This document shows, in pieces, positions 1 to 64,000 of a DNA stretch of 64,000 nucleotides. The stretch's first letter is position 1, and the number at the start of each line of letters is the position of its first letter. This DNA is from Geothrix edaphica (lineage in GTDB: Bacteria; Acidobacteriota; Holophagae; Holophagales; Holophagaceae), in assembly GCF_030268045.1 (NCBI RefSeq), contig NZ_BSDC01000001.1, positions 1,364,001-1,428,000 on the forward strand. The letters are read 5' to 3'. The position numbers and the translations under genes are program-made. The notes under the pieces were generated by a model that ran no database searches, had not been told where the DNA came from, and worked only from the letters and a program-made list of their open reading frames with translations.

Positions 1-80
1 ATCCCTCCATCGCGGCCCTGGCGGAGCGGCGCGTTGAAATCAGGGATGGTCTGATCGCCCTTACCGAGGGAGTGGCGTAG
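1..80 (+). CDS. ABC transporter ATP-binding protein, C-terminal end (partial)
   Basis: Only the last 25 codons are in the window, read from base 3 to a TAG at 78-80. The visible tail (…ERRVEIRDGLIALTEG) is the usual end of a LolD/MacB-type ATPase, where the switch-histidine region is followed by an I-x-D-G-x-I strand. The stop is followed directly, with no spacer, by the ATG of a MacB-type permease, and a second permease follows, so this is most likely the ATPase of the same exporter. No catalytic motif is inside the window, so the call rests mainly on context. Confidence 0.6.
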   Translation, partial: PSIAALAERRVEIRDGLIALTEGVA

Positions 81-1331
81 ATGACCACCTCCGGCGCTTT
101 CCGCGAGCGGCTGTTCGGGGCCTGGGTGGAGATCCGGGAGAACCTCGGTCGCTCCATCCTGCAGGCCCTGGGCGTGCTGCTGGGGGTGGCCTCGGTGCTG
201 GGTGGCTTCTCCATCTCCGACAGCCAGCGGCGGCGCGCGGACCAGATGTTCGTGAAGATGGGCGGCCTCGACAAGCTGAACGTCCAGCCCAAGGCGGCGG
301 TGCGGGATGGCCGGCCCACGGCCTTGCAGCAGGCCAACCTCGGCCTGCGGGACGCCGACGCCCTCGGTGGCGAGGCCCTGAAGGCGGACGCCATCCAGGG
401 CGTGAGCCGGCAGAAGAACGCCCGGGCCCGGGTGGTCTCGGCCTACGGGGATCAGGACCGCCAGATCAGCGGCATCGGCGGGGACTTCATCCCGGCCAAT
501 GGCTACGGGGTGGCCCGCGGGCGCGGCTTCTCCGCCACGGAGATGGATACGGGCGCCCCCGTCGTCATCCTCGGCACCGAGGCGGCCCAGGTCTTCTTCC
601 CCAAGGGCGACGCCCTGGGCCAGACCCTCCGCATCGGGAGCGTCCCCGTCACGGTCATCGGCGTCTTCGAGGAGCGGGTCTTCCGCTTCCGCGAGGGCCA
701 GCGCAACCAGTTCTGGTGGCGAAACCGCATCATCGCGGTGCCCGCGAACCTGGTGCAGCGGCGCATGAACGGCGACGCCTACCGCCGGGTGGACCGCATC
801 ACCTTCCGCATCCCCGACATGGGGGCCATGGGCGCCTTCGCCAGGCAGCTCTCCTACCTCGTGAAGGCCAACCACCGGCTCCAGGAGGACTTCCGCCTGG
901 ACGACGTGGCCGCCCGGATCCGCCGCCGCAACAGCCAGGGGGACGTCTACGACATCATCTTCCTGCTCTCGGGCGTGCTGGCCCTGGTGGGCGGCGGCAT
1001 CGTGAACGTGAACATCCAGATGGCCGGCCTCAAGGAGCGCGTCCGCGAGGTGGGTGTGAAGATGGCCCTCGGCGCCTCCGGCCGGGAGATCTTCAAGGGC
1101 TTCATGACCGAGGCCCTGCTGCTCACGGCCCTGGGCAGCCTGGCGGGCCTGGTGCTGGGCGTGGGCTTCTCCTGGGTCATCACCAAGAGCCTCGGCATCC
1201 CCCTCTACATGACGCCCGCCAGCTTCCTCTGGGCCTACGGCCTGGCGGCCGCCTTCGGCTTCCTCTTCGCCCTCTACCCGGCCTGGAAGGCTTCCCGGCT
1301 GTCTCCGATGGAGGCTCTCCGCTATGAGTGA
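81..1331 (+). CDS. MacB/FtsX-family ABC transporter permease
   Basis: A 416-aa membrane protein built like MacB-family permeases: one N-terminal membrane segment (about residues 25-45), a large extracytoplasmic MacB-type core (about 46-280), then three hydrophobic segments near 293-313, 345-368 and 383-405 that form the FtsX domain. The loop V-R-E-V-G-V-K-M-A-L-G-A typical of this family sits between the second and third segments. It probably works with the preceding ATPase and the following permease as a mechanotransmission-type exporter or lipoprotein/peptide extruder; substrate unknown. The ATG directly follows the upstream TAG, and its 3' end overlaps the next gene by 8 nt, so the three genes are translationally coupled. 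Confidence 0.85.
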   Translation: MTTSGAFRERLFGAWVEIRENLGRSILQALGVLLGVASVLGGFSISDSQRRRADQMFVKMGGLDKLNVQPKAAVRDGRPTALQQANLGLRDADALGGEALKADAIQGVSRQKNARARVVSAYGDQDRQISGIGGDFIPANGYGVARGRGFSATEMDTGAPVVILGTEAAQVFFPKGDALGQTLRIGSVPVTVIGVFEERVFRFREGQRNQFWWRNRIIAVPANLVQRRMNGDAYRRVDRITFRIPDMGAMGAFARQLSYLVKANHRLQEDFRLDDVAARIRRRNSQGDVYDIIFLLSGVLALVGGGIVNVNIQMAGLKERVREVGVKMALGASGREIFKGFMTEALLLTALGSLAGLVLGVGFSWVITKSLGIPLYMTPASFLWAYGLAAAFGFLFALYPAWKASRLSPMEALRYE

Positions 1332-2637
1332 GGAAACCTTCATCCTCCGCTCCCCGGGCCCCTCCCTGCTGGACGGCGAAGCCCCCGCCCCACCCGCCCG
1401 GAGCCGCGGGTTCAGCCTCGCCATGCTCTGGGAAGTGGTCCGCACAGGCCTGGTGGAGCTCTGGGCCCACAAGGTGCGCAGCCTGCTCACGCTCACCCTG
1501 CTCATGCTGGGCGTCTTCGCCCTGGTGGTGATGACTTCCGTGCTCGACGGCGTCATGGACAAGATCAGCACCGGCTTTGCCGGCATGAGCTGGGACGGCA
1601 CCGTGCGCATCGCCCCGAAGACCGCGGAAACCGCCGAGGAACGCAGCCGCTTCGTCATGAGCCCCGGCCTGCGCCAGGAGGACCTGTCGCGCCTCACGGC
1701 GCCCCACCCCAAGGTGCTGGCCTTCCTGCCCCGGGCCCAGCGCACCTCCTCGGTCCGCATCACCGGCGACACCGAGCGCATCTTCGTCACCGGAGTCACG
1801 CCGGACTATGCCGTCTGGATGAACCGCCCCATCGGCCTGGGCCGGGGCCTCACGGAGGATGACCAGCGGCGCCGGTCCACCGTGGCCGTGGTGGGCGCCA
1901 CCCTCGCCGCCAAGCTCTTCGGAGGGGCCGATCCCGTGGGCCGCGACCTGGTCGTGGAAGGCGTGCCCTTCCGCATCGTGGGCGTCCAGGCCCCGGGGCA
2001 GATCTTCAACGAGGAGAACTACACCGACGCCAACGGCATCCTCATTCCGCTGGAAGCCTACATGGACCGCATGGACCCCGCCCACAAGCTGGCCCAGGTC
2101 ACGGTGAAGCTCCGCCGCACCGAGGATCTTGGCGAAGTCTCGGCCATGCTCCTGAGCCGCGTCCGGCAGGCCCACCACGGCATCGAGGACGCCGAAGTGG
2201 TGGACCTGGACGCCGAGGCTGCCAAGGCCTACCAGAACTTCCTGGAGCAGATGCACGGCTGGAAGGTGGTGCTGCTGAGCCTGGCGGGCACGGTGCTTCT
2301 GGTGGGGGGCGTGGGTGTGCTGTCCGTCATGCTCATCAGCTTCAGCGACCGCCGCTTCGAGATCGGCCTGCGCAAGGCCCTGGGTGCCTCCGACCACGAG
2401 ATCTTCATCCAGTTCCTGCTGGAGGCGGTCGTGCTCGCGGCCATCGGCGCCCTGCTCGGCACCGTCTCGGGTGGCCTGCTCTGCCAGGCCCTCTCCGCCA
2501 GCTTCCCCTACGGCCTGGTGGTCAATCCCGTGGGTCTCATCACCGCCTGGATCGTGGCCCTGGCCCTGGCCGTGGTCTTCGGCCTCTATCCCGCCTTCCG
2601 CGCCATGCGCCTGAGCCCCATGGAGGCGATGCGGTAG
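1324..2637 (+). CDS. MacB/FtsX-family ABC transporter permease
   Basis: A 437-aa partner of the preceding permease. A cytoplasmic N-terminal extension of about 45 residues precedes the first membrane segment (about 50-72); a soluble MacB-type periplasmic core follows, then three C-terminal membrane segments (about 315-340, 362-390, 400-425). The family motif F-E-I-G-L-R-K-A-L-G-A lies after the second segment. Two different permeases in tandem suggest a heterodimeric exporter, as in other MacB-like operons that encode one ATPase and two permeases. Start overlaps the upstream gene by 8 nt. No substrate can be read from the sequence. Confidence 0.85.
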   Translation: MSEETFILRSPGPSLLDGEAPAPPARSRGFSLAMLWEVVRTGLVELWAHKVRSLLTLTLLMLGVFALVVMTSVLDGVMDKISTGFAGMSWDGTVRIAPKTAETAEERSRFVMSPGLRQEDLSRLTAPHPKVLAFLPRAQRTSSVRITGDTERIFVTGVTPDYAVWMNRPIGLGRGLTEDDQRRRSTVAVVGATLAAKLFGGADPVGRDLVVEGVPFRIVGVQAPGQIFNEENYTDANGILIPLEAYMDRMDPAHKLAQVTVKLRRTEDLGEVSAMLLSRVRQAHHGIEDAEVVDLDAEAAKAYQNFLEQMHGWKVVLLSLAGTVLLVGGVGVLSVMLISFSDRRFEIGLRKALGASDHEIFIQFLLEAVVLAAIGALLGTVSGGLLCQALSASFPYGLVVNPVGLITAWIVALALAVVFGLYPAFRAMRLSPMEAMR

Positions 2638-2645
2638 GATTCCGC

Positions 2646-3071
2646 ATGGCCGATCCCATCCAAGTCACCGCCTCCGTCCGCATCCCCGGCGACGCCATCC
2701 GCTTCAAAGCCGTGCGGGCCGGCGGCGCGGGCGGGCAGAACGTGAACAAGGTCTCGTCCAAGGTCGAGCTGCGCGTCGACCTGACCGCCATCGAGGGTCT
2801 TCCCGAGGATGCGCTGATCCGATTGCGCGTGGCCCAGCGCAACCGCCTTGATGCCGAGGGCCTCTGGATCGTCATCAGCGACCGCACCCGGGACCAGCTC
2901 AAGAACCTGGAGGATGCCCGGGAGAAGGCCGCCGAGGCCGTGCGCGCCGCCCTGGTGCGCCCCATCCCCCGACGGGCCACCCGCCCCACGAAGGCCTCCA
3001 AGGAACGGCGCCTGGAAGCCAAGAAGCGGTCTTCCGACATCAAGCGGCGGCGCAGCGGGCCCCTGGAGTAA
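2646..3071 (+). CDS. arfB: Peptidyl-tRNA hydrolase ArfB (ribosome rescue)
   Basis: A 141-aa protein with the class-I release-factor signature RAGGAGGQNVNK; the catalytic GGQ is at residues 29-31. The lack of a stop-codon recognition domain and the very basic C-terminal tail (about residues 105-138, rich in Arg/Lys) match ArfB (YaeJ), which inserts its tail into the empty mRNA channel of stalled ribosomes and hydrolyses the peptidyl-tRNA. It begins 8 nt after the permease stop, probably as an independent housekeeping function in the same transcript. Confidence 0.92.
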   Translation: MADPIQVTASVRIPGDAIRFKAVRAGGAGGQNVNKVSSKVELRVDLTAIEGLPEDALIRLRVAQRNRLDAEGLWIVISDRTRDQLKNLEDAREKAAEAVRAALVRPIPRRATRPTKASKERRLEAKKRSSDIKRRRSGPLE

Positions 3072-3095
3072 CCTGGATCATCCCCTGGAGACCCC

Positions 3096-3527
3096 ATGTC
3101 CGCGCCCCAGACCTACGCGACCCATCGCCGCTTCGAGCCGCTTCACCACTTCATCCTGCTTCCCTTCTTCCTGATCACCGCCGTCGCCACGATCACCACG
3201 TTCGTCCGCCGCCCTGCCCTGGGCACCCTCTGGATCGCCCTGCTCGCCCTGGCGGTGCTGCTCCTCGCCCTGCAGGTCCGCGGCTATGCCCTCAAGGTCC
3301 AGGACCGGCTCATCTGCCTCGAAGAGCGGCTGCGTCTGGCCCGACTCCTCCCCGGGGACCTGCAGGCCCGCATCCCCGAGCTGACCGTCAAGCAGCTCGT
3401 CGGGCTCCGCTTCGCGGCCGATGCCGAGGTCCCGGACCGCGTGCGGGAGGCGCTCCAGGAGCAGCTCACCGGAGAGGCCATCAAGAAGCGCATCCAGACC
3501 TGGCGGCCCGACGAGTTCCGGGTCTGA
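3096..3527 (+). CDS. DUF6526-like small membrane protein
   Basis: A 143-aa protein with two hydrophobic segments (about residues 18-38 and 46-66) and a soluble C-terminal half with charged helices. The start Q-T-Y-A-T-H-R-R-F-E-P-L-H-H and the C-terminal A-x-I-K-K-R-I-Q-x-W-R-P-D motif fit the DUF6526 family, whose function is unknown. The start is supported by a GGAG about 7 nt upstream of the ATG. Family assignment is from memory of the pattern, not from a search. Confidence 0.7.
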   Translation: MSAPQTYATHRRFEPLHHFILLPFFLITAVATITTFVRRPALGTLWIALLALAVLLLALQVRGYALKVQDRLICLEERLRLARLLPGDLQARIPELTVKQLVGLRFAADAEVPDRVREALQEQLTGEAIKKRIQTWRPDEFRV

Positions 3528-3551
3528 GCGATCAGCGCGGCGGAGCCTCCC

Positions 3552-3731
3552 CTATCTCAGGAGCTCCTGGCGCATGACCTCGGCAATCTGACTGGCCGCG
3601 TCAGACCCGGCCTCGTCGCCGGAGACTCGGCGGGCAAGCTGTACTCGATGGGCGATGGCGATGCAGGCCTCGACCGTCACCTTCTCGACCACCTTGGCTG
3701 GTGCCTTGGCAAGCGTATTCCCGGGCGGCAT
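3552..3731 (-). CDS. Small hypothetical protein, 59 aa
   Basis: I do not recognise this protein. The frame is open back to an ATG at 3794, but I choose the ATG at 3731: it has a strong GGAGG five bases upstream (complement of 3736-3740), and the longer start would lie inside a good promoter (3767-3794). The protein starts MPPGNTLAKAPAKVVEK and is predicted to be largely helical, with charged residues and no membrane segment or cysteine. It stands alone between convergent DUF6526 and the end of the DUF1684 gene. Confidence 0.5.
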   Translation of the reverse strand: MPPGNTLAKAPAKVVEKVTVEACIAIAHRVQLARRVSGDEAGSDAASQIAEVMRQELLR

Positions 3732-3766
3732 GGGTCCTCCGGTCTGATTGTGGGGTGTTGGGAGAG

Positions 3767-3794
3767 ATGATAACGTTCCCACCCAAACAATCAA
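3767..3794 (-). promoter_or_regulatory. Predicted sigma70-type promoter of the 59-aa gene
   Basis: On the minus strand TTGATT (3794-3789) and TATCAT (3772-3767) are separated by 16 bp. The surrounding stretch 3740-3830 is clearly AT-rich against the GC-rich background. The -10 box lies about 36 nt upstream of the chosen ATG. Confidence 0.5.
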
Positions 3795-3833
3795 TGCGTC
3801 TATTTTCCTATTTCTTCTCCAACCAAGGATCTA

Positions 3834-3854
3834 CCGGGCCCCATTGCAGCCCGG
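3834..3854 (-). terminator. Possible hairpin terminator after the DUF1684 gene
   Basis: Inverted repeat CCGGGC … GCCCGG with a 9-nt loop lies 7 bp past the DUF1684 stop codon. There is no clear U-tract, so intrinsic termination is uncertain. Confidence 0.3.
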
Positions 3855-3860
3855 CCATCC

Positions 3861-4748
3861 TCAATGCTGGCCGTAGTCTTTCTCCCCCGCCCGGACCGCC
3901 ACGCGGAGCTCGTTCCGCTTGGGCGGCAGGGGGCAGGTGGCGAAGTGGGAGAAGGCGCAGGGGGGGTTGTAGGCCCGGTTGAAATCCAGGATGACCTTCC
4001 CGGCCTTGGGCATGGCGGCGTAGAGGAAGCGCCCCGCCGGGTAGGTCTCCCTGCCGCTCGTGGCGTCGCGGAAGATGATGAACAGCTCGGGGTGGGCCGG
4101 GTCCTCGATGAGGGGCTCCAGGGCATAGGTCCGGCCCTTCAGCTTGAAGCGCAGGATCCCTGGCGCGGTCATGGGCTCGGAAGTGCCCAGCACTGTGGGA
4201 ATGGCCCGGGTCTGCGGGGTGGCATGGGGGATGAAGTCCGCCTCCACCCGCCAGGCCGGGTCCACCGGGAAGCGCTGCACCCCCTGGAAGGCCTTGCGGG
4301 CGGGGGCTTCCGGGTCCTTCATGCGGATACCCAGGCGGCTTCCCCGGCGGATGACATAGAAGGCGATGCGACCGGCCCGCAGCAGGTCCGGCTGGCCGTC
4401 CGCATCCGTCTTCAGTGCCGCTTCCACCACGGCCTGCCCGTTCACGAGGATCCCGCAGCCCTCCACCAGGCGCACCCGCACCGTGCCGCCATCCACGATG
4501 AAGACGCCCGCCCGGGCCGGGGCCGTGCCCGCGGGCAGCAGCACCGTGGATCCAGGCGCAGTACCCAGCGTGTTCTCTCCCAGCTGGAGCCAGTCCAGCC
4601 CCACCAGGCTCAGCCAGCCGTCCTCCGCCGCCAGCCGCGCGGTTCGCTGGGCGTGCCAGGCATCCACGGCCTGCACGTAGGCCGCCTCAGGTGGCGCGAT
4701 GGCGCTGAGGACGAGGCAGGCGGAGGAGAGGGCCAGGGCGCGGAGCAT
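3861..4748 (-). CDS. DUF1684 domain protein, secreted
   Basis: A 295-aa protein. The frame is open far upstream, but the ATG at 4748 gives a clear signal peptide (MLRALALSSACLVLSAIAPP), so this start is preferred although no good ribosome site is visible. The mature part carries the DUF1684 pattern: W-x-x-x-R-x-x-x-L-x-x-x-x-G-W-L-S-L near the N-terminus, a central R-x-x-x-R-F-P-V-D and P-T-V-L-G region, and the C-terminal G-x-R-F-L-Y … L-D-F-N-R-A-Y-N-P-P-C-A-F … C-P-L-P-P-x-x-N. Function of the family is unknown. It is divergent from the DUF1028 gene with about 63 bp between the starts. Confidence 0.8.
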   Translation of the reverse strand: MLRALALSSACLVLSAIAPPEAAYVQAVDAWHAQRTARLAAEDGWLSLVGLDWLQLGENTLGTAPGSTVLLPAGTAPARAGVFIVDGGTVRVRLVEGCGILVNGQAVVEAALKTDADGQPDLLRAGRIAFYVIRRGSRLGIRMKDPEAPARKAFQGVQRFPVDPAWRVEADFIPHATPQTRAIPTVLGTSEPMTAPGILRFKLKGRTYALEPLIEDPAHPELFIIFRDATSGRETYPAGRFLYAAMPKAGKVILDFNRAYNPPCAFSHFATCPLPPKRNELRVAVRAGEKDYGQH

Positions 4749-4811
4749 GGAGGCATCGTACCAGCGGAGCGGTAGGATGATGGACACGTCATCGATCCGC
4801 ACGGAGCCCCC

Positions 4812-5783
4812 ATGCGCCTGTTCGCCCTCGCCCTCCTCGCCCTGGCGCTGCCTGCCCAGGCGGACGACGTCCCCCGCAGGCCGGTCCACACCTACTCCAT
4901 CGTGGCCCGGGACGCAGCCACGGGTGACCTGGGCGTGGCCGTGCAGAGCCACTGGTTCTCTGTGGGCGCCTCGGTGCCCTGGGCGGAGCCCGGGGTCGGC
5001 GTGGTGGCCACCCAGAGCTTCACCGATCCCAGCTATGGCGCCCTGGGACTCGCCCTCATGAAGGCGGGCAAGCCCGCGCCCGAAGCGCTGAAGGCCCTCC
5101 TGGCGGCAGACCCCGATCGCGAGGTGCGGCAGGTGGCCATGGTGGACGCCCAGGGCCGGGCCGCAGCCCACACGGGCGCCAAGTGCATCCAGGCCGCGGG
5201 CCACGAGGTGGGCGAGGGCTTCACCGTGGAGGCCAACCTCATGGACCGGGCCACGGTCTGGCCCGCCATGGCCAGGGCCTTCCGCGCCGCCAAGGGCGAC
5301 CTGGCGGACCGTCTGCTGGCGGCCCTCCGTGCCGCCCAGGCCGAAGGGGGCGACATCCGCGGCCAGCAGAGCGCCGCCATCCTCATCGTGAAGGGCAAGG
5401 CCACGGGCCAGCCCTGGAACGACCGCCTCTTCGACCTGCGCGTGGAGGACAACCCGGACCCGCTGAAGGAGCTGGGCCGCCTCATCCAGCTGCGCCGGGC
5501 CTACCGCCTCATGGACGAAGGCGACGGCTTCGTCACCGCCGGCAAGTGGGCCGAGGCCAAGGCCGCTTATGAGGCCGCGGCCAAGCTGGCTCCCGGCATC
5601 TGGGAGATGCCCTTTTGGCAGGCCGTGGCCCTGGCCTCGAGCGGCAAGCGCGACGAGGCCCTGCCCATCTTCAAGCAGGTCTTCGCCGCCGAGCCCTTCT
5701 GGAAGCGCCTCGTGCCCCGCCTCGCCGACGTGGATCAGCTGCCCAGGGACCCCGCGCTGCTGAAAGCCATCGAGGCCCAGTAG
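4812..5783 (+). CDS. DUF1028 (Ntn-hydrolase-like) protein with C-terminal TPR-like helices, secreted
   Basis: A 323-aa protein: signal peptide (residues 1-18), then the DUF1028 domain (about 25-215) recognised by T-Y-S-I-V-A-R-D near the start, G-V-A-V-Q-S-H-W-F-S-V-G, V-A-T-Q-S-F-T-D and later N-L-M. DUF1028 proteins have an Ntn-hydrolase fold; their substrate is not established. After about residue 225 there is a helical tail with TPR-like A-x-x-x-Y-x-x-A-A-K-L-A-P-G spacing. The combination of hydrolase and TPR tail is seen in other members as far as I recall. Confidence 0.82.
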   Translation: MRLFALALLALALPAQADDVPRRPVHTYSIVARDAATGDLGVAVQSHWFSVGASVPWAEPGVGVVATQSFTDPSYGALGLALMKAGKPAPEALKALLAADPDREVRQVAMVDAQGRAAAHTGAKCIQAAGHEVGEGFTVEANLMDRATVWPAMARAFRAAKGDLADRLLAALRAAQAEGGDIRGQQSAAILIVKGKATGQPWNDRLFDLRVEDNPDPLKELGRLIQLRRAYRLMDEGDGFVTAGKWAEAKAAYEAAAKLAPGIWEMPFWQAVALASSGKRDEALPIFKQVFAAEPFWKRLVPRLADVDQLPRDPALLKAIEAQ

Positions 5784-5791
5784 CCGGCGGC

Positions 5792-6283
5792 TCAGCTTTC
5801 AGTGGGTCGATGCTCGGCCTTCGGCGCCAGCAGCATCCGCAACCCGTAGAGGACGGCTCCCACGAGGATGAAGCTGTCGGCCAAGTTGAAGGTCCAGTAG
5901 TGCCAGGTGCCGAAGATGAAGTCGAGGAAGTCCACCACGGCGCCGCGCAGGAGGCGGTCGATGCCGTTGCCCATGGCCCCGCCGAGGATGAGACCCAGGG
6001 CCACGCGGTCCCAGGTGGAGGTACCCCTGGCCAGGAAGAGGCGGCCGAAATAGACCAGCGCCGCCAGACCCGCCAGGCCGAACACCACAAACCGTGCCGC
6101 CTCCGGCAGCCAGGTGAGGCTGCCGAAGATGGCACCGCGGTTGAAGCCCAGGGTCAGGTAGAAGAACCCTTTGATGACAGGCAGGGACTCGTTTTCGCCC
6201 AGAGTCCGCAGGATCCAGCTCTTGGAGCCGAGATCCACCGCGAGGGCGGTGGCGGGGAGCAGCAGCCAGAGGAGACGCTTCAC
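5792..6283 (-). CDS. lspA: Signal peptidase II (lipoprotein signal peptidase)
   Basis: A 163-aa membrane aspartyl protease that cleaves the signal peptide of lipid-modified prolipoproteins. Four hydrophobic segments are visible. Conserved boxes are present: N-R-G-A-I-F-G (48-54), G-G-A-M-G-N-G-I-D-R with the first catalytic Asp near residue 112, V-V-D-F, and F-N-L-A-D-S with the second Asp near 138. I choose the GTG at 6283, which overlaps the ileS stop as GTGA, so lspA is translationally coupled to ileS. The ileS-lspA order is common in bacteria. Confidence 0.92.
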   Translation of the reverse strand: MKRLLWLLLPATALAVDLGSKSWILRTLGENESLPVIKGFFYLTLGFNRGAIFGSLTWLPEAARFVVFGLAGLAALVYFGRLFLARGTSTWDRVALGLILGGAMGNGIDRLLRGAVVDFLDFIFGTWHYWTFNLADSFILVGAVLYGLRMLLAPKAEHRPTES

Positions 6284-9069
6284 CCGGCCACCACCGTCGC
6301 ACAGCGGGCGCAGAGCCCGGCATCCTCCCCCGTCCCGTGGCCGCCCTTCCGGTTCCAGCAGCGGGGGCACTTGGTGCCCTGGTGGGTGGTGACCGCTACG
6401 ACGGGGGCTGCGGCGCCCGAATCTGCGGTTCGGGCGAGGGAGGAAACGACGAGCAGGTCGTCCAGGGATTCGCCGAGGCCATCCAGCAGATCCCACTCCG
6501 CCGGATTCAAGGTGATCTCCACCGCCGCATCCAGGCTCGTGCCGATGGTCTTGGCGGCGCGGTGGGGCTCCATGGCCGCCTGGACCGCCTCGCGGACCAC
6601 CCAGAGCTTTTCCCACCTGGGATCAGCGGCGGTGCCGTTGCCCTGCGGGAACCGCTGTTCATGCACACTGCCGGAGCAGCCCGGGATCTGCTCCCAGGCC
6701 TCGTCCGCGGTGAAGCTCATGACGGGGGCCAGCAGGGTGCAGAGGCCCTGGGCCAGTTCCCAGCAGGCCTGACGGCAGCTGCGGCGCCTGGGTGAGTTGA
6801 GCGCATCGCAGTAGAGGCGGTCCTTGATGATCTCAAAGTACCGGCCCGAGAGCTCCAGCTGGCAGAAGCTCAGGAGAGCCTGGGTGGCGCGGAGGAACTC
6901 GAAGCGCGTGTAGGCATCGCGGACTTCCCGCGCCATGCGGCCGAAGGCGTCCAGGACCCAGCGGTCCAGGGGCGCCAGATCGGCGGGCGCGACCACATCC
7001 CTGGCGGGGTCGAAATCCGCCAGGGCGCCCAGGAGGAAGCGCAGGGTGTTGCGGGTCTTGCGGTAGGCGTCGGCGCTGCGGTCGAGGATCTCCTTGGAGA
7101 TGCGGATGTCCTCGCTGTAGTCGCTGCTGGCGGCCCACCAGCGCAGGATGTCGGCGCCGAGGGTCTTGAGGATCTCCTCGGGTGTGATGACGTTGCCCAG
7201 GCTCTTGGACATCTTCTGGCCCTTGCCGTCCAGCACGAAGCCGTGGGTGACCACCTGCTTGTAGGGCTTGGTGCCGGTGGCGGCGAGGTTGAACAGCAGG
7301 GAGCTGTGGAACCAGCCCCGGTGCTGATCGGATCCTTCCAGGTAGATGAACTGGCTGTAGTCTGCGCGGTTCAATTCGGGGTGGGACTCGCACACCACGG
7401 AGGCGCTGACGCCGGAATCGATCCAGACATCAAGGATGTCCGTCTCCTTCTGGAAGACCGTGGAGCCGCATCGGCAGCGCGCCCCGGCGGGCATCAAATC
7501 CTCGACCGGCAGTTCGGACCAGGCCTCGATGCCGCCCAGCTCGATGGCGGCTGCGGCCTTCTCGAAGATCGAGTCGGCCACCAGGGGCTCGCCGCAGGCC
7601 TCGCAGCGCAGCACGGTGATGGGCGTGCCCCAGGCGCGCTGGCGGCTGATGCACCAGTCGGGACGGCCCGCGATCATGGCGTGGATGCGGTTCTGCCCCT
7701 GGGCGGGAATCCACTGGGTACCTTCCACGCCTTCGATGCCCAGCTCGCGCAGGCTGCGGCCCTTCCCAGCCAGTTCCGAATCCATGGTGATGAACCACTG
7801 CTCGGTGGCACGGAAGAGGATGGGTGTCTTGGTGCGCCAGCAGTGGGGATAGCTGTGGGTGAGGCTCTCTTCGTGGAGGAGCGCGCCGATGTGGCGGAGC
7901 CGCTCCACCACCAGCGGATTGCACTCGAAGATGTTCTTCCCCTCCAGCTCGGGATCATTCACGGCAGGGAGGAACTTGCCGTCGGGGCCCACAAGCTGGA
8001 GCAGGCCCAGGTGATGGGCCAGGTTGAAGTCGTCCACGCCGTGGTCCGGGGCGGTGTGCACCAGGCCCGTGCCCGTGTCGGCGGTGACGTGGTCGCCCAG
8101 CAGCACGGGGCTGTCCCGGTCGATCCAGGGGTGGCGCGCCACCAGGGTCTGGAACTCCTTGCCCTTGCGGATCTCCACCGTGTGCAGCGGCATACCGAGC
8201 TTCTTGGCGAAGTCCTCCCGCAGGGTCACGGCCACGATGTAGTGCCGGCCATCCGCGCGGACCACGGCGTACTCCAGGTCCGGGTGCATGGCCACCGCCA
8301 GGTTGCTGGGCAGGGTCCAGGGCGTGGTGGTCCAGATGGGCAGGAACAAGGGCGTGGGCAGCTCCATGTGCTTCGCCGCAGCGTCGGCCACCGGGAAGGC
8401 CACGGTGATGGCGGGGCTGGTCTTGTCGGCGTACTCGACCTCGGCCTCGGCCAGGGCCGTGCGGGCGCCGTAGCTCCAGTGCACCACCTTCAGCTTGCGG
8501 GTGACGGAGCCGCTCTCGAAGAGCTTGGCCAGGTGGCGCACGGTCTCCGCTTCGTACCGGGGATCCATGGTGACGTAGGGCTGTTCCCAGGCGCCGAGCA
8601 CACCCAGACGCTGGAAGGCCGTCCGCTGGGTGTCGATCCATTTCTGGGCGTAGGCGCGGCACTTCTGGAGGAACTCGGCGCGGCTCACCTCGCGGCGCTT
8701 GGGCCCCAGGTCCTTCTCGACGGCGTGCTCGATGGGCAGGCCATGGCAGTCCCAGCCCGGCACGTAGGGCGACTCGTAGCCCTCCATCCACCGGGACTTC
8801 ACCACCACATCCTTGAGGATCTTGTTGAGGGCGTGGCCCATGTGGATGGCGCCGTTGGCGTAGGGCGGCCCGTCGTGCAGCACTTCGCGGCCCTTGCCGG
8901 TGCCGGCGGCATTGTCCGCCTTCCGCTTGGCCTCGATGCGGGCATAGAGGCCTTCGGCCTTCCAGCGCTCCAGGCGCTTCGGCTCGCGCTGCGGCAGGTC
9001 CGCCTTCATGGGGAAATCGGTCTTCGGGAGGAAGACGGAGTACTTTTTAACCGGAGCCTGCTCGCTCAT
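6280..9069 (-). CDS. ileS: Isoleucyl-tRNA synthetase
   Basis: A 929-aa class-I aminoacyl-tRNA synthetase, the usual length of the bacterial form. The HIGH motif appears as HMGH in P-Y-A-N-G-A-I-H-M-G-H (about residues 75-78) and the KMSKS loop as G-Q-K-M-S-K-S-L-G-N-V near residue 618. The editing domain lies between them. The C-terminal zinc finger typical of the bacterial type is complete (C-P-R-C-W near 903 and C-A-R-C near 921). It heads the ileS-lspA pair; the leader upstream carries two inverted repeats that could fold in the mRNA. Confidence 0.97.
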   Translation of the reverse strand: MSEQAPVKKYSVFLPKTDFPMKADLPQREPKRLERWKAEGLYARIEAKRKADNAAGTGKGREVLHDGPPYANGAIHMGHALNKILKDVVVKSRWMEGYESPYVPGWDCHGLPIEHAVEKDLGPKRREVSRAEFLQKCRAYAQKWIDTQRTAFQRLGVLGAWEQPYVTMDPRYEAETVRHLAKLFESGSVTRKLKVVHWSYGARTALAEAEVEYADKTSPAITVAFPVADAAAKHMELPTPLFLPIWTTTPWTLPSNLAVAMHPDLEYAVVRADGRHYIVAVTLREDFAKKLGMPLHTVEIRKGKEFQTLVARHPWIDRDSPVLLGDHVTADTGTGLVHTAPDHGVDDFNLAHHLGLLQLVGPDGKFLPAVNDPELEGKNIFECNPLVVERLRHIGALLHEESLTHSYPHCWRTKTPILFRATEQWFITMDSELAGKGRSLRELGIEGVEGTQWIPAQGQNRIHAMIAGRPDWCISRQRAWGTPITVLRCEACGEPLVADSIFEKAAAAIELGGIEAWSELPVEDLMPAGARCRCGSTVFQKETDILDVWIDSGVSASVVCESHPELNRADYSQFIYLEGSDQHRGWFHSSLLFNLAATGTKPYKQVVTHGFVLDGKGQKMSKSLGNVITPEEILKTLGADILRWWAASSDYSEDIRISKEILDRSADAYRKTRNTLRFLLGALADFDPARDVVAPADLAPLDRWVLDAFGRMAREVRDAYTRFEFLRATQALLSFCQLELSGRYFEIIKDRLYCDALNSPRRRSCRQACWELAQGLCTLLAPVMSFTADEAWEQIPGCSGSVHEQRFPQGNGTAADPRWEKLWVVREAVQAAMEPHRAAKTIGTSLDAAVEITLNPAEWDLLDGLGESLDDLLVVSSLARTADSGAAAPVVAVTTHQGTKCPRCWNRKGGHGTGEDAGLCARCATVVAG

Positions 9070-9088
9070 CGGCGCCCTCGTGCGTCGG

Positions 9089-9123
9089 AGGGGCGCACCC
9101 GAGCGCCCCTGAGGTTGAACCTC
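9089..9123 (-). promoter_or_regulatory. Inverted repeats in the ileS leader
   Basis: Two adjacent palindromes lie 20-54 nt upstream of the ileS start: AGGGGCGC-ACCCGA-GCGCCCCT (9089-9110, perfect 8-bp stem) and GAGGTT-G-AACCTC (9111-9123). On the mRNA they would form a GC-rich hairpin close to the start codon. I see no T-box consensus, so the regulator, if any, is unknown. Confidence 0.4.
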
Positions 9124-9157
9124 CAGTTCAGCACGGGAAACCCTTCTCTTACAAGAG

Positions 9158-9182
9158 AAAGGGCCCGGAGTCCGGGCCCTTT
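9158..9182 (-). terminator. Rho-independent terminator after mscL
   Basis: Near-perfect palindrome: AAAGGGCCCGGA (9158-9169) pairs with TCCGGGCCCTTT (9171-9182). On the minus strand the stem ends in a T-rich run (TTTCTCTT). It sits 19 nt past the mscL stop codon and separates mscL from the ileS promoter region. Confidence 0.8.
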
Positions 9183-9201
9183 CCGATCCTTGCGGAGATC
9201 C

Positions 9202-9585
9202 CTACAGCTGGCTGGTGCAGTACTTGCAGCGGGTGGCCTTGAGGGGCACCTGCTCCAGGCAGGCGGGGCACTCCTTGGTGGTGGGAGCTGCCTCTTCCTT
9301 CTTGATGAACCTGCCCAGGAACTTGATCAGCACGAGGAAGACCACCAGGGCGATGATCAGGAAGTTCACCGTGGCGCCCAGCACCGTGCCGATGCGGAAC
9401 TTGCCGAGCACCCACTCCTCCCACTTGATATTGGCGGGGAGCACCGTGGTCACCAGGGGCATCACGAGGCCATCCACAAAGGCCGTGATGATTTTCCCGA
9501 AGGCGCCGCCAATGACCACGGCGATGGCCAGATCAACCACATTGCCCTTCATGATGAAGGCCTTGAACTCGTCCTTCATGGACAT
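9202..9585 (-). CDS. mscL: Large-conductance mechanosensitive channel with C-terminal zinc-ribbon-like tail
   Basis: A 127-aa MscL: N-terminal amphipathic M-K-D-E-F-K-A-F-I-M-K-G-N-V-V-D-L-A, first membrane helix with the A-V-V-I-G-G-A-F-G-K-I pore motif (about 15-45) and second helix (about 70-95). It opens under membrane tension to release solutes on hypo-osmotic shock. Instead of the usual charged C-terminal helix the protein ends with four cysteines (C106, C109, C120, C123; C-P-A-C … C-K-Y-C), a small zinc-ribbon-like knuckle. Some other MscL proteins carry a similar tail as far as I recall. Confidence 0.93.
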   Translation of the reverse strand: MSMKDEFKAFIMKGNVVDLAIAVVIGGAFGKIITAFVDGLVMPLVTTVLPANIKWEEWVLGKFRIGTVLGATVNFLIIALVVFLVLIKFLGRFIKKEEAAPTTKECPACLEQVPLKATRCKYCTSQL

Positions 9586-9607
9586 GGCGTTCCTCCGGAA
9601 CCAGGTG

Positions 9608-9633
9608 GGCGGGAGCCCCGAAAGGCCCCCGCC
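9608..9633 (-). terminator. Hairpin between the porin gene and mscL
   Basis: GGCGGGAGCC and GGCCCCCGCC form a 10-bp stem with one mismatch in the 57-bp gap between the two minus-strand genes. No U-tract follows on the minus strand, so it may be a partial terminator or an mRNA end-stabilising hairpin. Confidence 0.35.
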
Positions 9634-9642
9634 GTCATGGGA

Positions 9643-10746
9643 CTACTTCTTGGGGGCGGATTCCACGGTGTCCGTGGTGATCTGACGGACTTCGGCCTTG
9701 CCGTCCTTCACCTTCACGTCGATCTCGACGCGGCGGTTCTTGGCCTGGCCGTCCTTGGTCTTGTTGTCGGCGATGGGCTTGTCAGGGCCCACGCCCACAG
9801 TGGTCACCTTGGAGGCGGGAATGCCGGAGTCGACCAGGACCTTGGCCACGGCATCAGCCCGGCGCTTGGCCAGGGCCTTGTTCACGGCCTTGCTGCCCGT
9901 GGAGGAAGTGTGCCCGCTGACTTCCAGAGAGTACTCACCGGGATAGGCCTTCAGGCTGTCGGCCACCTTGCGGATGGCGGCAGTGCCCTCGGGACCCAGG
10001 TTCGCCTTGCCGTTGGCGAAGTGCAGCACGGCCTCATCCAGGACGATCTTGGCCGGAGGCGGCGGCACGGGCTTGACCACTTCCCTGGGCGGCTCGGGAG
10101 CCGGCGGCGGAGGCGGGGGCGGGGGAGGAGCCACGGGCTCGGGCTTGGGCTCCGGAGCGGGCGGCGGGGGCGGCGGCGGGGGAGCGGGCGCGGCCTTTCT
10201 GCCGCCGCCCCAGGTGTAGCCGAGGCCCAGGGTCACCAGGTACTCGATCCGGGACTTGGGGAGTTCCACGCTCACGGCCTTGGCATTCAGATCCATCATG
10301 AAGTGCTCGGCCAGCTCGCCCATCACGCCGATGCCGCCGTGGTAGTTGAAGCGGGTGGTGGTCTTGTCGCTGGGCGAATAGTTCTTGTTCACATTCGTTC
10401 CGCCCACGCCCGCGGCGAGGTACGGGTACCAGTTGTCGGCGCCCGGCCGGAAGTTGAACAGGCCCGAAAGCAGAAGGTGAGTCTCGTCCCCGGTGGGAGC
10501 GCCCGGAATCTTGTCAGCCTTCAGGTCCTGGTGCAGCGCGCGCAGGTCGACGCCCCAGCGATCGGTGTACCAGTGGCCGATACCCAGGCCGTAGTGGATC
10601 TGATCCTTCAACTCGAAGGGGACCCCAAAGTTCTTGTCCTTCTCGAACATCGTCTGGCCGACATGGCCCATCACCCAGGCCTTGCCTTCCTGAGCAGACA
10701 GGGTGATTGCAGCCCCTGCCAGCAGGAATAGGAGCGTTTTTTTCAT
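9643..10746 (-). CDS. OmpA-family outer-membrane protein with proline-rich linker
   Basis: A 367-aa OprF/OmpA-like protein. Signal peptide 1-18 (MKKTLLFLLAGAAITLS-A-Q), an eight-strand-type beta-barrel (about 20-185), an extreme proline-rich linker of two Pro runs (about 190-235), and a peptidoglycan-binding OmpA C-terminal domain (about 240-350) with F-A-N-G-K-A-N-L, V-x-G-H-T-S-S-T-G and N-R-R-V-E-I. It anchors the outer membrane to peptidoglycan. Start: ATG with GGGAGG 6 nt upstream. A Crp/Fnr-like box overlaps the region just upstream of the ribosome site. Confidence 0.92.
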   Translation of the reverse strand: MKKTLLFLLAGAAITLSAQEGKAWVMGHVGQTMFEKDKNFGVPFELKDQIHYGLGIGHWYTDRWGVDLRALHQDLKADKIPGAPTGDETHLLLSGLFNFRPGADNWYPYLAAGVGGTNVNKNYSPSDKTTTRFNYHGGIGVMGELAEHFMMDLNAKAVSVELPKSRIEYLVTLGLGYTWGGGRKAAPAPPPPPPPPAPEPKPEPVAPPPPPPPPPAPEPPREVVKPVPPPPAKIVLDEAVLHFANGKANLGPEGTAAIRKVADSLKAYPGEYSLEVSGHTSSTGSKAVNKALAKRRADAVAKVLVDSGIPASKVTTVGVGPDKPIADNKTKDGQAKNRRVEIDVKVKDGKAEVRQITTDTVESAPKK

Positions 10747-10761
10747 AATACCTCCCTCGAT

Positions 10762-10777
10762 TGTGATTCACATCACG
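10762..10777 (-). promoter_or_regulatory. Crp/Fnr-family box upstream of the porin gene
   Basis: On the minus strand CGTGA-TGTGAA-TCACA matches the Crp consensus TGTGA-N6-TCACA at 9 of 10 bases and is a perfect GTGAT-N4-ATCAC dyad. It lies 16-31 nt upstream of the porin ATG, so a bound regulator would sit near or downstream of the transcription start. No regulator gene is in the window. Confidence 0.4.
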
Positions 10778-10812
10778 CCACAAACTACTCCCGATGCGCA
10801 CTTTACTTCAAC

Positions 10813-10839
10813 AAAAAAAGAGCCTAATTCCCTTTTTTT
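10813..10839 (-). terminator. Terminator-like AT-rich hairpin upstream of the porin gene
   Basis: On the minus-strand transcript A7-GGG pairs with CUC-U7 (ten pairs including one G-U) around a 7-nt loop. It lies between accB and the porin gene, both on the minus strand, and would separate the two units. The rest of 10778-11001 is AT-rich and holds no gene that I can see; it probably contains the porin promoter. Confidence 0.45.
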
Positions 10840-11001
10840 GCTGTTTCTAGATCAAAAGGATGAAGCCCTCATCGATATGAATTAATCGACTATCCAAACA
10901 CCCAACTTGGGCGGAGATCGGCCAAATCTGCCTTGAATCTCAAGCAGGTCCGAGGCATTGGCATCCTGCATGGACCTCAGGTAAGTACGAGCTGCCGGCC
11001 T

Positions 11002-11120
11002 TCAGGCTTTGGGCGCCACCACTGTGATGAGAGCAGCCCCCGTCTCCACGGTGGCACCCTCCTGGACATGCACGACCGTGACGGTTCCCGTCGTGCTCGT
11101 CTTCAGCTCATTCTGCATCC
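11002..11120 (-). pseudogene. Duplicate of the accB 3' end (39-codon remnant)
   Basis: This stretch repeats the last 39 codons of accB (from M-Q-N-E-L-K to the TGA), offset by 157 bp. Over 117 nt I count 13 differences; 11 fall at the third codon position and only two change the residue (Ile to Val, Glu to Lys). So the copy diverged while it was still under selection as protein; it is not a fresh duplication. It has no biotinyl-lysine motif and no convincing start, and is joined to the intact accB by the hairpin linker 11115-11161. It can be read as the displaced end of an older or foreign accB. Confidence 0.8.
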
Positions 11121-11161
11121 TCTTGGTATCGCCTTTGGCGATACGCAAGGCCTCCAATTCA
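11115..11161 (-). repeat. 47-nt hairpin linker element, copy 1 (accB)
   Basis: Read on the minus strand it starts with the accB TGA, continues with GGAGG, then the perfect 8-bp hairpin GTATCGCCAAAGGCGATAC (11126-11144), and ends in ACCAAGAGGATGC, where the duplicated 3' end of accB begins. The same linker, with the stem changed in a compensated way, occurs twice downstream of uvrB (63286-63331, 63390-63435). Outside the stem-loop and the 3-4 nt after the stop, 29 of 33 aligned bases are identical. Confidence 0.75.
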
Positions 11162-11683
11162 GGCTTCGGGCGCCACGACGGTGATGAGTGCGGCCCCCGT
11201 CTCGACGGTGGCGCCCTCCTGGACATGCACGATCGTGACGGTCCCGGTGGTGCTGGTCTTCAGCTCGTTCTGCATCTTCATGGCCTCCATCACAAGGAGG
11301 GTCTGGCCTTCCTGGACGAGGTCTCCGGATTTCACGAGGAGCTTCACGATCTTGCCGGGCATGGGAGAGGACAGTACGCCCCCACCTGCGCCGGCGCCTC
11401 CGGAACCAGCCAGGAGGGCCCGGCGGGGATCCACCAGCGCGAACTCGTAGGCACCGTCGTAGAGCATGGCCCGGTAGGCGTGGGTGTCCGGGTCCGCCGA
11501 CTTGGCACGGTCCAGGCGGACCTCCACCGAGCGCCCTTCCATGAGGATCGAGTAGCAGCCAGGCTCCAGCTCGAGGATGTCGATGGGATGCCCCTGCCCC
11601 TCCCAGGTCAGCGTGGTCACGCCGTCCTGGTGGAGGAGTTCCACATCAAGGGAGTCCTTGCCGACGAGAAGGGTACGTTTCAT
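11159..11683 (-). CDS. Biotin carboxyl carrier protein of an acyl-CoA carboxylase
   Basis: A 174-aa protein whose C-terminal 70 residues form a biotinyl domain with S-P-M-P-G-K-I-V near 106-113 and the biotinylation motif E-A-M-K-M (Lys136). The N-terminal half (about 1-90) is a linker domain as in propionyl/methylcrotonyl-CoA carboxylase alpha chains. It lies 11 nt downstream of the biotin carboxylase gene; together they equal a split alpha subunit. No carboxyltransferase gene is in the window, so the acyl-CoA substrate is unknown. The last 39 codons are repeated downstream. Confidence 0.9.
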   Translation of the reverse strand: MKRTLLVGKDSLDVELLHQDGVTTLTWEGQGHPIDILELEPGCYSILMEGRSVEVRLDRAKSADPDTHAYRAMLYDGAYEFALVDPRRALLAGSGGAGAGGGVLSSPMPGKIVKLLVKSGDLVQEGQTLLVMEAMKMQNELKTSTTGTVTIVHVQEGATVETGAALITVVAPEA

Positions 11684-11694
11684 CTCTGTCTCCC

Positions 11695-13188
11695 CTACAA
11701 CCGGTTGAACCGGCCCCAGTGCTTCCAGGCGTCGGGTTTCCCGTCGGCATGACCCGCCGGCTGGGCGGCCCGGCGCTGCTCGGTTTCCAGTTCGTGCAGC
11801 AGGGCGGCGGCCACGGCGAACTTCAGGTCGGGGCCCTGCTCCTTCTTCTTCCAGAACGGCTTGTCGAGCATGCCCGTATGAAGCGCGCCCTCGCGGAAGG
11901 GCCCGTGCTCCATCAAGGCTTCATGGAAGGCGATGTTGTGGCGGATGCCCCCGATGCGGTACTCGCCCAGGGCCGCGCGCATGCGCTCGATGGCCTCCAG
12001 GCGCGTGGGCCCCCAGGTGCTCAGCTTGCTGATCATGGGGTCGTAGAACATGGGCACCTCGGCGCCCTCGTACACGCCGCCGTCGTCGCGCACGTTGCGC
12101 CCGCTGGGCGTGCGGAGGAAGGTGATCTTCCCGGGGCTGGGCATGAAGTTCTTGTCCGGGTCCTCGGCGTAGACGCGGCACTCGATGGCCCAGCCGTTGA
12201 GGGGGATCTCCTCTTGGGTCATGGGCAGCTTCTCGCCCCGGGCCACGAGGATCTGCCACTTCACCAGGTCGAGGCCCGTGATCCATTCCGTGACGGGATG
12301 CTCCACCTGCAGGCGGGTGTTCAATTCCAGGAAATAGAAGTTGCGGTCGGCGTCCGCAAGGAACTCGACGGTGCCCGCGCCGACGTAGTCCACGGCCTTG
12401 GCCACCTTCAGGGCCGCCTCGCCCATGGCCCTGCGCATCTCCGGCGTCACGTGGGGGCTGGGAGCCTCTTCGATCACCTTCTGGTGGCGGCGCTGCACCG
12501 AGCATTCCCGCTCGTGCAGGTAGACATGGTTGCCGTGGGTGTCCCCGAAGATCTGGATCTCGATGTGGCGCGGCTGGACGATGGCCTTCTCCACATACAC
12601 GCTGTCGTCGCCGAAGGAGGAGAGGGCCTCGCCCCGGGCCCGGGCCAGGGAGGACGTGAAGTCCTCGGCCTTGTGCACCAGGCGCATGCCCTTGCCGCCA
12701 CCGCCCATGGCGGCCTTGAGCATCACCGGGAAGCCGATCTTCTGGGAGGCCGCGAGCAGTTCTTCGTCGGCCATGGTTTCCTGGATGCCCGGCACCACGG
12801 GACAGCCCGCTCGAAGGGCCACAACCCGGGCGGCGGTCTTGGAGCCCATGCTCTCGATGGATTCGGGCCGTGGCCCGATGAAAGTGATGCCCGCGGCCGC
12901 GAAGGCTCGCGCCGCCTCGGCGTTCTCCGAGAGGAAGCCGTAGCCCGGGTGCACTGCGTCGGCGCCGCTGCGCCGGCAGACGTCAATGATCTTCTCGATC
13001 ACCAGGTAGCTCTCACGGGCCGCGGCGGGGCCGATGCAGTAGGCCTCGTCCGCCATGCGGACGTGCAGGGCGCCACGGTCGGCCTCGGAGTACACCGCTA
13101 CCGTGGGAATCCCCATCTCTCGGCAGGTGCGGATCACTCTCACGGCGATTTCCCCGCGGTTCGCAATCAAGATCTTGGTCACGGCCAT
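11695..13188 (-). CDS. accC: Biotin carboxylase subunit of an acyl-CoA carboxylase
   Basis: A 497-aa biotin carboxylase that uses ATP and bicarbonate to carboxylate biotin. The N-terminal K-I-L-I-A-N-R-G-E-I-A-V motif, the ATP-grasp glycine loop (G-G-G-G-K-G-M-R near residue 165), E-R-E-C-S-V-Q-R-R-H-Q-K and L-Q-V-E-H-P-V-T-E are all present. The frame is open upstream, but the family start is at the ATG 13188 with GAGG about 8 nt before it; the extra upstream codons belong to a duplicated accC start and a palindromic insert. Slightly longer at the C-terminus than the E. coli protein. Confidence 0.93.
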   Translation of the reverse strand: MAVTKILIANRGEIAVRVIRTCREMGIPTVAVYSEADRGALHVRMADEAYCIGPAAARESYLVIEKIIDVCRRSGADAVHPGYGFLSENAEAARAFAAAGITFIGPRPESIESMGSKTAARVVALRAGCPVVPGIQETMADEELLAASQKIGFPVMLKAAMGGGGKGMRLVHKAEDFTSSLARARGEALSSFGDDSVYVEKAIVQPRHIEIQIFGDTHGNHVYLHERECSVQRRHQKVIEEAPSPHVTPEMRRAMGEAALKVAKAVDYVGAGTVEFLADADRNFYFLELNTRLQVEHPVTEWITGLDLVKWQILVARGEKLPMTQEEIPLNGWAIECRVYAEDPDKNFMPSPGKITFLRTPSGRNVRDDGGVYEGAEVPMFYDPMISKLSTWGPTRLEAIERMRAALGEYRIGGIRHNIAFHEALMEHGPFREGALHTGMLDKPFWKKKEQGPDLKFAVAAALLHELETEQRRAAQPAGHADGKPDAWKHWGRFNRL

Positions 13189-13192
13189 CGGC

Positions 13193-13333
13193 TCAACCTC
13201 GCTCATTGGAATCGGATCGCAGGCTTGCGCGGGGACCTGACCCCGATCGCTTCGCTCCCGCTCCCTCGCTCCGCTCGATCGCGGAGGGGTCATCGTCCCC
13301 TCGATTGGCAATGAGGATCTTGGTCACGGGCAT
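13193..13333 (-). pseudogene. Duplicate of the accC 5' end, now a 46-codon leader ORF
   Basis: A second accC start lies 145 bp upstream of the real one: ATG at 13333 with its own GAGG encodes M-P-V-T-K-I-L-I-A-N-R-G, against M-A-V-T-K-I-L-I-A-N-R-G in accC. Over the 36 shared bases six differ, four of them at third positions, and one residue changes. After codon 12 homology stops (13297) and the frame runs through a 70-bp palindrome to a TGA at 13195-13193, four bases before the accC ATG. It may be translated and could couple to accC, but it is best read as a displaced gene start. Confidence 0.7.
13231..13300. repeat. 70-bp imperfect palindrome (REP-like)
   Basis: Outer arms GGGGACC-TGACCCC (13231-13244) and GGGGTCA-TCGTCCCC (13286-13300) pair over 13 bp with a small bulge; inside, GATCGC and GCGATC add a second offset pairing around a C/T-rich core. 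The shape and the GGGGTCAGGTCCCC-type edge recall REP-like elements linked to IS200-type transposases in other genomes, but no transposase is near. It lies exactly between the accC start duplicate and accC. Confidence 0.6.
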
Positions 13334-13361
13334 GGGTGGGCCTCGTCTTCGGGCATGATGG

Positions 13362-13811
13362 ATGGTGATGCGATCCCCCAGACTAGCAAACCCGCTGCTC
13401 GCCATCACGCTCAGCTTCCTGGCAGTCCACTGCGGGCGGAAGGGCGATCCCGTCCCGCGGCCCCGGGCGGCGGCCCAGGCCATGGAGGCCCACCTGGAGG
13501 GGTTGCGGAAGATCCGACTGGTGCTGCCGTCCACGGACATGAACGGGACCCCTCTGGCGGGCGTCGAATCCCTGCGGGTGCTCTACCTGCCCCTGGGCCT
13601 CGCCAAACCCACTCCAGAGGAGGTCTTCAGCCGGGGCGAGGTGGTGCTGGAGCGCCGGCGCCCGGATCTGCCAGGGCCCGGCGAGGCTCTCGTCATGGAC
13701 TTGCAGTCCCTGCAGCGGCCCCCGGGCTGGATCGTCATCGTGGCCGTGCGCCTGGGCGAGGTCCCCGGGCGCCCCAGCGAGGTCCTGCCCTGGCTGGATC
13801 CGGCGCTCTGA
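13362..13811 (+). CDS. Predicted lipoprotein, function unknown
   Basis: A 149-aa protein with a hydrophobic leader and a lipobox-like L-A-V-H-C (His before Cys is atypical) followed by G-R-K-G-D-P-V-P, a sequence common after the lipid cysteine in small LptM-like lipoproteins. The mature part is rich in beta-type sequence; Y-L-P-L, E-V-x-P near the end. ATG codons at 13362 and 13368 are both possible; neither has a strong ribosome site. Only about 28 bp separate it from the accC duplicate, too little for two full promoters. Confidence 0.6.
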   Translation: MVMRSPRLANPLLAITLSFLAVHCGRKGDPVPRPRAAAQAMEAHLEGLRKIRLVLPSTDMNGTPLAGVESLRVLYLPLGLAKPTPEEVFSRGEVVLERRRPDLPGPGEALVMDLQSLQRPPGWIVIVAVRLGEVPGRPSEVLPWLDPAL

Positions 13812-13824
13812 GGGGCTGAAAAGG

Positions 13825-15033
13825 CTACAGGCCGGACTCCCGGGCCTCGAGCCGGTGGCCCCACCACTGCACGACGGCCCGGGCCAGGTCATCCTTGGGC
13901 AGGGGCCCGATGGGAGCCTGGGGCCCCTGGGCGGTGACGGGCGTCAGGGTGTTCGCCTGGGCTCCGAAGGCCCGCCCCCCCTGGATGTCATTGACCAGGA
14001 CCGCATCAAGGCCCTTCTTCTGGAGCTTGGCCGCCGCATGGGCCAGGTGGTCCTCGCTTTCAGCCGCGAAGCCCAGGATCCACTGGCCCGGCCGCTTGGT
14101 GCCAGAGAGGGTGGCGAGGATATCCGGGGTGCGGACCAGAACCATCGTCTCGGGCCCGTCCCCCTTCTTCACCTTCTCCGCGGCGTAGGCCTCCGGCCGC
14201 TGATCGGCCACCGCGGCAGCCCCCACCAGGCCATCGACCGCGCCCCAGCGGGCCTCGCAGGCCGCCAGCATCTCCTGGGCGCTGCGGACGCGGGTCGTCT
14301 CCACACCCCAGGGAGCCGGCAGGTCACCTCCCAGCACCAGCTGCACCTGGGCCCCGGCATCCCGGAAGGCCCTGGCCAGCTCGATGCCCATGGCGCCGGT
14401 GCTCCGGTTGGTGAGGGTGCGAACGGGGTCCAGGTCCTCCCGGGTGGGCCCGGAGGTGATGAGCACCCGCCGCCCCGTCAGGCTGCGGGACTTGGGTGTG
14501 CCATGCAGCAGGATGGCCTCGGCGATGGCGGCGACCTCGGCGAGCTTGCCCGAGCCCTCCTCCCCGCAGGCCAGGACGCCTTCCCCGGGCTCGACCACGG
14601 CGTGGCCGAAGGAGCGCAGCCGGGCCAGGTTAGCCTGCACGGCGGGATGCTCCCACATGCCCGTGTTCATGGCCGGAGCCCACAGGACCGGCGCCCGGGT
14701 GGCCAGCAGCACCGTGCTGAGCAGGTCCGAGGCCAGGCCGTTGGCCGCCTTCCCGATGATGTTGGCCGTCGCGGGCACCACGGCCACCAACTCCGCCCAG
14801 CGGGCCAGTTCGATGTGCTCGATGCTGGGGTTGGCGCGCCACTCGCCCTGGTCCGGGTTGGCCCCGTAGCAGGGCTCGCCCGTGAGGCTGCTGAGCGTGA
14901 GGGGCGTGATGAAGCGGGCGCCCGCCTCGGTGAGGATGCAGCGGACCCGGTGGCCCTGGTTGGCCAGCAACCGGGCCAGATCAGCGGACTTGTAGGCGGC
15001 GATGCCGCCGGTGATGCCGAGGATGATCTGCAT
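13825..15033 (-). CDS. coaBC: Bifunctional phosphopantothenoylcysteine decarboxylase / phosphopantothenate-cysteine ligase
   Basis: A 402-aa CoA biosynthesis enzyme. CoaC half (about 1-180): I-L-G-I-T-G-G-I-A-A-Y-K-S at the N-terminus for FMN binding, the P-A-M-N motif, and V-L-A-C-G-E-E-G-S-G-K-L with the active-site Cys. CoaB half (about 185-402): L-I-T-S-G-P-T-R-E-D-L-D-P-V-R near residue 190 and the ATP/CTP-binding K-K-G-D … K-T-x-D region partly diverged. The ATG at 15033 has AGGAG 8 nt upstream. It is divergent from rpoZ with an 87-bp shared promoter region. Confidence 0.93.
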   Translation of the reverse strand: MQIILGITGGIAAYKSADLARLLANQGHRVRCILTEAGARFITPLTLSSLTGEPCYGANPDQGEWRANPSIEHIELARWAELVAVVPATANIIGKAANGLASDLLSTVLLATRAPVLWAPAMNTGMWEHPAVQANLARLRSFGHAVVEPGEGVLACGEEGSGKLAEVAAIAEAILLHGTPKSRSLTGRRVLITSGPTREDLDPVRTLTNRSTGAMGIELARAFRDAGAQVQLVLGGDLPAPWGVETTRVRSAQEMLAACEARWGAVDGLVGAAAVADQRPEAYAAEKVKKGDGPETMVLVRTPDILATLSGTKRPGQWILGFAAESEDHLAHAAAKLQKKGLDAVLVNDIQGGRAFGAQANTLTPVTAQGPQAPIGPLPKDDLARAVVQWWGHRLEARESGL

Positions 15034-15072
15034 CAGAGAGACTCCTGGAGCCCCCATCCTACTCCAGCCACA

Positions 15073-15101
15073 TTGATTGAACGGCTGGCAGGTGTTATGC
15101 T
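15073..15101 (+). promoter_or_regulatory. Predicted sigma70-type promoter of rpoZ
   Basis: TTGATT (15073-15078) and TATGCT (15096-15101) with a 17-bp spacer, about 20 nt upstream of the rpoZ ATG. It is the best promoter match in the coaBC-rpoZ gap. Confidence 0.55.
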
Positions 15102-15120
15102 TCCTGGTTCGGAGTGGCCC

Positions 15121-15405
15121 ATGACCCAGCGCACCATCGTCCGTGTACCAGAAGAAATCGCCAACAAGTACCGCTTCGTCGTCGTGGCGGGCAAGCGCTG
15201 CGACCAGCTCCAGCGCGGCGCCTTCCCCAAGGTCGAAGTGGTCGTCCCCGTGAACAAGCACGGCCAGGCCCAGGATGCCCCCAAGCTGGCCTCCTTCTGG
15301 GGCCAAGTGGCCATGGCCGAGGTCGAGGAGAACCGTATCGCCTTCGAAGAGCCCGAGATCATCACCATCGAGGACACGACGGTGGTCCCCATCTCCGGCG
15401 AGTGA
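15121..15405 (+). CDS. rpoZ: RNA polymerase omega subunit
   Basis: A 94-aa protein. N-K-Y-R-F-V-V-V-A-G-K-R-C-D-Q-L-Q-R-G-A is the conserved omega core that wraps the beta-prime C-terminus; the C-terminal acidic tail is usual. The ATG has GGAG 6 nt upstream. Proximity to coaBC is common (gmk-rpoZ-coaBC order), although gmk is not here. A strong terminator follows, so rpoZ appears to be transcribed alone. Confidence 0.88.
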   Translation: MTQRTIVRVPEEIANKYRFVVVAGKRCDQLQRGAFPKVEVVVPVNKHGQAQDAPKLASFWGQVAMAEVEENRIAFEEPEIITIEDTTVVPISGE

Positions 15406-15421
15406 AGGCACCTGTTCCCGG

Positions 15422-15447
15422 AAAAGCCCCCGTCCTGGGGGCTTTTT
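15422..15447 (+). terminator. Rho-independent terminator after rpoZ
   Basis: AAAAGCCCCC (15422-15431), loop GTCCT, GGGGGCTTTTT (15437-15447). A perfect stem with a T5 run, 17 nt after the rpoZ stop. Confidence 0.9.
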
Positions 15448-15486
15448 CAGGTCTGGTCAAAATTTCCACATTCGATGAAATAGCTC

Positions 15487-15515
15487 TTGCCGGGTTCCAC
15501 GTGAGACTTCATGAT
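15487..15515 (+). promoter_or_regulatory. Possible promoter of the TetR-exporter operon
   Basis: TTGCCG (15487-15492) and CATGAT (15510-15515) with a 17-bp spacer. The match is weak, but the -10 box overlaps the first bases of a perfect palindrome (15514-15531), the usual layout of an autorepressed TetR promoter. Confidence 0.35.
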
Positions 15516-15531
15516 TCAACGTCTGTTGAAT
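15514..15531. promoter_or_regulatory. Predicted TetR operator
   Basis: Perfect dyad ATTCAAC-GTCT-GTTGAAT (7-bp arms, 4-bp centre) ending 9 nt before the preferred ATG of the TetR gene. It is the obvious binding site for the repressor encoded directly downstream. Confidence 0.6.
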
Positions 15532-15540
15532 TGGAGCCCC

Positions 15541-16248
15541 ATGCCCTCCCCTGCCCGCCCTCGCGGCCCCAAGCCCAATCGGATGGACCCGGACCAGATC
15601 CTGGACGCCGCCCAGGAGGTCTTCGCCCGGGACGGCCTCCGGGCGGCCAGCCTGCGGGCCATCGCGAAGCAGGCCGGGTGCGATCCGGCCCTCATCTACT
15701 ACCACTTCGACAGCAAGGAGGCCATGTTCACGGCCCTGCTGGCCCGCCGCTTCCCGCCCATCCTCCAGGATCTCGAGAGGGTGGCGGCGCCCGGAGATCC
15801 CCGCTCCACCGCCCTCAGGCTCTGGGAGGTCGTCCGGATCTACCACCGGCACCTCAAGGATGATCCCGCGATCCGATCCCTCATCCGGGGCGAGATCGTG
15901 CGCGGAGCCGAGGGGCTCTCGGACCTCATCGAGGCGCGGATCCGTCCCATCGTGATGGCCATCCGGAGCATCCTCGACCAGGGCATCGCGCGGGGGGAGC
16001 TGCGAGCGGACCTCCATACCCTGCTGGGCACCTTCTTTCTCGCGAGGATGCACCTCGAGATCCTCGACCTGCTGCCCACCGTGCTGCCCCGTCTCATGGG
16101 ACTGCCCCATGACCAGGCCGTGGAGACCGGGCTGCAGGTCTGGTTCGACCTGTATTGGCGGGGTGTCGCCCGGGACCCGCTCGCTCCGTTGCCGCCCCTG
16201 CCCGGACTTGCGGCAGACCCCATCCCCATCAAGGAGACCCGTCCATGA
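15541..16248 (+). CDS. TetR-family transcriptional regulator
   Basis: A 235-aa regulator. The N-terminal helix-turn-helix (about residues 18-62) has I-L-D-A-A-Q-E-V-F-A-R-D-G-L-R-A-A-S-L and C-D-P-A-L-I-Y-Y-H-F-D-S-K-E as in TetR proteins; the C-terminal ligand domain is of the YbiH/CerR-like type often linked to ybhGFSR. I prefer the ATG at 15541 (GGAG 6 nt upstream) to the in-frame ATG at 15511, which lies across the predicted operator. The stop overlaps the HlyD start as ATGA, so it heads a six-gene exporter operon and probably represses it. Confidence 0.88.
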   Translation: MPSPARPRGPKPNRMDPDQILDAAQEVFARDGLRAASLRAIAKQAGCDPALIYYHFDSKEAMFTALLARRFPPILQDLERVAAPGDPRSTALRLWEVVRIYHRHLKDDPAIRSLIRGEIVRGAEGLSDLIEARIRPIVMAIRSILDQGIARGELRADLHTLLGTFFLARMHLEILDLLPTVLPRLMGLPHDQAVETGLQVWFDLYWRGVARDPLAPLPPLPGLAADPIPIKETRP

Positions 16249-17237
16249 GACCGGCAGACCGGCACCTTCCCATCACCACGCTGGTTCTCCTGGCCGGCAC
16301 GGCCTTCCTGGCCACCGGCTGCGGGAACCACCAGGAGAACCGCCTCAAGCTCTCGGGCAACATCGAAGTCATCCAGGTGGAGGCCAGCTTCCGGGTGCCA
16401 GGCAAGGTGCTGGAGCGCCCGGTGGATGAGGGCCAGGTGGTCCAGGCCGGACAGCTCATCGCCCGGCTCGACGCCAGGGACCTGGAGCAGCAGGTGGCCA
16501 TGCGCCAGGCGGACGCCGCCACCGCCAGAGCCGCCTTGGACGCGGCGCTGGCCGGATCGCGCAAGGAGGAGATCGAAGCCTCCAGGGCCGCCCTGGAGCA
16601 GGCCAACGCCGATCTCCGGAGGCTGGAGCCCGACGAGGCCCGGCTGCGCGACCTCCAGCAGCAGGGCATCCTCTCGGTGCGCGACTACGAGGCCAGCCGG
16701 GCCTCCCTCGAGGCGGCCCGCGGCAAGGTCCGGCAGGCGGATCAGCAGTTCACCCTCATCCGCAAGGGACCCCGGAAAGAGGACATCGACCAGGTCCGGG
16801 CCCGGTTCGAGCAGGCCCAGCAGGCCCTCGCCCTGGCCCGGACCCAGCTGGGCTACGCCACCCTCACGGCGCCGACCGCCGGCGTGATCCTCTCCAAGAA
16901 CGTCGAGCCCATGGAGTACGTCTCGCCGGGCACGGCGGTCGTGACCATGGCAGATCTCGGGCAGGTCTGGCTGCGCGCCTACGTGGAGGAGTCGGATCTG
17001 GGCCGCGTGAAGGTGGGCCAGAAGGCGTTCGTCACATCCGATTCCTTCCCCGGGAAGCGCTACGAGGGCCGCGTGGGCTTCATCGCCTCCGAGGCCGAGT
17101 TCACGCCCAAGACCGTCCAGACCCGCAAGGAGCGCACGAAGCTGGTCTACCGCATCAAGATCGACATCCCCAACCCGGCCCAGGAGCTCAAGCCCGGCAT
17201 GCCCGTGGACGCCGAGATCGCCCTGGACGGCCGGTGA
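16245..17237 (+). CDS. HlyD-family membrane-fusion lipoprotein of an ABC exporter (YbhG-like)
   Basis: A 330-aa adaptor. Signal peptide with lipobox L-A-T-G-C (Cys26), so it is anchored by lipid rather than by a membrane helix. Barrel-sandwich halves flank a long coiled-coil hairpin (about residues 85-210, A/E/Q/R-rich with R-K-E-E-I-E and R-K-E-D-I-D repeats), followed by a beta-barrel domain with the T-A-P-T-A-G-V-I motif. It would bridge the inner-membrane ABC permeases to an outer-membrane channel; no TolC gene is in the operon. Confidence 0.88.
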   Translation: MRPADRHLPITTLVLLAGTAFLATGCGNHQENRLKLSGNIEVIQVEASFRVPGKVLERPVDEGQVVQAGQLIARLDARDLEQQVAMRQADAATARAALDAALAGSRKEEIEASRAALEQANADLRRLEPDEARLRDLQQQGILSVRDYEASRASLEAARGKVRQADQQFTLIRKGPRKEDIDQVRARFEQAQQALALARTQLGYATLTAPTAGVILSKNVEPMEYVSPGTAVVTMADLGQVWLRAYVEESDLGRVKVGQKAFVTSDSFPGKRYEGRVGFIASEAEFTPKTVQTRKERTKLVYRIKIDIPNPAQELKPGMPVDAEIALDGR

Positions 17238-18160
17238 TGGAGACCGTTCGGACCCAGGCGCTCACGCGCCGCTTCGGGGATCTCGTGGCCCTCGACCAGC
17301 TGACCCTGGCCGTGGAGGAGGGGGAGATCTTCGGGCTCGTGGGGCCGGACGGTGCGGGCAAGACCACCACCATGCGCCTGCTGACCGGAATCCTCGAGCC
17401 CACCTCGGGCGAGGCGTGGGTCGACGGGCTGCACGCCGTGCGGGATGCGGAGGCCATCAAGGACCGCATCGGCTACATGGCCCAGCGCTTCGGCCTGTAC
17501 CCGGATCTCACGGTGCAGGAGAACATCGACTTCTACGCTGACCTCTACGAAGTCCCGAAGGCCGGCCGGAACGAGCGCGTCGAACGGCTCCTGGCCTTCA
17601 GCAACCTCACGCCCTTCCGGCGCCGCCACGCGGGCAACCTCTCCGGAGGGATGAAGCAGAAGCTGGGGCTCGCCTGCGCGCTCATCCACACCCCCCGGGT
17701 GCTCTTCCTGGACGAGCCGACGAACGGCGTGGATCCGGTCTCCCGCCGGGACTTCTGGCGCATCCTCTACCAGCTTCAGCAGGAGCGGGTGACCATCTTC
17801 GTCTCCACGGCCTACCTGGACGAGGCCGAGCGCTGCAACCGCATCGGCCTGCTCCACCAGGGCAGGCTCCTGGCTTGCGACACCGTGGAGGGTGTGAAGG
17901 GCCTGCTGAAGGGCGCGCTCCTGGAGGTCCGCTGCGAGTCCCCCCGGCGGGCCGCGGGGATCCTGCGCGCCGCCGACCTCGGCTCCGTGGCCCTTTTCGG
18001 CGACCGCATCCATGTGCTCGCCGCAGACGCGGACCGGGGCCGGACCGCCGTGGAGGCCGCCCTCCAGGCCGAGGGGATCCCCGCGCTGGAGATCCAGGTG
18101 ATCGAGCCCACCCTCGAGGACATCTTCACCTCCGCGATTCCCGAGGTGGCGCTTGGCTGA
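17237..18160 (+). CDS. ABC exporter ATP-binding protein (first half of YbhF)
   Basis: A 307-aa ATPase (ATG at 17237; a GTG one codon earlier is also possible). Walker A G-P-D-G-A-G-K-T-T (36-44), signature L-S-G-G-M near 137, Walker B L-F-L-D-E-P-T near 157. The Asp in Walker A in place of Asn and the C-terminal L-E-D-I-F domain are as in YbhF. In E. coli YbhF both ATPases are fused in one chain; here they are two genes that overlap by 8 nt. Confidence 0.9.
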   Translation: METVRTQALTRRFGDLVALDQLTLAVEEGEIFGLVGPDGAGKTTTMRLLTGILEPTSGEAWVDGLHAVRDAEAIKDRIGYMAQRFGLYPDLTVQENIDFYADLYEVPKAGRNERVERLLAFSNLTPFRRRHAGNLSGGMKQKLGLACALIHTPRVLFLDEPTNGVDPVSRRDFWRILYQLQQERVTIFVSTAYLDEAERCNRIGLLHQGRLLACDTVEGVKGLLKGALLEVRCESPRRAAGILRAADLGSVALFGDRIHVLAADADRGRTAVEAALQAEGIPALEIQVIEPTLEDIFTSAIPEVALG

Positions 18161-19115
18161 GTTCGCCGTGACCCTGCGCAACCTCGAGCGGCGGTTCGGG
18201 GACTTCGTGGCCGTCAACCGCATCAGCCTCGACGTGCGCCAGGGCGAGATCTTCGGCTTCCTCGGCCCCAACGGCGCGGGCAAGTCCACCACCATCCGGA
18301 TGCTCTGCGGCCTGCTGGAACCCACCGGCGGGCAGGGCACCGTGGCCGGGCACGACATCCGCACCGAACGCGAGGAGATCAAGCGGGGCATCGGCTACAT
18401 GAGCCAGAAATTCAGCCTCTATGACGACCTCACCGTAGAGGAGAACATCGACTTCTTCAGCGGCATCTACGGCGTGCCCCATGACAAGAAGGCCGGGCGG
18501 AAGGCCTGGGTGCTGGATATGGCCCACCTCGTGGAGCACCGCCACACGCGGACGGGCCTGCTCCCCGGCGGCTGGAAGCAGCGTCTGTCCCTGGGTTGCG
18601 CCCTGCTCCACGAACCCCGGGTGCTCTTCCTGGATGAGCCGACATCCGGCGTGGATCCCCTGAGCCGGCGGTCCTTCTGGGACCTCATCTATCAGCTGGC
18701 CGGCGAGGGGGTCACGGTCTTCGTCACCACCCACTACATGGAGGAGGCCGAGTACTGCGACCGCCTGGGCCTGATCTACCGGGGCGAGCTGGTCGCCCTG
18801 GGCACGCCCAGCGAGATGAAGGGCGAGCTCATGGCCGACCAGGTGCTGCGCGTCTCCTGCGACCGCTCCCATGAAGCCCTGGGCGTGGCCGCAACCGTGG
18901 CAGGCGTCCGGGACGCGGCCCTCTTCGGGCAGGACATCCACCTCATGACGGAAGACGCCGAAGCCCTCGCGCCCCGCCTCCGCCAGGCCCTCGTGGCAGC
19001 CGGCTTCCAGGTGGGCACCGTGGAGCGCATCGCGCCCTCTCTGGAGGATGTCTTCGTCTCCCTCATCGAAGCCCGGGACCGCGCCGACGGCGCCCAGCAG
19101 GAGTTCAGGGCATGA
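18153..19115 (+). CDS. ABC exporter ATP-binding protein (second half of YbhF)
   Basis: A 320-aa ATPase starting at TTG 18153 with GAGG 6 nt upstream. Walker A G-P-N-G-A-G-K-S-T is near residues 38-46 and Walker B L-F-L-D-E-P-T near 158. The signature motif is changed from LSGGQ to LPGGW (about residues 136-140), which may weaken one of the two ATP sites, as in asymmetric ABC exporters. The overlap with its neighbours on both sides shows tight co-translation. Confidence 0.9.
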   Translation: MAEFAVTLRNLERRFGDFVAVNRISLDVRQGEIFGFLGPNGAGKSTTIRMLCGLLEPTGGQGTVAGHDIRTEREEIKRGIGYMSQKFSLYDDLTVEENIDFFSGIYGVPHDKKAGRKAWVLDMAHLVEHRHTRTGLLPGGWKQRLSLGCALLHEPRVLFLDEPTSGVDPLSRRSFWDLIYQLAGEGVTVFVTTHYMEEAEYCDRLGLIYRGELVALGTPSEMKGELMADQVLRVSCDRSHEALGVAATVAGVRDAALFGQDIHLMTEDAEALAPRLRQALVAAGFQVGTVERIAPSLEDVFVSLIEARDRADGAQQEFRA

Positions 19116-20254
19116 GCCCCCTCAACCTCCACCGTCTCCGCGCCGTGGCGCGCAAGGAGTTCATCCACGTCCTGCGGGATCCCCGCGCCCTGGCCATCGC
19201 CATCGTGCTGCCCATGATCATGCTGATGATCTTCGGCTACGCCCTGACCATGGATCTCGACCGCGTGCCCCTGGCGGTCTGGGACCAGAGCCGCACGCCC
19301 CAGAGCCGGGAGCTGATCAGCCGCTTCGAGGGCTCGCGGTATTTCTCCGTGACCACAAGGCCCGGCTCCTACGCCGAGGTGGAGGAATCCATCGCCGGGG
19401 GGCGGACGATGATGGCCCTGGTCATTCCAGTCGAGTTCGGCCGGCGGGTCGCCTCCGGAAGGAAGACCGAGGTGCAGGTGCTGACCGATGGCAGCGACGC
19501 CAACACCACCACCCTGGCCCTCTCCTACGCCGATACCATCGTGCGGAACTACTCCCAGGAACTCCTGGTGGAAAAAGCCCGGCAGCTGACGGGCCGGCCC
19601 CCCGCCCTGCCCCTGGATCTGCGGTTCCGGGCCTGGTTCAACACGGACATGGAGTCCCGGATCTTCATCGTGCCCGGGCTCATCGCCGTGATCATGATGC
19701 TCATCGCCGCGCTGCTCACCTCGCTCACGGTGGCGCGGGAGTGGGAGACCGGCACGATGGAGCAGCTCATCTCCACACCGCTCCGGGGAAGCGAGCTGAT
19801 CCTGGGAAAGCTCGCCCCCTACTTCGCCATCGGCATGGTGGACATGCTGCTCTCCGTGCTGGCCGGCCGCTTCCTGTTCGACGTGCCCATCCGCGGAAGC
19901 CTGCTGCTCCTGTTCGGCGTCTCCGCCGTCTACCTGGTGGGGGCGCTCTCCCTGGGCATCCTCATCAGCACCAAGGCCAAGAGCCAGCTCCTGGCCAGCC
20001 AGTTCGCCTTCGTGGCCACCTTCCTTCCGGCCTTCCTGCTCTCGGGCTTCATGTTCGACATCGGCAACATGCCCAGGGCCCTCCAGGTGGTGACCTACCT
20101 CATCCCGGCCCGGTACTTCGTGACCTTCCTGCGCGGCCTCTACCTCAAGGGGACAGGCCTGGCCCAGCTGTGGCCCGAGTGCCTGCTGATGGTCGCCTTC
20201 GGCACCTTGATGCTCGGCCTCGCCATCCGCAGCTTCCAGAAGCGATTGGCCTAG
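19112..20254 (+). CDS. ABC-2 type exporter permease (YbhS/YbhR-like)
   Basis: A 380-aa permease with the ABC-2 layout: one N-terminal membrane helix (about 28-48), a periplasmic domain (about 50-185) and five C-terminal helices (from about 190). Family landmarks: A-R-K-E-F-I-H-V-L-R-D-P at the start, R-E-W-E-T-G-T-M-E-Q-L in the coupling region, and M-P-x-x-L-Q-V-V-T-Y-L-I-P-A-R-Y near the end. The start overlaps the ATPase stop (ATGA). It probably pairs with the next permease. Confidence 0.9.
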   Translation: MSPLNLHRLRAVARKEFIHVLRDPRALAIAIVLPMIMLMIFGYALTMDLDRVPLAVWDQSRTPQSRELISRFEGSRYFSVTTRPGSYAEVEESIAGGRTMMALVIPVEFGRRVASGRKTEVQVLTDGSDANTTTLALSYADTIVRNYSQELLVEKARQLTGRPPALPLDLRFRAWFNTDMESRIFIVPGLIAVIMMLIAALLTSLTVAREWETGTMEQLISTPLRGSELILGKLAPYFAIGMVDMLLSVLAGRFLFDVPIRGSLLLLFGVSAVYLVGALSLGILISTKAKSQLLASQFAFVATFLPAFLLSGFMFDIGNMPRALQVVTYLIPARYFVTFLRGLYLKGTGLAQLWPECLLMVAFGTLMLGLAIRSFQKRLA

Positions 20255-20257
20255 GAG

Positions 20258-21394
20258 GTGCCTATGCTCGAACGCCTCTACCGGATGCTCGTCAAGGAAT
20301 TCATCCAGGTGCTCCGGAACCCCAGGATGCGGGCCGTCCTGTTCGTGATGCCCGTGGCCCAGGTGATCATCATCGGATACGCGGTGAATACCGATGTGCG
20401 CCACGTGCCCATGGCCGTCTACGACCTGGACCGCACCCCCGCCACCCGCGACCTGATCGCCCGCTTCGAGGGCTCGGGATGCTTCGACGTGGTGCGTCGG
20501 ATCACCTCCGAACCGGAGATCCAGGAAGTGCTGGACTCCGGGGAAGCGAAGGCGGTCCTCCGGCTCAACCGTGGCTTCGCTGAGGCGTTGCAGGGGGGAG
20601 GCAGCGCCCGGGCCCAGTTCCTCCTGGACGGTTCGGACTCCAACACAGCCAGCGTCGCGCTCACCTACGCCGCCAGGATCTCCGCCGACTTCAACCGGTC
20701 GCTCCTGGAGCAGCGCTTCTCGCGGACAGCCGGAGTGCACCTCGATGCCGAGCCCATCGCCCTCGTCTCCCGCGCCTGGTTCAACCCCAACCTGGACAGC
20801 CGCAACTTCTTCGTGCCGGGCGTCCTGGCCATGCTCGTGGCCGTGCTCACGATCATCCTCTCCAGCATGTCCATCGTGCGGGAACGGGAGGTCGGCACCA
20901 TGGAGCAGATCATGGTCACGCCCATCGGCCGGCTGGAGTTCATCCTGGGCAAGACCATCCCCTTCGCGGTCATCGGTCTTGTGGACGTCGCCCTCATCGC
21001 CCTCATCGCGGTCTTCTGGTTCCGGGTGCCCCTGCTCGGCTTCCCGCCGATCCTGTTCCTAGGCACGGGCCTGTACTTGCTGAGCACGCTCGGCGTCGGC
21101 CTCTTCATCTCCACCGTGAGCTCCACCCAGCAGCAGGCCATGATGACTGCCTTCTTCTTCATGCTGCCAGCCTTCATGCTCTCGGGCTTCGTCTATCCCA
21201 TCGCCAACATGCCCAAGGTGGTGCAGGTCCTCACCTACCTGAACCCCCTCCGGTACTACCTCGTGATCATCCGGGGCGTGTTCCTGAAGGGACTGGGCCT
21301 GGAGGTGCTCTGGCCCCAGATGCTGGCCCTGACCGCCCTCGGAACCCTCATGCTGCTCCTGGCCGCGGGGCGGTTCCGGAAGACGATGGGCTGA
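20258..21394 (+). CDS. ABC-2 type exporter permease (YbhR/YbhS-like)
   Basis: A 378-aa homologue of the preceding permease with the same layout: N-terminal K-E-F-I-Q-V-L-R-N-P, membrane helix about 25-45, periplasmic domain to about 185, then five helices with R-E-R-E-V-G-T-M-E-Q-I and M-P-K-V-V-Q-V-L-T-Y-L-N-P-L-R-Y. AGGAGG lies just upstream of the ATG. It ends the operon; its stop is inside a palindrome shared with the convergent dioxygenase gene. The system fits drug or organic-cation export, but the substrate is unknown. Confidence 0.9.
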   Translation: MPMLERLYRMLVKEFIQVLRNPRMRAVLFVMPVAQVIIIGYAVNTDVRHVPMAVYDLDRTPATRDLIARFEGSGCFDVVRRITSEPEIQEVLDSGEAKAVLRLNRGFAEALQGGGSARAQFLLDGSDSNTASVALTYAARISADFNRSLLEQRFSRTAGVHLDAEPIALVSRAWFNPNLDSRNFFVPGVLAMLVAVLTIILSSMSIVREREVGTMEQIMVTPIGRLEFILGKTIPFAVIGLVDVALIALIAVFWFRVPLLGFPPILFLGTGLYLLSTLGVGLFISTVSSTQQQAMMTAFFFMLPAFMLSGFVYPIANMPKVVQVLTYLNPLRYYLVIIRGVFLKGLGLEVLWPQMLALTALGTLMLLLAAGRFRKTMG

Positions 21395-21410
21395 GGCGTC
21401 GCAGCCTCAG
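21391..21410. terminator. Bidirectional hairpin over two convergent stop codons
   Basis: CTGAGGC-GTCGCA-GCCTCAG is a perfect 7-bp stem that contains the TGA of the permease and, on the other strand, the TGA of the dioxygenase gene. No T-run, so termination strength is uncertain. Confidence 0.45.
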
Positions 21411-22189
21411 GCGAACCGGTAGCTTGCCAGGCTGAGACTGCCCAGCTGCCAGCCTTCGAAGACCGGCTCCGGCACGGACTGGGCAGCGCCCAGCGCCACA
21501 AAGAGGGGATCCAGGTGCTCGGAGGTGGGCACCGATTCCGTCGCACCGGGGGCTCCTGGCCAGCCTGTGAGTCCGACAGCGTCCCCAGCCGCCAGGCGCG
21601 CCCGCACCCAGTCCTGGAAGGCCAGGGCCCAGGGCTGCGGCCCGGAGGCATCCTGCCAGTCGAGCCTCCGGAGGTTGTGGACGATGCCGCCACTGCCGAG
21701 GATGAGTACGCCAGAATCCCGCAGCGGCGCCAGGGCGCGGCCTGCCGCCAGGAGCTGTTCCGGCGTCCGGGGCCGGGGCAGCGAGAGCTGCACCACGGGG
21801 ACATCAGCCTTCGGCACCAGGTAGCGCAGGGGCACCCAGGCGCCGTGATCGAGAGGACGCTGGGCCTCCAGTTCCGCTTCCATTCCCGTGGCACGAAGCA
21901 GGAACGCGGCCTCCGCTGCCAGGCCCGGCGACCCGGGCGCGGGGTAATCCAGGGCATAGAGCGTCTCAGGGAAGCCCCCGAAGTCGTGCATGACCCCCGG
22001 GACTTCCGCCGAGGAGAGACGGAACGCACCCCCCGCCTCCCAGTGGGCCGAGCAGACCAGGATGCCGCGGAGGGGCGGGAGGTCTTCCCCGAGGGCTGCG
22101 ACCGCCGCGCCCCAGGCCCCGCCCTCCAGGGCGAGCATGGGCGAGCCGTGGGCGAGGAACAGGGCGGGGAGGGAGGGAGATTCGGCCAT
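21407..22189 (-). CDS. ygiD: LigB-type extradiol dioxygenase (YgiD-like)
   Basis: A 260-aa class-III extradiol dioxygenase related to 4,5-DOPA dioxygenase. Metal-binding and family motifs are visible: L-A-H-G-S-P-M near residue 13, S-A-H-W near 46, H-D-F-G-G-F-P near 68, D-H-G-A-W-V-P-L near 113, G-S-G-G-I-V-H-N-L near 166 and P-T-S-E-H-L-D-P-L near 224. It would cleave catechol-type rings; the physiological substrate is uncertain, as for most YgiD homologues. Confidence 0.88.
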   Translation of the reverse strand: MAESPSLPALFLAHGSPMLALEGGAWGAAVAALGEDLPPLRGILVCSAHWEAGGAFRLSSAEVPGVMHDFGGFPETLYALDYPAPGSPGLAAEAAFLLRATGMEAELEAQRPLDHGAWVPLRYLVPKADVPVVQLSLPRPRTPEQLLAAGRALAPLRDSGVLILGSGGIVHNLRRLDWQDASGPQPWALAFQDWVRARLAAGDAVGLTGWPGAPGATESVPTSEHLDPLFVALGAAQSVPEPVFEGWQLGSLSLASYRFA

Positions 22190-22306
22190 GCTGCAAGGAT
22201 GGGTTTTTTATATATGTGTTTCAACTTCTTTTTTTGGTTCTTGAGCCTCGCCTCGTTCATGCCGATTGGAGGGTAAGCTAAGGAAGGTCAGCTACTGGAG
22301 CCCGCA
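22190..22306. promoter_or_regulatory. AT-rich divergent promoter region (ygiD / pdxJ)
   Basis: This gap contains T6 and T7 runs and a TATATAT core (22205-22245), sharply different from its GC-rich surroundings. It should hold promoters for both genes, but I cannot choose a single -35/-10 pair. Confidence 0.4.
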
Positions 22307-23035
22307 TTGAACCTCAGGCTTGGCGTGAACATCGATCATGTGGCCACCCTCCGGCAGGCCCGGGGCGGTCATGAGCCCGAGCCCGTGGCGGCGGCCCTGC
22401 TGGCCCAGAGCGCCGGGGCCCACGGCATCACAGTCCACCTCCGGAGTGACCGCCGGCACATCCAGGACCGGGATCTCCGTGTGCTGAAGGATGTCCTGGC
22501 GATCCCCCTGAATGTGGAGTGCGCCGCCACGCCCGAGGCCCTCGAGGCCGTCGTCCCCGTCCGCCCCTCCTGGATCACCCTGGTGCCGGAAAGCCGGGAG
22601 GAACTCACCACCCAGGGCGGGCTGGACGCCATCTTCCTCCAGGGCATGCTGCGCCCCGTGATGCGGGAGCTGCGCAGCGCGGGCATCCGCGTGAGCCTGT
22701 TCGTGGACCCGGTGCTCGATCAGGTGAAGATGGCCGCCAAGCTGGAGGCCGACGCGGTGGAGCTGAACACCGGGATCTACAGCGATCTGCCCATGGACTC
22801 CGATGCCACCCTCGAGCTCGGCCGCATCCGCGACGCCGCCCGCCTGGGCAGCCGGCTGGGGCTGCGGGTCCTGGCCGGCCACGGGCTGGACCTCCACAAC
22901 GTGGGCCCCATCGCCGCCATCCCCGAGATTGAGGAGCTGAATATCGGCCACAGCCTCATTGGGCGGGCCGTCCTCGTGGGACTGGAGCGGTCGGTGGAAG
23001 AGATGTTGGCCGCCATGGCGGAGACCAGGCCTTGA
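22307..23035 (+). CDS. pdxJ: Pyridoxine 5'-phosphate synthase
   Basis: A 242-aa enzyme that condenses 1-deoxyxylulose 5-phosphate with 3-amino-2-oxopropyl phosphate to form PNP in the deoxyxylulose-dependent vitamin B6 route. L-G-V-N-I-D-H-V-A-T-L-R-Q-A-R is the family start; H-L-R-S-D-R-R-H-I, E-L-N-T-G-I-Y and A-G-H-G-L-D-L-H-N-V are also conserved. Starts at TTG 22307, supported by GGAG 6 nt upstream; no ATG fits. The stop overlaps the next gene. Confidence 0.95.
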   Translation: MNLRLGVNIDHVATLRQARGGHEPEPVAAALLAQSAGAHGITVHLRSDRRHIQDRDLRVLKDVLAIPLNVECAATPEALEAVVPVRPSWITLVPESREELTTQGGLDAIFLQGMLRPVMRELRSAGIRVSLFVDPVLDQVKMAAKLEADAVELNTGIYSDLPMDSDATLELGRIRDAARLGSRLGLRVLAGHGLDLHNVGPIAAIPEIEELNIGHSLIGRAVLVGLERSVEEMLAAMAETRP

Positions 23036-23850
23036 GCAATCTCCGCGGTACCTTGGAGAGCATTGCCCTCACGGACGTGGCCCAGCTGCTCCACGTCAAC
23101 CGGAAGACCGGCATGCTCCAGGTGACCTCGGGCAAGACGAGCGGCGTGCTCTATTTCTCGAATGGCGAGGTGATCCACGCCGAGACCGTGGCGGGCCGCG
23201 GCGAGACCGCCGCCTTCGAGATCCTCGAGTGGGTGTCGGGCCACTTCGAGTTCCTCGGCACCCAGATCCAGGTCCCCGCCTCGATCCGCCGCACCGTGCC
23301 GGATCTGCTCATGGACTCCGCCCGCCTCCAGGACAGCCGGAGGCGCCTCCACACCATCTTCCCCAGGCTGACCGCCGTCCCCTGGCCCACCATGCGCCCG
23401 CCCCAGCTCCTGGAGGGCATCAAGGTGTTCGCGGAGGACCGCCGGATCATGCCCTTCTTCGACGGCTACCGCGACTTCCAGGATGTCATGGCCGCCACGG
23501 GGCAGAACGATGTCGCCGTGCTCCAGGCGGCCTCCCTCCTCAAGGACGCGGGGCGGCTGGAGGTGCTGGAGCCGGATGCCCATGTCACCGTGGCGGAACT
23601 GAAGACCGGCCTCTTCAAGAAGGCCGATCATCTCGGGTTGCCCAAGGCCATGGAGGGCTGGTGGACCGTGCTCGGCCCCTACCGCCACGGGGTCGCCAAC
23701 GTGCGGGTCATCTGGCCCAAGGGGCCCGCCGTGGAGCGGGTGGAGTTCCTGCCCGGGCTACCCGAGAAGCATGTCGCCATCCCCAGGGAGCTGATGCAGG
23801 GCTGGGGACTGTCCGAAGGCGCCCACGTGAAGGTGCGGCCCGCTCCCTGA
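23032..23850 (+). CDS. DUF4388 (PATAN-like) domain protein
   Basis: A 272-aa cytoplasmic protein. The first 110 residues match DUF4388: L-R-G-T-L-E-S-I-A-L-T-D-V-A-Q-L-L, K-T-G-M-L-Q-V, G-V-L-Y-F-S-N-G-E-V-I-H-A. Such domains occur in response-regulator and gliding/regulatory proteins in deltaproteobacteria and acidobacteria. The middle (about 130-190) resembles a degenerate winged-helix second copy. It starts at TTG inside the pdxJ stop (TTGA), so it is co-translated. Exact role unknown. Confidence 0.75.
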   Translation: MSNLRGTLESIALTDVAQLLHVNRKTGMLQVTSGKTSGVLYFSNGEVIHAETVAGRGETAAFEILEWVSGHFEFLGTQIQVPASIRRTVPDLLMDSARLQDSRRRLHTIFPRLTAVPWPTMRPPQLLEGIKVFAEDRRIMPFFDGYRDFQDVMAATGQNDVAVLQAASLLKDAGRLEVLEPDAHVTVAELKTGLFKKADHLGLPKAMEGWWTVLGPYRHGVANVRVIWPKGPAVERVEFLPGLPEKHVAIPRELMQGWGLSEGAHVKVRPAP

Positions 23851-23867
23851 GCGGCGCGGATCCCGGG

Positions 23868-24554
23868 TCAGACCAGGACAATCTCCAATTCCCCGATGCC
23901 CTCGATGCCGCAGCAGACGCGGTTCCCGCGAACCAGGGCCCCCACGCCCGACGGCGTCCCGGTGAAGATGAGGTCACCGGGGGCCAGGGCCACATAGGCG
24001 GACAGGTGGGCGATCACCTCTGCCACGTCCCAGGTCATCTGGGCCAGGTCCCCGCGCTGGCGATCGGTGCCGTCCACCGACAACCAGATGGCGCCGGAGG
24101 TGGGATGACCGCAGCGCGAGGCGGGCATCACCGCCGACACGGGCGCCGACTGGTCGAACCCTTTGGCCATCTCCCAGGGCTGCCCCTTGTCCTTGAACTT
24201 GGCCTGGAGGTCGCGGCGGGTGAGGTCGATGCCCACGGCATAGCCATAGACACAGGCCAGGGCCTTTGCCGCGGGGATGTCCCGACCGCCGCCGCCCAGG
24301 GCCACCACCAGCTCCACTTCATGGTGCAGGTTCGCGGTGAGGGGCGGATAGGCGATGTCGCCGCCACGGGGCACCACCGTGTCCGACGGCTTGCCGAAGA
24401 AGAACGGGGGCTCGCGGTCCGGATTCCCGCCCATCTCCCGGGCATGGTCCGCGTAGTTCCTTCCGACGCAGTAGATCCGGCGCACGGGGAAGCAGGCCGT
24501 GGATTCCGCCACCGGAAGGACCGGGGCCGAGGGGATGGGGATGACGAACTCCAT
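23868..24554 (-). CDS. Fumarylacetoacetate hydrolase-family protein
   Basis: A 228-aa single-domain FAH enzyme. Y-C-V-G-R-N-Y-A-D-H-A-R-E-M, P-F-F-F-G-K-P-S-D, H-H-E-V-E-L-V-V-A-L-G and G-D-L-I-F-T-G-T-P-S-G-V-G are the family landmarks; the two acidic metal ligands of H-x-E-x-E and the later Asp are kept. Members hydrolyse acylpyruvates such as fumarylpyruvate or decarboxylate oxaloacetate; length and motifs fit FAHD1/fumarylpyruvate hydrolase type. It is 9 nt downstream of xerC. Confidence 0.88.
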   Translation of the reverse strand: MEFVIPIPSAPVLPVAESTACFPVRRIYCVGRNYADHAREMGGNPDREPPFFFGKPSDTVVPRGGDIAYPPLTANLHHEVELVVALGGGGRDIPAAKALACVYGYAVGIDLTRRDLQAKFKDKGQPWEMAKGFDQSAPVSAVMPASRCGHPTSGAIWLSVDGTDRQRGDLAQMTWDVAEVIAHLSAYVALAPGDLIFTGTPSGVGALVRGNRVCCGIEGIGELEIVLV

Positions 24555-24563
24555 GGGGTGCTC

Positions 24564-25484
24564 CTAGCCTTTGGCCCGGGGATGGGCCTTCTCGTAGGTC
24601 CGGGCCAGTTCCTCCAGGCCCAGGTGAGTGTAGCGCTGCGTGGTGCTCAGGCTCGCATGCCCCAGCAGCTCCTGGATGGCCCGCAGATCCATGCCCCGGT
24701 TCAGCAGGTGAGTGGCGAAGCTGTGGCGCAGGGCATGGGGGCTCACGCGGGAGCGCACCGCCGCGGCCTCCAGGGCTGAGCGCAGCAGGGCGCGCACGCT
24801 GGTGGGCGTGAGCCGCCCGCCCCGCTGGTTGAGGAAGAGGGCCGGGCTCGGAGGCAGTTCCTTCTGGGCGAGGAAGGCGGACCGGAAGCCGAGGTAGGCC
24901 CCCAGGACCTCACCGGCCTGCAGGTGATAGGGCACCAGGCGCTCCTTGCGCCCCTTGCCCAGCACCCTCAGCGTGCGCTCGCCCGTCAGCAGGTCCTGGA
25001 GATCCAGGCCCACCAGCTCGGAGACGCGCAGGCCCGAAGCATAGAGCAGCTCCAGCAGGCAGGTCAGCCGTGCGGACGGGAAGTCCACGGCCGGCGGAAG
25101 ATCCAGCAGGGCCTGGCTCTCGCCCTCGGTGAGGAACGCGGGGAGCCGCTTGGGCTGCTTTGGATTCCGCAGGCCGGAGGCGGGGTTCTTCGAAATGCGC
25201 CGAGTCTCCCACAGCCAGCGGAAGAAGGTCCTGGCCGTGGAGAGAATGCGGGCCTGGCTGGCAGGGTCGAGGCCCCGGTCCCCCAGTTCCAGAGCGAAGC
25301 CGCGCACTGTGCGGGGGCTCACCTCCCAGCCGTTCCACTGACAGCGGACGGCGTGGTCCAGGAGCTTGTCCAGGTCGCCGCGCTGCGCGCGCGCGGTGTG
25401 CGGAGACACGCCACGGGCCTGCTGTTCCAGGTGGAAGGCCTGGATGCCCTCCCCCAGCGGTGCCGCGGCATTCCCTGCTACCAT
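24564..25484 (-). CDS. xerC: Tyrosine recombinase XerC/XerD
   Basis: A 306-aa site-specific recombinase with an N-terminal SAM-like core-binding domain (about 10-95) and a catalytic domain with the full set: Arg in A-S-G-L-R-V-S-E-L, Lys in G-K-G-R-K-E-R, H250-x-x-R253, H276 and the nucleophile Y285. Length and lack of extra domains fit the chromosome-dimer resolution enzyme. The frame is open to 25538; the ATG at 25484 is preferred from the protein start but no ribosome site is clear. Another enzyme of this class could also act on mobile elements in this genome. Confidence 0.9.
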   Translation of the reverse strand: MVAGNAAAPLGEGIQAFHLEQQARGVSPHTARAQRGDLDKLLDHAVRCQWNGWEVSPRTVRGFALELGDRGLDPASQARILSTARTFFRWLWETRRISKNPASGLRNPKQPKRLPAFLTEGESQALLDLPPAVDFPSARLTCLLELLYASGLRVSELVGLDLQDLLTGERTLRVLGKGRKERLVPYHLQAGEVLGAYLGFRSAFLAQKELPPSPALFLNQRGGRLTPTSVRALLRSALEAAAVRSRVSPHALRHSFATHLLNRGMDLRAIQELLGHASLSTTQRYTHLGLEELARTYEKAHPRAKG

Positions 25485-25515
25485 GTCCCCACATCCCCAA
25501 GTATCTGGAGTCATT

Positions 25516-27342
25516 GTGGCGCAGCCCATCGAGACCATTGCCCAGCTTTTCTATGCGGCAGCGGAGAGGAACCTGCCGGACGCGCTGGCTTCGAAGCGGA
25601 ACGGGGTCTACGTGCCCATCTCCCACGCGGAACTGGTGGCGCAGGTCGAGCGGCTGGCGCTGGCCATGGCCGCCCGGGGGGTCAAGACCGGGGACCACGT
25701 GGCCTTCATGTCCGAGAACCGCCCCGAGTGGGCCATCGCCGACTTCGCCTGCGCCATCCAGGGCGTTCCGGACGTCACCATCTACGCCACGCTGAACGGC
25801 GAACAGGCTGCCTTCATCCTCCGGGACAGCCAGGCCCGGTGGGTGCTCTGCTCGACCCGCGAGCAGCTGGACAAGGTCCTCGCGCACTGGGAGAGTCTGC
25901 CCGACCTGGAAGCCGCCGTGCTGATGGACGGGGACCTTCCCACAGGCACGGGCAGGAACCTGATGCTCTGGTCGGATCTCCAGCACGAGGGGGAGGCCAT
26001 GGAGTCCCGTCGCCCGGAGGTCCGCGCCTGGGGCGAGCGGCGGAAGGCCTCGGACATCCTCACCCTCATCTACACCTCCGGCACCACGGGCGATCCCAAG
26101 GGCGCCATCCTCACCCACGGCAACCTGGTGTCCAATGTCCTCGCGGGCCGGGCCACGGTGTCCAACATCACGGACAATGAGCGGGCCCTGAGCTTCCTGC
26201 CCCTCACCCACATCTTCGAGCGCATGGCCGGCCACTTCCTCTGGTTCCACGCCGGCGCCTCGATCTACTATGCCGAGAGCGTCGCCACCGTCGCCGCCGA
26301 CATGCTGGAAGTCCGCCCCACCCTCATGGCCTCGGTGCCCCGCATCTACGAGAAGATCTACGCCAAGATCTACGACACGGTCTCCGCGGGCAGCTTCATC
26401 AAGCGCCTGATCTTCCACTGGGCCATGCTGGCCGGCCGCCAGGCCGTCCCCTACCTGCTGAAGGGCCAGGAGCCCCCTTCCTGGAAGGGCCTGTGGTACC
26501 GCACGGCCAAGGCCATCGTCTTCGAGAAGATCCGCCAGAAGACCGGCGGCCGGATGAAGATCGCTGTCAGCGGCGGTGCCCCCCTGGGCGGGAAGATCAT
26601 GGAGTTCTTCTGGATCCTCGGCATCCCCATCCTCGAGGGCTACGGCCTGACGGAGACCAGCCCGATCATCACCGTGAACCGCTTCGGCGAGGTGATCCCC
26701 GGTTGTGTGGGACGCCCTCTCTACCAGGACTGGAACGGCCGCCCCTTCGTGAAGATCGCGGAGGATGGCGAGATCCTCTGCCAGGGCCCGAACATCATGC
26801 TGGGCTACTGGAACAACGAGAAGGCCACCCGGGAGGCCATCGACGAGGAGGGCTATTTCCACACCGGCGACATCGGGCACCTGGACGACCAGGGACGCCT
26901 CTACATCACGGACCGGAAGAAGGAGCTCATCGTCACCAGCGGCGGCAAGAAGGTCGCCCCGCAGCCCATCGAGAACCTGCTCAAGGTGGACAAGTACATC
27001 TCCCAGGCCGTGCTCATCGGCGACCAGCGGAACTTCATCAGCGCCCTCATCGTGCCGAACTTCGACAGCCTGGTCCGCTGGGCCGGCTACAAGAAGATCA
27101 CCTTCAAGAGCCACGCCGAGCTCATCCAGAATCCCCTGGTCTACGCGAAGATCGGCAGCCGCGTCGAGCGCGTCAACGAGCGCCTGTCGAACTATGAGCG
27201 CATCAAGAAGATGGTCCTGCTCGACGAGGAGATGACCCTGGAAGGTGGACAGCTCACCCCCTCGCTGAAGGTGAAGCGGCGGGTCGTCAATCAGATGTAC
27301 GCCGCCCAGATCGAGGGGATGTACCTGGAGCCCAAGGCCTGA
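25516..27342 (+). CDS. Long-chain acyl-CoA synthetase (AMP-forming)
   Basis: A 608-aa adenylate-forming ligase. The P-loop Y-T-S-G-T-T-G-D-P-K-G is near residue 187, G-Y-G-L-T-E-T-S-P near 374, and the hinge Y-I-T-D-R-K-K-E-L near 465; C-terminal length fits FadD15-type long-chain enzymes rather than acetyl-CoA synthetase. I prefer GTG 25516 (GGAG 5 nt upstream); an in-frame ATG at 25483 would overlap the xerC start. It probably activates fatty acids for lipid synthesis or oxidation. Confidence 0.9.
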   Translation: MAQPIETIAQLFYAAAERNLPDALASKRNGVYVPISHAELVAQVERLALAMAARGVKTGDHVAFMSENRPEWAIADFACAIQGVPDVTIYATLNGEQAAFILRDSQARWVLCSTREQLDKVLAHWESLPDLEAAVLMDGDLPTGTGRNLMLWSDLQHEGEAMESRRPEVRAWGERRKASDILTLIYTSGTTGDPKGAILTHGNLVSNVLAGRATVSNITDNERALSFLPLTHIFERMAGHFLWFHAGASIYYAESVATVAADMLEVRPTLMASVPRIYEKIYAKIYDTVSAGSFIKRLIFHWAMLAGRQAVPYLLKGQEPPSWKGLWYRTAKAIVFEKIRQKTGGRMKIAVSGGAPLGGKIMEFFWILGIPILEGYGLTETSPIITVNRFGEVIPGCVGRPLYQDWNGRPFVKIAEDGEILCQGPNIMLGYWNNEKATREAIDEEGYFHTGDIGHLDDQGRLYITDRKKELIVTSGGKKVAPQPIENLLKVDKYISQAVLIGDQRNFISALIVPNFDSLVRWAGYKKITFKSHAELIQNPLVYAKIGSRVERVNERLSNYERIKKMVLLDEEMTLEGGQLTPSLKVKRRVVNQMYAAQIEGMYLEPKA

Positions 27343-27349
27343 GCCGACC

Positions 27350-27856
27350 TCAGGCGCGACCCATCTTGGCCAGGTAGCGCCGCACCGCTTCCTGGGTCTC
27401 GGGCAGCTTCAATCCAGCCTCACCGGCAATCCGCATGGCATCGGCCACAGGCATGCCCTTGTCCAGCACCAGCCAGGGGCAGACGGCCGCGGCGGCGCGG
27501 TTCCCGTTGCTGCAGTGGACGAGCACCTTCGATCCCTTCGGCAGGTCCCGCAGGAGGGCCCTCAGGAAATCGAAATCCGCGGCCGGCGGCGTCTTGGTGA
27601 TGGCGTAGCGCTGGTAGTGGATCCCCAGGTCCTGCAGGCGGGAGGACTCGGACTCGCAGTCGAGGTTGGGTTCCTCATCCCGGCGGAGGTCGATGACATG
27701 GGTGATGTGCTCCTTCTTCATGGCGTCGCAGATCGCCAGGTTGGGCGCTCCCCGCAGGACAAAGATGCCGGAACGCACCTCCACGGCGTTCGGGATGGCC
27801 GATTCCCCGGCCTGGAGCACCAGGGCCGGGAGCAGCAGGAACAGAGTCCGAGACAT
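27350..27856 (-). CDS. Secreted DSP/beta-lactamase-hydrolase-like phosphatase
   Basis: A 168-aa protein with signal peptide (MSRTLFLLLPALVLQAGES). The mature part has a tyrosine-phosphatase-like fold pattern: V-I-D-L-R-R-D-E-E, then V-H-C-S-N-G-N-R-A-A-A, a C-x4-R loop as in the DUF442/BLH phosphatase family. Start at 27856 is fixed by GGAGG 5 nt upstream. Substrate unknown; an extracytoplasmic location is unusual for this fold but seen in other bacteria. Confidence 0.75.
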   Translation of the reverse strand: MSRTLFLLLPALVLQAGESAIPNAVEVRSGIFVLRGAPNLAICDAMKKEHITHVIDLRRDEEPNLDCESESSRLQDLGIHYQRYAITKTPPAADFDFLRALLRDLPKGSKVLVHCSNGNRAAAAVCPWLVLDKGMPVADAMRIAGEAGLKLPETQEAVRRYLAKMGRA

Positions 27857-27964
27857 GGAATCCTCCGCGACATCGCCTGGCGGGCCAGGCAGGTTCGCGG
27901 AGACCACCGGAGAGGCCATCGGCTGCGGAGCCAAGGCCCGGGCGGGCGGGTCTCCACACTCTTG

Positions 27965-27992
27965 AATGTAGGCCTTTGGGTCAGCTATTCAA
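27965..27992 (-). promoter_or_regulatory. Possible promoter of the phosphatase gene
   Basis: Minus-strand TTGAAT (27992-27987) and TACATT (27970-27965) are 16 bp apart. The region also holds an inverted TTGAAT/ATTCAA pair (27963-27968 and 27987-27992). Otherwise 27857-28001 contains no gene. Confidence 0.4.
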
Positions 27993-28001
27993 TGGACTGC
28001 G

Positions 28002-29372
28002 TCACACCGTCCTGGAAAAAGGCGTCTTGGCGCTGAGCTTTGCCAGGTAGGCGTCGAAGGGCTGCACCAGGTTGCGGACGAAGCGGCGGCCCAGATCGGT
28101 GATGAAGACGCCCTCGGGACGGACTTCCACGGTGCCCTGCGGCACTTCCTCCTGCAACTGGGCCACGGCATCGGCGAAGAGCACCGGGCCGTCCACGCCG
28201 AAGCGCTGCTTCAGGTCGTCCCACTTCAGCTCGAAGTGGCCCATGAGGTGGTGGATCACCCAGCGGCGGAGCTCATCGTCCTCGGACAGGCGGTGGCCCT
28301 TGTGGACCGCCAGATGGCCGTCCGTGATGCTGCGCTCCCACTTGGCGAGGATCTTCTCGTTCTGGGCATACACGCCGGCCACGTTGGAGATGGCGCTGGG
28401 GCCGAAGCCCACCAGGTCCGTACCCGCCTTCACGGCGTAGCCCATGAAGTTGCGGATGAGCTTCCCCTCCAGCACGGCCTTGGCCATGGGATCGTCGGGA
28501 TGGGCGAAGTGGTCCATGCCGATGGCCACGTAGCCCGCCTTCTCGAGGATGTCCGAGGCCAGCAGCAGCAGGTCCAGGCGCAGCTCGGGCGTGGGCAGCG
28601 TCTCCGCCGGGATGCTGCGCTGGAAGGGCATGATGCTGGGCAGATAGGCGAACCCGTAGATGGCCATGCGGTCCGGCGACAGCTCCAGCGTGGATTCCAG
28701 CGTGCGGCGGAAGGTGTCCATGGTCTGGCCCGGCAGGCCGTAGACCAGGTCCAGGTTCACGCCTTCGAAGCCCAGGTCCCGGCACTGGCGCATGGCCGTG
28801 AGGGTGTGGTCCCAGGTCTGGCCGCGGGTGATGAGGGCCTGCACGTTCTCGTCCAGGTCCTGCACGCCGAAGGAGACGCGGTTGAAGCCCATCTCGCGCA
28901 GGGCCGGCAACTGGTCCGGCTCCAGGAAGGTGGGATCCACCTCGATGGCGATCTCGGCCCCGGGCTGGAACTCGAAGCGCTCCTTGAACAGGTTGAAGGT
29001 GCGCTTGAGGTCCGCCGCGTTCAGGTAGGTGGGCGTGCCGCCGCCCCAGTGCAGCTGCAGGGCCTTGCGGCGGTCCTTCAGGCGGGAGCAGACCAGGTCC
29101 AGCTCCTTGGTCACTGCCGCCAGGTAGGCCTCCACGGGATCGTACTGGGGGCTCACCACCACGTTGCAGCCGCAGTAGGCGCAGCGCCGGGGACAGAACG
29201 GAATGTGCAGGTAGAGCGACAGGGCCTCGTCCTTCCGGGCGTTGGCCCGTTCTAGGGCCGAGAGGACCTCGGGCTCCGGGAAGTCGTCCGACCAGACCGG
29301 CGGCATGGGATAGCCGGTGTAGCGCGGGCCAGGACGGTCGTAGCGGCGGATGAGATCGGCGAGCTGGTTCAT
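28002..29372 (-). CDS. hemN: Oxygen-independent coproporphyrinogen III oxidase
   Basis: A 456-aa radical SAM enzyme that converts coproporphyrinogen III to protoporphyrinogen IX without oxygen. The cluster motif is C60-P-R-R-C64-A-Y-C67-G-C69, the C-x3-C-x2-C-x-C form that marks true HemN (not the HemW-like chaperones). H-W-G-G-G-T-P-T-Y and G-F-G-P-S-A-I-S follow. Length equals E. coli HemN. Last gene of the heme operon; its ATG overlaps the hemE stop (ATGA). Confidence 0.95.
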   Translation of the reverse strand: MNQLADLIRRYDRPGPRYTGYPMPPVWSDDFPEPEVLSALERANARKDEALSLYLHIPFCPRRCAYCGCNVVVSPQYDPVEAYLAAVTKELDLVCSRLKDRRKALQLHWGGGTPTYLNAADLKRTFNLFKERFEFQPGAEIAIEVDPTFLEPDQLPALREMGFNRVSFGVQDLDENVQALITRGQTWDHTLTAMRQCRDLGFEGVNLDLVYGLPGQTMDTFRRTLESTLELSPDRMAIYGFAYLPSIMPFQRSIPAETLPTPELRLDLLLLASDILEKAGYVAIGMDHFAHPDDPMAKAVLEGKLIRNFMGYAVKAGTDLVGFGPSAISNVAGVYAQNEKILAKWERSITDGHLAVHKGHRLSEDDELRRWVIHHLMGHFELKWDDLKQRFGVDGPVLFADAVAQLQEEVPQGTVEVRPEGVFITDLGRRFVRNLVQPFDAYLAKLSAKTPFSRTV

Positions 29373-30358
29373 GCCTTCACCTCGTCAAGGACGGCGGCCA
29401 CCACCGCGGGGTCGGTCTCGGGCGTAAGCCCGTGGCCCAGATTGAAGATGTGGGGGTGGCCCTTCATGGCATCCACGATGGCCCGGGCCTTCCGCTTGGC
29501 CGTGTCGGCGCCTGCCAGCAGGGCCACGGGATCGAGGTTGCCCTGGAGCACCATCTTGGGGAAGCGGCGCCGGGCCTCGCTGATGGGCACCTGCCAGGGC
29601 ACGGCCAGGCCCTTGCAGGGCAGGTTGTTCAATGAATCCGGCAGGTAGCCGGTGCGGGCGAAGAATAGCGTGGGCGCGGCCGTCACCTGGGAAAGCGTGC
29701 GCTCCACGGAAGGCAGGGCGAAGGTCGCGTAGTCGTCGGCGTCCAGCTCACCGGCCCAGGTGTCGAAGAGCTGCACGCCCTGGGCGCCGGCCTCGATGTG
29801 CAGGTTGAGCAGGCGGGCCGCGGCGTCCGCGAGCTTGTCCATCCACTTCTGGGCCAGCACGGGATTCTGGTGGATGAAGGCCTTGGCCTTCGCCCAGCTC
29901 TTGCTGCCCTTCCCTTCGATGCCGTAGGCCAGCAGGGTCCAGGGGGCCCCGGCGAAACCGAGCATCGTGACCTTCTCGGGCAGGTTCGCCTTCACCTTGC
30001 GGATGGCATTGCAGACCGGCTCGAAGACCTTCTCGTCCAGGGGTCGGTTGATGTCGATCTGGTCCAGTGTCTTGCCGATGCGGGGCCCGCCCTCGGGGAT
30101 CGTCACCTCGCAGCCCAGGGCATCCAGGATCACCAGGATGTCGCTGAAGATGATCGCGCCATCGATCTGCGGGAACCGCCGGATGGGCTGCAGCGTCACC
30201 TCCGCGGCCAGGTCCGAGTCGTTGAGCAGCTGCTCGAACGTGACCTTGGCCCGCACCTCGCGGTACTCCGGCAGGAAGCGCCCGGCCTGGCGCATGAACC
30301 ACACCGGGGGCTTGTCGAGGGCTTCGCCGTTCAGGACGCGGAGGAGGGGCTGGGTCAT
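29369..30358 (-). CDS. hemE: Uroporphyrinogen decarboxylase
   Basis: A 329-aa enzyme with the signature W-F-M-R-Q-A-G-R-F-L-P-E-Y-R near the N-terminus, I-I-F-S-D-I-L-V-I near 70 and the C-terminal H-G-L-T-P-E-T-D. It removes four carboxyls from uroporphyrinogen III. I take the ATG at 30358 (a GTG precedes it). It follows hemL after about 70 bp, the only real gap in the operon; a TATAC stretch there could be an internal promoter. Confidence 0.96.
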   Translation of the reverse strand: MTQPLLRVLNGEALDKPPVWFMRQAGRFLPEYREVRAKVTFEQLLNDSDLAAEVTLQPIRRFPQIDGAIIFSDILVILDALGCEVTIPEGGPRIGKTLDQIDINRPLDEKVFEPVCNAIRKVKANLPEKVTMLGFAGAPWTLLAYGIEGKGSKSWAKAKAFIHQNPVLAQKWMDKLADAAARLLNLHIEAGAQGVQLFDTWAGELDADDYATFALPSVERTLSQVTAAPTLFFARTGYLPDSLNNLPCKGLAVPWQVPISEARRRFPKMVLQGNLDPVALLAGADTAKRKARAIVDAMKGHPHIFNLGHGLTPETDPAVVAAVLDEVKA

Positions 30359-30431
30359 CACATCACCGGGTATATGTCATCACAGAAAACCACGGAGGCG
30401 CCGGCGAATCGTCCGCCCGCGCCCCGGAACA

Positions 30432-31688
30432 TCAGGCGAAATCCTTGGCCACGGCGGCCACGGCCTGCTGGAAGTGGGCCAGCTCGGGCTCGCCGTGGGC
30501 GGCGCCGAGGAAGGCCACTTCGTAGCCGCTGGGCGGCAGGTAGACGCCCTGGCCCAGCAGGGCCTTGTGCAGGCGGTTGAAGGTGCTGATGGCCTCACCC
30601 TTCACCGCGTCGCTGCGGCGGACGCCGTCCTGGAACAGGGGCCAGAGCAGGCTGCCGTAGCGGGGGCAGTGGAGGCCGGGGATGGTCTCGAAGGCCGCGG
30701 CCCACTTGGCGGCGTTGGCTTCCAGTCCCGCGTAGAAGGCGGGCGTCAGCTTCTCCATGGTGGCGAGGCCGGCGGCCATGGCCACGGGGTTGCCCGACAG
30801 CGTGCCCGCCTGGTAGACCGGTCCGTCCGGCGCGACCACGCCCATGATGTCCTTGCGACCGCCGTAGAGGCCCACGGGCATGCCGCCGCCGATGATCTTG
30901 CCGTAGGTGGCCAGGTCCGGCGTGATGCCCAGGCGCTCCGCCGCGCCGCCGGGGGCCACGCGGAAGCCGCTGATGACCTCGTCGAAGATGAGGACCACGC
31001 CGTACTGGGTGCAGAGCTCGCGCAGGCGCTTGAGGAACTCGGGACGCTGGAGCAGCAGGCCGTTGTTGGCGGGGATGGGCTCGATGATGGCTGCGGCCAG
31101 CTCGTTCCCGATCTCCGCGAAGGTGCGCTCCAGGGTCTCCAGGTCGTCCAGCGTCACCACCGAGGTCAGTTCGGCGATGCCCTTGGGCACGCCGGCACTG
31201 GTGGGGGCGCCGAAGGTGACGAGGCCGGAACCGGCCTTCACCAGCAGGCCATCGCTGTGGCCGTGGTAGCAGCCCTCGAACTTCAGGATGCGGTCCCGGC
31301 CCGTGAAGCCGCGGGCGGCGCGCAGGGCGGACATGACGGCTTCCGTGCCCGAGGACACGAAGCGCATCTTCTCCACGAAGGGCACCATCTCCTTGATCTT
31401 GCGGGCCAGGGCCAGCTCGCGGCGGCTGGGGGCGCCGAAGGTGAGGCCCTCCTGCATGGACTCGGTCACGGCCGCCAGGATGTCGGGGTGGGCGTGGCCC
31501 AGGATCAGCGGGCCCCAGGACATGCAGAGGTCGAGGAAGCGCTGGCCGTCCTCGTCCTCGAACCAGGCGCCCGAGGCCTTCTTGAAGAACTTGGGCGTGC
31601 CGCCCACGGCCCGGAAGGCCCGCACGGGGCTGGAGACGCCACCGGGGAAGTGGGTGAGAGCTTCCTGGAAGAGGGTGTCGTTGCTCAC
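30432..31688 (-). CDS. hemL: Glutamate-1-semialdehyde 2,1-aminomutase
   Basis: A 418-aa PLP enzyme that makes 5-aminolevulinate from glutamate-1-semialdehyde. F-P-G-G-V-S-S-P-V-R-A-F near the start, G-T-E-A-V-M-S-A-L-R, F-E-G-C-Y-H-G-H and the PLP lysine in T-Y-G-K-I-I-G-G-G-M-P-V-G (near residue 265) are conserved. Starts at GTG 31688 overlapping the hemB stop (GTGA). With hemA it defines the C5 route. Confidence 0.96.
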   Translation of the reverse strand: MSNDTLFQEALTHFPGGVSSPVRAFRAVGGTPKFFKKASGAWFEDEDGQRFLDLCMSWGPLILGHAHPDILAAVTESMQEGLTFGAPSRRELALARKIKEMVPFVEKMRFVSSGTEAVMSALRAARGFTGRDRILKFEGCYHGHSDGLLVKAGSGLVTFGAPTSAGVPKGIAELTSVVTLDDLETLERTFAEIGNELAAAIIEPIPANNGLLLQRPEFLKRLRELCTQYGVVLIFDEVISGFRVAPGGAAERLGITPDLATYGKIIGGGMPVGLYGGRKDIMGVVAPDGPVYQAGTLSGNPVAMAAGLATMEKLTPAFYAGLEANAAKWAAAFETIPGLHCPRYGSLLWPLFQDGVRRSDAVKGEAISTFNRLHKALLGQGVYLPPSGYEVAFLGAAHGEPELAHFQQAVAAVAKDFA

Positions 31689-32662
31689 GAGATCCAGCCT
31701 TTCTCCACGGCCTCGCGGCCGGCGTAGGTGACGATCATGTCGGCGCCGGCGCGCCGGATGGCGATGAGGTGCTCGTACATCAGCTGGTCCCCGTTCACCC
31801 AGCCGAGGCGGTCGGCGGCCTTGACGCTGCTGAACTCGCTGGACACGTGGTAGGCGCAGATGGGCGCCAGCGTGGCCTGGCGGAGGCGCCAGATGAGGTC
31901 CAGGTTCGGCAGGGCGGGCTTGACCATGAGCATGTCCGCGCCCTCCTCGATGTCGAGCAGCGCGTCGCGCAGGCCTTCGCGGGCGTTGCGGGGGTCCATC
32001 TGGTAGGTCTTGCGGTCGCCGAACTTGGGGCTGCTGTGGGCGGCCTCGCGGAAGGGTCCGTAGTAGGCGCCGGAGTGCTTGATGGCGTAGCAGAGGATGC
32101 TGGTCTGGGTGAAGCCGTTCTTGTCCAGGAGCTCGCGGATGGCGCCGGCCCGGCCGTCCATCATGTCGCTGGGGGAGGCCACGTCGGCGCCCGCCTCGGC
32201 GTGCCGAAGGGCCATCTCCGCCAGGATGGGCAGGGTCTCGTCGTTCTGCACCACGCCGTTCTCGTCCACCAGGCCACAGTGGCCATGGCTGGTGCAGCCG
32301 CAGAGGCAGACGTCCGTCATGACGATGAGGTCCGAGCCGAAGGCCTTCTTCAGCGCCTTCACGGCCACGGGCACCACGCCGTTGTGGTCGCAGGCGTAGC
32401 GGGCATCGGGCGTCTTGGAGGTATCGTCCGGCACACCGAAGAGCAGCACACTGGAGAGGCCCTTCTTCAGGTCCTTCTCCACCTGGCGCAGCGTCTCCTC
32501 CACGCCGGCGTTGACGATGCCCGGCATGCTGGCGATCTCGGTGCTGCCGGCCTGGGGCACCACGAAGTGGGGCTGGATGAGATGGCGCGGGCGGAGGTCC
32601 GTTTCGGCGACCAGGTTGCGCATGGCGGCGCTGGTGCGGAGGCGGCGGGAGCGGTTCAGCAT
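31685..32662 (-). CDS. hemB: Delta-aminolevulinic acid dehydratase (porphobilinogen synthase)
   Basis: A 325-aa enzyme. The metal site reads D-V-C-L-C-G-C-T-S-H-G-H-C-G (about residues 117-130), the cysteine-rich zinc-dependent form. Schiff-base lysines lie in Y-A-I-K-H-S-G-A and M-V-K-P-A. The frame is open upstream but ATG 32662 with GGAGGAG 7 nt upstream gives the family N-terminus. It overlaps the end of hemD by 7 nt. Confidence 0.96.
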   Translation of the reverse strand: MLNRSRRLRTSAAMRNLVAETDLRPRHLIQPHFVVPQAGSTEIASMPGIVNAGVEETLRQVEKDLKKGLSSVLLFGVPDDTSKTPDARYACDHNGVVPVAVKALKKAFGSDLIVMTDVCLCGCTSHGHCGLVDENGVVQNDETLPILAEMALRHAEAGADVASPSDMMDGRAGAIRELLDKNGFTQTSILCYAIKHSGAYYGPFREAAHSSPKFGDRKTYQMDPRNAREGLRDALLDIEEGADMLMVKPALPNLDLIWRLRQATLAPICAYHVSSEFSSVKAADRLGWVNGDQLMYEHLIAIRRAGADMIVTYAGREAVEKGWIS

Positions 32663-33348
32663 GGGGACTCCTCCTTGTTCAGGTGTTGCGCGAGCATGGC
32701 CCAGAGCAGGCCGGGCTTCGGTTCGCAGTAGGCGTGGGCGGGCGCCCCGGCCCGCGCGAAGGCCTGGGCCGTGGCCTCGCCCCAGGCGAAGCGCTGCACG
32801 GCATGGGCGATGGGAGCCAGGATCTCCGCCTGCAGCGGGCTCAGGGCCAGGACCCCCTCCACCTCTGGCAGGGCCGGGAAGGGATCCTGCGCGACCTCGC
32901 GGTGGGTCACCCAGGGGTGGATCCGCCAGTCCGTCCCCCTGGCCACCACCTCGAGGAACTCCCGGCTCCGCTCGCCCCGGGCCAGGATGAAGTCGCCACC
33001 CCCGGGATACCGGGTCTGCAGAAGGCTCCAAAGTGCCTCGGCCCTGGCTTCGGCGGGAAGATGGATCTCCAGGTCCTCGCGGCCCAGCGCATCCGCCGTA
33101 CCGGCGCCCTGGAGCAGGCAGACCATCCCACCCGGGAGGGCGGGGGCCGCCACCTTGGCCCCAGCCGGGCTCAGGGCCACGAAGGCGCTGACAGCCTCGA
33201 AAGGCATCGGGGGCGGGTTGGAGGTGATCTTGAGGCTGGTGAACGCGTACGGCACAGGCTCCCAGCCCGCCTTGCGCGCGGTGTCCGCCAGCGGGTGCTG
33301 GGCGGGCCGGGCCAGGGCCAGGCGCGGGAGCGGAACCGCCGCGGTCAT
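32656..33348 (-). CDS. hemD: Uroporphyrinogen-III synthase
   Basis: A 230-aa protein. HemD sequences are poorly conserved; the call rests on size, an N-terminal L-A-L-A-R-P-A-Q start, S-L-K-I-T-S-N-P-P-P, the G-x-G-T-A-D-A-L motif, A-L-S-P-L-Q-A in the second half and its exact place between hemC and hemB. It closes hydroxymethylbilane into uroporphyrinogen III. Start overlaps the hemC stop (ATGA). Confidence 0.82.
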   Translation of the reverse strand: MTAAVPLPRLALARPAQHPLADTARKAGWEPVPYAFTSLKITSNPPPMPFEAVSAFVALSPAGAKVAAPALPGGMVCLLQGAGTADALGREDLEIHLPAEARAEALWSLLQTRYPGGGDFILARGERSREFLEVVARGTDWRIHPWVTHREVAQDPFPALPEVEGVLALSPLQAEILAPIAHAVQRFAWGEATAQAFARAGAPAHAYCEPKPGLLWAMLAQHLNKEESPC

Positions 33349-34223
33349 GAGAGGCCGATGCCCTGGAGGACGGTCTTCAGGAGGAGAGCGTCATCCGTGC
33401 CCCGGGCCTCGGCCCGGCGGAGTTCCCCATCTGGCGCATAGGCCGCCCGAAGCAGCAGGCTGCCGTCCGCTTGGGGGGTTGCCAGGGCGCCCAGGGGCTG
33501 CTGGCAGCCCCCGCCGATGCCGGCCAGCACCCGGCGCTCGAGGGTGACGCAGCGGGCGGTCATGGTGTCGTGGAGTTCTGCCAGGGCCTCGATCAGGTCG
33601 GGACGGTCCGCCCGCGCCTCCGCCAGGAGAGCCCCCTGCCCTGGTGCCGAGGGCAGCTCTTCCGGCGTCAGGGGCCGCACGGTGAGGCCCGCCAGGTCCA
33701 GCCCCAGGCGCTTCAAGCCCGCGGCGGCCAGCAGGGTCGCGTGGAGGGGCGCCTCGCGCAGGACCCCATCCCTCACCCGCTGGAGGCGGGTCTGCACGTT
33801 GCCGCGGATCCAGGTGAAGCGGGCCTTGGGGAACAGCTGGCTCAGGACCCGCTCCCGGCGCACGGCGCTGGTGCCGATGGTGAGGTCCTCGGGCGCGTCG
33901 GGGCGCATCACCAGCCAGTCGGAGGGATCCTCCCGCTTGGGGATGCAGGCCGAGACGATGCCCGCGGGCCGCTCCAGGGACACGTCCTTGAGGCTGTGGA
34001 TGAGGAGGTCGGCGGCCCCCGCAGCCATGGCGTCTTCCAGTTCCTTGGTGAAGAACCCGCCGCCCACCTGCTTGTCCAGGGGCCCTTGCAGCCACTGGTC
34101 GCCGGAGGTGGAGAACTTGCGCCACGAGACCTCGTAGCCCTTCGATTCCAGGAACCTCACCAGGGGCTCGGCCTGGCCCACGGCCAGAGCGGATCCGCGG
34201 GTGGCGACGGTCACGTGCTTCAT
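33345..34223 (-). CDS. hemC: Porphobilinogen deaminase (hydroxymethylbilane synthase)
   Basis: A 292-aa enzyme. V-A-T-R-G-S-A-L-A-V-G-Q-A near the start, H-S-L-K-D-V near 82, G-T-S-A-V-R-R near 125 and the dipyrromethane cofactor cysteine in G-G-G-C-Q-Q-P-L-G near 240 are present. It assembles four porphobilinogens. Start overlaps the hemA stop (ATGA). Confidence 0.95.
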   Translation of the reverse strand: MKHVTVATRGSALAVGQAEPLVRFLESKGYEVSWRKFSTSGDQWLQGPLDKQVGGGFFTKELEDAMAAGAADLLIHSLKDVSLERPAGIVSACIPKREDPSDWLVMRPDAPEDLTIGTSAVRRERVLSQLFPKARFTWIRGNVQTRLQRVRDGVLREAPLHATLLAAAGLKRLGLDLAGLTVRPLTPEELPSAPGQGALLAEARADRPDLIEALAELHDTMTARCVTLERRVLAGIGGGCQQPLGALATPQADGSLLLRAAYAPDGELRRAEARGTDDALLLKTVLQGIGLS

Positions 34224-35383
34224 GGCTGGTCCGCCTCTGCATTCGGGGTGGGTTTGGGGTGGGTCTGGATCAGGGCCCGGAAGGCCAGGGTACGGCCGCG
34301 GGTCAGGATCTCCTTGAGGGCCTCGCGCTGGGCCTCGTCCAGCCCCTGCATGGAGTCCTCCAGCGCCTTCACCTCGGCCTCCAGGGCGCCCCAGGCCGAA
34401 TCCAGGCGCTCCTGGGCGCTGGCCAGGTGGCGCTTGTGGCCCCGGGCATGGGCCCGGTGGCGCAGCCGGCCGGCGGCGCCCACGAGGAAGGCCTCGGCCT
34501 TGGTGGCCGCCTCGGCCCGCTGGGCCCGCGCCGTGGCGGTCTGGGCCAGAAAGGCGGAGAGGTCCACGCGGTGGACCCAGGGCAGCTGCTCGAGGCCGGG
34601 CTCAGAATCCGGGGGCAGGGCCAGGTCGAGGATGCGGAGGATGGGGCGCTTGAGGGTCTGCCAGGCATCCAGGGTGAAGATCGGTTCCGGAGCGGCGGTG
34701 GCGCTCACGATGGCCTGGAAGCCGGCGGGGTCCCGCTGGAGCTGGGGCAGGTCCACCACCGCAAGGCCCAGGGGATCCGCCAGGTCGTGGGCCTTGCCCT
34801 TGGTGCGGTTGGCCACGGAGACCTTGAAGCCGCGCTCCGGCAGGCGCTCGGCCAGGTACTGGGTCATGGGGCCGACGCCCACCAGCGCGATGGAGGAGCC
34901 TTCCGGAAGCCCCTCGCACAGATGCTTGAGGGCCACCGTGGCGACGCTGACGTTCCCGTCGGCCAGCCCCAGCCGCGCCCGCAGGCGCTGCCCCTCCCGG
35001 ATCACGTCCTCGAAGACAGCCTGGGCCTCGTCACCGGCCACGCCCACCTGGCGGGCCGCTTCGAGGGCATCCTTCATCTGTCCGGGGATTTCCCGGTCTC
35101 CCAGGTTGGCGGATTCCAGGCCGGCGGACATGGCCAGCAGGTGCACCCAGGCCTCTTCCCCTTCGTAGCGGCGAACGCCCGGCCCGGGGTTCAGGGATCC
35201 GGGGTCGCCACCCCAGACCATCCAGAGCACCCGCTGGCAGGTGGCCAGGTAGACGAGCTCCCGCGCGCCGGAAGCACGCTGCCACTCCCGGAGGCGCGCG
35301 GGCACGCCGTCCCGGACCACGTGCTGGGCCACCAGGTCCAGGTCGTGGATGGGAGCGTGGAAGCTGAGGAGAACGGGTTCCAT
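34220..35383 (-). CDS. hemA: Glutamyl-tRNA reductase
   Basis: A 387-aa protein and the first gene of the operon. The catalytic box reads L-A-T-C49-Q-R, with Gln where nearly all family members have Asn (TCNR). A nucleotide-binding V-G-V-G-P-M segment near 170 and the helical dimerisation tail (about 285-387) support the call. The protein is rather divergent, but position before hemC and the presence of hemL make the function likely. Start at ATG 35383 by comparison; a frame-open ATG exists at 35425. A 12-bp palindrome touches the start codon region. Confidence 0.88.
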   Translation of the reverse strand: MEPVLLSFHAPIHDLDLVAQHVVRDGVPARLREWQRASGARELVYLATCQRVLWMVWGGDPGSLNPGPGVRRYEGEEAWVHLLAMSAGLESANLGDREIPGQMKDALEAARQVGVAGDEAQAVFEDVIREGQRLRARLGLADGNVSVATVALKHLCEGLPEGSSIALVGVGPMTQYLAERLPERGFKVSVANRTKGKAHDLADPLGLAVVDLPQLQRDPAGFQAIVSATAAPEPIFTLDAWQTLKRPILRILDLALPPDSEPGLEQLPWVHRVDLSAFLAQTATARAQRAEAATKAEAFLVGAAGRLRHRAHARGHKRHLASAQERLDSAWGALEAEVKALEDSMQGLDEAQREALKEILTRGRTLAFRALIQTHPKPTPNAEADQP

Positions 35384-35395
35384 ATCGGATCCGAT
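35384..35395. promoter_or_regulatory. 12-bp palindrome next to the hemA start
   Basis: ATCGGATCCGAT, a perfect palindrome directly upstream of the hemA ATG, where a ribosome site should be. It could be an operator or could mask translation start; no regulator can be named. Confidence 0.3.
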
Positions 35396-35469
35396 TGTCA
35401 ATTGGCCCGGAGAGGGCAAGGTCATCAGTTCGTCATGCGACCGGGAACGTGGCGGTCATCACAATCAAG

Positions 35470-36603
35470 TCAGCTTGGGAACAGCGCCTCCAGGGCGCCC
35501 CAGTCCCACTCCGCCGCCGGCGCCACCGAGCCCTCCCGGAGGGCCTGCTGGGTGAGCCAGGCGTCGTAGATCACCAGGGCGCACATGGCTTCGGCCACGG
35601 GCACGATGCGCGGGGCGATGCAGGGATCGTGGCGCCCCCTGGTGGAGATGTCGGCGGCATGCCCTTCGCGGTCGATGGTCTTCTGGACCTTGGAGATCGA
35701 GCTGGTGGGCTTGACCGCCAGGCGCACCACCACGGGGGCGCCGGTGCTGATCCCCCCCAGGGTGCCGCCCGCGTCGTTCTTGAGGGGCCCTTCGGGGCCC
35801 AGTGGATCGTTGTTCTCGCTGCCGCGCCGTCGGGCACTCTCGAAGCCCGCCCCCAGTTCCACGCCCTTCACGGCGCCGATGGACATGCAGGCCAGGGCCA
35901 GCAGGCCATCCAGCTTGCCGAAGGCCGGATCACCCAGTCCCACAGGCAGGCCCTCGATCCACACCTCGCAGACCCCCCCCACGCTGTCGCCTTCGGCCAG
36001 GGCGGATTCCACGGCCGAGCGCTGGGCCGGGAAGGTTCCGGGATCCGCCACCCGGAGCGGATTGGCTTCCACGAAGCTCCAATCCACCACGGTGCCGGCG
36101 ATGCCGGCGATCTCCCGGTTGAACCCACGCACCGTCACACCCAGGTCGACGAGCTGCTGCTTGGCCCAGGCGCCGGCCGCCACCCGCGCCAAAGTTTCCC
36201 GGCCGCTGCTGCGTCCGCCGCCCCGGGGGTCGCGGATCCCGTACTTGCGGTCATAGGTGAGGTCCGCATGGCCGGGCCGAAAGAGGTTTGTGATGGCCTT
36301 GTAGTCGCCGCTCCGCTGGTTCTGGTTGAACACCGCCAGCGCGATGGGATGGCCCGTGGTCCGGCCCTCGAAGACGCCGCTGAGTACCTGTACCCGATCC
36401 CCCTCGTTCCGCGGCGTCACCAGGTCCGACTGGCCCGGGCGCCGCCGATCCAGCTCCTTCTGGATGGCCTCCAGGTCGAAGGGCAGCCCCGGTTTCACGC
36501 CATCCATCACCACGCCCACCGCGGCCCCGTGGCTTTCGCCGAAGGTGAGGATGCGGAAGGCGCGGCCGAAAGAGGATGGGGAATCGAAGAGCATCGTTTT
36601 CAT
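35470..36603 (-). CDS. aroC: Chorismate synthase
   Basis: A 377-aa FMN-dependent enzyme, last step of the shikimate pathway. G-E-S-H-G-A-A-V-G near the N-terminus, R-R-R-P-G-Q-S, G-R-S-S-G-R-E-T-L-A-R-V-A-A-G and R-G-R-H-D-P-C-I-A-P-R near the C-terminus are the three signature regions. Start at ATG 36603; the ribosome site is weak and the frame stays open further. It is separate from the heme operon (86-bp gap). Confidence 0.96.
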   Translation of the reverse strand: MKTMLFDSPSSFGRAFRILTFGESHGAAVGVVMDGVKPGLPFDLEAIQKELDRRRPGQSDLVTPRNEGDRVQVLSGVFEGRTTGHPIALAVFNQNQRSGDYKAITNLFRPGHADLTYDRKYGIRDPRGGGRSSGRETLARVAAGAWAKQQLVDLGVTVRGFNREIAGIAGTVVDWSFVEANPLRVADPGTFPAQRSAVESALAEGDSVGGVCEVWIEGLPVGLGDPAFGKLDGLLALACMSIGAVKGVELGAGFESARRRGSENNDPLGPEGPLKNDAGGTLGGISTGAPVVVRLAVKPTSSISKVQKTIDREGHAADISTRGRHDPCIAPRIVPVAEAMCALVIYDAWLTQQALREGSVAPAAEWDWGALEALFPS

Positions 36604-36842
36604 AATACCGGTACCGTCCGCCCCCATGGATATTGTAGATACAGCGACCCTGATGGGTATATCAACCCGCACCTTCCGCCAGCCGTCGCCGCTCGTGCCT
36701 ATATCGCTCGGATGCTTGAAAGCGAAACCCGCATGAGTCGCATCATCCGGATGGAAAATGATGCAGGTCCAAGACACACCGAGGATTTGGCCTGCCATAA
36801 GAACCAGAGGCTGGCCGCCGAGCCCGGCCGAAGTTGTTCCAG
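36604..36842. other. Gene-poor stretch between aroC and the polysaccharide locus
   Basis: About 240 bp with lower G+C than aroC and no convincing gene. Minus-strand TTGATA near 36660 and a TACAAT near 36635 could belong to an aroC promoter, and GATATACCC-ATCA-GGGT…GTATC forms a partial dyad. Several frames are open on both strands but none has a credible protein. Confidence 0.4.
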
Positions 36843-37010
36843 ATGCTGCATGAGCGTGGCCTCATCGGGACTGAGGTCGTGGTCTTGGACGCGCCTGAGA
36901 AGGGGGGGAAGAGAATCGAGGCGACCTTCTCCGGTTCGATGCGGCAGGAGTGTCGGACGTACATCATGCATCGTGTCCCTGACCTAGTTCTTCGTCTTGT
37001 TCAGGGCTGA
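36843..37010 (+). other. Short orphan ORF, 55 codons, possible gene remnant
   Basis: Frame 36801-37010 is open with strong G/C at third positions, and from the ATG at 36843 encodes a 55-aa peptide (MLHERGLIGTEVVVLDAPEK …), ending exactly one base before the Wzi-like gene stop on the other strand. I do not recognise it. It has no ribosome site; a TAA closes the frame upstream at 36798. It may be the 3' end of a decayed gene at the edge of the polysaccharide block. A minus-strand frame (36699-36971) is also open, so coding strand is uncertain. Confidence 0.25.
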
Positions 37011-38621
37011 CTAGGGAAGCCTGGACCAGGTCCATCCCAGCTCGGTGAACCAGCGGAATCCAATACCAGCCAATCCTTGCTCATTCAGGACGGCGGATTG
37101 CCGCTGGGTGCTGAACCCCAACCGCAGTAGCCTTCCCGAGGGTCCGTGCTGCTCGACCACCGTTTGAAGCCCGCTGAATCGATTGCGCACCGGCGCCTTA
37201 CCAGGATGATCCAGCAACCAATCTGTAAGCACATCCCGAAAGGGGCGGTCCCCTGCGTGCAGCCAGAGAAGGACTCGCCATTCTTGCGTCGGGCACCAAT
37301 GTACGTGAATGGTTCCGTAGCGGGCCTCTCCGCCGAGAGCGGACCCGAGAGCATCGCCTTCGAAATAGAATCCGGATTTATAATCCCAGTGAGTGAAGGA
37401 TCTGTGCCCCCCTTCCACACCCCGGTTGTCGAACTGGCTGCGGGCATTGACGGTATCGATGTATTCCAGTCCAACCTTCCAGCGCGGCCAATCCATGAGG
37501 ATCCCGATGGTGTCGTTGGGGACCTGGGGGCTGGGTGCGGTATATCGATAAGTGCGATGCCAGATGTTCGAGGGCGAGATATTCACCAGCGCCCTCCAGT
37601 CCGCATTCAGATCCTTTCCAAGATAGTATCCCGGCCGGTGGGCGATCAGCCCGAAGGTGACATTGTTCACAGCCTTTGATCCCCGGCTGACGTACAAGCG
37701 AACATCCCGGGCCCGCAGCATATCTTCGAGAAAGGTAAACCGGATCCGCATTCCCACATCGGAATTGGACGCGCTTCTGGCCTTCCTGTTCTTCAAGCCT
37801 GATTGAGGCTGGCTCATGTCGGAACCATTTTCGATGAGGGTGTCTTTGCCCCCGGTCATGGCCGTCAGGTAGTCCCCTAGGCCATAGCCGCGAGTGATGT
37901 CGACACCATCCTCGATGCCTCCAAATAAATTAATCCAGTTCAGGTAGAACTCTACATTGTCACCGAAGACGGCTTCTGCACGAAAACCTGAGAGAAAGGG
38001 GCGTTGGGGATCTCCCGTTTTTGCGATGAAACGGCTGCGATAGGAGGGGTCCTGCAGGTTCTCTGGCAGCTTCCTTTGGTTTTCCAGGCGCCCGACGAAA
38101 AATTCACCCCTCCATCTGCCCAAAGGCACGGAGAACCAACATCGCGGTGCCATGGGGCTTGTCAAGTGAAGCTTAGGGAAGGCCCGGCCGGCTTCCCCCA
38201 ACAGGTAGCCACCATTCAACCCGTAGCCCCATACGATTGGCTCCTGTTCCAGGGAATAGCGCCAACCACCCGAGCTTTGGAACTGAATGTGCCCGCGGTC
38301 CAATTCCAATCGACCAGATCCATCCGCGGACCTGAAGGCAATGGTACGAAGAGCCAGATCCCATGCTCCGGCCTTCCAGCCCACGGAGAAGGAGGCACCA
38401 TTCCCGGTCAGCGCATTCCCAAGCCCCAGGGATTGGACGAAGGGAGCCGGTGGGCCGTGTTTATCGGCACTCCAAAGGCTTGCCCCCAACCAACCGCCTC
38501 CAGGCTGATCTGCTCCCAAAGGAACGGCCCCTGACCATCCTGGAACGACTTGAGCGTGCAGGACTCCGCAGGCGAAAAGGTCCATCAGACAGGTGAATAA
38601 CCGACGGGAGCGCTTCTTCAT
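37011..38621 (-). CDS. Wzi-like capsule-assembly outer-membrane barrel (1)
   Basis: A 536-aa protein: signal peptide (about 1-23), then a beta-barrel protein of the capsule assembly Wzi family. The segment L-E-Q-E-P-I-V-W-G-Y-G-L-N-G-G-Y-L-L-G (about 124-142), followed by F-P-K-L-H-L and G-R-W-R-G-E-F-F-V-G, is characteristic. Wzi binds capsule or exopolysaccharide at the cell surface. It is the last gene of the minus-strand run that starts at rmlA. A paralogue (51263-52558) with the same motif ends the locus on the other side. Lower G+C than the genome average. Confidence 0.82.
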   Translation of the reverse strand: MKKRSRRLFTCLMDLFACGVLHAQVVPGWSGAVPLGADQPGGGWLGASLWSADKHGPPAPFVQSLGLGNALTGNGASFSVGWKAGAWDLALRTIAFRSADGSGRLELDRGHIQFQSSGGWRYSLEQEPIVWGYGLNGGYLLGEAGRAFPKLHLTSPMAPRCWFSVPLGRWRGEFFVGRLENQRKLPENLQDPSYRSRFIAKTGDPQRPFLSGFRAEAVFGDNVEFYLNWINLFGGIEDGVDITRGYGLGDYLTAMTGGKDTLIENGSDMSQPQSGLKNRKARSASNSDVGMRIRFTFLEDMLRARDVRLYVSRGSKAVNNVTFGLIAHRPGYYLGKDLNADWRALVNISPSNIWHRTYRYTAPSPQVPNDTIGILMDWPRWKVGLEYIDTVNARSQFDNRGVEGGHRSFTHWDYKSGFYFEGDALGSALGGEARYGTIHVHWCPTQEWRVLLWLHAGDRPFRDVLTDWLLDHPGKAPVRNRFSGLQTVVEQHGPSGRLLRLGFSTQRQSAVLNEQGLAGIGFRWFTELGWTWSRLP

Positions 38622-39265
38622 CGGATGGCTTCGGCCACGAGAAGACTGTCCTTACGGGTTTCCAGCCCCCGCAGGTCTACATGATCACTCTCCAGGTTGG
38701 CCGGGAAGGATATCTGCTGAAATCCTGCTTCGCGCAACACACGCTCCAATTCTTCTCGATCATAAAGGTGTTGGTGGCCCCACCACCGGAAGCCGATATT
38801 GATCATCTCGGCGCGTGTCCTGATGAATGCGTATTCGGGCCACCGGACCCAATCCAGACGGGTTCTCCAATCTTCCAAATGATAGCCAGCGACCAACTCC
38901 TGGAGGTCTGGCATGGCAATACGCAGCACACCGCCCTTCTGCAACGTCCGGTGTGCCTCCTTGAGGAAAGCTAAGCCGGTGGCGTAGGGCACATGCTCCA
39001 GCACATGCTCCGAGTAGATCCGAACGAGGGCACCGTCTGAGAAGGGGAGGCGCCGCTCCAGGAAGATGACGAGTTCGGCCCTGGGATCAATGTCAGCGTT
39101 GATCCAACCTTCAAATCGGTTACGTCCACACCCCACGTGTAATCGCTTCAGTCCCCGTCGGGGCCCTATGCGATGGAGGAAAACCTTCAGCCAGAAGAAG
39201 CACCTAGCAGCCACTACTGGCCAGTGATCCCGGGCAGCATGACGGACCTTGCGCATGAGCCCCAT
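38618..39265 (-). CDS. SAM-dependent methyltransferase
   Basis: A 215-aa class-I methyltransferase. The SAM-binding L-H-V-G-C-G-R-N is at 42-49, followed by D-I-D-P-R-A-E, then I-Y-S-E-H-V-L-E-H-V near 85 and G-G-V-L-R-I-A-M-P-D-L near 112. It resembles methyltransferases of O-antigen and exopolysaccharide loci that methylate sugar hydroxyls or acids. It overlaps the Wzi-like gene by 4 nt and touches the acetyltransferase gene. Confidence 0.83.
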   Translation of the reverse strand: MGLMRKVRHAARDHWPVVAARCFFWLKVFLHRIGPRRGLKRLHVGCGRNRFEGWINADIDPRAELVIFLERRLPFSDGALVRIYSEHVLEHVPYATGLAFLKEAHRTLQKGGVLRIAMPDLQELVAGYHLEDWRTRLDWVRWPEYAFIRTRAEMINIGFRWWGHQHLYDREELERVLREAGFQQISFPANLESDHVDLRGLETRKDSLLVAEAIR

Positions 39266-39900
39266 TAAAGGTCCTTCTTGAATGCGGCGGGGACTCCCAC
39301 CACTAGAGTCCTGCTGATGACGGGTTTGGCCACGAAGGCGCCGCCGCCCACCTCAGACCAGGCGCCAATCTGAATCTTTTCTCGAATGATGCACCCTGTT
39401 CCCAAGTAGGCGCCCTCTCCGACATCCACATTTCCGCTCACCACCACGCCCGGAGAAAGGGTGGCGAACTTTCCAATCCTCACGTCGTGCCCCAGGTTGA
39501 CACTGCGATTCAGAGTCACATGGGCATCGACATCCACGTTCACAGTCAGGATGCAACCCTCGGCGACCATGGTTCCGGGTCCGATATGCGAGCGCTTCGA
39601 GAGGTAGACGCCCGGATGTATAAGTGCCGAAGCCAGTCCAAATCCTGAATCCATCGATTTCTCAAAGAAATGGCGCTTCAAAGCGGGGTCCCCTACACCG
39701 CCACAGAAAACCGGAACCTTGCCTCGAAGTGGCAGGATGTCCGTGATGTCGCCCAGCACCGGCACGCCATCGACTACGACCCCTTTCATATGGGGTCTTT
39801 CATCCAGGAACCCCACCACCTCGATTCCGATTTGTTCGCAGAGATGGCTTACTTCACGGCCATGCCCTCCGCAACCCCAGATGATCAGGTTCCTGCTCAT
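39265..39900 (-). CDS. NeuD/PglD-family sugar acetyltransferase
   Basis: A 211-aa protein. The N-terminal domain has a nucleotide-sugar binding W-G-C-G-G-H-G-R-E-V (8-17); the C-terminal half (about 90-205) is a left-handed beta-helix made of hexapeptide repeats, with a likely catalytic His in N-L-G-H-D near residue 137. Members O- or N-acetylate sialic acid, bacillosamine or 4-amino-4,6-dideoxy sugars. Next to a DegT aminotransferase it most likely N-acetylates the amino sugar made by that enzyme. Confidence 0.83.
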   Translation of the reverse strand: MSRNLIIWGCGGHGREVSHLCEQIGIEVVGFLDERPHMKGVVVDGVPVLGDITDILPLRGKVPVFCGGVGDPALKRHFFEKSMDSGFGLASALIHPGVYLSKRSHIGPGTMVAEGCILTVNVDVDAHVTLNRSVNLGHDVRIGKFATLSPGVVVSGNVDVGEGAYLGTGCIIREKIQIGAWSEVGGGAFVAKPVISRTLVVGVPAAFKKDL

Positions 39901-41009
39901 CCCGTGATTCCCCGCAAGATTCGCTCAACATGTGCCGAGGTCATCCCCTCCCACAAGGGCAGACTCAAAATTCGACGGGAGAGGCTCTCGGTCACCTCTA
40001 GACCTGCGTGGGGACAGCCGGAAAACTGTGGCTGCTGGTGGCAGGCTGGGCTGAAATAAGTGCGGCACTCAACACCCAGATCTGACAGTCGATCCACCAC
40101 CTGCCGGTTCAGGACACCCTCAGGGGAGAGGAGCGGCATGAACTGGAACGGGACAGCTCCCCGAACCTTCTGAGTCTGCCAACCCACTTCGCCCAAGTTG
40201 AGAGCAGCCAGTTCGGTTTCATAGGAGTCATGGATCGCCCGTCGGCGACTTACCTTCTCGGGATAGGCCTCCCAAGTAGCCAAGGCTATGGCCGCGGTGT
40301 ACTCGCTGATTTTGCTGTTCAGCCCTTGATCACAAGATGCGCGGTCGGCCCCAAATCCGAAATTGCCGGCGCGCCTCAGTCGCTGCAGGGCAACGGTGTC
40401 TGCGCTGTAGACGGCTCCGCCTTCTCCGATGCCGAAGGCTTTGGTGGCATGGAAGCTGAAAACCACGAATCCAGGAAATCCTTTCCCGTACCACTCACCA
40501 TCCACCTGGGTGCCAAAGCTGGCGGCGGCATCCACCACCACGGGAACACTTGAGCGATGAAGTTCGGCATAGAACTTCAAGTCCAAGCCGGTGCCGAAGG
40601 TGGCATATGGCACCACCACAGCAATCTCCTCCCCTAGATGATCCAAGGCTTCTTGAAGTTTGATCGGGTCCAGGCACCAGGTCTCCGGATCAACATCCAC
40701 GAAGTAGGGATCAAGGCCGGCCCACTGGGCAGCAAGGGGTGTGGCGGCAAAGGTGAAACTCGGCATCACCGCATACCGGCCCGGTCGACGCGACTGCTGG
40801 ATGGCAAGCACAAGGCCGATGGTGGCGTTGTTGACTGTGCACAAGGATCCGGCACCATCATAGGCCTCGGCGATTACCCGAGCTTCAAATTCCGTGCAGA
40901 GAGGCCCATAGTTGGAATAGAGATGCGTTGAGTCAATCCGCTGCAGCAGGCCAAAGTAGGACTGGCTCGGCACCAGTGAAGGGCGGAGGAAGGGAATTCG
41001 ATCGGTCAT
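39897..41009 (-). CDS. DegT/DnrJ/EryC1/StrS-family sugar aminotransferase
   Basis: A 370-aa PLP aminotransferase acting on keto-sugar nucleotides. N-terminal Y-S-N-Y-G-P-L-C-T-E-F-E, the V-D-V-D-P-E-T region, D-A-A-A-S-F-G and the PLP lysine in F-H-A-T-K190-A-F-G-I-G-E-G-G are present. With rmlA and rmlB in the same operon the substrate is probably dTDP-4-keto-6-deoxyglucose, giving a 4-amino sugar (VioA-like). The frame is open further upstream; ATG 41009 gives the usual N-terminus and overlaps the glycosyltransferase stop. Confidence 0.85.
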   Translation of the reverse strand: MTDRIPFLRPSLVPSQSYFGLLQRIDSTHLYSNYGPLCTEFEARVIAEAYDGAGSLCTVNNATIGLVLAIQQSRRPGRYAVMPSFTFAATPLAAQWAGLDPYFVDVDPETWCLDPIKLQEALDHLGEEIAVVVPYATFGTGLDLKFYAELHRSSVPVVVDAAASFGTQVDGEWYGKGFPGFVVFSFHATKAFGIGEGGAVYSADTVALQRLRRAGNFGFGADRASCDQGLNSKISEYTAAIALATWEAYPEKVSRRRAIHDSYETELAALNLGEVGWQTQKVRGAVPFQFMPLLSPEGVLNRQVVDRLSDLGVECRTYFSPACHQQPQFSGCPHAGLEVTESLSRRILSLPLWEGMTSAHVERILRGITG

Positions 41010-41827
41010 TGGGAGTTGTTCCGTTCCTTGAAGTGGCGCAGCAGCAGGTCGGGGTGCCTGGCGACTCTTGCGCCTATCCATTGAATTTTCCGGAATCGGT
41101 TCCAATCTCCCGGCTCGAGATATTGGTGGGCATCCAGGTCCCAGGGGATGTTCTTCAGCCACTCATGGTAGAACACGGAAGAGGTGGTCACCTGTGCTTT
41201 CCGAAATTCGAGAGCAGAATTGACACGCCATTTCCCTTTAGCGGTCTCGTATTCGAAGGGATGCCAAAGGAGATCGGCTTGAGTCTCCTTGATGTAGGCC
41301 ACCAATTTGGCAATACGATCAGCCGGCACTGAATCATCGTCATCCAAGTGCGTGATGAACCTCCCCTTGGCCAACTCCAGGGCCCGGTTGATTGGAATGG
41401 TTCCAGCCACCATCCACCTCCGATCGGGATCCTGGGGGTAACTCCCCCGGGTAGGCAAATTCTCGAAACGGATTCTGGAATCTCCGAGGGCAGCGACCCG
41501 CTCGGGTGTGTCATCGGTGCAGGCATCGCCCACTACCACCACATCTAGATTGTGATATGTCTGCGTGAGAATGGACGCAAGACATCGCTCGGTCAGTAGC
41601 GCCGCTCGGTTGTAAGTTGCCACGCATACGCTTACGAGAGGCTCCACTTCGTCGTACGCACTTAGATAAGCCTCTGTGACCCGGGTCTGATGAAAGGCCC
41701 GCACGAGGCTTGGGTCAAGATCCATCCGCGATCGGAGGGCATCCAACTCTTCTCCCTGGGCTCGGATCTGGCGCTCAAGATTCCTAAAATCTCCAGCCAA
41801 GAGCTTACGCAACACCCACTTCAGCAT
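41006..41827 (-). CDS. Glycosyltransferase family 2
   Basis: A 273-aa GT-A glycosyltransferase. After an N-terminal coiled-coil of about 65 residues (K-L-L-A-G-D … L-D-A-L-R-S-R-M) the catalytic domain starts at V-S-V-C-V-A-T-Y-N-R, with T-H-L-D-D-D-D-S-V near 165 as the DxD nucleotide-sugar site. I take ATG 41827 (GGGAG 7 nt upstream), which overlaps the rmlB stop region by 7 nt. Donor and acceptor unknown. Confidence 0.82.
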   Translation of the reverse strand: MLKWVLRKLLAGDFRNLERQIRAQGEELDALRSRMDLDPSLVRAFHQTRVTEAYLSAYDEVEPLVSVCVATYNRAALLTERCLASILTQTYHNLDVVVVGDACTDDTPERVAALGDSRIRFENLPTRGSYPQDPDRRWMVAGTIPINRALELAKGRFITHLDDDDSVPADRIAKLVAYIKETQADLLWHPFEYETAKGKWRVNSALEFRKAQVTTSSVFYHEWLKNIPWDLDAHQYLEPGDWNRFRKIQWIGARVARHPDLLLRHFKERNNSQ

Positions 41828-42819
41828 GCCGTATCTCCCGTAATCGCTTGCTGCAGGTACCACCCCACAGTCCTCGCCAGGCCGACCTGGAAGCCAGTTT
41901 CCGGATTCCAACCCAATTCCGACTGGATCCGGCTTGCATCGATGGCGTATCTCCGATCATGCCCGGCGCGGTCCTGGACGAAGGTCTTGAGCTTGCGGCT
42001 GGTGCCCTGGGGGCGGCCCAGGTGCTGGTCGACGAGGTCGCAGAGCAGGTCCACCAGGGCGAGGTTGGTCTGCTCGTTGTCGCCGCCCACGCAGTAGGTC
42101 TCGCCGGCCATGCCTTTCAGCATGACGGCCTCCAGGGCCGCGCAGTGGTCCTCGACATAGAGCCAATCGCGGATGTTCATCCCGTCCCCGTAGATGGGGA
42201 TGGGCTCACCCTTGGCCATGCGGGTGATGGCCAGGGGAATGAGTTTTTCCGGGTGCTGGCGGGGACCGTAGTTGTTGGAGCAGTTGGTGGTGACGACGTT
42301 CAGGCCGTAGGTGTGGTGGTAGGCCCGCACCAGGTGGTCGCTGCCGGCCTTGCTGGCGCTGTAGGGGCTGTTGGGGGCGTAGGCCATGGTTTCACAGAAC
42401 TTGCCCTCCTCGCCCAGGGAACCGTAGACCTCGTCCGTGCTGATGTGCAGGAACCGGCAGTCCTTCTGGCCAGCCCAGGCCTGACGGGCGGCTTCCAGCA
42501 TGGCGAAGGTGCCGCCCAGGTTGGTCTGGATGAACTCAGCGGGGCCCGAGATGCTGCGGTCCACGTGGCTTTCCGCCGCCAGGTGGAAGACCTTCGCGAT
42601 GCGGTGCTTCTCGATGAGGTACCGGGCCAGTTCCAGGTTCTGGATATCGCCGACCACCAGTTCCACTCGATCGAGGCCTTTGATCTGCTTGGGATCCGCT
42701 GCATAGGTGAGCCTGTCCAGCACCAGGATGCGGTCCTGCGGGTGGTTGCGGTGCCAGCGGTGGACCAGGTTGCTGCCGATGAAGCCCGCACCGCCGGTGA
42801 TGAGGATGGTTTCAGACAT
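41821..42819 (-). CDS. rfbB: dTDP-glucose 4,6-dehydratase
   Basis: A 332-aa short-chain dehydrogenase fold enzyme: G-G-A-G-F-I-G-S-N near the start (NAD binding), S-T-D-E-V-Y-G with the catalytic D-E, and Y153-S-A-S-K157. It makes dTDP-4-keto-6-deoxyglucose, the branch point for rhamnose and amino sugars. The last 40 or so codons (41821-41960) are clearly lower in G+C than the rest of the gene (35/60 against 45/60 in sampled lines), pointing to a recombination joint inside the gene. Confidence 0.95.
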   Translation of the reverse strand: MSETILITGGAGFIGSNLVHRWHRNHPQDRILVLDRLTYAADPKQIKGLDRVELVVGDIQNLELARYLIEKHRIAKVFHLAAESHVDRSISGPAEFIQTNLGGTFAMLEAARQAWAGQKDCRFLHISTDEVYGSLGEEGKFCETMAYAPNSPYSASKAGSDHLVRAYHHTYGLNVVTTNCSNNYGPRQHPEKLIPLAITRMAKGEPIPIYGDGMNIRDWLYVEDHCAALEAVMLKGMAGETYCVGGDNEQTNLALVDLLCDLVDQHLGRPQGTSRKLKTFVQDRAGHDRRYAIDASRIQSELGWNPETGFQVGLARTVGWYLQQAITGDTAC

Positions 42820-42881
42820 GGGGATTCACCAGGGAGACACGGAAGACAGGGGAGGTAAACACTGAGGAAAGAAGGGCTCGA

Positions 42882-43718
42882 TCACAGCACGGGTCGTTGG
42901 ATCACTTCCCGGAGAGCGGCTTCCCACTCGGGCATGAGGTCGGGACCAAGGCTGCGGCGGTGGGCGCCATCCAGGACGGAATAGGCCGGGCGCTGGGCGG
43001 GAGTGGGGTAGTCGGCGGTGGTGCAGGGGTGGAGGTCGGCGGCAATGCCACGGCCCTTGAAAATGGCCTGGGCAAAGCCGTGCCAGGTGGTCTCGCCGGC
43101 GCAGGTGGTATTCACGAGACCCTGCCAGCCCTGCTCGGCGGCCACCTTGAGCTGGCGAGCCAGGGCCCGGCAGGTGGTGGGGGCGCCCCGCTGGTCGTCC
43201 ACCACACGCAGAACCCGGCCCTGGGCGGCGGCGTTCAGCATGGTGTTCAGGAAGTTCTTGCCCCAGGCGTCGTAGAGCCAGCTGGTGCGGGCGATGAGGT
43301 GCCGGGAGCAGCGGGCGGCCTGGCGCTCGCCCTCCAGCTTGGTGCGGCCGTACACCGACACCGGGTTCGTGGGGTCGTCCTCCCGGTAGGGGCGCGTGCC
43401 CGTGCCGTCGAAGACGTAGTCCGTGCTGATCTGGATCAGCATGGCCTTCTGGGCCTCGCAGGCCTCCGCCAGCCAGCCCACGGCGGTGGCATTGATCTCC
43501 TGGGCCAGCTCCGGCTCGGACTCGCAGCGGTCCACCTGGGTGAAGGCGCCGCAGTTGATCACCACCTCCGGGCGAACGCTGGACACCACCGAATGGATGG
43601 CAGACTGCTGGCTGAGATCGAGGATGGCTTCCTCAGGCAGTACCAAGTCATGGTCCGACCAGACCTGCCGGATGGCGTGGGCCAGCTGGCCCGAGGCGCC
43701 GGTGACGAGGACGCGCAT
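42882..43718 (-). CDS. rfbD: dTDP-4-dehydrorhamnose reductase
   Basis: A 278-aa reductase, the last step to dTDP-L-rhamnose. V-T-G-A-S-G-Q-L-A near the start, S-T-D-Y-V-F-D-G, Y123-G-R-T-K127-L-E-G-E and the R-T-S-W-L-Y motif are conserved. The start overlaps the rfbC stop by one base (TGATG). A 62-bp gap separates it from rfbB. Confidence 0.95.
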   Translation of the reverse strand: MRVLVTGASGQLAHAIRQVWSDHDLVLPEEAILDLSQQSAIHSVVSSVRPEVVINCGAFTQVDRCESEPELAQEINATAVGWLAEACEAQKAMLIQISTDYVFDGTGTRPYREDDPTNPVSVYGRTKLEGERQAARCSRHLIARTSWLYDAWGKNFLNTMLNAAAQGRVLRVVDDQRGAPTTCRALARQLKVAAEQGWQGLVNTTCAGETTWHGFAQAIFKGRGIAADLHPCTTADYPTPAQRPAYSVLDGAHRRSLGPDLMPEWEAALREVIQRPVL

Positions 43719-44218
43719 CAGGCGTGCACCCGACGCGCCAGTTCGTCCTTCACGAACGGGTTCTCGGGATCGTCCTCGTGGCGGATCTCGTCGATGGGTT
43801 CAGCCTTGCCCTGCCCCATGAACAGGCGGTCCGGGCAGTTGATGACGAAGCCGGGCTCGGCGCTGATGCAGCGGTAGCAGTGGACGACACCCTTGGGGAT
43901 GATGGCGGAGCCGGGGTTGTTCACGCCCATGGCCACTTCCATGCGGTTCCGGTAGGTGGGGCTGTCCGGGCGGTTGTCCCAGAGCGTGAGCTTGAAGTCG
44001 CCGGGACCCACCCAGCAAAAGAGGTCCGCCTGGTCCACGTGCTCGTGGGGGCCCCTCAGCACGCCAGGGTTCGTGACGCTCACGTAGGACATCTCGGGGC
44101 GGAACCAGGCGGGCAGCTCGTCGTGCCGGAAGATCTCCGCCAGCCAGCCGCGCTCATCCACGAACTTGCGGAAGGAGGTGATCACCACGCCCTCGATGGG
44201 GCCTTTCTGGAATGTCAT
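43718..44218 (-). CDS. rfbC: dTDP-4-dehydrorhamnose 3,5-epimerase family protein
   Basis: A 166-aa cupin-type epimerase. D-E-R-G-W-L-A-E-I-F, L-R-G-P-H-E-H (with the His of the active site, near 57), G-x-F-K-L-T-L-W-D-N-R and I-P-K-G-V-V-H are recognised. It is shorter and more divergent than E. coli RmlC, but operon position between rmlA and rmlD supports the role. The frame is open upstream; ATG 44218 gives the family start. Confidence 0.88.
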   Translation of the reverse strand: MTFQKGPIEGVVITSFRKFVDERGWLAEIFRHDELPAWFRPEMSYVSVTNPGVLRGPHEHVDQADLFCWVGPGDFKLTLWDNRPDSPTYRNRMEVAMGVNNPGSAIIPKGVVHCYRCISAEPGFVINCPDRLFMGQGKAEPIDEIRHEDDPENPFVKDELARRVHA

Positions 44219-44220
44219 GC

Positions 44221-44982
44221 CTAGCTCCTGCCGTTCGCCTGCGGGAAGGGCGTGGCCTCCCGGATGGCCAGCTCGTTGGCGTGGGCCAGGCTCGGGAAGG
44301 TGCCCGCGTCGGTCCACCAGCCCTGGAAGGTGCCGAAGCTCAGCTGGCCCTTGGCGATGTAGGCGTTGTTCACGTCCGTGATCTCCATCTCGCCGCGGCC
44401 CGAGGGCCTCACGGTGCGGATGATGTCGAACACGGTGGCATCGTAGAAGTAGATGCCGGTCACCGAGAGGTTGGACTTCGGCTGCTTGGGCTTCTCCTCG
44501 ATGCCCAGCACCTTGCCGTCTCTCACCTCGGCCACGCCGTAGCGCTGGGGGTCCTCCACGGGCTTCAGCAGGATGCGGGCCCCCTGCCCCTGCTTCTCGA
44601 AGGCTTCGGCCTCGGGCTTCAGGCTGTCCTGGAAGATGTTGTCGCCCAGGATCACGCAGATGGGCGAGCCGCCCGCGAAGTTCTCCGCCAGGCCCAGCGC
44701 CTGGGCAATGCCGCCCGCCTCGTCCTGCACCTTGTAGGTGAAGCGGCAGCCGAAGTCCTTGCCGGAGCCCATCAGCGCCACCACGTCGCCCATGTGCTCG
44801 GTGCCCGTGACGATGAGGATCTCCTCGATCCCGGCCTCCTGGAGCTTCCACAGCGGGTGCCAGATCATGGGGGCCATCCCCACCGGAAGCAGGTGCTTGT
44901 TGGTCACCTTGGTCAGCGGGAACAGCCTCGAACCCGTGCCCCCGGCAAGAACCACACCCTTCATCGCTGATCTTTTGTCCAC
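44221..44982 (-). CDS. rfbA: Glucose-1-phosphate thymidylyltransferase, short form
   Basis: A 253-aa nucleotidyltransferase. L-A-G-G-T-G-S-R-L-F-P-L-T is the pyrophosphorylase signature, G-D-N-I-F near 110 and E-K-P near 165 are conserved. It lacks the last ~40 residues of the classic 290-aa RmlA, as in the short-form enzymes. Start: GTG 44982 is placed 6 nt after GGAGG; ATG 44964 has no ribosome site. First gene of the minus-strand rml operon. Confidence 0.92.
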   Translation of the reverse strand: MDKRSAMKGVVLAGGTGSRLFPLTKVTNKHLLPVGMAPMIWHPLWKLQEAGIEEILIVTGTEHMGDVVALMGSGKDFGCRFTYKVQDEAGGIAQALGLAENFAGGSPICVILGDNIFQDSLKPEAEAFEKQGQGARILLKPVEDPQRYGVAEVRDGKVLGIEEKPKQPKSNLSVTGIYFYDATVFDIIRTVRPSGRGEMEITDVNNAYIAKGQLSFGTFQGWWTDAGTFPSLAHANELAIREATPFPQANGRS

Positions 44983-45011
44983 AGACACCCTCCGAGAAAC
45001 CAGCCTATTCT

Positions 45012-45061
45012 TGTTCTACCAAAGAAAATCATGGGAGGGTTTCGGGTTTATGGCTAGAACA
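45012..45061. promoter_or_regulatory. Inverted repeat in the divergent promoter region of the polysaccharide locus
   Basis: TGTTCTA (45012-45018) and TAGAACA (45055-45061) are exact inverted repeats 43 bp apart centre to centre, about four helical turns. They lie between rfbA and the divergent glycosyltransferase gene and could be a pair of half-sites. The region is AT-rich; no clear -35/-10 pair was chosen. Confidence 0.3.
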
Positions 45062-45087
45062 CCGCCGAAGATCGGCATGGAGCATCG

Positions 45088-46041
45088 ATGACAGGGGCTG
45101 ATCCAAGGATTGCCACCCCCGTTGTCGGAATCCTGGTGTTGAACTACCACCAGCCGGACTCCACCCTTGCTTGCATCCGAAGCCTCCTGACTCGTGAAGG
45201 GCCTGAGACCCGGATTCTGTGGATCGAGAATGATGCCCGATCATCAACAGGGTCTGTGGAAGAGCTCCTGGCGAGCCATGGGATTCCCTGCCGGAAGCTG
45301 ACGGCGGAAGACGATGCCCTCCCGGCTGCGGGCCAGATTGGCCTATTGGAGATTCCGGAGAATCTGGGTTACGCCGGCGGCAACAACATGGGGCTGGCCC
45401 TTCTGGTCCGCCACCAAGTACCTTTCGCCTGGGTGTTGAACAACGACACCCTCCTCCTCGAAGGGTCAAGCCGCGACCTGGTGGAGCAGGCCCGGGAGCA
45501 CCCCGAGGTGGGCCTTTGGGGCACCACCATATCCACCGGGAAACGCATGATCTTCGGTGGCCGGCTCGTGTTTCCCACGTTCCATACCGAGGTGCTGACC
45601 GACCCAATCCACCTCCGGGACCCCCTGACCTTCCTCAACGGCTGTTCCGTGTTCATGCATGTTGTAGAGGCCATGGCGGTGGGGGGCATCCCTCCCCACT
45701 ACTTCCTGTATTACGAGGACGTAGCGTTCTCACTGCTTATGCGACGAAAGGGTAGGGCACTCGCCTCCCTTCCGGGTGTGGTGGTGGCGCACGAGGAGTC
45801 GCTTTCGTCTGGCCTTCGCAGCGCGGTGGTCGAGTACTACAATCGGCGGAACCGTTGGTTCTTCATCCAGGAGTTCTTCCCCGAGCACCTGCACTCGAAC
45901 CAGCGGCGGCTCGCCTACCAGATCCAGAAATACCTCTTCCGCTTCCGGTTCCGGCGGGCCTGGCTGGAATGGCTCGCCTACCGGGACTTCAAGGCCCAAT
46001 CGCATGGCCGGTCCCTCCGCGACCTCCAAGGCCCCGTCTGA
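45088..46041 (+). CDS. Glycosyltransferase family 2 (rhamnosyltransferase-like)
   Basis: A 317-aa GT-A enzyme: V-G-I-L-V-L-N-Y-H-Q-P-D-S-T at the start, N-L-G-Y-A-G-G-N-N-M-G-L near 95, the L-N-N-D-T metal site near 118, L-N-G-C-S-V-F near 180 and Y-Y-E-D-V-A-F near 212. This pattern is that of WbbL-type rhamnosyltransferases, consistent with the divergent dTDP-rhamnose genes. GGAG lies 5 nt upstream of the ATG. Confidence 0.87.
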   Translation: MTGADPRIATPVVGILVLNYHQPDSTLACIRSLLTREGPETRILWIENDARSSTGSVEELLASHGIPCRKLTAEDDALPAAGQIGLLEIPENLGYAGGNNMGLALLVRHQVPFAWVLNNDTLLLEGSSRDLVEQAREHPEVGLWGTTISTGKRMIFGGRLVFPTFHTEVLTDPIHLRDPLTFLNGCSVFMHVVEAMAVGGIPPHYFLYYEDVAFSLLMRRKGRALASLPGVVVAHEESLSSGLRSAVVEYYNRRNRWFFIQEFFPEHLHSNQRRLAYQIQKYLFRFRFRRAWLEWLAYRDFKAQSHGRSLRDLQGPV

Positions 46042-46072
46042 CCTGGGACCCTCCAGCTTCAAAGGAATGGCG

Positions 46073-47356
46073 ATGTCCATGCGGTCCTGGCTGAAAACCT
46101 TCGAACGGACCCGACTCAGACCCTGGGCCCGGGGCTTGAAACGCCTGATGACGGGCCTCCATCCGACCCCTCCGGATCCTCGCCTCGACCAGTGGGCCAT
46201 CCGGCAGGTTTCCATTCCGGACTCGGGCCTGCCCCGGTTGGCCCTGCTCTCCATCCTCCCCCCCACTCCCAATGGGGTCGCCTCCTTTGCCGCCCGGTTT
46301 TTCGCCGACGAGCGCTGGCGGCTGGACGCCTATGCCCCTCTCCCCCTTGAACCGCTTGAATCCCTGTTCCACACAAAGGGATCCCCCCGCCAGCGCTTCT
46401 TCCCCATCCAGAGCTGGGGCCAGGTCCTGCCCCCGGATTCCTATCGGGCCGTGATCGTGGAAGCAGGCAACAGCCCCCACCATGTGCCCACCCTCGGCGC
46501 CGCCTCCCAGTTCCAGGGGGGGCGCGTCTGGCTGAACCTCCATGAAGCCCAGGCCATCCGTTTCTGGAACGGGTGGTTCGACGAGGACGCCCAGGCCGTG
46601 ATGGCCTTCTACCGCCAGCATTACCCCGGGTGCCCCTTGTCTATGAATGATCTGTTCGGGGAGCCGGGTCCTCAGACGCCCCGGGGCATCCGGCCCCTCG
46701 CGCTCCTGTGCGGCGCCGAGCGCATCCTGGTCCACAGCGACTACTGCGCCCAGAAGGTGCGGGAGGATCTTGGGGACCTGGACCTGCCGATCGAAGTCCT
46801 GTTCCATCCCCTGCCCCCACCCAGCGGCGCCCACCCCGAACCGGAGGAAAGCCCCCTGAGGGTGGGACATTTCGGCGGCCTCAGTGAGGGAAAAAGTATC
46901 GCCACACTCCTGGCGGCCATGGACCAGCTCGCCGCATCCCAGGACGTGCGGCTGATTCTGGCGGGCTACGGCGCGGGGCGGTATGCCAAACGTCATCGGC
47001 TTCAAGCCCAACGCCCCTGGGTGGAGGTTCACGATGCGCCCCCCGATGATCAGCTGGAGGCCCTCATGGCCTCGGTCCATGTGGCGGTGCAGCTCCGTCC
47101 CACGAACCATGGGGAATCCTCCGGCGTGGTGAGCCAGCTGCTGGGCATGGCGCGACCCCTCGTGCTGTCGGACATCGGGAGCTTCCCGGAACTGGGCCCG
47201 GTGGCCGCCTATGTCCCGTCGGATGTCGCCCCAGGCGCCCTGTCGCAGGCGATCCTGCAGGCTCGCGACCTGCCGAAGGCCCCCTCGGCTTCCTTGCGAG
47301 AGCGGCAGAGCCCTAGCGCGTTCCGGGATCGGTTGATGAACCTGCTCCAGCGGTGA
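46073..47356 (+). CDS. Glycosyltransferase family 4 (GT-B)
   Basis: A 427-aa GT-B glycosyltransferase. The C-terminal domain has V-G-H-F-G-G-L-S-E-G-K-S near 265, L-I-L-A-G-Y-G near 302 and the E-x7-E-like N-H-G-E-S-S-G-V-V-S-Q near 345. Of several in-frame ATGs I take 46073, six bases after AAAGGA. Its last 44 bp overlap the end of the convergent GT9 gene. Donor and acceptor unknown. Confidence 0.8.
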   Translation: MSMRSWLKTFERTRLRPWARGLKRLMTGLHPTPPDPRLDQWAIRQVSIPDSGLPRLALLSILPPTPNGVASFAARFFADERWRLDAYAPLPLEPLESLFHTKGSPRQRFFPIQSWGQVLPPDSYRAVIVEAGNSPHHVPTLGAASQFQGGRVWLNLHEAQAIRFWNGWFDEDAQAVMAFYRQHYPGCPLSMNDLFGEPGPQTPRGIRPLALLCGAERILVHSDYCAQKVREDLGDLDLPIEVLFHPLPPPSGAHPEPEESPLRVGHFGGLSEGKSIATLLAAMDQLAASQDVRLILAGYGAGRYAKRHRLQAQRPWVEVHDAPPDDQLEALMASVHVAVQLRPTNHGESSGVVSQLLGMARPLVLSDIGSFPELGPVAAYVPSDVAPGALSQAILQARDLPKAPSASLRERQSPSAFRDRLMNLLQR

Positions 47357-48353
47357 ACCCGCGCCACGCGCCCCGGATCACCTCCAGTATCGGCTCCGTT
47401 TCGAGTTCCTGCATGCAGGCGTGGGTCTGGATCCGGCAGTCGAACCGCATACAGCCCAGGCAATCCAGCCCAGCCTTCTGAAAGATCCGCACCTGCGGCC
47501 CCTGGGGAGCCGTGACGCCAGGCAGGGTGGGGCCGAAGGCCACCAGGGTGCAGGTTCCGCTCGCCGCGGCTAGGTGCGACAGGGAGGAGTCATTCCCTAC
47601 CACGGCCAGGGCATCCGCCATTAGGGCGGCGCTGGCGCTGAGGAGCGTCCTTCCGCAGGCCACCTTCGCTTGGGGGCGCAGGGCCAGAATCTCCCGCCCC
47701 TGGGCCAGGTCCTCTTCCTGGGGGCCACCGAGCACCAGGGCCGGGATTCCGTCCTGCTCCAGCGCATCCAGGAGCCGCACCAACACCGGCGTTCCGAGGC
47801 GCTTGTTCCAGTACTTGGCGCCGAGCGCCAGCACCACGTACGGAGCAGGCACGTCCAATTCCTTCCGCACGGCGGCGGCCTGATCGAAGGCCTCTCGCCG
47901 CGGCCGGAACAGGTCCGGCGCTCCCTGGGAAAGGCCCGGAAAGGCCTTGCTGAGCAGGTGACCGTACCGCTGGATCTGGTGGCCATCGAGCCCCTTGAAG
48001 CGGAGGCTAGTCGTGGCCAGGATCCGGCCGCCCCCCTCGCTCCACCCCACCCGGAGGGGCGTCCGGGCGAGGAAGGCGACCACCAGGGCCCGGGAGCTGC
48101 GGGGCAGGTTGATCACTCCCTGGGCGCGGGAGGCCCGAAGCAGCCTGGCCATGTCCCAGGCCCTTGGTGGCCCCTGATCGGGCACGCAGGCCGCGAAGGC
48201 ACCACTGCCTTCAAAGAGCTCCATGACATTCCCCGGGCCCCAGGCCACGAGGGGCAGGCCCAGGTTCCGGAGGGGCGCCAGGGCCTGGTGGATCATCACC
48301 GCGTCGCCGATGAACCTCGGCATCCGTACCCAATGGGCGCCTTCGGGAATCAC
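47313..48353 (-). CDS. Glycosyltransferase family 9 (heptosyltransferase-like)
   Basis: A 346-aa GT-B enzyme of the ADP-heptose:LPS heptosyltransferase family. R-M-P-R-F-I-G-D-A-V-M near the start, N-L-P-R-S-S-R-A near 80, L-G-A-K-Y-W-N-K-R in the middle, V-G-N-D-S-S-L-S-H-L-A-A-A near 255 and the C-L-G-C-M-R-F-D-C cysteine cluster near 305 are typical. It would add heptose to the LPS core or a related sugar. GTG start overlaps the upstream GT9 stop (GTGA). Confidence 0.86.
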   Translation of the reverse strand: MIPEGAHWVRMPRFIGDAVMIHQALAPLRNLGLPLVAWGPGNVMELFEGSGAFAACVPDQGPPRAWDMARLLRASRAQGVINLPRSSRALVVAFLARTPLRVGWSEGGGRILATTSLRFKGLDGHQIQRYGHLLSKAFPGLSQGAPDLFRPRREAFDQAAAVRKELDVPAPYVVLALGAKYWNKRLGTPVLVRLLDALEQDGIPALVLGGPQEEDLAQGREILALRPQAKVACGRTLLSASAALMADALAVVGNDSSLSHLAAASGTCTLVAFGPTLPGVTAPQGPQVRIFQKAGLDCLGCMRFDCRIQTHACMQELETEPILEVIRGAWRGFTAGAGSSTDPGTR

Positions 48354-49462
48354 GATCGGGCCTCTGCCATGAGGGCCTTGAGCAGACCCACCACACGCAC
48401 GGGATGCACCCGATGCGCGACGGAACCGTGGGTTTCGAAGCCCTCGCTCTCGCCCGGATAGGAATCCACCGCCGAGCCCCGGATCGCCACCGCCATGGGA
48501 CCGACCGGCGCGATCAGGGGTTCCGGCGAATGGCCCATCAGAGTGATGGTGGGCCGGCCCGTGGCCGCGGCCGTGTGGGCCAGGCCGGTATCAATGGCCA
48601 CAGTGCCCGCTGCCGCTTCCTGGATGGCACAGGCTTCGGGAAGGCTCGTCTTCCCCGTGAGGTCCAGGGAGCCCGGCGCCAGGGCCGCGATCTCCTTGCC
48701 CAGGGCCACCTCGTCGGGGCCGCCCAGCCAGACACAGCGGAAACCCTCCGCCGACAGCAGGCGCGCCAGTTCCGGCCAGGTTCCCATCTCCGGGAACCAG
48801 CGCTTGACGTGGCCGCGGGTCCCGAAGGCCAGCGTGACGTAGGGTTCTCCGGTCCAGCCCGCCGCCCGCAGGAGCTCGGGACCCTGCGCCCCACCCAGGT
48901 TGTGCCGTCCGAGCCGGACCCACTGGAGGTGGTGCTGGCCCGTGAGCAGCTCCAGCAGCGGCTCGTAGCGCTGGGCCAGGTGGACGGGCAGATCCCGGTA
49001 CTTGAAAGGGTGTGTGTAGAGCAGGCTCAGGCGGTTGTCGGAGATGCCGCCCCGGATGGGGACCCTGGCCATCCAGGCAGCCAGGGCCAGCCGGATGCTC
49101 TGGCTCAGGTTGATGACACAGACCGGGGGCGCCTTTCGCCACCGCCGCAGCAGGTGCCAGGGGTCGGGCTTGCCCTGCCCGCCGCTCTCGATGACGGATT
49201 CCGCGATGAACTCCGGCGCCGCTTCGGAAAAGAGCGCCGCGCCGATGGCATGGCCCACGGCCACCCAACGCAGGGTCACGCCCAGGGCGGCGGCCTCGGC
49301 GTTCCACGCCGCCTGGAGCGATCCGAAGAAGGGAAGCGCGAAGACCACATCGCCCAGCTGCCGGGGCCACCGGATCCACACCTCATGAGGCCCCGCGTGT
49401 CCGGCCGCCACGCGCCGGCCGAGCTCTTCCCGTAGAATGTCCGTTCCTCTGCGAGCCAACAT
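48350..49462 (-). CDS. Glycosyltransferase family 9 (heptosyltransferase-like)
   Basis: A 370-aa homologue of the next gene. W-I-R-W-P-R-Q-L-G-D-V-V-F-A-L-P is the family start (about residue 32), F-G-T-R-G-H-V-K-R-W-F-P near 195, and A-I-D-T-G-L-A-H-T-A-A near 300. ATG 49462 is the first good start (AGAGG upstream), but the family begins about 30 residues later, so a shorter start is possible. Its ATG shares the CATG with the divergent cyclophilin gene. Together the two GT9 genes suggest core-oligosaccharide assembly. Confidence 0.85.
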   Translation of the reverse strand: MLARRGTDILREELGRRVAAGHAGPHEVWIRWPRQLGDVVFALPFFGSLQAAWNAEAAALGVTLRWVAVGHAIGAALFSEAAPEFIAESVIESGGQGKPDPWHLLRRWRKAPPVCVINLSQSIRLALAAWMARVPIRGGISDNRLSLLYTHPFKYRDLPVHLAQRYEPLLELLTGQHHLQWVRLGRHNLGGAQGPELLRAAGWTGEPYVTLAFGTRGHVKRWFPEMGTWPELARLLSAEGFRCVWLGGPDEVALGKEIAALAPGSLDLTGKTSLPEACAIQEAAAGTVAIDTGLAHTAAATGRPTITLMGHSPEPLIAPVGPMAVAIRGSAVDSYPGESEGFETHGSVAHRVHPVRVVGLLKALMAEARS

Positions 49463-51266
49463 GAACCTCTTGCCCCCATCTTTCCAGAAATGGCTGTTCT
49501 GTGCGCTGGCGGCGGCCTCCGCCTCCGCCCAGGCCCCCCAGTTCACCATGCGCGAGGCCATTCAGGCAGAGTGGTTGCGGCAACCAGTGACCTTCACCGA
49601 GGCCCAGAAGGCCGCTCTGACTGCGGCGGATCGGGCCCGCCTGGAACGGACGCTCCTGCGCAACGGTGCCCCGGGCACCCCCGCCCTCCTTCCGCCCGAG
49701 CTGGACAAGCCCACCGTCGAGGCCTGGGAGGGCAAAGCCAGGAACGCCCGCACGCCCCAGGCGCGGTTCACGGCCCTGTTCTTCCTGAACCGGCTCAAGC
49801 ATCCCAGGGCCCTCATGGCCCTTGAGGGGCTGACCCCCGCCGATGCGGCCACCTGGCCGAAGCACCTGCATCTGGAAGCCTCCCTCGCCATAGCGCGCTT
49901 GAATGGCGCCGAGGTCGCGCCCGCCCTCCAGGCCTTCCTCGACGCCCTCCAGAAGGCCGGCAAGGTGGATCCCGTCCGTGCTCAGGCGGCCCGTCTCCGG
50001 CTGGTGATGGCCGGGAAGGAGAAGGAGCTGCTGCCGACGGTGCCCACGACGCCGGGCAGCGTGCTGGCGTTGATGGATGCATGGAACCGGGGGCCCTGGG
50101 AGCCACGGAAGGCGATCCATCTCGAGTGCCTTCGTGCCTGGGGCCGGATGACTCTGCAGTACCCCTGGCAGATGGCCGCTGTGCAGGTCCCGGAGAGATC
50201 GGCCCAGAAGGATGCGGCCCGGCAGCAGCTCCTGCTGGCCGAGGGCTGCCGGCTCCTGGACGGCCTGGGCGCGGGTCTCTCCCCGGAGGAGGAGGAGATC
50301 CTTTTCCTGGCGGCAGGCCGCGGACCGCTGCTGCAACGCGAGGCGGCCCTCCGCGCCATGGAACAGGTCCTTCCGGCCGGGAGCATGGCCGGTAACATCT
50401 TCCCCCTGAACCCGCGGAACGAACCCAGCGGGTTGAAGGTCTATCGGAAGGTGAATCCGGAGCAGGCCGACCGGATGCGGCCGTGGATGCTGGCTGGCGA
50501 GGACCCCATCGCCCGGGCGGCCGCCATCGAGGATCTCTCCTCGGCCCCCCCGGATCTTGAGGCGCTCACCCGGCGCGTCTGGAGCGACACGCAGTTCGAA
50601 ACCCAGCAGGCCCTGATCCAGAGCTACAGCCGCTGGAAGATGGCGCCGGAGGATCAGAAGGCCCAGCTCCTTCCCTGGCTGCAGCATCCCAACTGGACCT
50701 GCCGGTGGGAGGCACACCAGGCGCTGCGGAAGCTGGATCCCGCCGCACCCTGGCCCACCGCGCCCGTCCCCACGAAGACCGACGAAGCCATCCTGAAGGA
50801 AGCCGCCCGCCTGGCCGAGCGCGGCAAGCCCGTTCGCCTGCGCATCACCTTCAGCGGAATGCGCGCCATTACGCTGAAACTGGATCCCACCGTCGCCCCC
50901 ATGAACATCGCCAACCTGGTGCTGCTGGCCAGGAAAGGCTACTTCGACGGCCGCCTGGTGCCCCGGGTGGTGCCGGACTTCGTGGTGCAGATGGGCTCCC
51001 CCTTCGACTCCATGGAGGGAGGACCCGGCTACACCGTGCGCTGCGAGAACAGCCTCGACTGGTACGGCCCCGGCAGCGTGGGCATGGCGCTCTCCGGCAA
51101 GGACACCGGCGGCAGCCAGTTCTTCATCACCACCAACGCTACGCCCCACCTCACGGGCCGATACACCCGCATGGGCGAAGTGGAGGACCTGGATCGGGCC
51201 ATGAAGATCCTCGACGACCTCGAACTGGGCGCAGAGATCGTGTCCGTCCGGGTGCTGGAGCCGTGA
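49461..51266 (+). CDS. Secreted peptidyl-prolyl isomerase (cyclophilin) with HEAT-like N-terminus
   Basis: A 601-aa protein: signal peptide (about 1-24, cleaved after A-S-A-S-A-Q-A), a long helical region (about 30-450) with HEAT-like repeats, and a C-terminal cyclophilin domain (about 457-601). In the latter V-P-R-V-V-P-D-F-V-V-Q-M-G holds the catalytic Arg, and G-S-Q-F-F-I-T-T-N-A-T-P-H-L is the second landmark. It probably helps fold exported proteins. Overlaps the following Wzi-like gene as GTGA; that coupling suggests a role in making the barrel or its ligand. Confidence 0.85.
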   Translation: MNLLPPSFQKWLFCALAAASASAQAPQFTMREAIQAEWLRQPVTFTEAQKAALTAADRARLERTLLRNGAPGTPALLPPELDKPTVEAWEGKARNARTPQARFTALFFLNRLKHPRALMALEGLTPADAATWPKHLHLEASLAIARLNGAEVAPALQAFLDALQKAGKVDPVRAQAARLRLVMAGKEKELLPTVPTTPGSVLALMDAWNRGPWEPRKAIHLECLRAWGRMTLQYPWQMAAVQVPERSAQKDAARQQLLLAEGCRLLDGLGAGLSPEEEEILFLAAGRGPLLQREAALRAMEQVLPAGSMAGNIFPLNPRNEPSGLKVYRKVNPEQADRMRPWMLAGEDPIARAAAIEDLSSAPPDLEALTRRVWSDTQFETQQALIQSYSRWKMAPEDQKAQLLPWLQHPNWTCRWEAHQALRKLDPAAPWPTAPVPTKTDEAILKEAARLAERGKPVRLRITFSGMRAITLKLDPTVAPMNIANLVLLARKGYFDGRLVPRVVPDFVVQMGSPFDSMEGGPGYTVRCENSLDWYGPGSVGMALSGKDTGGSQFFITTNATPHLTGRYTRMGEVEDLDRAMKILDDLELGAEIVSVRVLEP

Positions 51267-52558
51267 AACGCCGGCCATCCAAAAGTGCGGCGCTGGGTCT
51301 TGCGTCGGGGCTGTGCGCCCTGGCCCAGGCCCCCATGCTCCAAGATGGAGCCACCGCCTTGCGGCAGGCCCAGCGGACCTGGGTCACGGGAGAGGAGCCC
51401 CTGCCACCCCTGGCCTTCCCCTCCTTCGAAGTGGGCCTGGGCGGGGCCGACTCAGAGGGCCGCTACGCCCCCTTGATCGGCGGTGAGGGCCTGGGCCATG
51501 GGGTCCAGGGCTGGGGCGTCGGGCTGCAGGGCCGGTACATCAGTGGAGGGTGGTCCGTGACCGCCACCGCCCTGGGCCTCCGGGACGGCCGGATGACGCG
51601 CGGCCACCTCCTCCGCGCGGGCATCGCCTACCAGTGGGAATCCGGCTGGCGCCTGGCCCTGGAGCAGCAGCCGTCCGCCTGGGGGTCGGGGCTCACGGGC
51701 GGCGACCTGCTGGGCGATGCCGCACGGTCCTTCCCACGCCTATCCTTGAGCGCCCCCGAGGCTTCACTGCCCATCGGGCGGTGGCAGGCGGAAGTCTTCG
51801 CCGGCTTGCTGGAAGCCGATCGTCCCATACCGACCTGGATCTCCGATCACGAGGCCCGGATCACGGCCCAGGCCGGGGGGCAGGATCTCCGGCGGGCCCG
51901 GCTCTACGGAGGGAGGCTCCGGGCCTCGTTCGGCACGCTGGTGGAGGCCGGCCTCGGCACCATCCGCCTGGGGGACGGCGAGGGATCCGCGGGCCAGGCT
52001 GCCCCTGCCTCGGCGGCCCGCACCATGACCCTGGCGGAGCTGAAGGTCCGGCTCCCTGCTCTGGCCCGCCTCGCCCAGGCCCGGGGCGCGGCGATCCACC
52101 TCTCCCGGAGCGCCGCCCCGGACAGCCGGTCGATCACGCTGGTCCCCGCCCGCACGCTCGGTGGGCTCCAGGTGGTCTGGGAGCGCTGGGACCTCGGCCT
52201 CGAATATGCCGGGACGGCTTCGCCCGGCCCAGCCGCCTTCAGCGAGCCCGCCTACCTCGCAGGCTTCTCGACCTTCGGCGATCCCCTGGGGCCCGCCTTC
52301 GGTCGCGAGGTCATCACGCGCACGGTGGACCTGGGCCTGCCCATGTTCCTCGAAGGCCAGGGCCGCCTCAGAGCTGTGCGCGGCACCGCGATTGCCCCCC
52401 TCACCTCCGGTTTCTGGTTCGTGCAGGGCGAGGCCCAGTGGCGCACACCCACCGGCAGGCTCGGCGCCACCGTCGCCTCGCGGAGGGATGAGTTCCCTGG
52501 CTCGCCCGCGCGCTGGGGCTGGGCCTTCAGCGTCTTCCAGAGCTTCCGCGTCTTCTGA
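51263..52558 (+). CDS. Wzi-like outer-membrane barrel (2)
   Basis: A 431-aa barrel with signal peptide. The motif [19 protein letters not shown] (about 132-150), F-P-R-L-S-L and [10 protein letters not shown] match the same places in the Wzi-like protein at 37011-38621, so the two are paralogues despite different length. Starts at GTG 51263 in the cyclophilin stop. Much higher G+C than the paralogue. Likely surface attachment or export of a polysaccharide. Confidence 0.72.
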
Positions 52559-52604
52559 AGCCTGGACCGCCTGCGCTATCCTGGACGCCCTTATCGAGGT
52601 GCGA

Positions 52605-53267
52605 ATGGCGTTGTCCCGCGATCAACTGGTCCGCCGCGCGGCGCAGGAGCTGCGCGATGGCTACTACGTCAACCTCGGCATCGGCATCCCCACGCTCATC
52701 GCCAATGCGATCCCCGAGGGTATGGAGGTGATTCTCCAGAGCGAGAATGGCCTGCTGGGCATCGGCCCCTTCCCCACGCCGGAGGAGGTGGACCCGGATC
52801 TCATCAACGCGGGCAAGCAGACCGTGACGACTGCCCTAGGTGCCAGCTTCTTCAACAGCGCCGACAGCTTCGCCATGATCCGCGGCGGCAAGATCGACCT
52901 CAGCATCCTCGGTGCCATGCAGGTGGACATGGAGGGCAACCTCGCCAACTGGATGATCCCCGGCAAGATGGTCAAGGGCATGGGCGGCGCCATGGACCTG
53001 GTGGCCGCGGCGAAGCGCGTGGTGGTGGTCATGGACCACACCAGCAAAGACGGCGAGTTCAAGATCCTCCGCAAGTGCAACCTGCCCCTCACCGGCCAGC
53101 GCTGCGTGCATCGCATCATCACCGATCTGGCCGTCATCGACGTGGTGCCGGGCCGCGAAGGTCTGCGGCTGGTGGAAGTGGCGCCGGGCGTCACCCGGGA
53201 GGAGGTCCAGGCCCGCACCGAGCCCCCCCTCGTGATGGATCACGTAACCGAAATGACCGGTGTGTGA
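52605..53267 (+). CDS. 3-oxoacid CoA-transferase subunit B
   Basis: A 220-aa class-I CoA-transferase beta subunit. [12 protein letters not shown] near 20-31, the active-site Glu47 in Q-S-E-N-G-L-L-G, and [13 protein letters not shown] are conserved. It forms a CoA-thioester on that Glu to move CoA between succinate and a 3-oxoacid. The alpha subunit (scoA) usually directly precedes it but is absent here; the upstream gene is a barrel. GAGG 5 nt upstream of ATG 52605. Confidence 0.9.
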
Positions 53268-53274
53268 GGCTCCC

Positions 53275-53631
53275 ATGCTGAAACGTTCCCTGCCCTTCTC
53301 GACCTTGTTGCTGGCCCTCGCCTGCACCGCCCCGGGGGATGCCGTGCCCGCCAAGCCCGCCGAACCCTTCAAGCCCTTCCTGAGCCTCCGTCCCGTGGCA
53401 GTCAGCCTGGCCAAGGGCGCCACCCAGGCCTTCCAGGCGGAGATCAATTATCCCGAGGGCATGCGCTACATGCGGCAACCTGTGGCCTGGCGGGTGGTGG
53501 AACCTGAGGGAGGCACCATCGACGGCGCCGGCCTCTACACCGCCCCCGCCACGGCCGGCACCTACCATGTGCAGGTCAAGCGCGAGGATTTTCCGGAGGT
53601 CTCGGCCACGGCCACCGTCGCGGTGAAGTGA
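53275..53631 (+). CDS. Small lipoprotein with bacterial Ig-like domain
   Basis: A 118-aa protein with lipobox L-A-L-A-C17. The mature part looks like one Ig-like domain: V-A-V-S-L-A-K-G-A-T-Q-A-F-Q-A, W-R-V-V-E-P-E-G-G-T-I-D, G-L-Y-T-A-P-A-T-A-G-T-Y-H-V-Q-V. Such domains are common in acidobacterial surface proteins. ATG 53275 is fixed by GAGG 5 nt upstream. Function unknown. Confidence 0.65.
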   Translation: MLKRSLPFSTLLLALACTAPGDAVPAKPAEPFKPFLSLRPVAVSLAKGATQAFQAEINYPEGMRYMRQPVAWRVVEPEGGTIDGAGLYTAPATAGTYHVQVKREDFPEVSATATVAVK

Positions 53632-54659
53632 TGGATCTGTACGCCGCACTGCGGCCCCTGATCTTCCGCCTCGACCCCGAAACCGCCCACAACCTGGCCT
53701 TCTGGCTGGGGGAGCGCGTGTGCTCCTGGCCCCGGCTGCCAAAGCCGAAGCACCGCGCCAGCCTGCGCCGTGGCGCGTTCGGACTCGATTTTCCCACCCC
53801 CCTGGGTCTGGCCGCGGGCCTGGACAAGGGGGCCACCCTGCTGCCCCTGTGGAAGAGCCTCGGTTTCGGCCATGTGGAGATCGGCACGGTCACACCGCGC
53901 CCGCAGCCCGGGAATCCCAAGCCACGCCTGTTCCGGTTCCCCGAAGCGGGCCTGATCCTCAACCGCATGGGCTTCAACAGCGAAGGCGCAGAAGTTGTGG
54001 CTGGGCGGCTGAAGCACCGCCCGACGGGCCTGGTCGTCGGCGGCAACTTGGGCAAGAACAAGGAGACGCCCGAGGCCCAGGCCCTGGACGACTACCGCGC
54101 CGCCTACCGCCTCATCGCGCCTGTGGTGGATTACACCGCCCTGAATGTCAGCAGTCCCAACACACCCGGCCTGCGCAACCTCCAGGCCCCCGAGGCCCTG
54201 AAGCCCCTGCTGGCCGGCATGCTGGACCTGCGGAAGGAACTGGGACTGGAGCGGCAGCCCCTGCTGCTCAAGCTCGCGCCGGACCTCGCCCCGGAGGACC
54301 TGGACGCCATCGTGGAAGTGGCCGTGACCTCGGGCATCTCCGGCCTCATCGCCACCAACACCACCCTGGACCGCGGCGTCGTGGCGGAACCCCTGCGGGC
54401 GCGGGTGGAAGCCAGGGGCGCTGGGGGCCTCAGTGGCGTGCCACTCAAGGCCAAGGCCCGCGAAGTCCGGCGTCGTATCCTCGCCGCCCTGCGGGGCCGC
54501 CTGCCCCTGGTGGCCTGCGGCGGCCTCGGCTCGGCGGAGGATGTCCAGGGCGCCCTCGACGACGGCGCGGCCCTGACCCAGGTCTACAGCGCCCTCATCT
54601 TCGAAGGGCCGAGGCTGGTCTCGCGGATCCACCAGGGATTGAGACCGCAGGACCTCTGA
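53631..54659 (+). CDS. pyrD: Dihydroorotate dehydrogenase (quinone), class 2
   Basis: A 342-aa flavoenzyme of pyrimidine synthesis that passes electrons to the quinone pool. G-L-A-A-G-L-D-K-G, E-I-G-T-V-T-P-R-P-Q-P-G-N-P-K-P-R, N-R-M-G-F-N, and N-V-S-S-P-N-T-P-G-L-R near 172 with the class-2 catalytic Ser. The N-terminal helices that bind membrane are present. ATG 53631 shares a base with the previous stop. A quinone-linked enzyme next to mqnE may be chance. Confidence 0.95.
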   Translation: MDLYAALRPLIFRLDPETAHNLAFWLGERVCSWPRLPKPKHRASLRRGAFGLDFPTPLGLAAGLDKGATLLPLWKSLGFGHVEIGTVTPRPQPGNPKPRLFRFPEAGLILNRMGFNSEGAEVVAGRLKHRPTGLVVGGNLGKNKETPEAQALDDYRAAYRLIAPVVDYTALNVSSPNTPGLRNLQAPEALKPLLAGMLDLRKELGLERQPLLLKLAPDLAPEDLDAIVEVAVTSGISGLIATNTTLDRGVVAEPLRARVEARGAGGLSGVPLKAKAREVRRRILAALRGRLPLVACGGLGSAEDVQGALDDGAALTQVYSALIFEGPRLVSRIHQGLRPQDL

Positions 54660-54712
54660 ATCGCGCTCGGAGCGGCGCCCTGGCGGCGCTACACTGGAGG
54701 GCCGAGGTTTCG

Positions 54713-55840
54713 ATGTTGTCACTCCATTCGAAGATCCGTGATGCGCGCCTGCTGCCCCTGGTGGACAAGGTACTCCGCGGGGAACGCCTGACCTTCGACG
54801 ACGGCCTGCTGCTCTACGAAAGCCCTGACCTCACGGGCATCGGGGCCATGGCCCACCATGTGCGCCTCCAGAAGAACGGCCGGGCCGCCTACTACGTGAT
54901 GAGCCGCCGGCTGTCGTACACCAACGTCTGCTTCACCCACTGCCAGTTCTGCGCCTTCCAGGCCAAGCCTGGCGATCCCCGGGCCTACGCCCTCTCGGCC
55001 GAGCAGATCATCGCGGAGCTGGAGAAGCCCGAAAACGCGGGCGTCCGTGAGCTGCACATGACCTCGGGCCACAACCCGAAGCTGAAGATCGACTACTTCG
55101 AGGACCTGTTCACCAAGATCAAGGCCCGCTTCCCGTCCATCCACCTCAAGGTCTTCACCATGATCGAGATGGACTACTACGCCCGCATCTCGGGCCTGTC
55201 CACCGATGCCTTCCTGGACCGCTGCATGGCCGCGGGCCTGGAGAGCTGCCCCGGCGGCGGCGCGGAGATCTTCGACGAGGAACTCCGCGAGAAGATCTGC
55301 ATCGGCAAGAAGGACGCCCAGGTGTGGCTCGACACGGCCGAGCTCTGCCACCGCAAGGGCCTGCCGACGAATTGCACCATGCTCTACGGCCACATCGAAG
55401 AAGCGAAGCACCGGGTGGACCACCTGCTGCGCCTGCGCGATCTCCAGGACCGCTCCCAGGCCGCGGGCTACCCGGGCTTCCTGGCCTTCATCCCCCTGGC
55501 CTACCAGAACGAAGACAACGAGCTGAGCGCCACCCACGTCATCCACGAGACCACGGGCACCCAGGACCTGCGCGAGATCGCCGTGGCCCGCCTGCTGCTC
55601 GACAACATCCCGCACATCAAGGCCTACTGGGTGATGATCTCCCCGGGCCTGGCCCAGGCGGGCCTGAGCTACGGGGCGGACGACGTGGACGGTACCGTCA
55701 TCGCCGAGGAGATCGCCCACGACGCCGGCGCCAAGACCCCCCAGGGCCTTCGCCGGGACGAGCTGGTGCGCCTCATCGAGGAGGCCGGCTTCGAGGCCCT
55801 GGAGCGGGACAATCTGTACAACGTGTACCAGACGGTCTAG
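54713..55840 (+). CDS. mqnE: Aminodeoxyfutalosine synthase
   Basis: A 375-aa radical SAM enzyme of the futalosine pathway to menaquinone. Cluster cysteines C73-F-T-H-C77-Q-F-C80, H-M-T-S-G-H-N-P near 118, G-L-E-S-C-P-G-G-G-A-E-I-F and the C-terminal R-D-N-L-Y-N-V-Y are as in MqnE. The G-A-E-I-F and N-P motifs point to MqnE rather than MqnC. GAGG 5 nt upstream of ATG 54713. Stop overlaps the convergent gene by 4 bp. Confidence 0.9.
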   Translation: MLSLHSKIRDARLLPLVDKVLRGERLTFDDGLLLYESPDLTGIGAMAHHVRLQKNGRAAYYVMSRRLSYTNVCFTHCQFCAFQAKPGDPRAYALSAEQIIAELEKPENAGVRELHMTSGHNPKLKIDYFEDLFTKIKARFPSIHLKVFTMIEMDYYARISGLSTDAFLDRCMAAGLESCPGGGAEIFDEELREKICIGKKDAQVWLDTAELCHRKGLPTNCTMLYGHIEEAKHRVDHLLRLRDLQDRSQAAGYPGFLAFIPLAYQNEDNELSATHVIHETTGTQDLREIAVARLLLDNIPHIKAYWVMISPGLAQAGLSYGADDVDGTVIAEEIAHDAGAKTPQGLRRDELVRLIEEAGFEALERDNLYNVYQTV

Positions 55841-57006
55841 TCGACCTTCCGCTTCTCATAGGCCTTCGCCGGATCCAGCGGGAAGGCGTAGCGGCTGTTC
55901 CACAGGCGGTCGTGGATGCGGGTGGCTTCGGCGGCCAGGGGCGAGTCGCGGAAGACCAGCTCGACGTTCCGCGAGTCGGCAAAGTAGCTCTCCTCCCAGT
56001 TGCTGGTGCCCAGCACCAGATGCATCCGGTCCACCACCAGGTACTTGCTGTGGACGGTCCGGGCGTAGGGGATGTGACCCTCCTTCGCCTCGGGAATGGA
56101 AACCACCTTCACCTCCAGGTTGGGAATCAGCGTTAGCGCCTTGAGGTGCGGCAGGGCCCGGCCCCCCAGCACCCAGTCCGACACCAGCAGGCGTACCTTC
56201 ACACCCCGCACGGCCGCGGCCCGGAGGGCGTTGTCCAGCACGGGCCAGTAGCGTTCCTGTCCCGCCACCGGTGAATAGGTGAGGAGCTGCACCCGGATGC
56301 TCTCCTTGGCCTGGCCGATCAGTTCCACCAGTGCATCGATGGCCGGGCGGATGTCCTTCGGCGTCAGGAAGGGCGGGCTGGCCACCAGCTCCACCCCGGG
56401 GCGGAGGGTGAGGGCGGGTCGCCCCGGCAGCTCCGGCAGCTTGCCGCTCCCCGCAAAGGCCCAGTCGATGGTGAACAGCTCGGCCAGTCGGACGACGATC
56501 CGCGGATCCGTGGTCCGCACCCCCAGCTCGTGGATCTGCTCCAGGGCCCGCCAGTCGAAGTTCTGGCTGCCCAGAGCCGCCTCCCGGCCATCCACCACGA
56601 AGTACTTGGCGTGGAGGATGCCCCTTGAGACCGCCGAGAGATCGAAGCTCCGCACCTCGGCGCCGGGGATGCGGCGGAGCCTGGCTACCGAGACTGCATC
56701 CTGGTCCAGCATCTTCGCCGAGAGCAGGAAGCGCACCTTCACGCCCCGGGCCCCGGCCTTCTCCAGCTCGGCCAGCACCGGCTCCAGGGCGCTGCCGGGC
56801 CGGTTGGTGACATAGAACTCCGCAGCGTCCACGCTCACCTTCGCGCCCCGGATCATGGCCACCCACGCATCCTTGGCAAAGGCCAGTGCAGGGTCAGCGA
56901 GGTCCGTCTCCACGGGGATGGACTGCACCAGCTGGGTGGTGGCCGGTGTCTGAGCGCCCAGGGTCAGGCAGGTGGCGAGGATCAGCAGCAGGGAACGGGG
57001 GCTCAT
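55837..57006 (-). CDS. Secreted phospholipase D-like protein
   Basis: A 389-aa protein: signal peptide (MSPRSLLLILATCLTLGAQ) and two HKD-type motifs, H-A-K-Y-F-V-V-D-G (first half) with G-S-Q-N-F-D, and H-S-K-Y-L-V-V-D-R (second half) with G-T-S-N-W-E. The Asp after H-x-K-x4 is present in both, so it should be active. Family members hydrolyse phosphodiesters of phospholipids or DNA, or make cardiolipin; substrate not clear. Confidence 0.85.
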   Translation of the reverse strand: MSPRSLLLILATCLTLGAQTPATTQLVQSIPVETDLADPALAFAKDAWVAMIRGAKVSVDAAEFYVTNRPGSALEPVLAELEKAGARGVKVRFLLSAKMLDQDAVSVARLRRIPGAEVRSFDLSAVSRGILHAKYFVVDGREAALGSQNFDWRALEQIHELGVRTTDPRIVVRLAELFTIDWAFAGSGKLPELPGRPALTLRPGVELVASPPFLTPKDIRPAIDALVELIGQAKESIRVQLLTYSPVAGQERYWPVLDNALRAAAVRGVKVRLLVSDWVLGGRALPHLKALTLIPNLEVKVVSIPEAKEGHIPYARTVHSKYLVVDRMHLVLGTSNWEESYFADSRNVELVFRDSPLAAEATRIHDRLWNSRYAFPLDPAKAYEKRKVD

Positions 57007-57071
57007 GGCATGACTCCAGGTGCGAGGATACTCCGTTGACGCGGGCCCCGCGCCCCTGCTGAGGTGAAGGC

Positions 57072-57629
57072 ATGGACACCAAGGCCGAGCTCCGCGCCCA
57101 CTTGAAGGCCCGCCGGGAGGCGCTGTCCGCGGACTCGCGGGAGATCTGGTCCGCGGCCATCTCCGGCCACCTCGACCACCTCTGCCGGAACCGCCGTATC
57201 ACCCGCCTCGGTGCCTTCTGGCCCTTCGGCCCAGAGATCGACCTGAGGCCGGCCGTCACGGCCCACCCGGACTGGCTCTGGTTCTTCCCGCGCGTGGCCT
57301 CCACCCAGCCGCCCCGGCTGGTCTGGGGGACCGAGCCCCTGGAGAAGGGCCACTGGGGCCTTCTTGAGCCCGCTCTGGCCCAGCACTTCCTGCCGCCGGT
57401 GCAGCTGCTGCTGGTGCCGGGCCTGGCCTTCGACGACGAGGGCCATCGCATCGGCTATGGCCGCGGCTTCTACGATGCCCTCCTGGCGAAGCTGCCGGAG
57501 GACGTGCTCACCGTGGGCGTCGGCTTCGAGGTCCAGATGCACCTGCCTGTGCCCGTGGAGCCCCACGACTGGCCCGTCCAGGCTCTCCTGAGCGAGCGCG
57601 GCTTCCGCCTCCTGAGGACTGAGGCCTGA
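57072..57629 (+). CDS. 5-formyltetrahydrofolate cyclo-ligase
   Basis: A 185-aa enzyme that turns 5-formyl-THF into 5,10-methenyl-THF with ATP. K-A-E-L-R-A-H-L-K-A-R-R at the start and L-L-V-P-G-L-A-F-D-D-E-G-H-R-I-G-Y-G-R-G-F-Y-D near 117-139 are the two landmarks. Stands alone and divergent from the phospholipase D-like gene. Confidence 0.93.
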   Translation: MDTKAELRAHLKARREALSADSREIWSAAISGHLDHLCRNRRITRLGAFWPFGPEIDLRPAVTAHPDWLWFFPRVASTQPPRLVWGTEPLEKGHWGLLEPALAQHFLPPVQLLLVPGLAFDDEGHRIGYGRGFYDALLAKLPEDVLTVGVGFEVQMHLPVPVEPHDWPVQALLSERGFRLLRTEA

Positions 57630-57638
57630 AGCCTTCGA

Positions 57639-58775
57639 CTATTCCAGCTTCAGGATGCTCGAACCATCCGCGTAGCCTTCCGTGGGGGTCTCCCGCATCT
57701 GCTGCAGGCCCTGGAGCAGAACCTTGATGCGGTCGGCCATCTCCCCGATCTTGGCCAGCTTGGCCTCCTCGGGGTACTTCCGCTGGAGCATCTCCACCTG
57801 CATGGAGATGACCGCCAGAGGGTTGTTGATCTCATGCTTGAGGGTCCCCGCGAGCTGGCGCAGAGACTCCAGGCGCTCGGTGGCCAGGGCCTCGACCCGC
57901 TGCTGATCCGCCTGGCGGAGCGCCCTGCCCAACCTGGCCTGGCGGAGGACCAGGGAGCCTCGGCGGACGTAGGCCTGGAGGGTCGCCAGGTCGAGGCGGC
58001 TGAAGGGCTGCCCACCGGATTCGCGCTCCAGGTAGATGGCCGCCTCCATGCCACCCGCATCCGCCAAGGCCGCGCAGAGAAGGGGACCGCGTCCCCGCTC
58101 CAGGGGACTCGCCGCCTCGAGCCTGGGGTCCGCCCCGGGATGGTTGGAAAGGATCGCCGTCTGCTCCCGCGCCACGTAGTCGAGCACCACCTGCGCCGGC
58201 CCGGTCCCCTCAGGACCCGCTCCAAGCTGGTGGATCGAGTGCCAGGTGCCCGGCTCCTGGCGCCGGACGAAGAAGCCCCGGTCGCCGGCCAGCAGGCGCA
58301 GGCATTCCTCCAGCATGACCCTTTCCAGGGCACCCGAATCCACCTCTCCCAGCAGCCGCTCGGTCGCGGCGTACAGCTGCCGCAGTTCGGCGAGGAAGGT
58401 CCGCCCCGGATGGGCCCTCAGCTCATCGAAGAGATCCCCCACCCGCTCCACGAAGGTGGTTCCATCGAGACCCGGAAACCCAGCGGTGAAGGTCAGCCGC
58501 CAGGTACCCAGCACCAGCTCGTCTCCATCCCGGAGGGGCTGGCTTGATGGAGGCTTCAAGGGGATCCCATTCAGGGTGGTACCGCCCGCCGAGCCCAGGT
58601 CCTTCACCTGCCAGCCGTCCCCAGCCCGGGAGAGGGCGGCATGGACCGGCGACACCGTGTCGAGCGCCGGTCGCGCCAGAGCGCAGGCCATGGGGTCGCG
58701 GCCCAGCACGCAGGGGTCCTCCACCACGGCATGCCGGAAGGGCTGGTTCCCCTCCATCCATGACAGATAGGGCAT
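57639..58775 (-). CDS. FHA-GAF-HisKA protein lacking a kinase ATPase domain
   Basis: A 378-aa cytoplasmic protein. FHA domain (about 15-95: C-V-L-G-R-D-P near 26, S-P-V-H near 44, N-G-I-P-L near 70), a GAF-like middle (about 125-285) and a C-terminal HisKA-type helix pair with L-K-H314-E-I-N-N-P-L. After this the protein ends in about 60 residues; no HATPase_c motif (N, G1, G2 boxes) follows, and no ATPase frame is seen downstream. It may accept phosphate from another kinase or act as a dimerising phosphothreonine sensor. ATG 58775 with AAGGAG 5 nt upstream. Confidence 0.78.
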   Translation of the reverse strand: MPYLSWMEGNQPFRHAVVEDPCVLGRDPMACALARPALDTVSPVHAALSRAGDGWQVKDLGSAGGTTLNGIPLKPPSSQPLRDGDELVLGTWRLTFTAGFPGLDGTTFVERVGDLFDELRAHPGRTFLAELRQLYAATERLLGEVDSGALERVMLEECLRLLAGDRGFFVRRQEPGTWHSIHQLGAGPEGTGPAQVVLDYVAREQTAILSNHPGADPRLEAASPLERGRGPLLCAALADAGGMEAAIYLERESGGQPFSRLDLATLQAYVRRGSLVLRQARLGRALRQADQQRVEALATERLESLRQLAGTLKHEINNPLAVISMQVEMLQRKYPEEAKLAKIGEMADRIKVLLQGLQQMRETPTEGYADGSSILKLE

Positions 58776-58788
58776 CAAGGCTCCTTTT

Positions 58789-58807
58789 CCCGTTATCTCG
58801 GAACGGG
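58789..58807. promoter_or_regulatory. Short hairpin upstream of the FHA gene
   Basis: CCCGTT-ATCTCGG-AACGGG, a perfect 6-bp stem in the 48-bp gap between yhbY and the FHA gene. On the minus strand it precedes the ribosome site. It may end the yhbY transcript or stabilise the mRNA. Confidence 0.3.
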
Positions 58808-58823
58808 GCGGCCCGGGCTTGAA

Positions 58824-59123
58824 TCAGGCGGGCAGAGGATACCGCGTGTCGCGGGTGCGGCTGGGCCGGAAGAACAGCATGGTGTGGCCGATGGTCCAGA
58901 CGTGTTCAAGGCCCGGCACGGCGGCACAGAGGGCCGCGGCGGCCGTGGCCTCGTCCTCGAAGCTGTTCTGGTTGACCTTGATCTTCACCAGCTCGAGGCT
59001 GTCCATCATCACATCCAGCTCGGCGGCCTGGGCGGGGGTCACGCCGCCCTTCCCCACGTGCATGACGGGCTTGAGTTTGTGGGCCTGGGCCTTGAGGAAC
59101 TGGCGCTGTTTCGAGGTCAACAT
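58824..59123 (-). CDS. yhbY: YhbY-family RNA-binding protein (CRM domain)
   Basis: A 99-aa single CRM-domain protein: L-T-S-K-Q-R-Q-F-L-K-A-Q-A-H, V-M-H-V-G-K-G-G-V-T near 20-29 (GxxG loop) and L-E-L-V-K-I-K-V near 43. YhbY associates with pre-50S ribosomal particles. The C-terminus R-P-S-R-T-R-D-T-R-Y matches the family. Confidence 0.92.
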   Translation of the reverse strand: MLTSKQRQFLKAQAHKLKPVMHVGKGGVTPAQAAELDVMMDSLELVKIKVNQNSFEDEATAAAALCAAVPGLEHVWTIGHTMLFFRPSRTRDTRYPLPA

Positions 59124-59167
59124 CGGATCTCCTGCCTTCCAGTCTATCTTGGATGGCGAGGTGTCCC

Positions 59168-60559
59168 ATGCTCCGCTCCCTGCTGCTCTCCCTCGCCACC
59201 TTGGCCTGCCTGGCCGCCCCGCCCCGCACGATGCGCGTGGACTACGGGCATACGGGAGACGCCACTTCCGAGCGGTTCGGTGTAGATCGCGTGGTGCTGG
59301 AACCTCTGCCCTGGCCCGGCGACCTCGCCAAGGCCATCGACGATAGCAACCTCGGGAAGTATTGCTTCGAGGTGGCGGACAAGGCCACGGGTAAGCTCCT
59401 CTACTCCCGGGGCTTCGCCAGCATCTACGGCGAGTGGGAGACCACGGACGAGGCCAGGACCCTGAGCCGGAGTTTCTCCGAGTCTCTGCGCTTCCCCCAG
59501 CCGGACACCCCCGTGCGCATCCAGGTGAAGAAGCGCGATGAGCGGAATGCCTTCAAGACTCTCTGGACCTTCGACCTCGATCCCAGGGACCCCCTCATCG
59601 AGCGTGCCCCGGCCCCAGACGCCGGTGGCCTCATCGCCCTCCAGAAGGCCGGCGATCCCGCCAGGAAGGTGGACTTCCTCATCCTGGGCGATGGGTACAC
59701 CGCCGCCGAGAGGGGCAAATTCGAGCAGCAGGCCCGCAAGGTCATGGAGCTGCTCTTCCAGCAGACCCCCTTCAAGGAGCACCGACAGGACTTCAACGTC
59801 TGGGCGCTCTGCCCGCCTGCGACGGAGAGCGGCATCTCCCGGCCCTCCACGGGCGTCCACAAGCGCACGCCCCTGGGCGCCACCTATGATGCCTTCGGCA
59901 GCGAGCGGTATGTGCTCACCTTCGACAACCGCGCCTGGCGCGACATCGCGGCCCAGGCGCCCTACGAGTTCGTGGAGATCCTGGTGAACGCCGAGACCTA
60001 CGGCGGCGGCGGGATCCACAACCTGTACAGCACGGCCTCCGCGGGCAACAGCACCATCGGCTACCTCTTCGTCCACGAGTTCGGTCACCACTTCGCAGGG
60101 TTGGCGGACGAGTACTACACCTCCGACGTGGCCGTCACCAACAGCCCTTCGCGTCCCGAGCCCTGGGAACCCAATGCCACCGCGGACCCGAAGCATCCGA
60201 AATGGGCCGCCCTGTTGACGGCCGGCGTGCCCCTGCCCACGCCCTGGAAGAAGGACGAATTCGAGGCCCACAGCCACGCCTACCAGAAGGAGCGCCGGGC
60301 CATCCGCGCCGCCAACAAGCCTGAAGCCGAGATGGACGCCCTCTTCGCCCGGGAGAAGGTCTACGAGACGAAGCTCCTGGGCACCGACGCCCACAGCGGC
60401 AAGGTCGGCGCCTTCGAGGGGGCCAACTACGAGGCCAAGGGCTACTTCCGGAGCCAGGAGGACTGCCTCATGTTCACCCGGGACGACGTGGGCTTCTGCG
60501 CCGCCTGCCGGGCCGCCATCGAGCGCGTGATCCGGCAGTACGCCACCACCAAGCCCTGA
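59168..60559 (+). CDS. Secreted M64-family metallopeptidase
   Basis: A 463-aa peptidase: signal peptide (MLRSLLLSLATLACLAAPP), an N-terminal beta domain (about 20-160), then the catalytic domain with V-D-F-L-I-L-G-D-G-Y-T near 175 and zinc motif H303-E304-F-G-H307-H-F-A-G-L-A-D-E-Y-Y, the pattern of the IgA-peptidase M64 family. ATG 59168 has GAGG 6 nt upstream. It is probably an exported protease; the real substrate in soil bacteria is not known. Confidence 0.87.
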   Translation: MLRSLLLSLATLACLAAPPRTMRVDYGHTGDATSERFGVDRVVLEPLPWPGDLAKAIDDSNLGKYCFEVADKATGKLLYSRGFASIYGEWETTDEARTLSRSFSESLRFPQPDTPVRIQVKKRDERNAFKTLWTFDLDPRDPLIERAPAPDAGGLIALQKAGDPARKVDFLILGDGYTAAERGKFEQQARKVMELLFQQTPFKEHRQDFNVWALCPPATESGISRPSTGVHKRTPLGATYDAFGSERYVLTFDNRAWRDIAAQAPYEFVEILVNAETYGGGGIHNLYSTASAGNSTIGYLFVHEFGHHFAGLADEYYTSDVAVTNSPSRPEPWEPNATADPKHPKWAALLTAGVPLPTPWKKDEFEAHSHAYQKERRAIRAANKPEAEMDALFAREKVYETKLLGTDAHSGKVGAFEGANYEAKGYFRSQEDCLMFTRDDVGFCAACRAAIERVIRQYATTKP

Positions 60560-60626
60560 TCGCGCCGGGAGGCATTCGGAGCCTATTGGATTCCCGCCCC
60601 TGCGCGGCCACAATCTTCCCACCCTC

Positions 60627-63173
60627 ATGCTCCCTTCCGGAACCCACCTCGGCCCCTACGAGATCCAATCGCCCCTTGGTTCGGGGGGCATGGGGCAGGT
60701 TTATCGGGCCCTCGACACCCGGACCCGGCAGCCTGTGGCCCTCAAGGTGCTCAGGGGAGCGCTGGTCCATGACGGAGAACGGCTGGCCCGCTTCCAGCAG
60801 GAGGCCCGGACGCTGGCGGCCATCGAGCATCCCGCCCTTCCGGTCATCTACGAATGGAGCACGGACGACCCGATCCCCTACATCGCCATGGAACTTCTGG
60901 AGGGGGAGACGCTGCAGCAGCGGCTGCAGCGGGGGGCCCTCCCCCCCAAAGAGGCGCTGGACCTGGCCCACCAGCTCGCGTTGGGGCTGACGGCCACCCA
61001 CGAGCGGGGGATCATCCACCGGGACCTGAAGCCCGGGAACCTGTTCATCACCACGGAAGGGCGGCTGAAGATCCTGGATTTCGGTTTGTCCAAAGCCCTT
61101 CCCACCCTCCTGGATGAGCAGACCCAGATCCAGCGACCGGAGACGAGCCACCAGACGCAGGTGGGCACCATGATGGGCACCGTCGGGTACATGGCCCCCG
61201 AGCAGGTGCGGGGCCGGGACCTGGACCCCCGCGCCGACCTCTTCGTCTGCGGCATCCTGCTCTACGAGATGCTCTTCGGCCGGCGGGCCTTCTCCGGCGA
61301 CTCGCCGGTGGAAGTCCTCAACGCCATCCTCAAGGAGGAGCCCCCCCTCCGGGCCGCCTCCCCCAGTCCCTACTCGCCGGAGCTCATCGGGCTGCTGAAG
61401 CACTGCCTCGAGAAGAACCCGGAAGATCGCATCCCCACGGCCCAGCAGCTGGCCTCACGCCTGGCGGCGCTTCAACACAAGGGGGTCGCCCTCCATGGAC
61501 TCGGCCGGCTCTTCCAGGGCCGTGCGGGCTGGGTGGCCCTGGCCCTGGCGCTGGGGGGCCTGGGCCTGGACCTCGGTCACCGCTGGGGCCACCGGGATCC
61601 CCCCACCCTCAAGCGGCTGACCTTCCGGCAGGGCCTGATCCGCAGCGCCCGGCTGAGCCCCGACGGCCAGGAGGTGCTCTACAGCGCCGCGTGGTCCGGC
61701 GGCCCCCTCCAGATCTTCTCCACCCGTCCTGACAGCCCTGAAAGCCACGCCCTGGAGCTGCCAGGGGCGGACCTGCTCGGCCTGTCCCGCTCCGGGGACC
61801 TGGCGATCGCCCTGGGCAGCCGCCCCATCCAAAGCTGGATGTGGCGGGGCACCCTGGCCGCAGTCCCCCTGGCCGGCGGCGCTCCCAGGGCCCTGATGGA
61901 ACAGGTGGTCGCCGCCGACTGGAGCCCCGACGGCTCTGAGCTGCTGGTGGTCCGCAACACCGAGGGCAAGGCCCTGCTCGAATTCCCCCTCGGCCATCCC
62001 ATCGCCGAGTCCCCAGGCTGGATCAGCCACCCTCGGGTCTCGCCCAGAGGTGACCGCATCGCCTATCTCGAGCATCCAGTGTCCGGAGACGACGCGGGTT
62101 ACCCGGTCGTGGTGGACCGCCAGGGCGCCCGGCGCGTCCTGACCGGATCCTGGCCCAGCATCCAAGGGCTGGCCTGGAAGGGGGACGAGGTCTGGTTCAC
62201 GGCCGCCGAACATGGCGTGGCCCGGGGCCTCTACGCGGTGGACCATGGCGCTCCGAGACTGGTCCTGAAGGTGCCCGCCCCCCTGACGCTGCAGGACATC
62301 TCCCGGGACGGGAACCGGGTGCTCCTCACCAAGGAGGTCATGCGCACCGGCATCCAGAGCCTGCGGCCTGGCGCGGAGCGGGAGCGGGAGCTCTCCTGGC
62401 TGGACTGGTCCCTGGTGCAGGACCTCTCGGCGGACGGCTCCACCCTGATCTTCAACGAGCAGGGCGAGGGATCCGGGGCCCACTACGACATCTACCTCCG
62501 CCGGACGGACGGGAGCCCGGCCGTCCGCCTGGCCAAGGGCGCCTACCCCGCCCTCAGCCCCGATGGGCGCCATGTGGCGGCGCTGGCCGTGGGAACGCCC
62601 CGCCGGATCCAGATCCTTCCCACCGGAACCGGCGACGTCCTCACCCTCCCCGACCCAGGCCTGGAGACCATCCACCGGCTGCGCTGGTTTCCGGATGGAC
62701 GGCGGCTCCTGGTGCAGGCCAACCGCACCGGAGAGGGCACGCGGCTGCTCGCCGTGTCCCTCGATGGGAAGCCGGCCGAATTCCTGACCCCGGCCGGGTA
62801 TCAGTTCTTCGGCCAGCCCATCAGCCCCGACGGGCATCGGCTCATCACCCGCATCGGGGAGCAGGAGGACAGGATCTTCACGCCGGAAGACGGCAGATCC
62901 CAACCCATTCCGGGCCTGCGCCCCCAGGAGCGGGTGGTCCGCTGGACGCCCGATGGCAAGGGGCTCTGGGTGGTCGATCTGCATGACATGCCCTGCACCG
63001 TCCATCACCTGGACCTCGCCACGGGCACCCGGAGGAAGCTCCTGGAGATCGCCCCCGAGGATCTGGCCGGGCTGACGGTCAGCAACTTCCTCCTCACCCC
63101 CGACGCCAAGGGCTACGCCTACGCCTACCGCCGGGTGCTGTCCGAGCTGTACCTCTACGAGGGCCTGCGGTAG
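60627..63173 (+). CDS. Ser/Thr protein kinase with membrane anchor and TolB/WD40-like propeller
   Basis: An 848-aa protein. PknB-type kinase domain (about 10-280): G-S-G-G-M-G-Q-V-Y-R near 18, V-A-L-K-V-L with the ATP lysine, I-I-H-R-D-L-K-P-G-N near 130, D-F-G-L-S-K near 151 and M-A-P-E-Q-V-R-G. One membrane segment follows (about 297-318), then about 500 residues of propeller repeats with repeated S-P-D-G and R-x-S-P motifs (I-S-P-D-G, L-S-P-D-G). This layout is very common in acidobacteria. The sensed ligand is unknown. Confidence 0.92.
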   Translation: MLPSGTHLGPYEIQSPLGSGGMGQVYRALDTRTRQPVALKVLRGALVHDGERLARFQQEARTLAAIEHPALPVIYEWSTDDPIPYIAMELLEGETLQQRLQRGALPPKEALDLAHQLALGLTATHERGIIHRDLKPGNLFITTEGRLKILDFGLSKALPTLLDEQTQIQRPETSHQTQVGTMMGTVGYMAPEQVRGRDLDPRADLFVCGILLYEMLFGRRAFSGDSPVEVLNAILKEEPPLRAASPSPYSPELIGLLKHCLEKNPEDRIPTAQQLASRLAALQHKGVALHGLGRLFQGRAGWVALALALGGLGLDLGHRWGHRDPPTLKRLTFRQGLIRSARLSPDGQEVLYSAAWSGGPLQIFSTRPDSPESHALELPGADLLGLSRSGDLAIALGSRPIQSWMWRGTLAAVPLAGGAPRALMEQVVAADWSPDGSELLVVRNTEGKALLEFPLGHPIAESPGWISHPRVSPRGDRIAYLEHPVSGDDAGYPVVVDRQGARRVLTGSWPSIQGLAWKGDEVWFTAAEHGVARGLYAVDHGAPRLVLKVPAPLTLQDISRDGNRVLLTKEVMRTGIQSLRPGAERERELSWLDWSLVQDLSADGSTLIFNEQGEGSGAHYDIYLRRTDGSPAVRLAKGAYPALSPDGRHVAALAVGTPRRIQILPTGTGDVLTLPDPGLETIHRLRWFPDGRRLLVQANRTGEGTRLLAVSLDGKPAEFLTPAGYQFFGQPISPDGHRLITRIGEQEDRIFTPEDGRSQPIPGLRPQERVVRWTPDGKGLWVVDLHDMPCTVHHLDLATGTRRKLLEIAPEDLAGLTVSNFLLTPDAKGYAYAYRRVLSELYLYEGLR

Positions 63174-63185
63174 GCGAAGGGCGGT

Positions 63186-63311
63186 TCACTCCACTACGGG
63201 GCCTGAGGCCATGGCCAGGGGCGAATCGCCCGCACCCAGCAGTCGTTCGCGCCGGGCATGGAGGATACGGTCGCGCAATTCCGCGGCATCCACTCGGTAT
63301 GCCTGCGGCAT
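63186..63311 (-). CDS. Mini-ORF: duplicated uvrB 3' end, copy A (41 aa)
   Basis: Read on the minus strand: GGGAGG, eight bases, ATG, then 41 codons. The peptide has M-P-Q-A-Y-R-V followed by [17 protein letters not shown], a copy of the UvrB C-terminal UVR helix, and a unique tail (L-G-A-G-D-S-P-L-A-M-A-S-G). Because only this copy has the extra tail and G/C-rich codons, it may be the original end of uvrB, displaced. Translation is possible but unproven. Confidence 0.5.
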   Translation of the reverse strand: MPQAYRVDAAELRDRILHARRERLLGAGDSPLAMASGPVVE

Positions 63312-63347
63312 ACGCGAGACCTCCCGCGTCATATTGCCGCGGTCAAC
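63244..63347 (-). repeat. 104-bp tandem repeat, unit A
   Basis: The unit farthest from uvrB. Its first 48 bp (uvrB-like coding part) differ from unit B at six positions; five of the six are synonymous wobble changes when read as UvrB. The remaining 56 bp (63292-63347) are identical to unit B. Confidence 0.9.
63286..63331 (-). repeat. 46-nt hairpin linker element, copy 2 (uvrB)
   Basis: Minus strand: TGA stop of the mini-ORF at 63329-63415, CGCG, GGAGG, TCTCGCGT, then the 7-bp hairpin GTATGCCGCAGGCATAC, CGAGTGGATGC. Same layout as the accB linker (11115-11161). It links the repeated uvrB ends. Confidence 0.75.
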
Positions 63348-63415
63348 CGTTCGCGCCGGGCACGAAGAATCCGGTCGCGTAATTCCGCCGCATCCACTCG
63401 GTATGCCTGCGGCAT
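63329..63415 (-). CDS. Mini-ORF: duplicated uvrB 3' end, copy B (28 aa)
   Basis: GGGAGG and ATG as in copy A, then 28 codons: M-P-Q-A-Y-R-V and [21 protein letters not shown], i.e. exactly the last 21 residues of UvrB. The DNA of the uvrB-like part is identical to the 3' end of uvrB itself. A free UVR-helix peptide could in principle bind UvrC or UvrB, but this is only inference. Confidence 0.5.
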   Translation of the reverse strand: MPQAYRVDAAELRDRILRARRERLTAAI

Positions 63416-63451
63416 ACGCGAGACCTCCCGCGTCATATTGCCGCGGTCAAC
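63348..63451 (-). repeat. 104-bp tandem repeat, unit B
   Basis: Exact 104-bp period to unit A and to the uvrB end (unit C). First 48 bp identical to unit C, last 56 bp identical to unit A. Confidence 0.92.
63390..63435 (-). repeat. 46-nt hairpin linker element, copy 3 (uvrB)
   Basis: Identical to copy 2. It begins with the TGA of uvrB and joins it to mini-ORF B. Confidence 0.75.
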
Positions 63452-64000
63452 CGTTCGCGCCGGGCACGAAGAATCCGGTCGCGTAATTCCGCCGCATCCT
63501 CAAACTTCATCTGGGAGGCCAGCTCCTTCATGCGCTTCTCGAGCTTGGCGACCTCGCGCTCGAAGGCCTTGTCCTCCAGGTAGAGCAGCGGCTCTTCGGC
63601 GGCCCGCTCTTCCTTGGTGACGTTGATGAACTCCCGGGCCAGGGCCTCGCCCATGACGTCATCCAGGTTGCGCTTCACGGTCTCCGGCGTGATGCCGTGC
63701 TCAAGGTTGTGGGCCAGCTGCTTGTTCCGGCGCCGTTCCGTCTCGCCGATGGCCTGCTTCATGGACCCCGTCATCACGTCGGCGTAGAGGATCGCCCGGC
63801 CGTTCACATGGCGGGCGGCGCGGCCAATGGTCTGGATGAGGCTGCGGTTGTTGCGGAGGAAGCCCTCCTTGTCCGCATCCAGGATGGCCACCAGGCTCAC
63901 TTCCGGCAGATCAAGGCCCTCCCGCAGCAGGTTGATGCCCACCAGCACGTCGAACACGCCCCGGCGGAGGTTCTTCAGCAGCTCCACCCGCTCCAGGGTG
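63433..64000 (-). CDS. uvrB: UvrABC system protein B, C-terminal part (cut by window edge)
   Basis: The last 188 codons of uvrB; the gene continues beyond 64000. [15 protein letters not shown] and [13 protein letters not shown] are helicase motifs V and [10 protein letters not shown] and R-R-x-x-Q follow. The end is the UVR motif ([11 protein letters not shown]), which contacts UvrC. UvrB verifies damage in nucleotide excision repair. The final 48 bp (63452-63499) form repeat unit C and are identical to unit B, so the present gene end may be a replaced one. Confidence 0.95.

Follow-up and report, generated by a model that had tools for sequence, protein, structure and literature searches.

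Genomic islands and phages integrate at the 3′ ends of genes (attL/attR), where the incoming DNA restores the gene end and the resident end is displaced. In fungal mitochondria, mobile ORFs for endonucleases supply genes with a foreign C-terminus and push the native one aside, as described for atp6 of Allomyces and for atp6, atp9, cox2 and nad3 of Glomus sp. (PMC3630166), and these mobile-ORF gene hybrids are the closest published arrangement to the one reported here. Among short dispersed palindromes, the CGTC-tagged palindromic repeats are without a known transposase (PMC3733652), and the Rickettsia palindromic elements are palindromes within protein genes, often in frame and translated (as cited in PMC3733652). 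In the window, that is, the whole stretch of 64,000 nucleotides of Geothrix edaphica DNA that was analysed, we describe a stray second 3′ end of the gene accB, which is probably one of the sites occupied by a family of tiny non-coding mobile units, each with a hairpin and a gene end. We found no account of these Geothrix repeats in an open-access library.

The accB locus comprises four features, where X is the end within the gene, X′ the displaced end and PAL the hairpin between them:

11159 to 11683, minus strand: accB, complete, an open reading frame of 174 aa, the last 117 nt of which (11159 to 11275) are the in-gene end X
11119 to 11275, minus strand: accB unit (X, spacer, PAL) of 157 bp, read as an insertion ahead of X′ from the spacing of 157, the empty sites in relatives (e.g., G017) and the efp parallel
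11121 to 11153, minus strand: PAL hairpin of 33 bp, left tag AGGCC and right end CCAAGA, exactly between the accB copies and last part of the unit
11002 to 11118, minus strand: displaced accB 3′ end X′, then native downstream sequence (by comparison with X and relatives)

A preliminary description had noticed that the 3′ end of accB recurs downstream, and its counts were reproduced: over 117 nt, stop codon included, X and X′ show 13 differences, 11 of them at third and 2 at first positions, with two residue changes (I to V and E to K). The PAL hairpin between the copies (11121 to 11153) was absent from that description. This pair is the longest close direct repeat of the window (126 nt, 88%, spacing 157). 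The 11 of 13 third-position differences depart from an even spread (p = 2e-4), and the 11 of 13 synonymous codon changes exceed both the 26% expected if everything were neutral (p = 1.7e-5) and the approximately 41% expected if the displaced copy alone were neutral (p = 0.0017). When polarised against relatives, about 9 of the 13 differences fall on the X′ branch of the source genome (G000), 8 of them synonymous and 1 non-synonymous (p = 1.4e-4), so that X′ diverged as coding sequence. The earlier argument that a plain local duplication followed by neutral decay does not fit is thus sustained by the synonymous bias, both at accB (about 8:1 on the X′ branch) and at about 15 other genes, and by uvrB, also in the window, where two clearly different gene ends were brought together by a displacement.

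It had also been proposed that the two versions were separated for a long time as coding sequences, and that a foreign placement of one of them in a phylogeny would show which is native. The coding history of both versions holds, whereas the foreign or distant donor is wrong or unproven: in a maximum-likelihood tree both accB versions of the source genome fall in one local clade with those of G007, G017, G006 and G033 (support 89/81), and the tree identified no donor. In most other genomes X′ groups with the accB end of its own genome, and in 7 genomes X and X′ show only 0–5 differences. In the source genome X is closer than X′ to the sister species, which is opposite to the simplest form of the displacement model. 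The X′ of G002 carries an in-frame codon deletion. A mosaic gradient is absent from accB of the source genome, and the pooled gradient is inflated by an indel in G002. At least 13 other genomes have the same arrangement of gene end, PAL and X′ at their accB, and the event is not peculiar to this gene, accB being one of the sites that a hairpin family occupies throughout the genus. The stray second end is most likely the old end of the gene, displaced by a tiny hairpin-forming unit of roughly 100–160 bases that supplies a gene end of its own; units of this type stand at the ends of many essential genes in Geothrix and its close relatives. The direction of the displacement at accB, with X′ as resident and X as incoming end, we infer, and it is unproven.

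PAL at accB has the sequence TTG[C]GTATCGCC-AAA-GGCGATAC-CAA, with a bulged C, and its DNA fold reaches a z of -4.0. Other copies lie elsewhere in the source genome, and the hairpin is present in 47 of 47 Geothrix genomes, the reversed control giving 0 matches. Among 297 genomes spread over Acidobacteriota, PAL is confined to the family Holophagaceae, and exact matches in named records are mostly to Geothrix and Holophagaceae. Across 45 distinct PALs, 98% of the pair cells pair, and the stem shows 32 two-sided compensatory cells against 7.6 after shuffling, a value reached by none of 500 shuffles. A GNA loop is present in 100 of the 160 copies; such loops are very stable in DNA hairpins. The left tag is GGTC, GGCC, TGTC or CGTC, with CGTC in a minority of the copies and TGTC, GGTC or GGCC in most. 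At accB Rfam gave no match up to an E of 1, nor did it at a further seven PAL loci up to 0.1, and viral contigs held no exact match to PAL or to a second palindrome, element B, which is described below. There are also PALs without gene-end copies, found as inserts of about 42 bp (TTTCAGTTTGTC plus PAL) after AAG in long inverted-repeat intergenic elements of several types (L176-L195 and others).

About 15 genes show the order gene body, X, spacer, PAL and X′, with the hairpin separating the in-gene from the displaced end. These genes, named from their encoded peptides and not from a family search, include accB, efp, moeB, manC, polA, uppS, folP, rpsT, an odhB-like gene, thiC, uvrB and others. 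The sites are found at 3′ ends and also at 5′ ends, where PAL is inverted; the hairpin sits exactly at the junction in every copy, and this junction usually coincides with an AAG or AAA in the target gene. Unit length is 102–108 bp at most genes, 154–158 bp at accB, 155 bp at a permease gene and 178 bp at thiC, and the units (102–178 bp) contain gene end, spacer and hairpin only. In arrays of 2–6 PALs the units are almost identical, while the single end that closes the array is divergent, with a unit spacing of 68–71 in some of them. One six-PAL array (L043, G001:C7:98246-98620) is spaced at 68–71 bp, below the usual unit, and in a uppS array (L044, G010:C2) the two middle copies have decayed and the first and last ends are still coding-like. 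The start of manC is hypervariable and is copied from its own genome, and many displaced 3′ copies are truncated or decayed. Where X and X′ are identical, they remain so up to roughly the stop codon, beyond which the flanks are unrelated (G008, G003 and the efp of G019), a pattern that points to gene conversion, putatively limited to the homologous block.

When codon differences between X and X′ are pooled over loci, 101 are synonymous and 48 are other changes (p about 4e-11 against a neutral X′); since related sequences are counted more than once and are not independent, the pooled p-values are indicative only. The ratio is 51:24 without accB and 81:26 without the strongly decayed copies, with reading frames set by protein motifs and about 41% synonymous changes expected for a neutral X′ beside a constrained X. 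At several loci X′ has coding-type changes only. An excess above the neutral-X′ expectation indicates that X and X′ were working gene ends for most of their separation, their differences being mostly synonymous because each had served as a working end in a lineage of its own before the two came together. This excess is also what is predicted if a native end is displaced by an imported one and there is later exchange with functional ends.

The direction of displacement can be followed at uvrB, the third gene of the window with a displaced end, where the source genome carries two units in tandem:

63433 to 63498, minus strand: in-gene uvrB end X1, short type, 21 protein letters
63397 to 63421, minus strand: PAL variant with a shorter stem, first copy at uvrB
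63329 to 63394, minus strand: second uvrB end X2, identical to X1 over the first 63 nt; unit of 104 bp
63293 to 63317, minus strand: PAL variant, second copy at uvrB
63186 to 63290, minus strand: displaced native uvrB end, long type, reading frame intact, 34 protein letters, the protein end being the same as in the intact uvrB of G009, which lacks PAL

The displaced end behind the second PAL reads LLGAGDSPLAMASGPVVE and stop, and 7 of its 8 codon differences from X1 are synonymous. Wherever PAL is intact at this gene, in 9/9 genomes, the in-gene end is short (TAAI, VAVL, TSAT, TSVT, VGTP, ILAP, IQVS), and in most PAL-less genomes uvrB ends are long; the displaced ends match long types, that of the source genome being like G009 and that of G004 like G005. 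Moreover, the gene next to the intact uvrB of the PAL-less G001 also adjoins the displaced uvrB end of the source genome. Comparison among genomes shows a replacement at this gene, the short end of the unit having taken the place of the native long end. Short ends are also found in the PAL-less G026 and G013 and in G023, G039 and G028, where PAL is damaged or missing, so that one must reckon with short types that are native, or with a PAL that was lost once the end had been replaced. At efp the unit is absent from the sister genomes G007 and G017, in which the native downstream sequence directly follows X, and in the source genome the sisters' post-stop sequence comes after X′, at the same distance. 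This comparison of flanks identifies X, spacer and PAL together as the insertion.

A second palindrome, element B, behaves in a similar way at accC, a gene of the same operon as accB:

13150 to 13188, minus strand: native accC start (MAVTKILIANRGE), in-gene 5′ end
13224 to 13296, minus strand: palindrome of element B type, unrelated to PAL, between the two accC starts
13295 to 13333, minus strand: displaced accC 5′ end (MPVTKILIANRGD); unit of 145 bp, 4 of 6 codon differences synonymous

Element B is longer than PAL, and its arrangement at accC occurs in many species. The displaced accC start still has the native upstream region before it, and a leader frame of 46 aa runs from it to just before accC. 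Of 14 sampled sites with element B, 13 have duplicated gene ends, tRNA 5′ halves among them, flanking the palindrome, and the same holds for 1 of 385 control windows; palindromes of this type were also seen within a tRNA gene whose 5′ half is duplicated (L271 and L280, in G014 and G038). The copies are identical near the element, most differences lie far away, and the breakpoints vary by species. This gradient is the pattern of co-conversion that arises when an element-bearing allele is imported by homologous recombination.

The displacement that we propose is based on replacement by comparison at uvrB, on geometry at efp and on inference at accB. The unit would come to lie inside the end of a gene, which would then finish with the X of the unit, while X′ and the native flank would be pushed beyond the hairpin. 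Import would go likeliest through homologous recombination in the gene body and in X, and the hairpin end would join the resident gene at AAG. Later recombination among X, X′ and the gene ends of other strains could produce tandem units, homogenise X and X′ or lead to loss of the unit, this loss going by recombination between X and X′, and any X′ escaping homogenisation would decay. No mobilising enzyme was found, the Y1 transposase (PF01797) being absent from the source genome and from 42 of the 47 genomes of the genus. A Y1/RAYT transposase was rejected as the driver because it is missing from most PAL-bearing genomes, as was a single crossover within X′ as sole route, accB of the source genome being without a gradient. 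That PAL and element B are actively mobile, with a cellular single-strand or hairpin recombinase moving units of about 105–230 bp (gene end, spacer and hairpin), is a reading that we consider rather unlikely. If true, essential genes of this family would have been repeatedly re-ended by a non-coding DNA that survives because it repairs its own breakage.

Several other explanations have to be weighed against imported, displacing units. One is a local duplication of the gene end by slippage, by repair or as a long target-site duplication at PAL insertion, with decay of the outer copy and a recent ancestor of X and X′ in the same genome. The grouping of accB X′ with its own X in most genomes, with 0–5 differences in 7 of them, the hypervariable manC start copied from its own genome, a unit length near-constant at 102–108 bp across unrelated genes and the tandem arrays all speak for it. 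However, the synonymous excess (8:1 on the accB X′ branch of the source genome), the two different types of uvrB C-terminus, the in-frame codon deletion in the accB X′ of G002, and a spacer and downstream flank that are unrelated even where X equals X′ make such a history unlikely. Its simple version, a long target-site duplication, was discarded because the identity of X and X′ stops about at the stop codon and the uvrB ends are of different types. A site-specific recombinase could instead excise and reinsert circles of X, spacer and PAL at the AAG junction, like phages and islands at attB in gene ends; X′ would be functional while the unit is out, and both ends would therefore be under selection. 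The precise junctions, the tandem units, the conserved bulged C in a DNA hairpin and the coding-type changes only in X′ at several loci agree with this proposal, but there is no candidate enzyme, with Y1 absent in 42 of 47 genomes and an integron integrase that is present but faces a PAL without an attC core, and we regard it as quite improbable.

The synonymous excess could also mean that the displaced ends are functional, either translated or regulatory, and are kept by selection, and the displaced accC start, with its native upstream region and 46-aa leader frame, would suit such a role. Yet the 3′ copies come after a stop codon and then PAL and lack a convincing start, and many are truncated or decayed, so selection of this kind is very unlikely. 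A reading that goes back to the preliminary description has one accB version acquired horizontally from some distant species, without any involvement of PAL. Divergence that is mostly synonymous and of between-species size speaks for it; the presence of both versions in one local clade, and an arrangement shared by accB of at least 13 relatives and by many other genes, leave it with hardly any likelihood.

With imported, displacing units as the preferred reading, a repeat of about 100 bp that codes for nothing is able to persist in essential genes by carrying the gene part that it displaces. Protein ends are altered on the way, UvrB C-termini differing between PAL-bearing and most PAL-less species, and the fossil gene ends preserve traces of earlier alleles and of recombination in a phylum that has been little studied. 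Gene-end annotation and phylogeny can be misled by such units and, if a trans-acting enzyme exists, it would represent a new recombination system.

Among the known systems, the fungal mitochondrial hybrids share with these units the replacement end, a hybrid gene that is used, the native end displaced downstream and differences that are largely synonymous (PMC3630166). Replacement together with a displaced native end is found here at uvrB, and its geometry at efp. Unlike the mitochondrial insertions, which are about 1 kb long and encode a homing endonuclease, the PAL unit is of 100–160 bp, non-coding, hairpin-bearing, bacterial and also present at 5′ ends. Gene-end islands and phages are comparable in that the gene end is restored by incoming DNA and the resident end displaced, but PAL units are of about 105 bp, have no integrase or cargo (nothing but spacer and PAL separates the ends) and occupy dozens of target genes. 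Integron attC cassettes likewise form tandem units, each with a terminal hairpin and an unpaired base; identity with attC was rejected, as PAL has no GTTRRRY/RYYYAAC core and true attC arrays have GTTAGGC. Chromosomal integrons, with attC arrays and, in 29 of 47 genomes, an integrase that exceeds the curated cut-off (L208-L210; G000:C3:557586), coexist with PAL and are unrelated to it in sequence. The Rickettsia elements also place a palindrome inside protein genes, although they are translated, whereas here the gene stops before PAL and its end is restored. PAL resembles the REP and CGTC repeats as a short, dispersed, imperfect palindrome of about 20–40 bp near gene ends (PMC3733652), and the want of a known transposase is common to PAL and the CGTC types, but it has no GTAG tag, most PAL-bearing genomes have no RAYT, and every PAL of class B adjoins a duplicated gene end, a feature that is not in PMC3733652. 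PAL is probably a small palindromic mobile DNA that carries gene ends, and this gene-end carriage is the new part.
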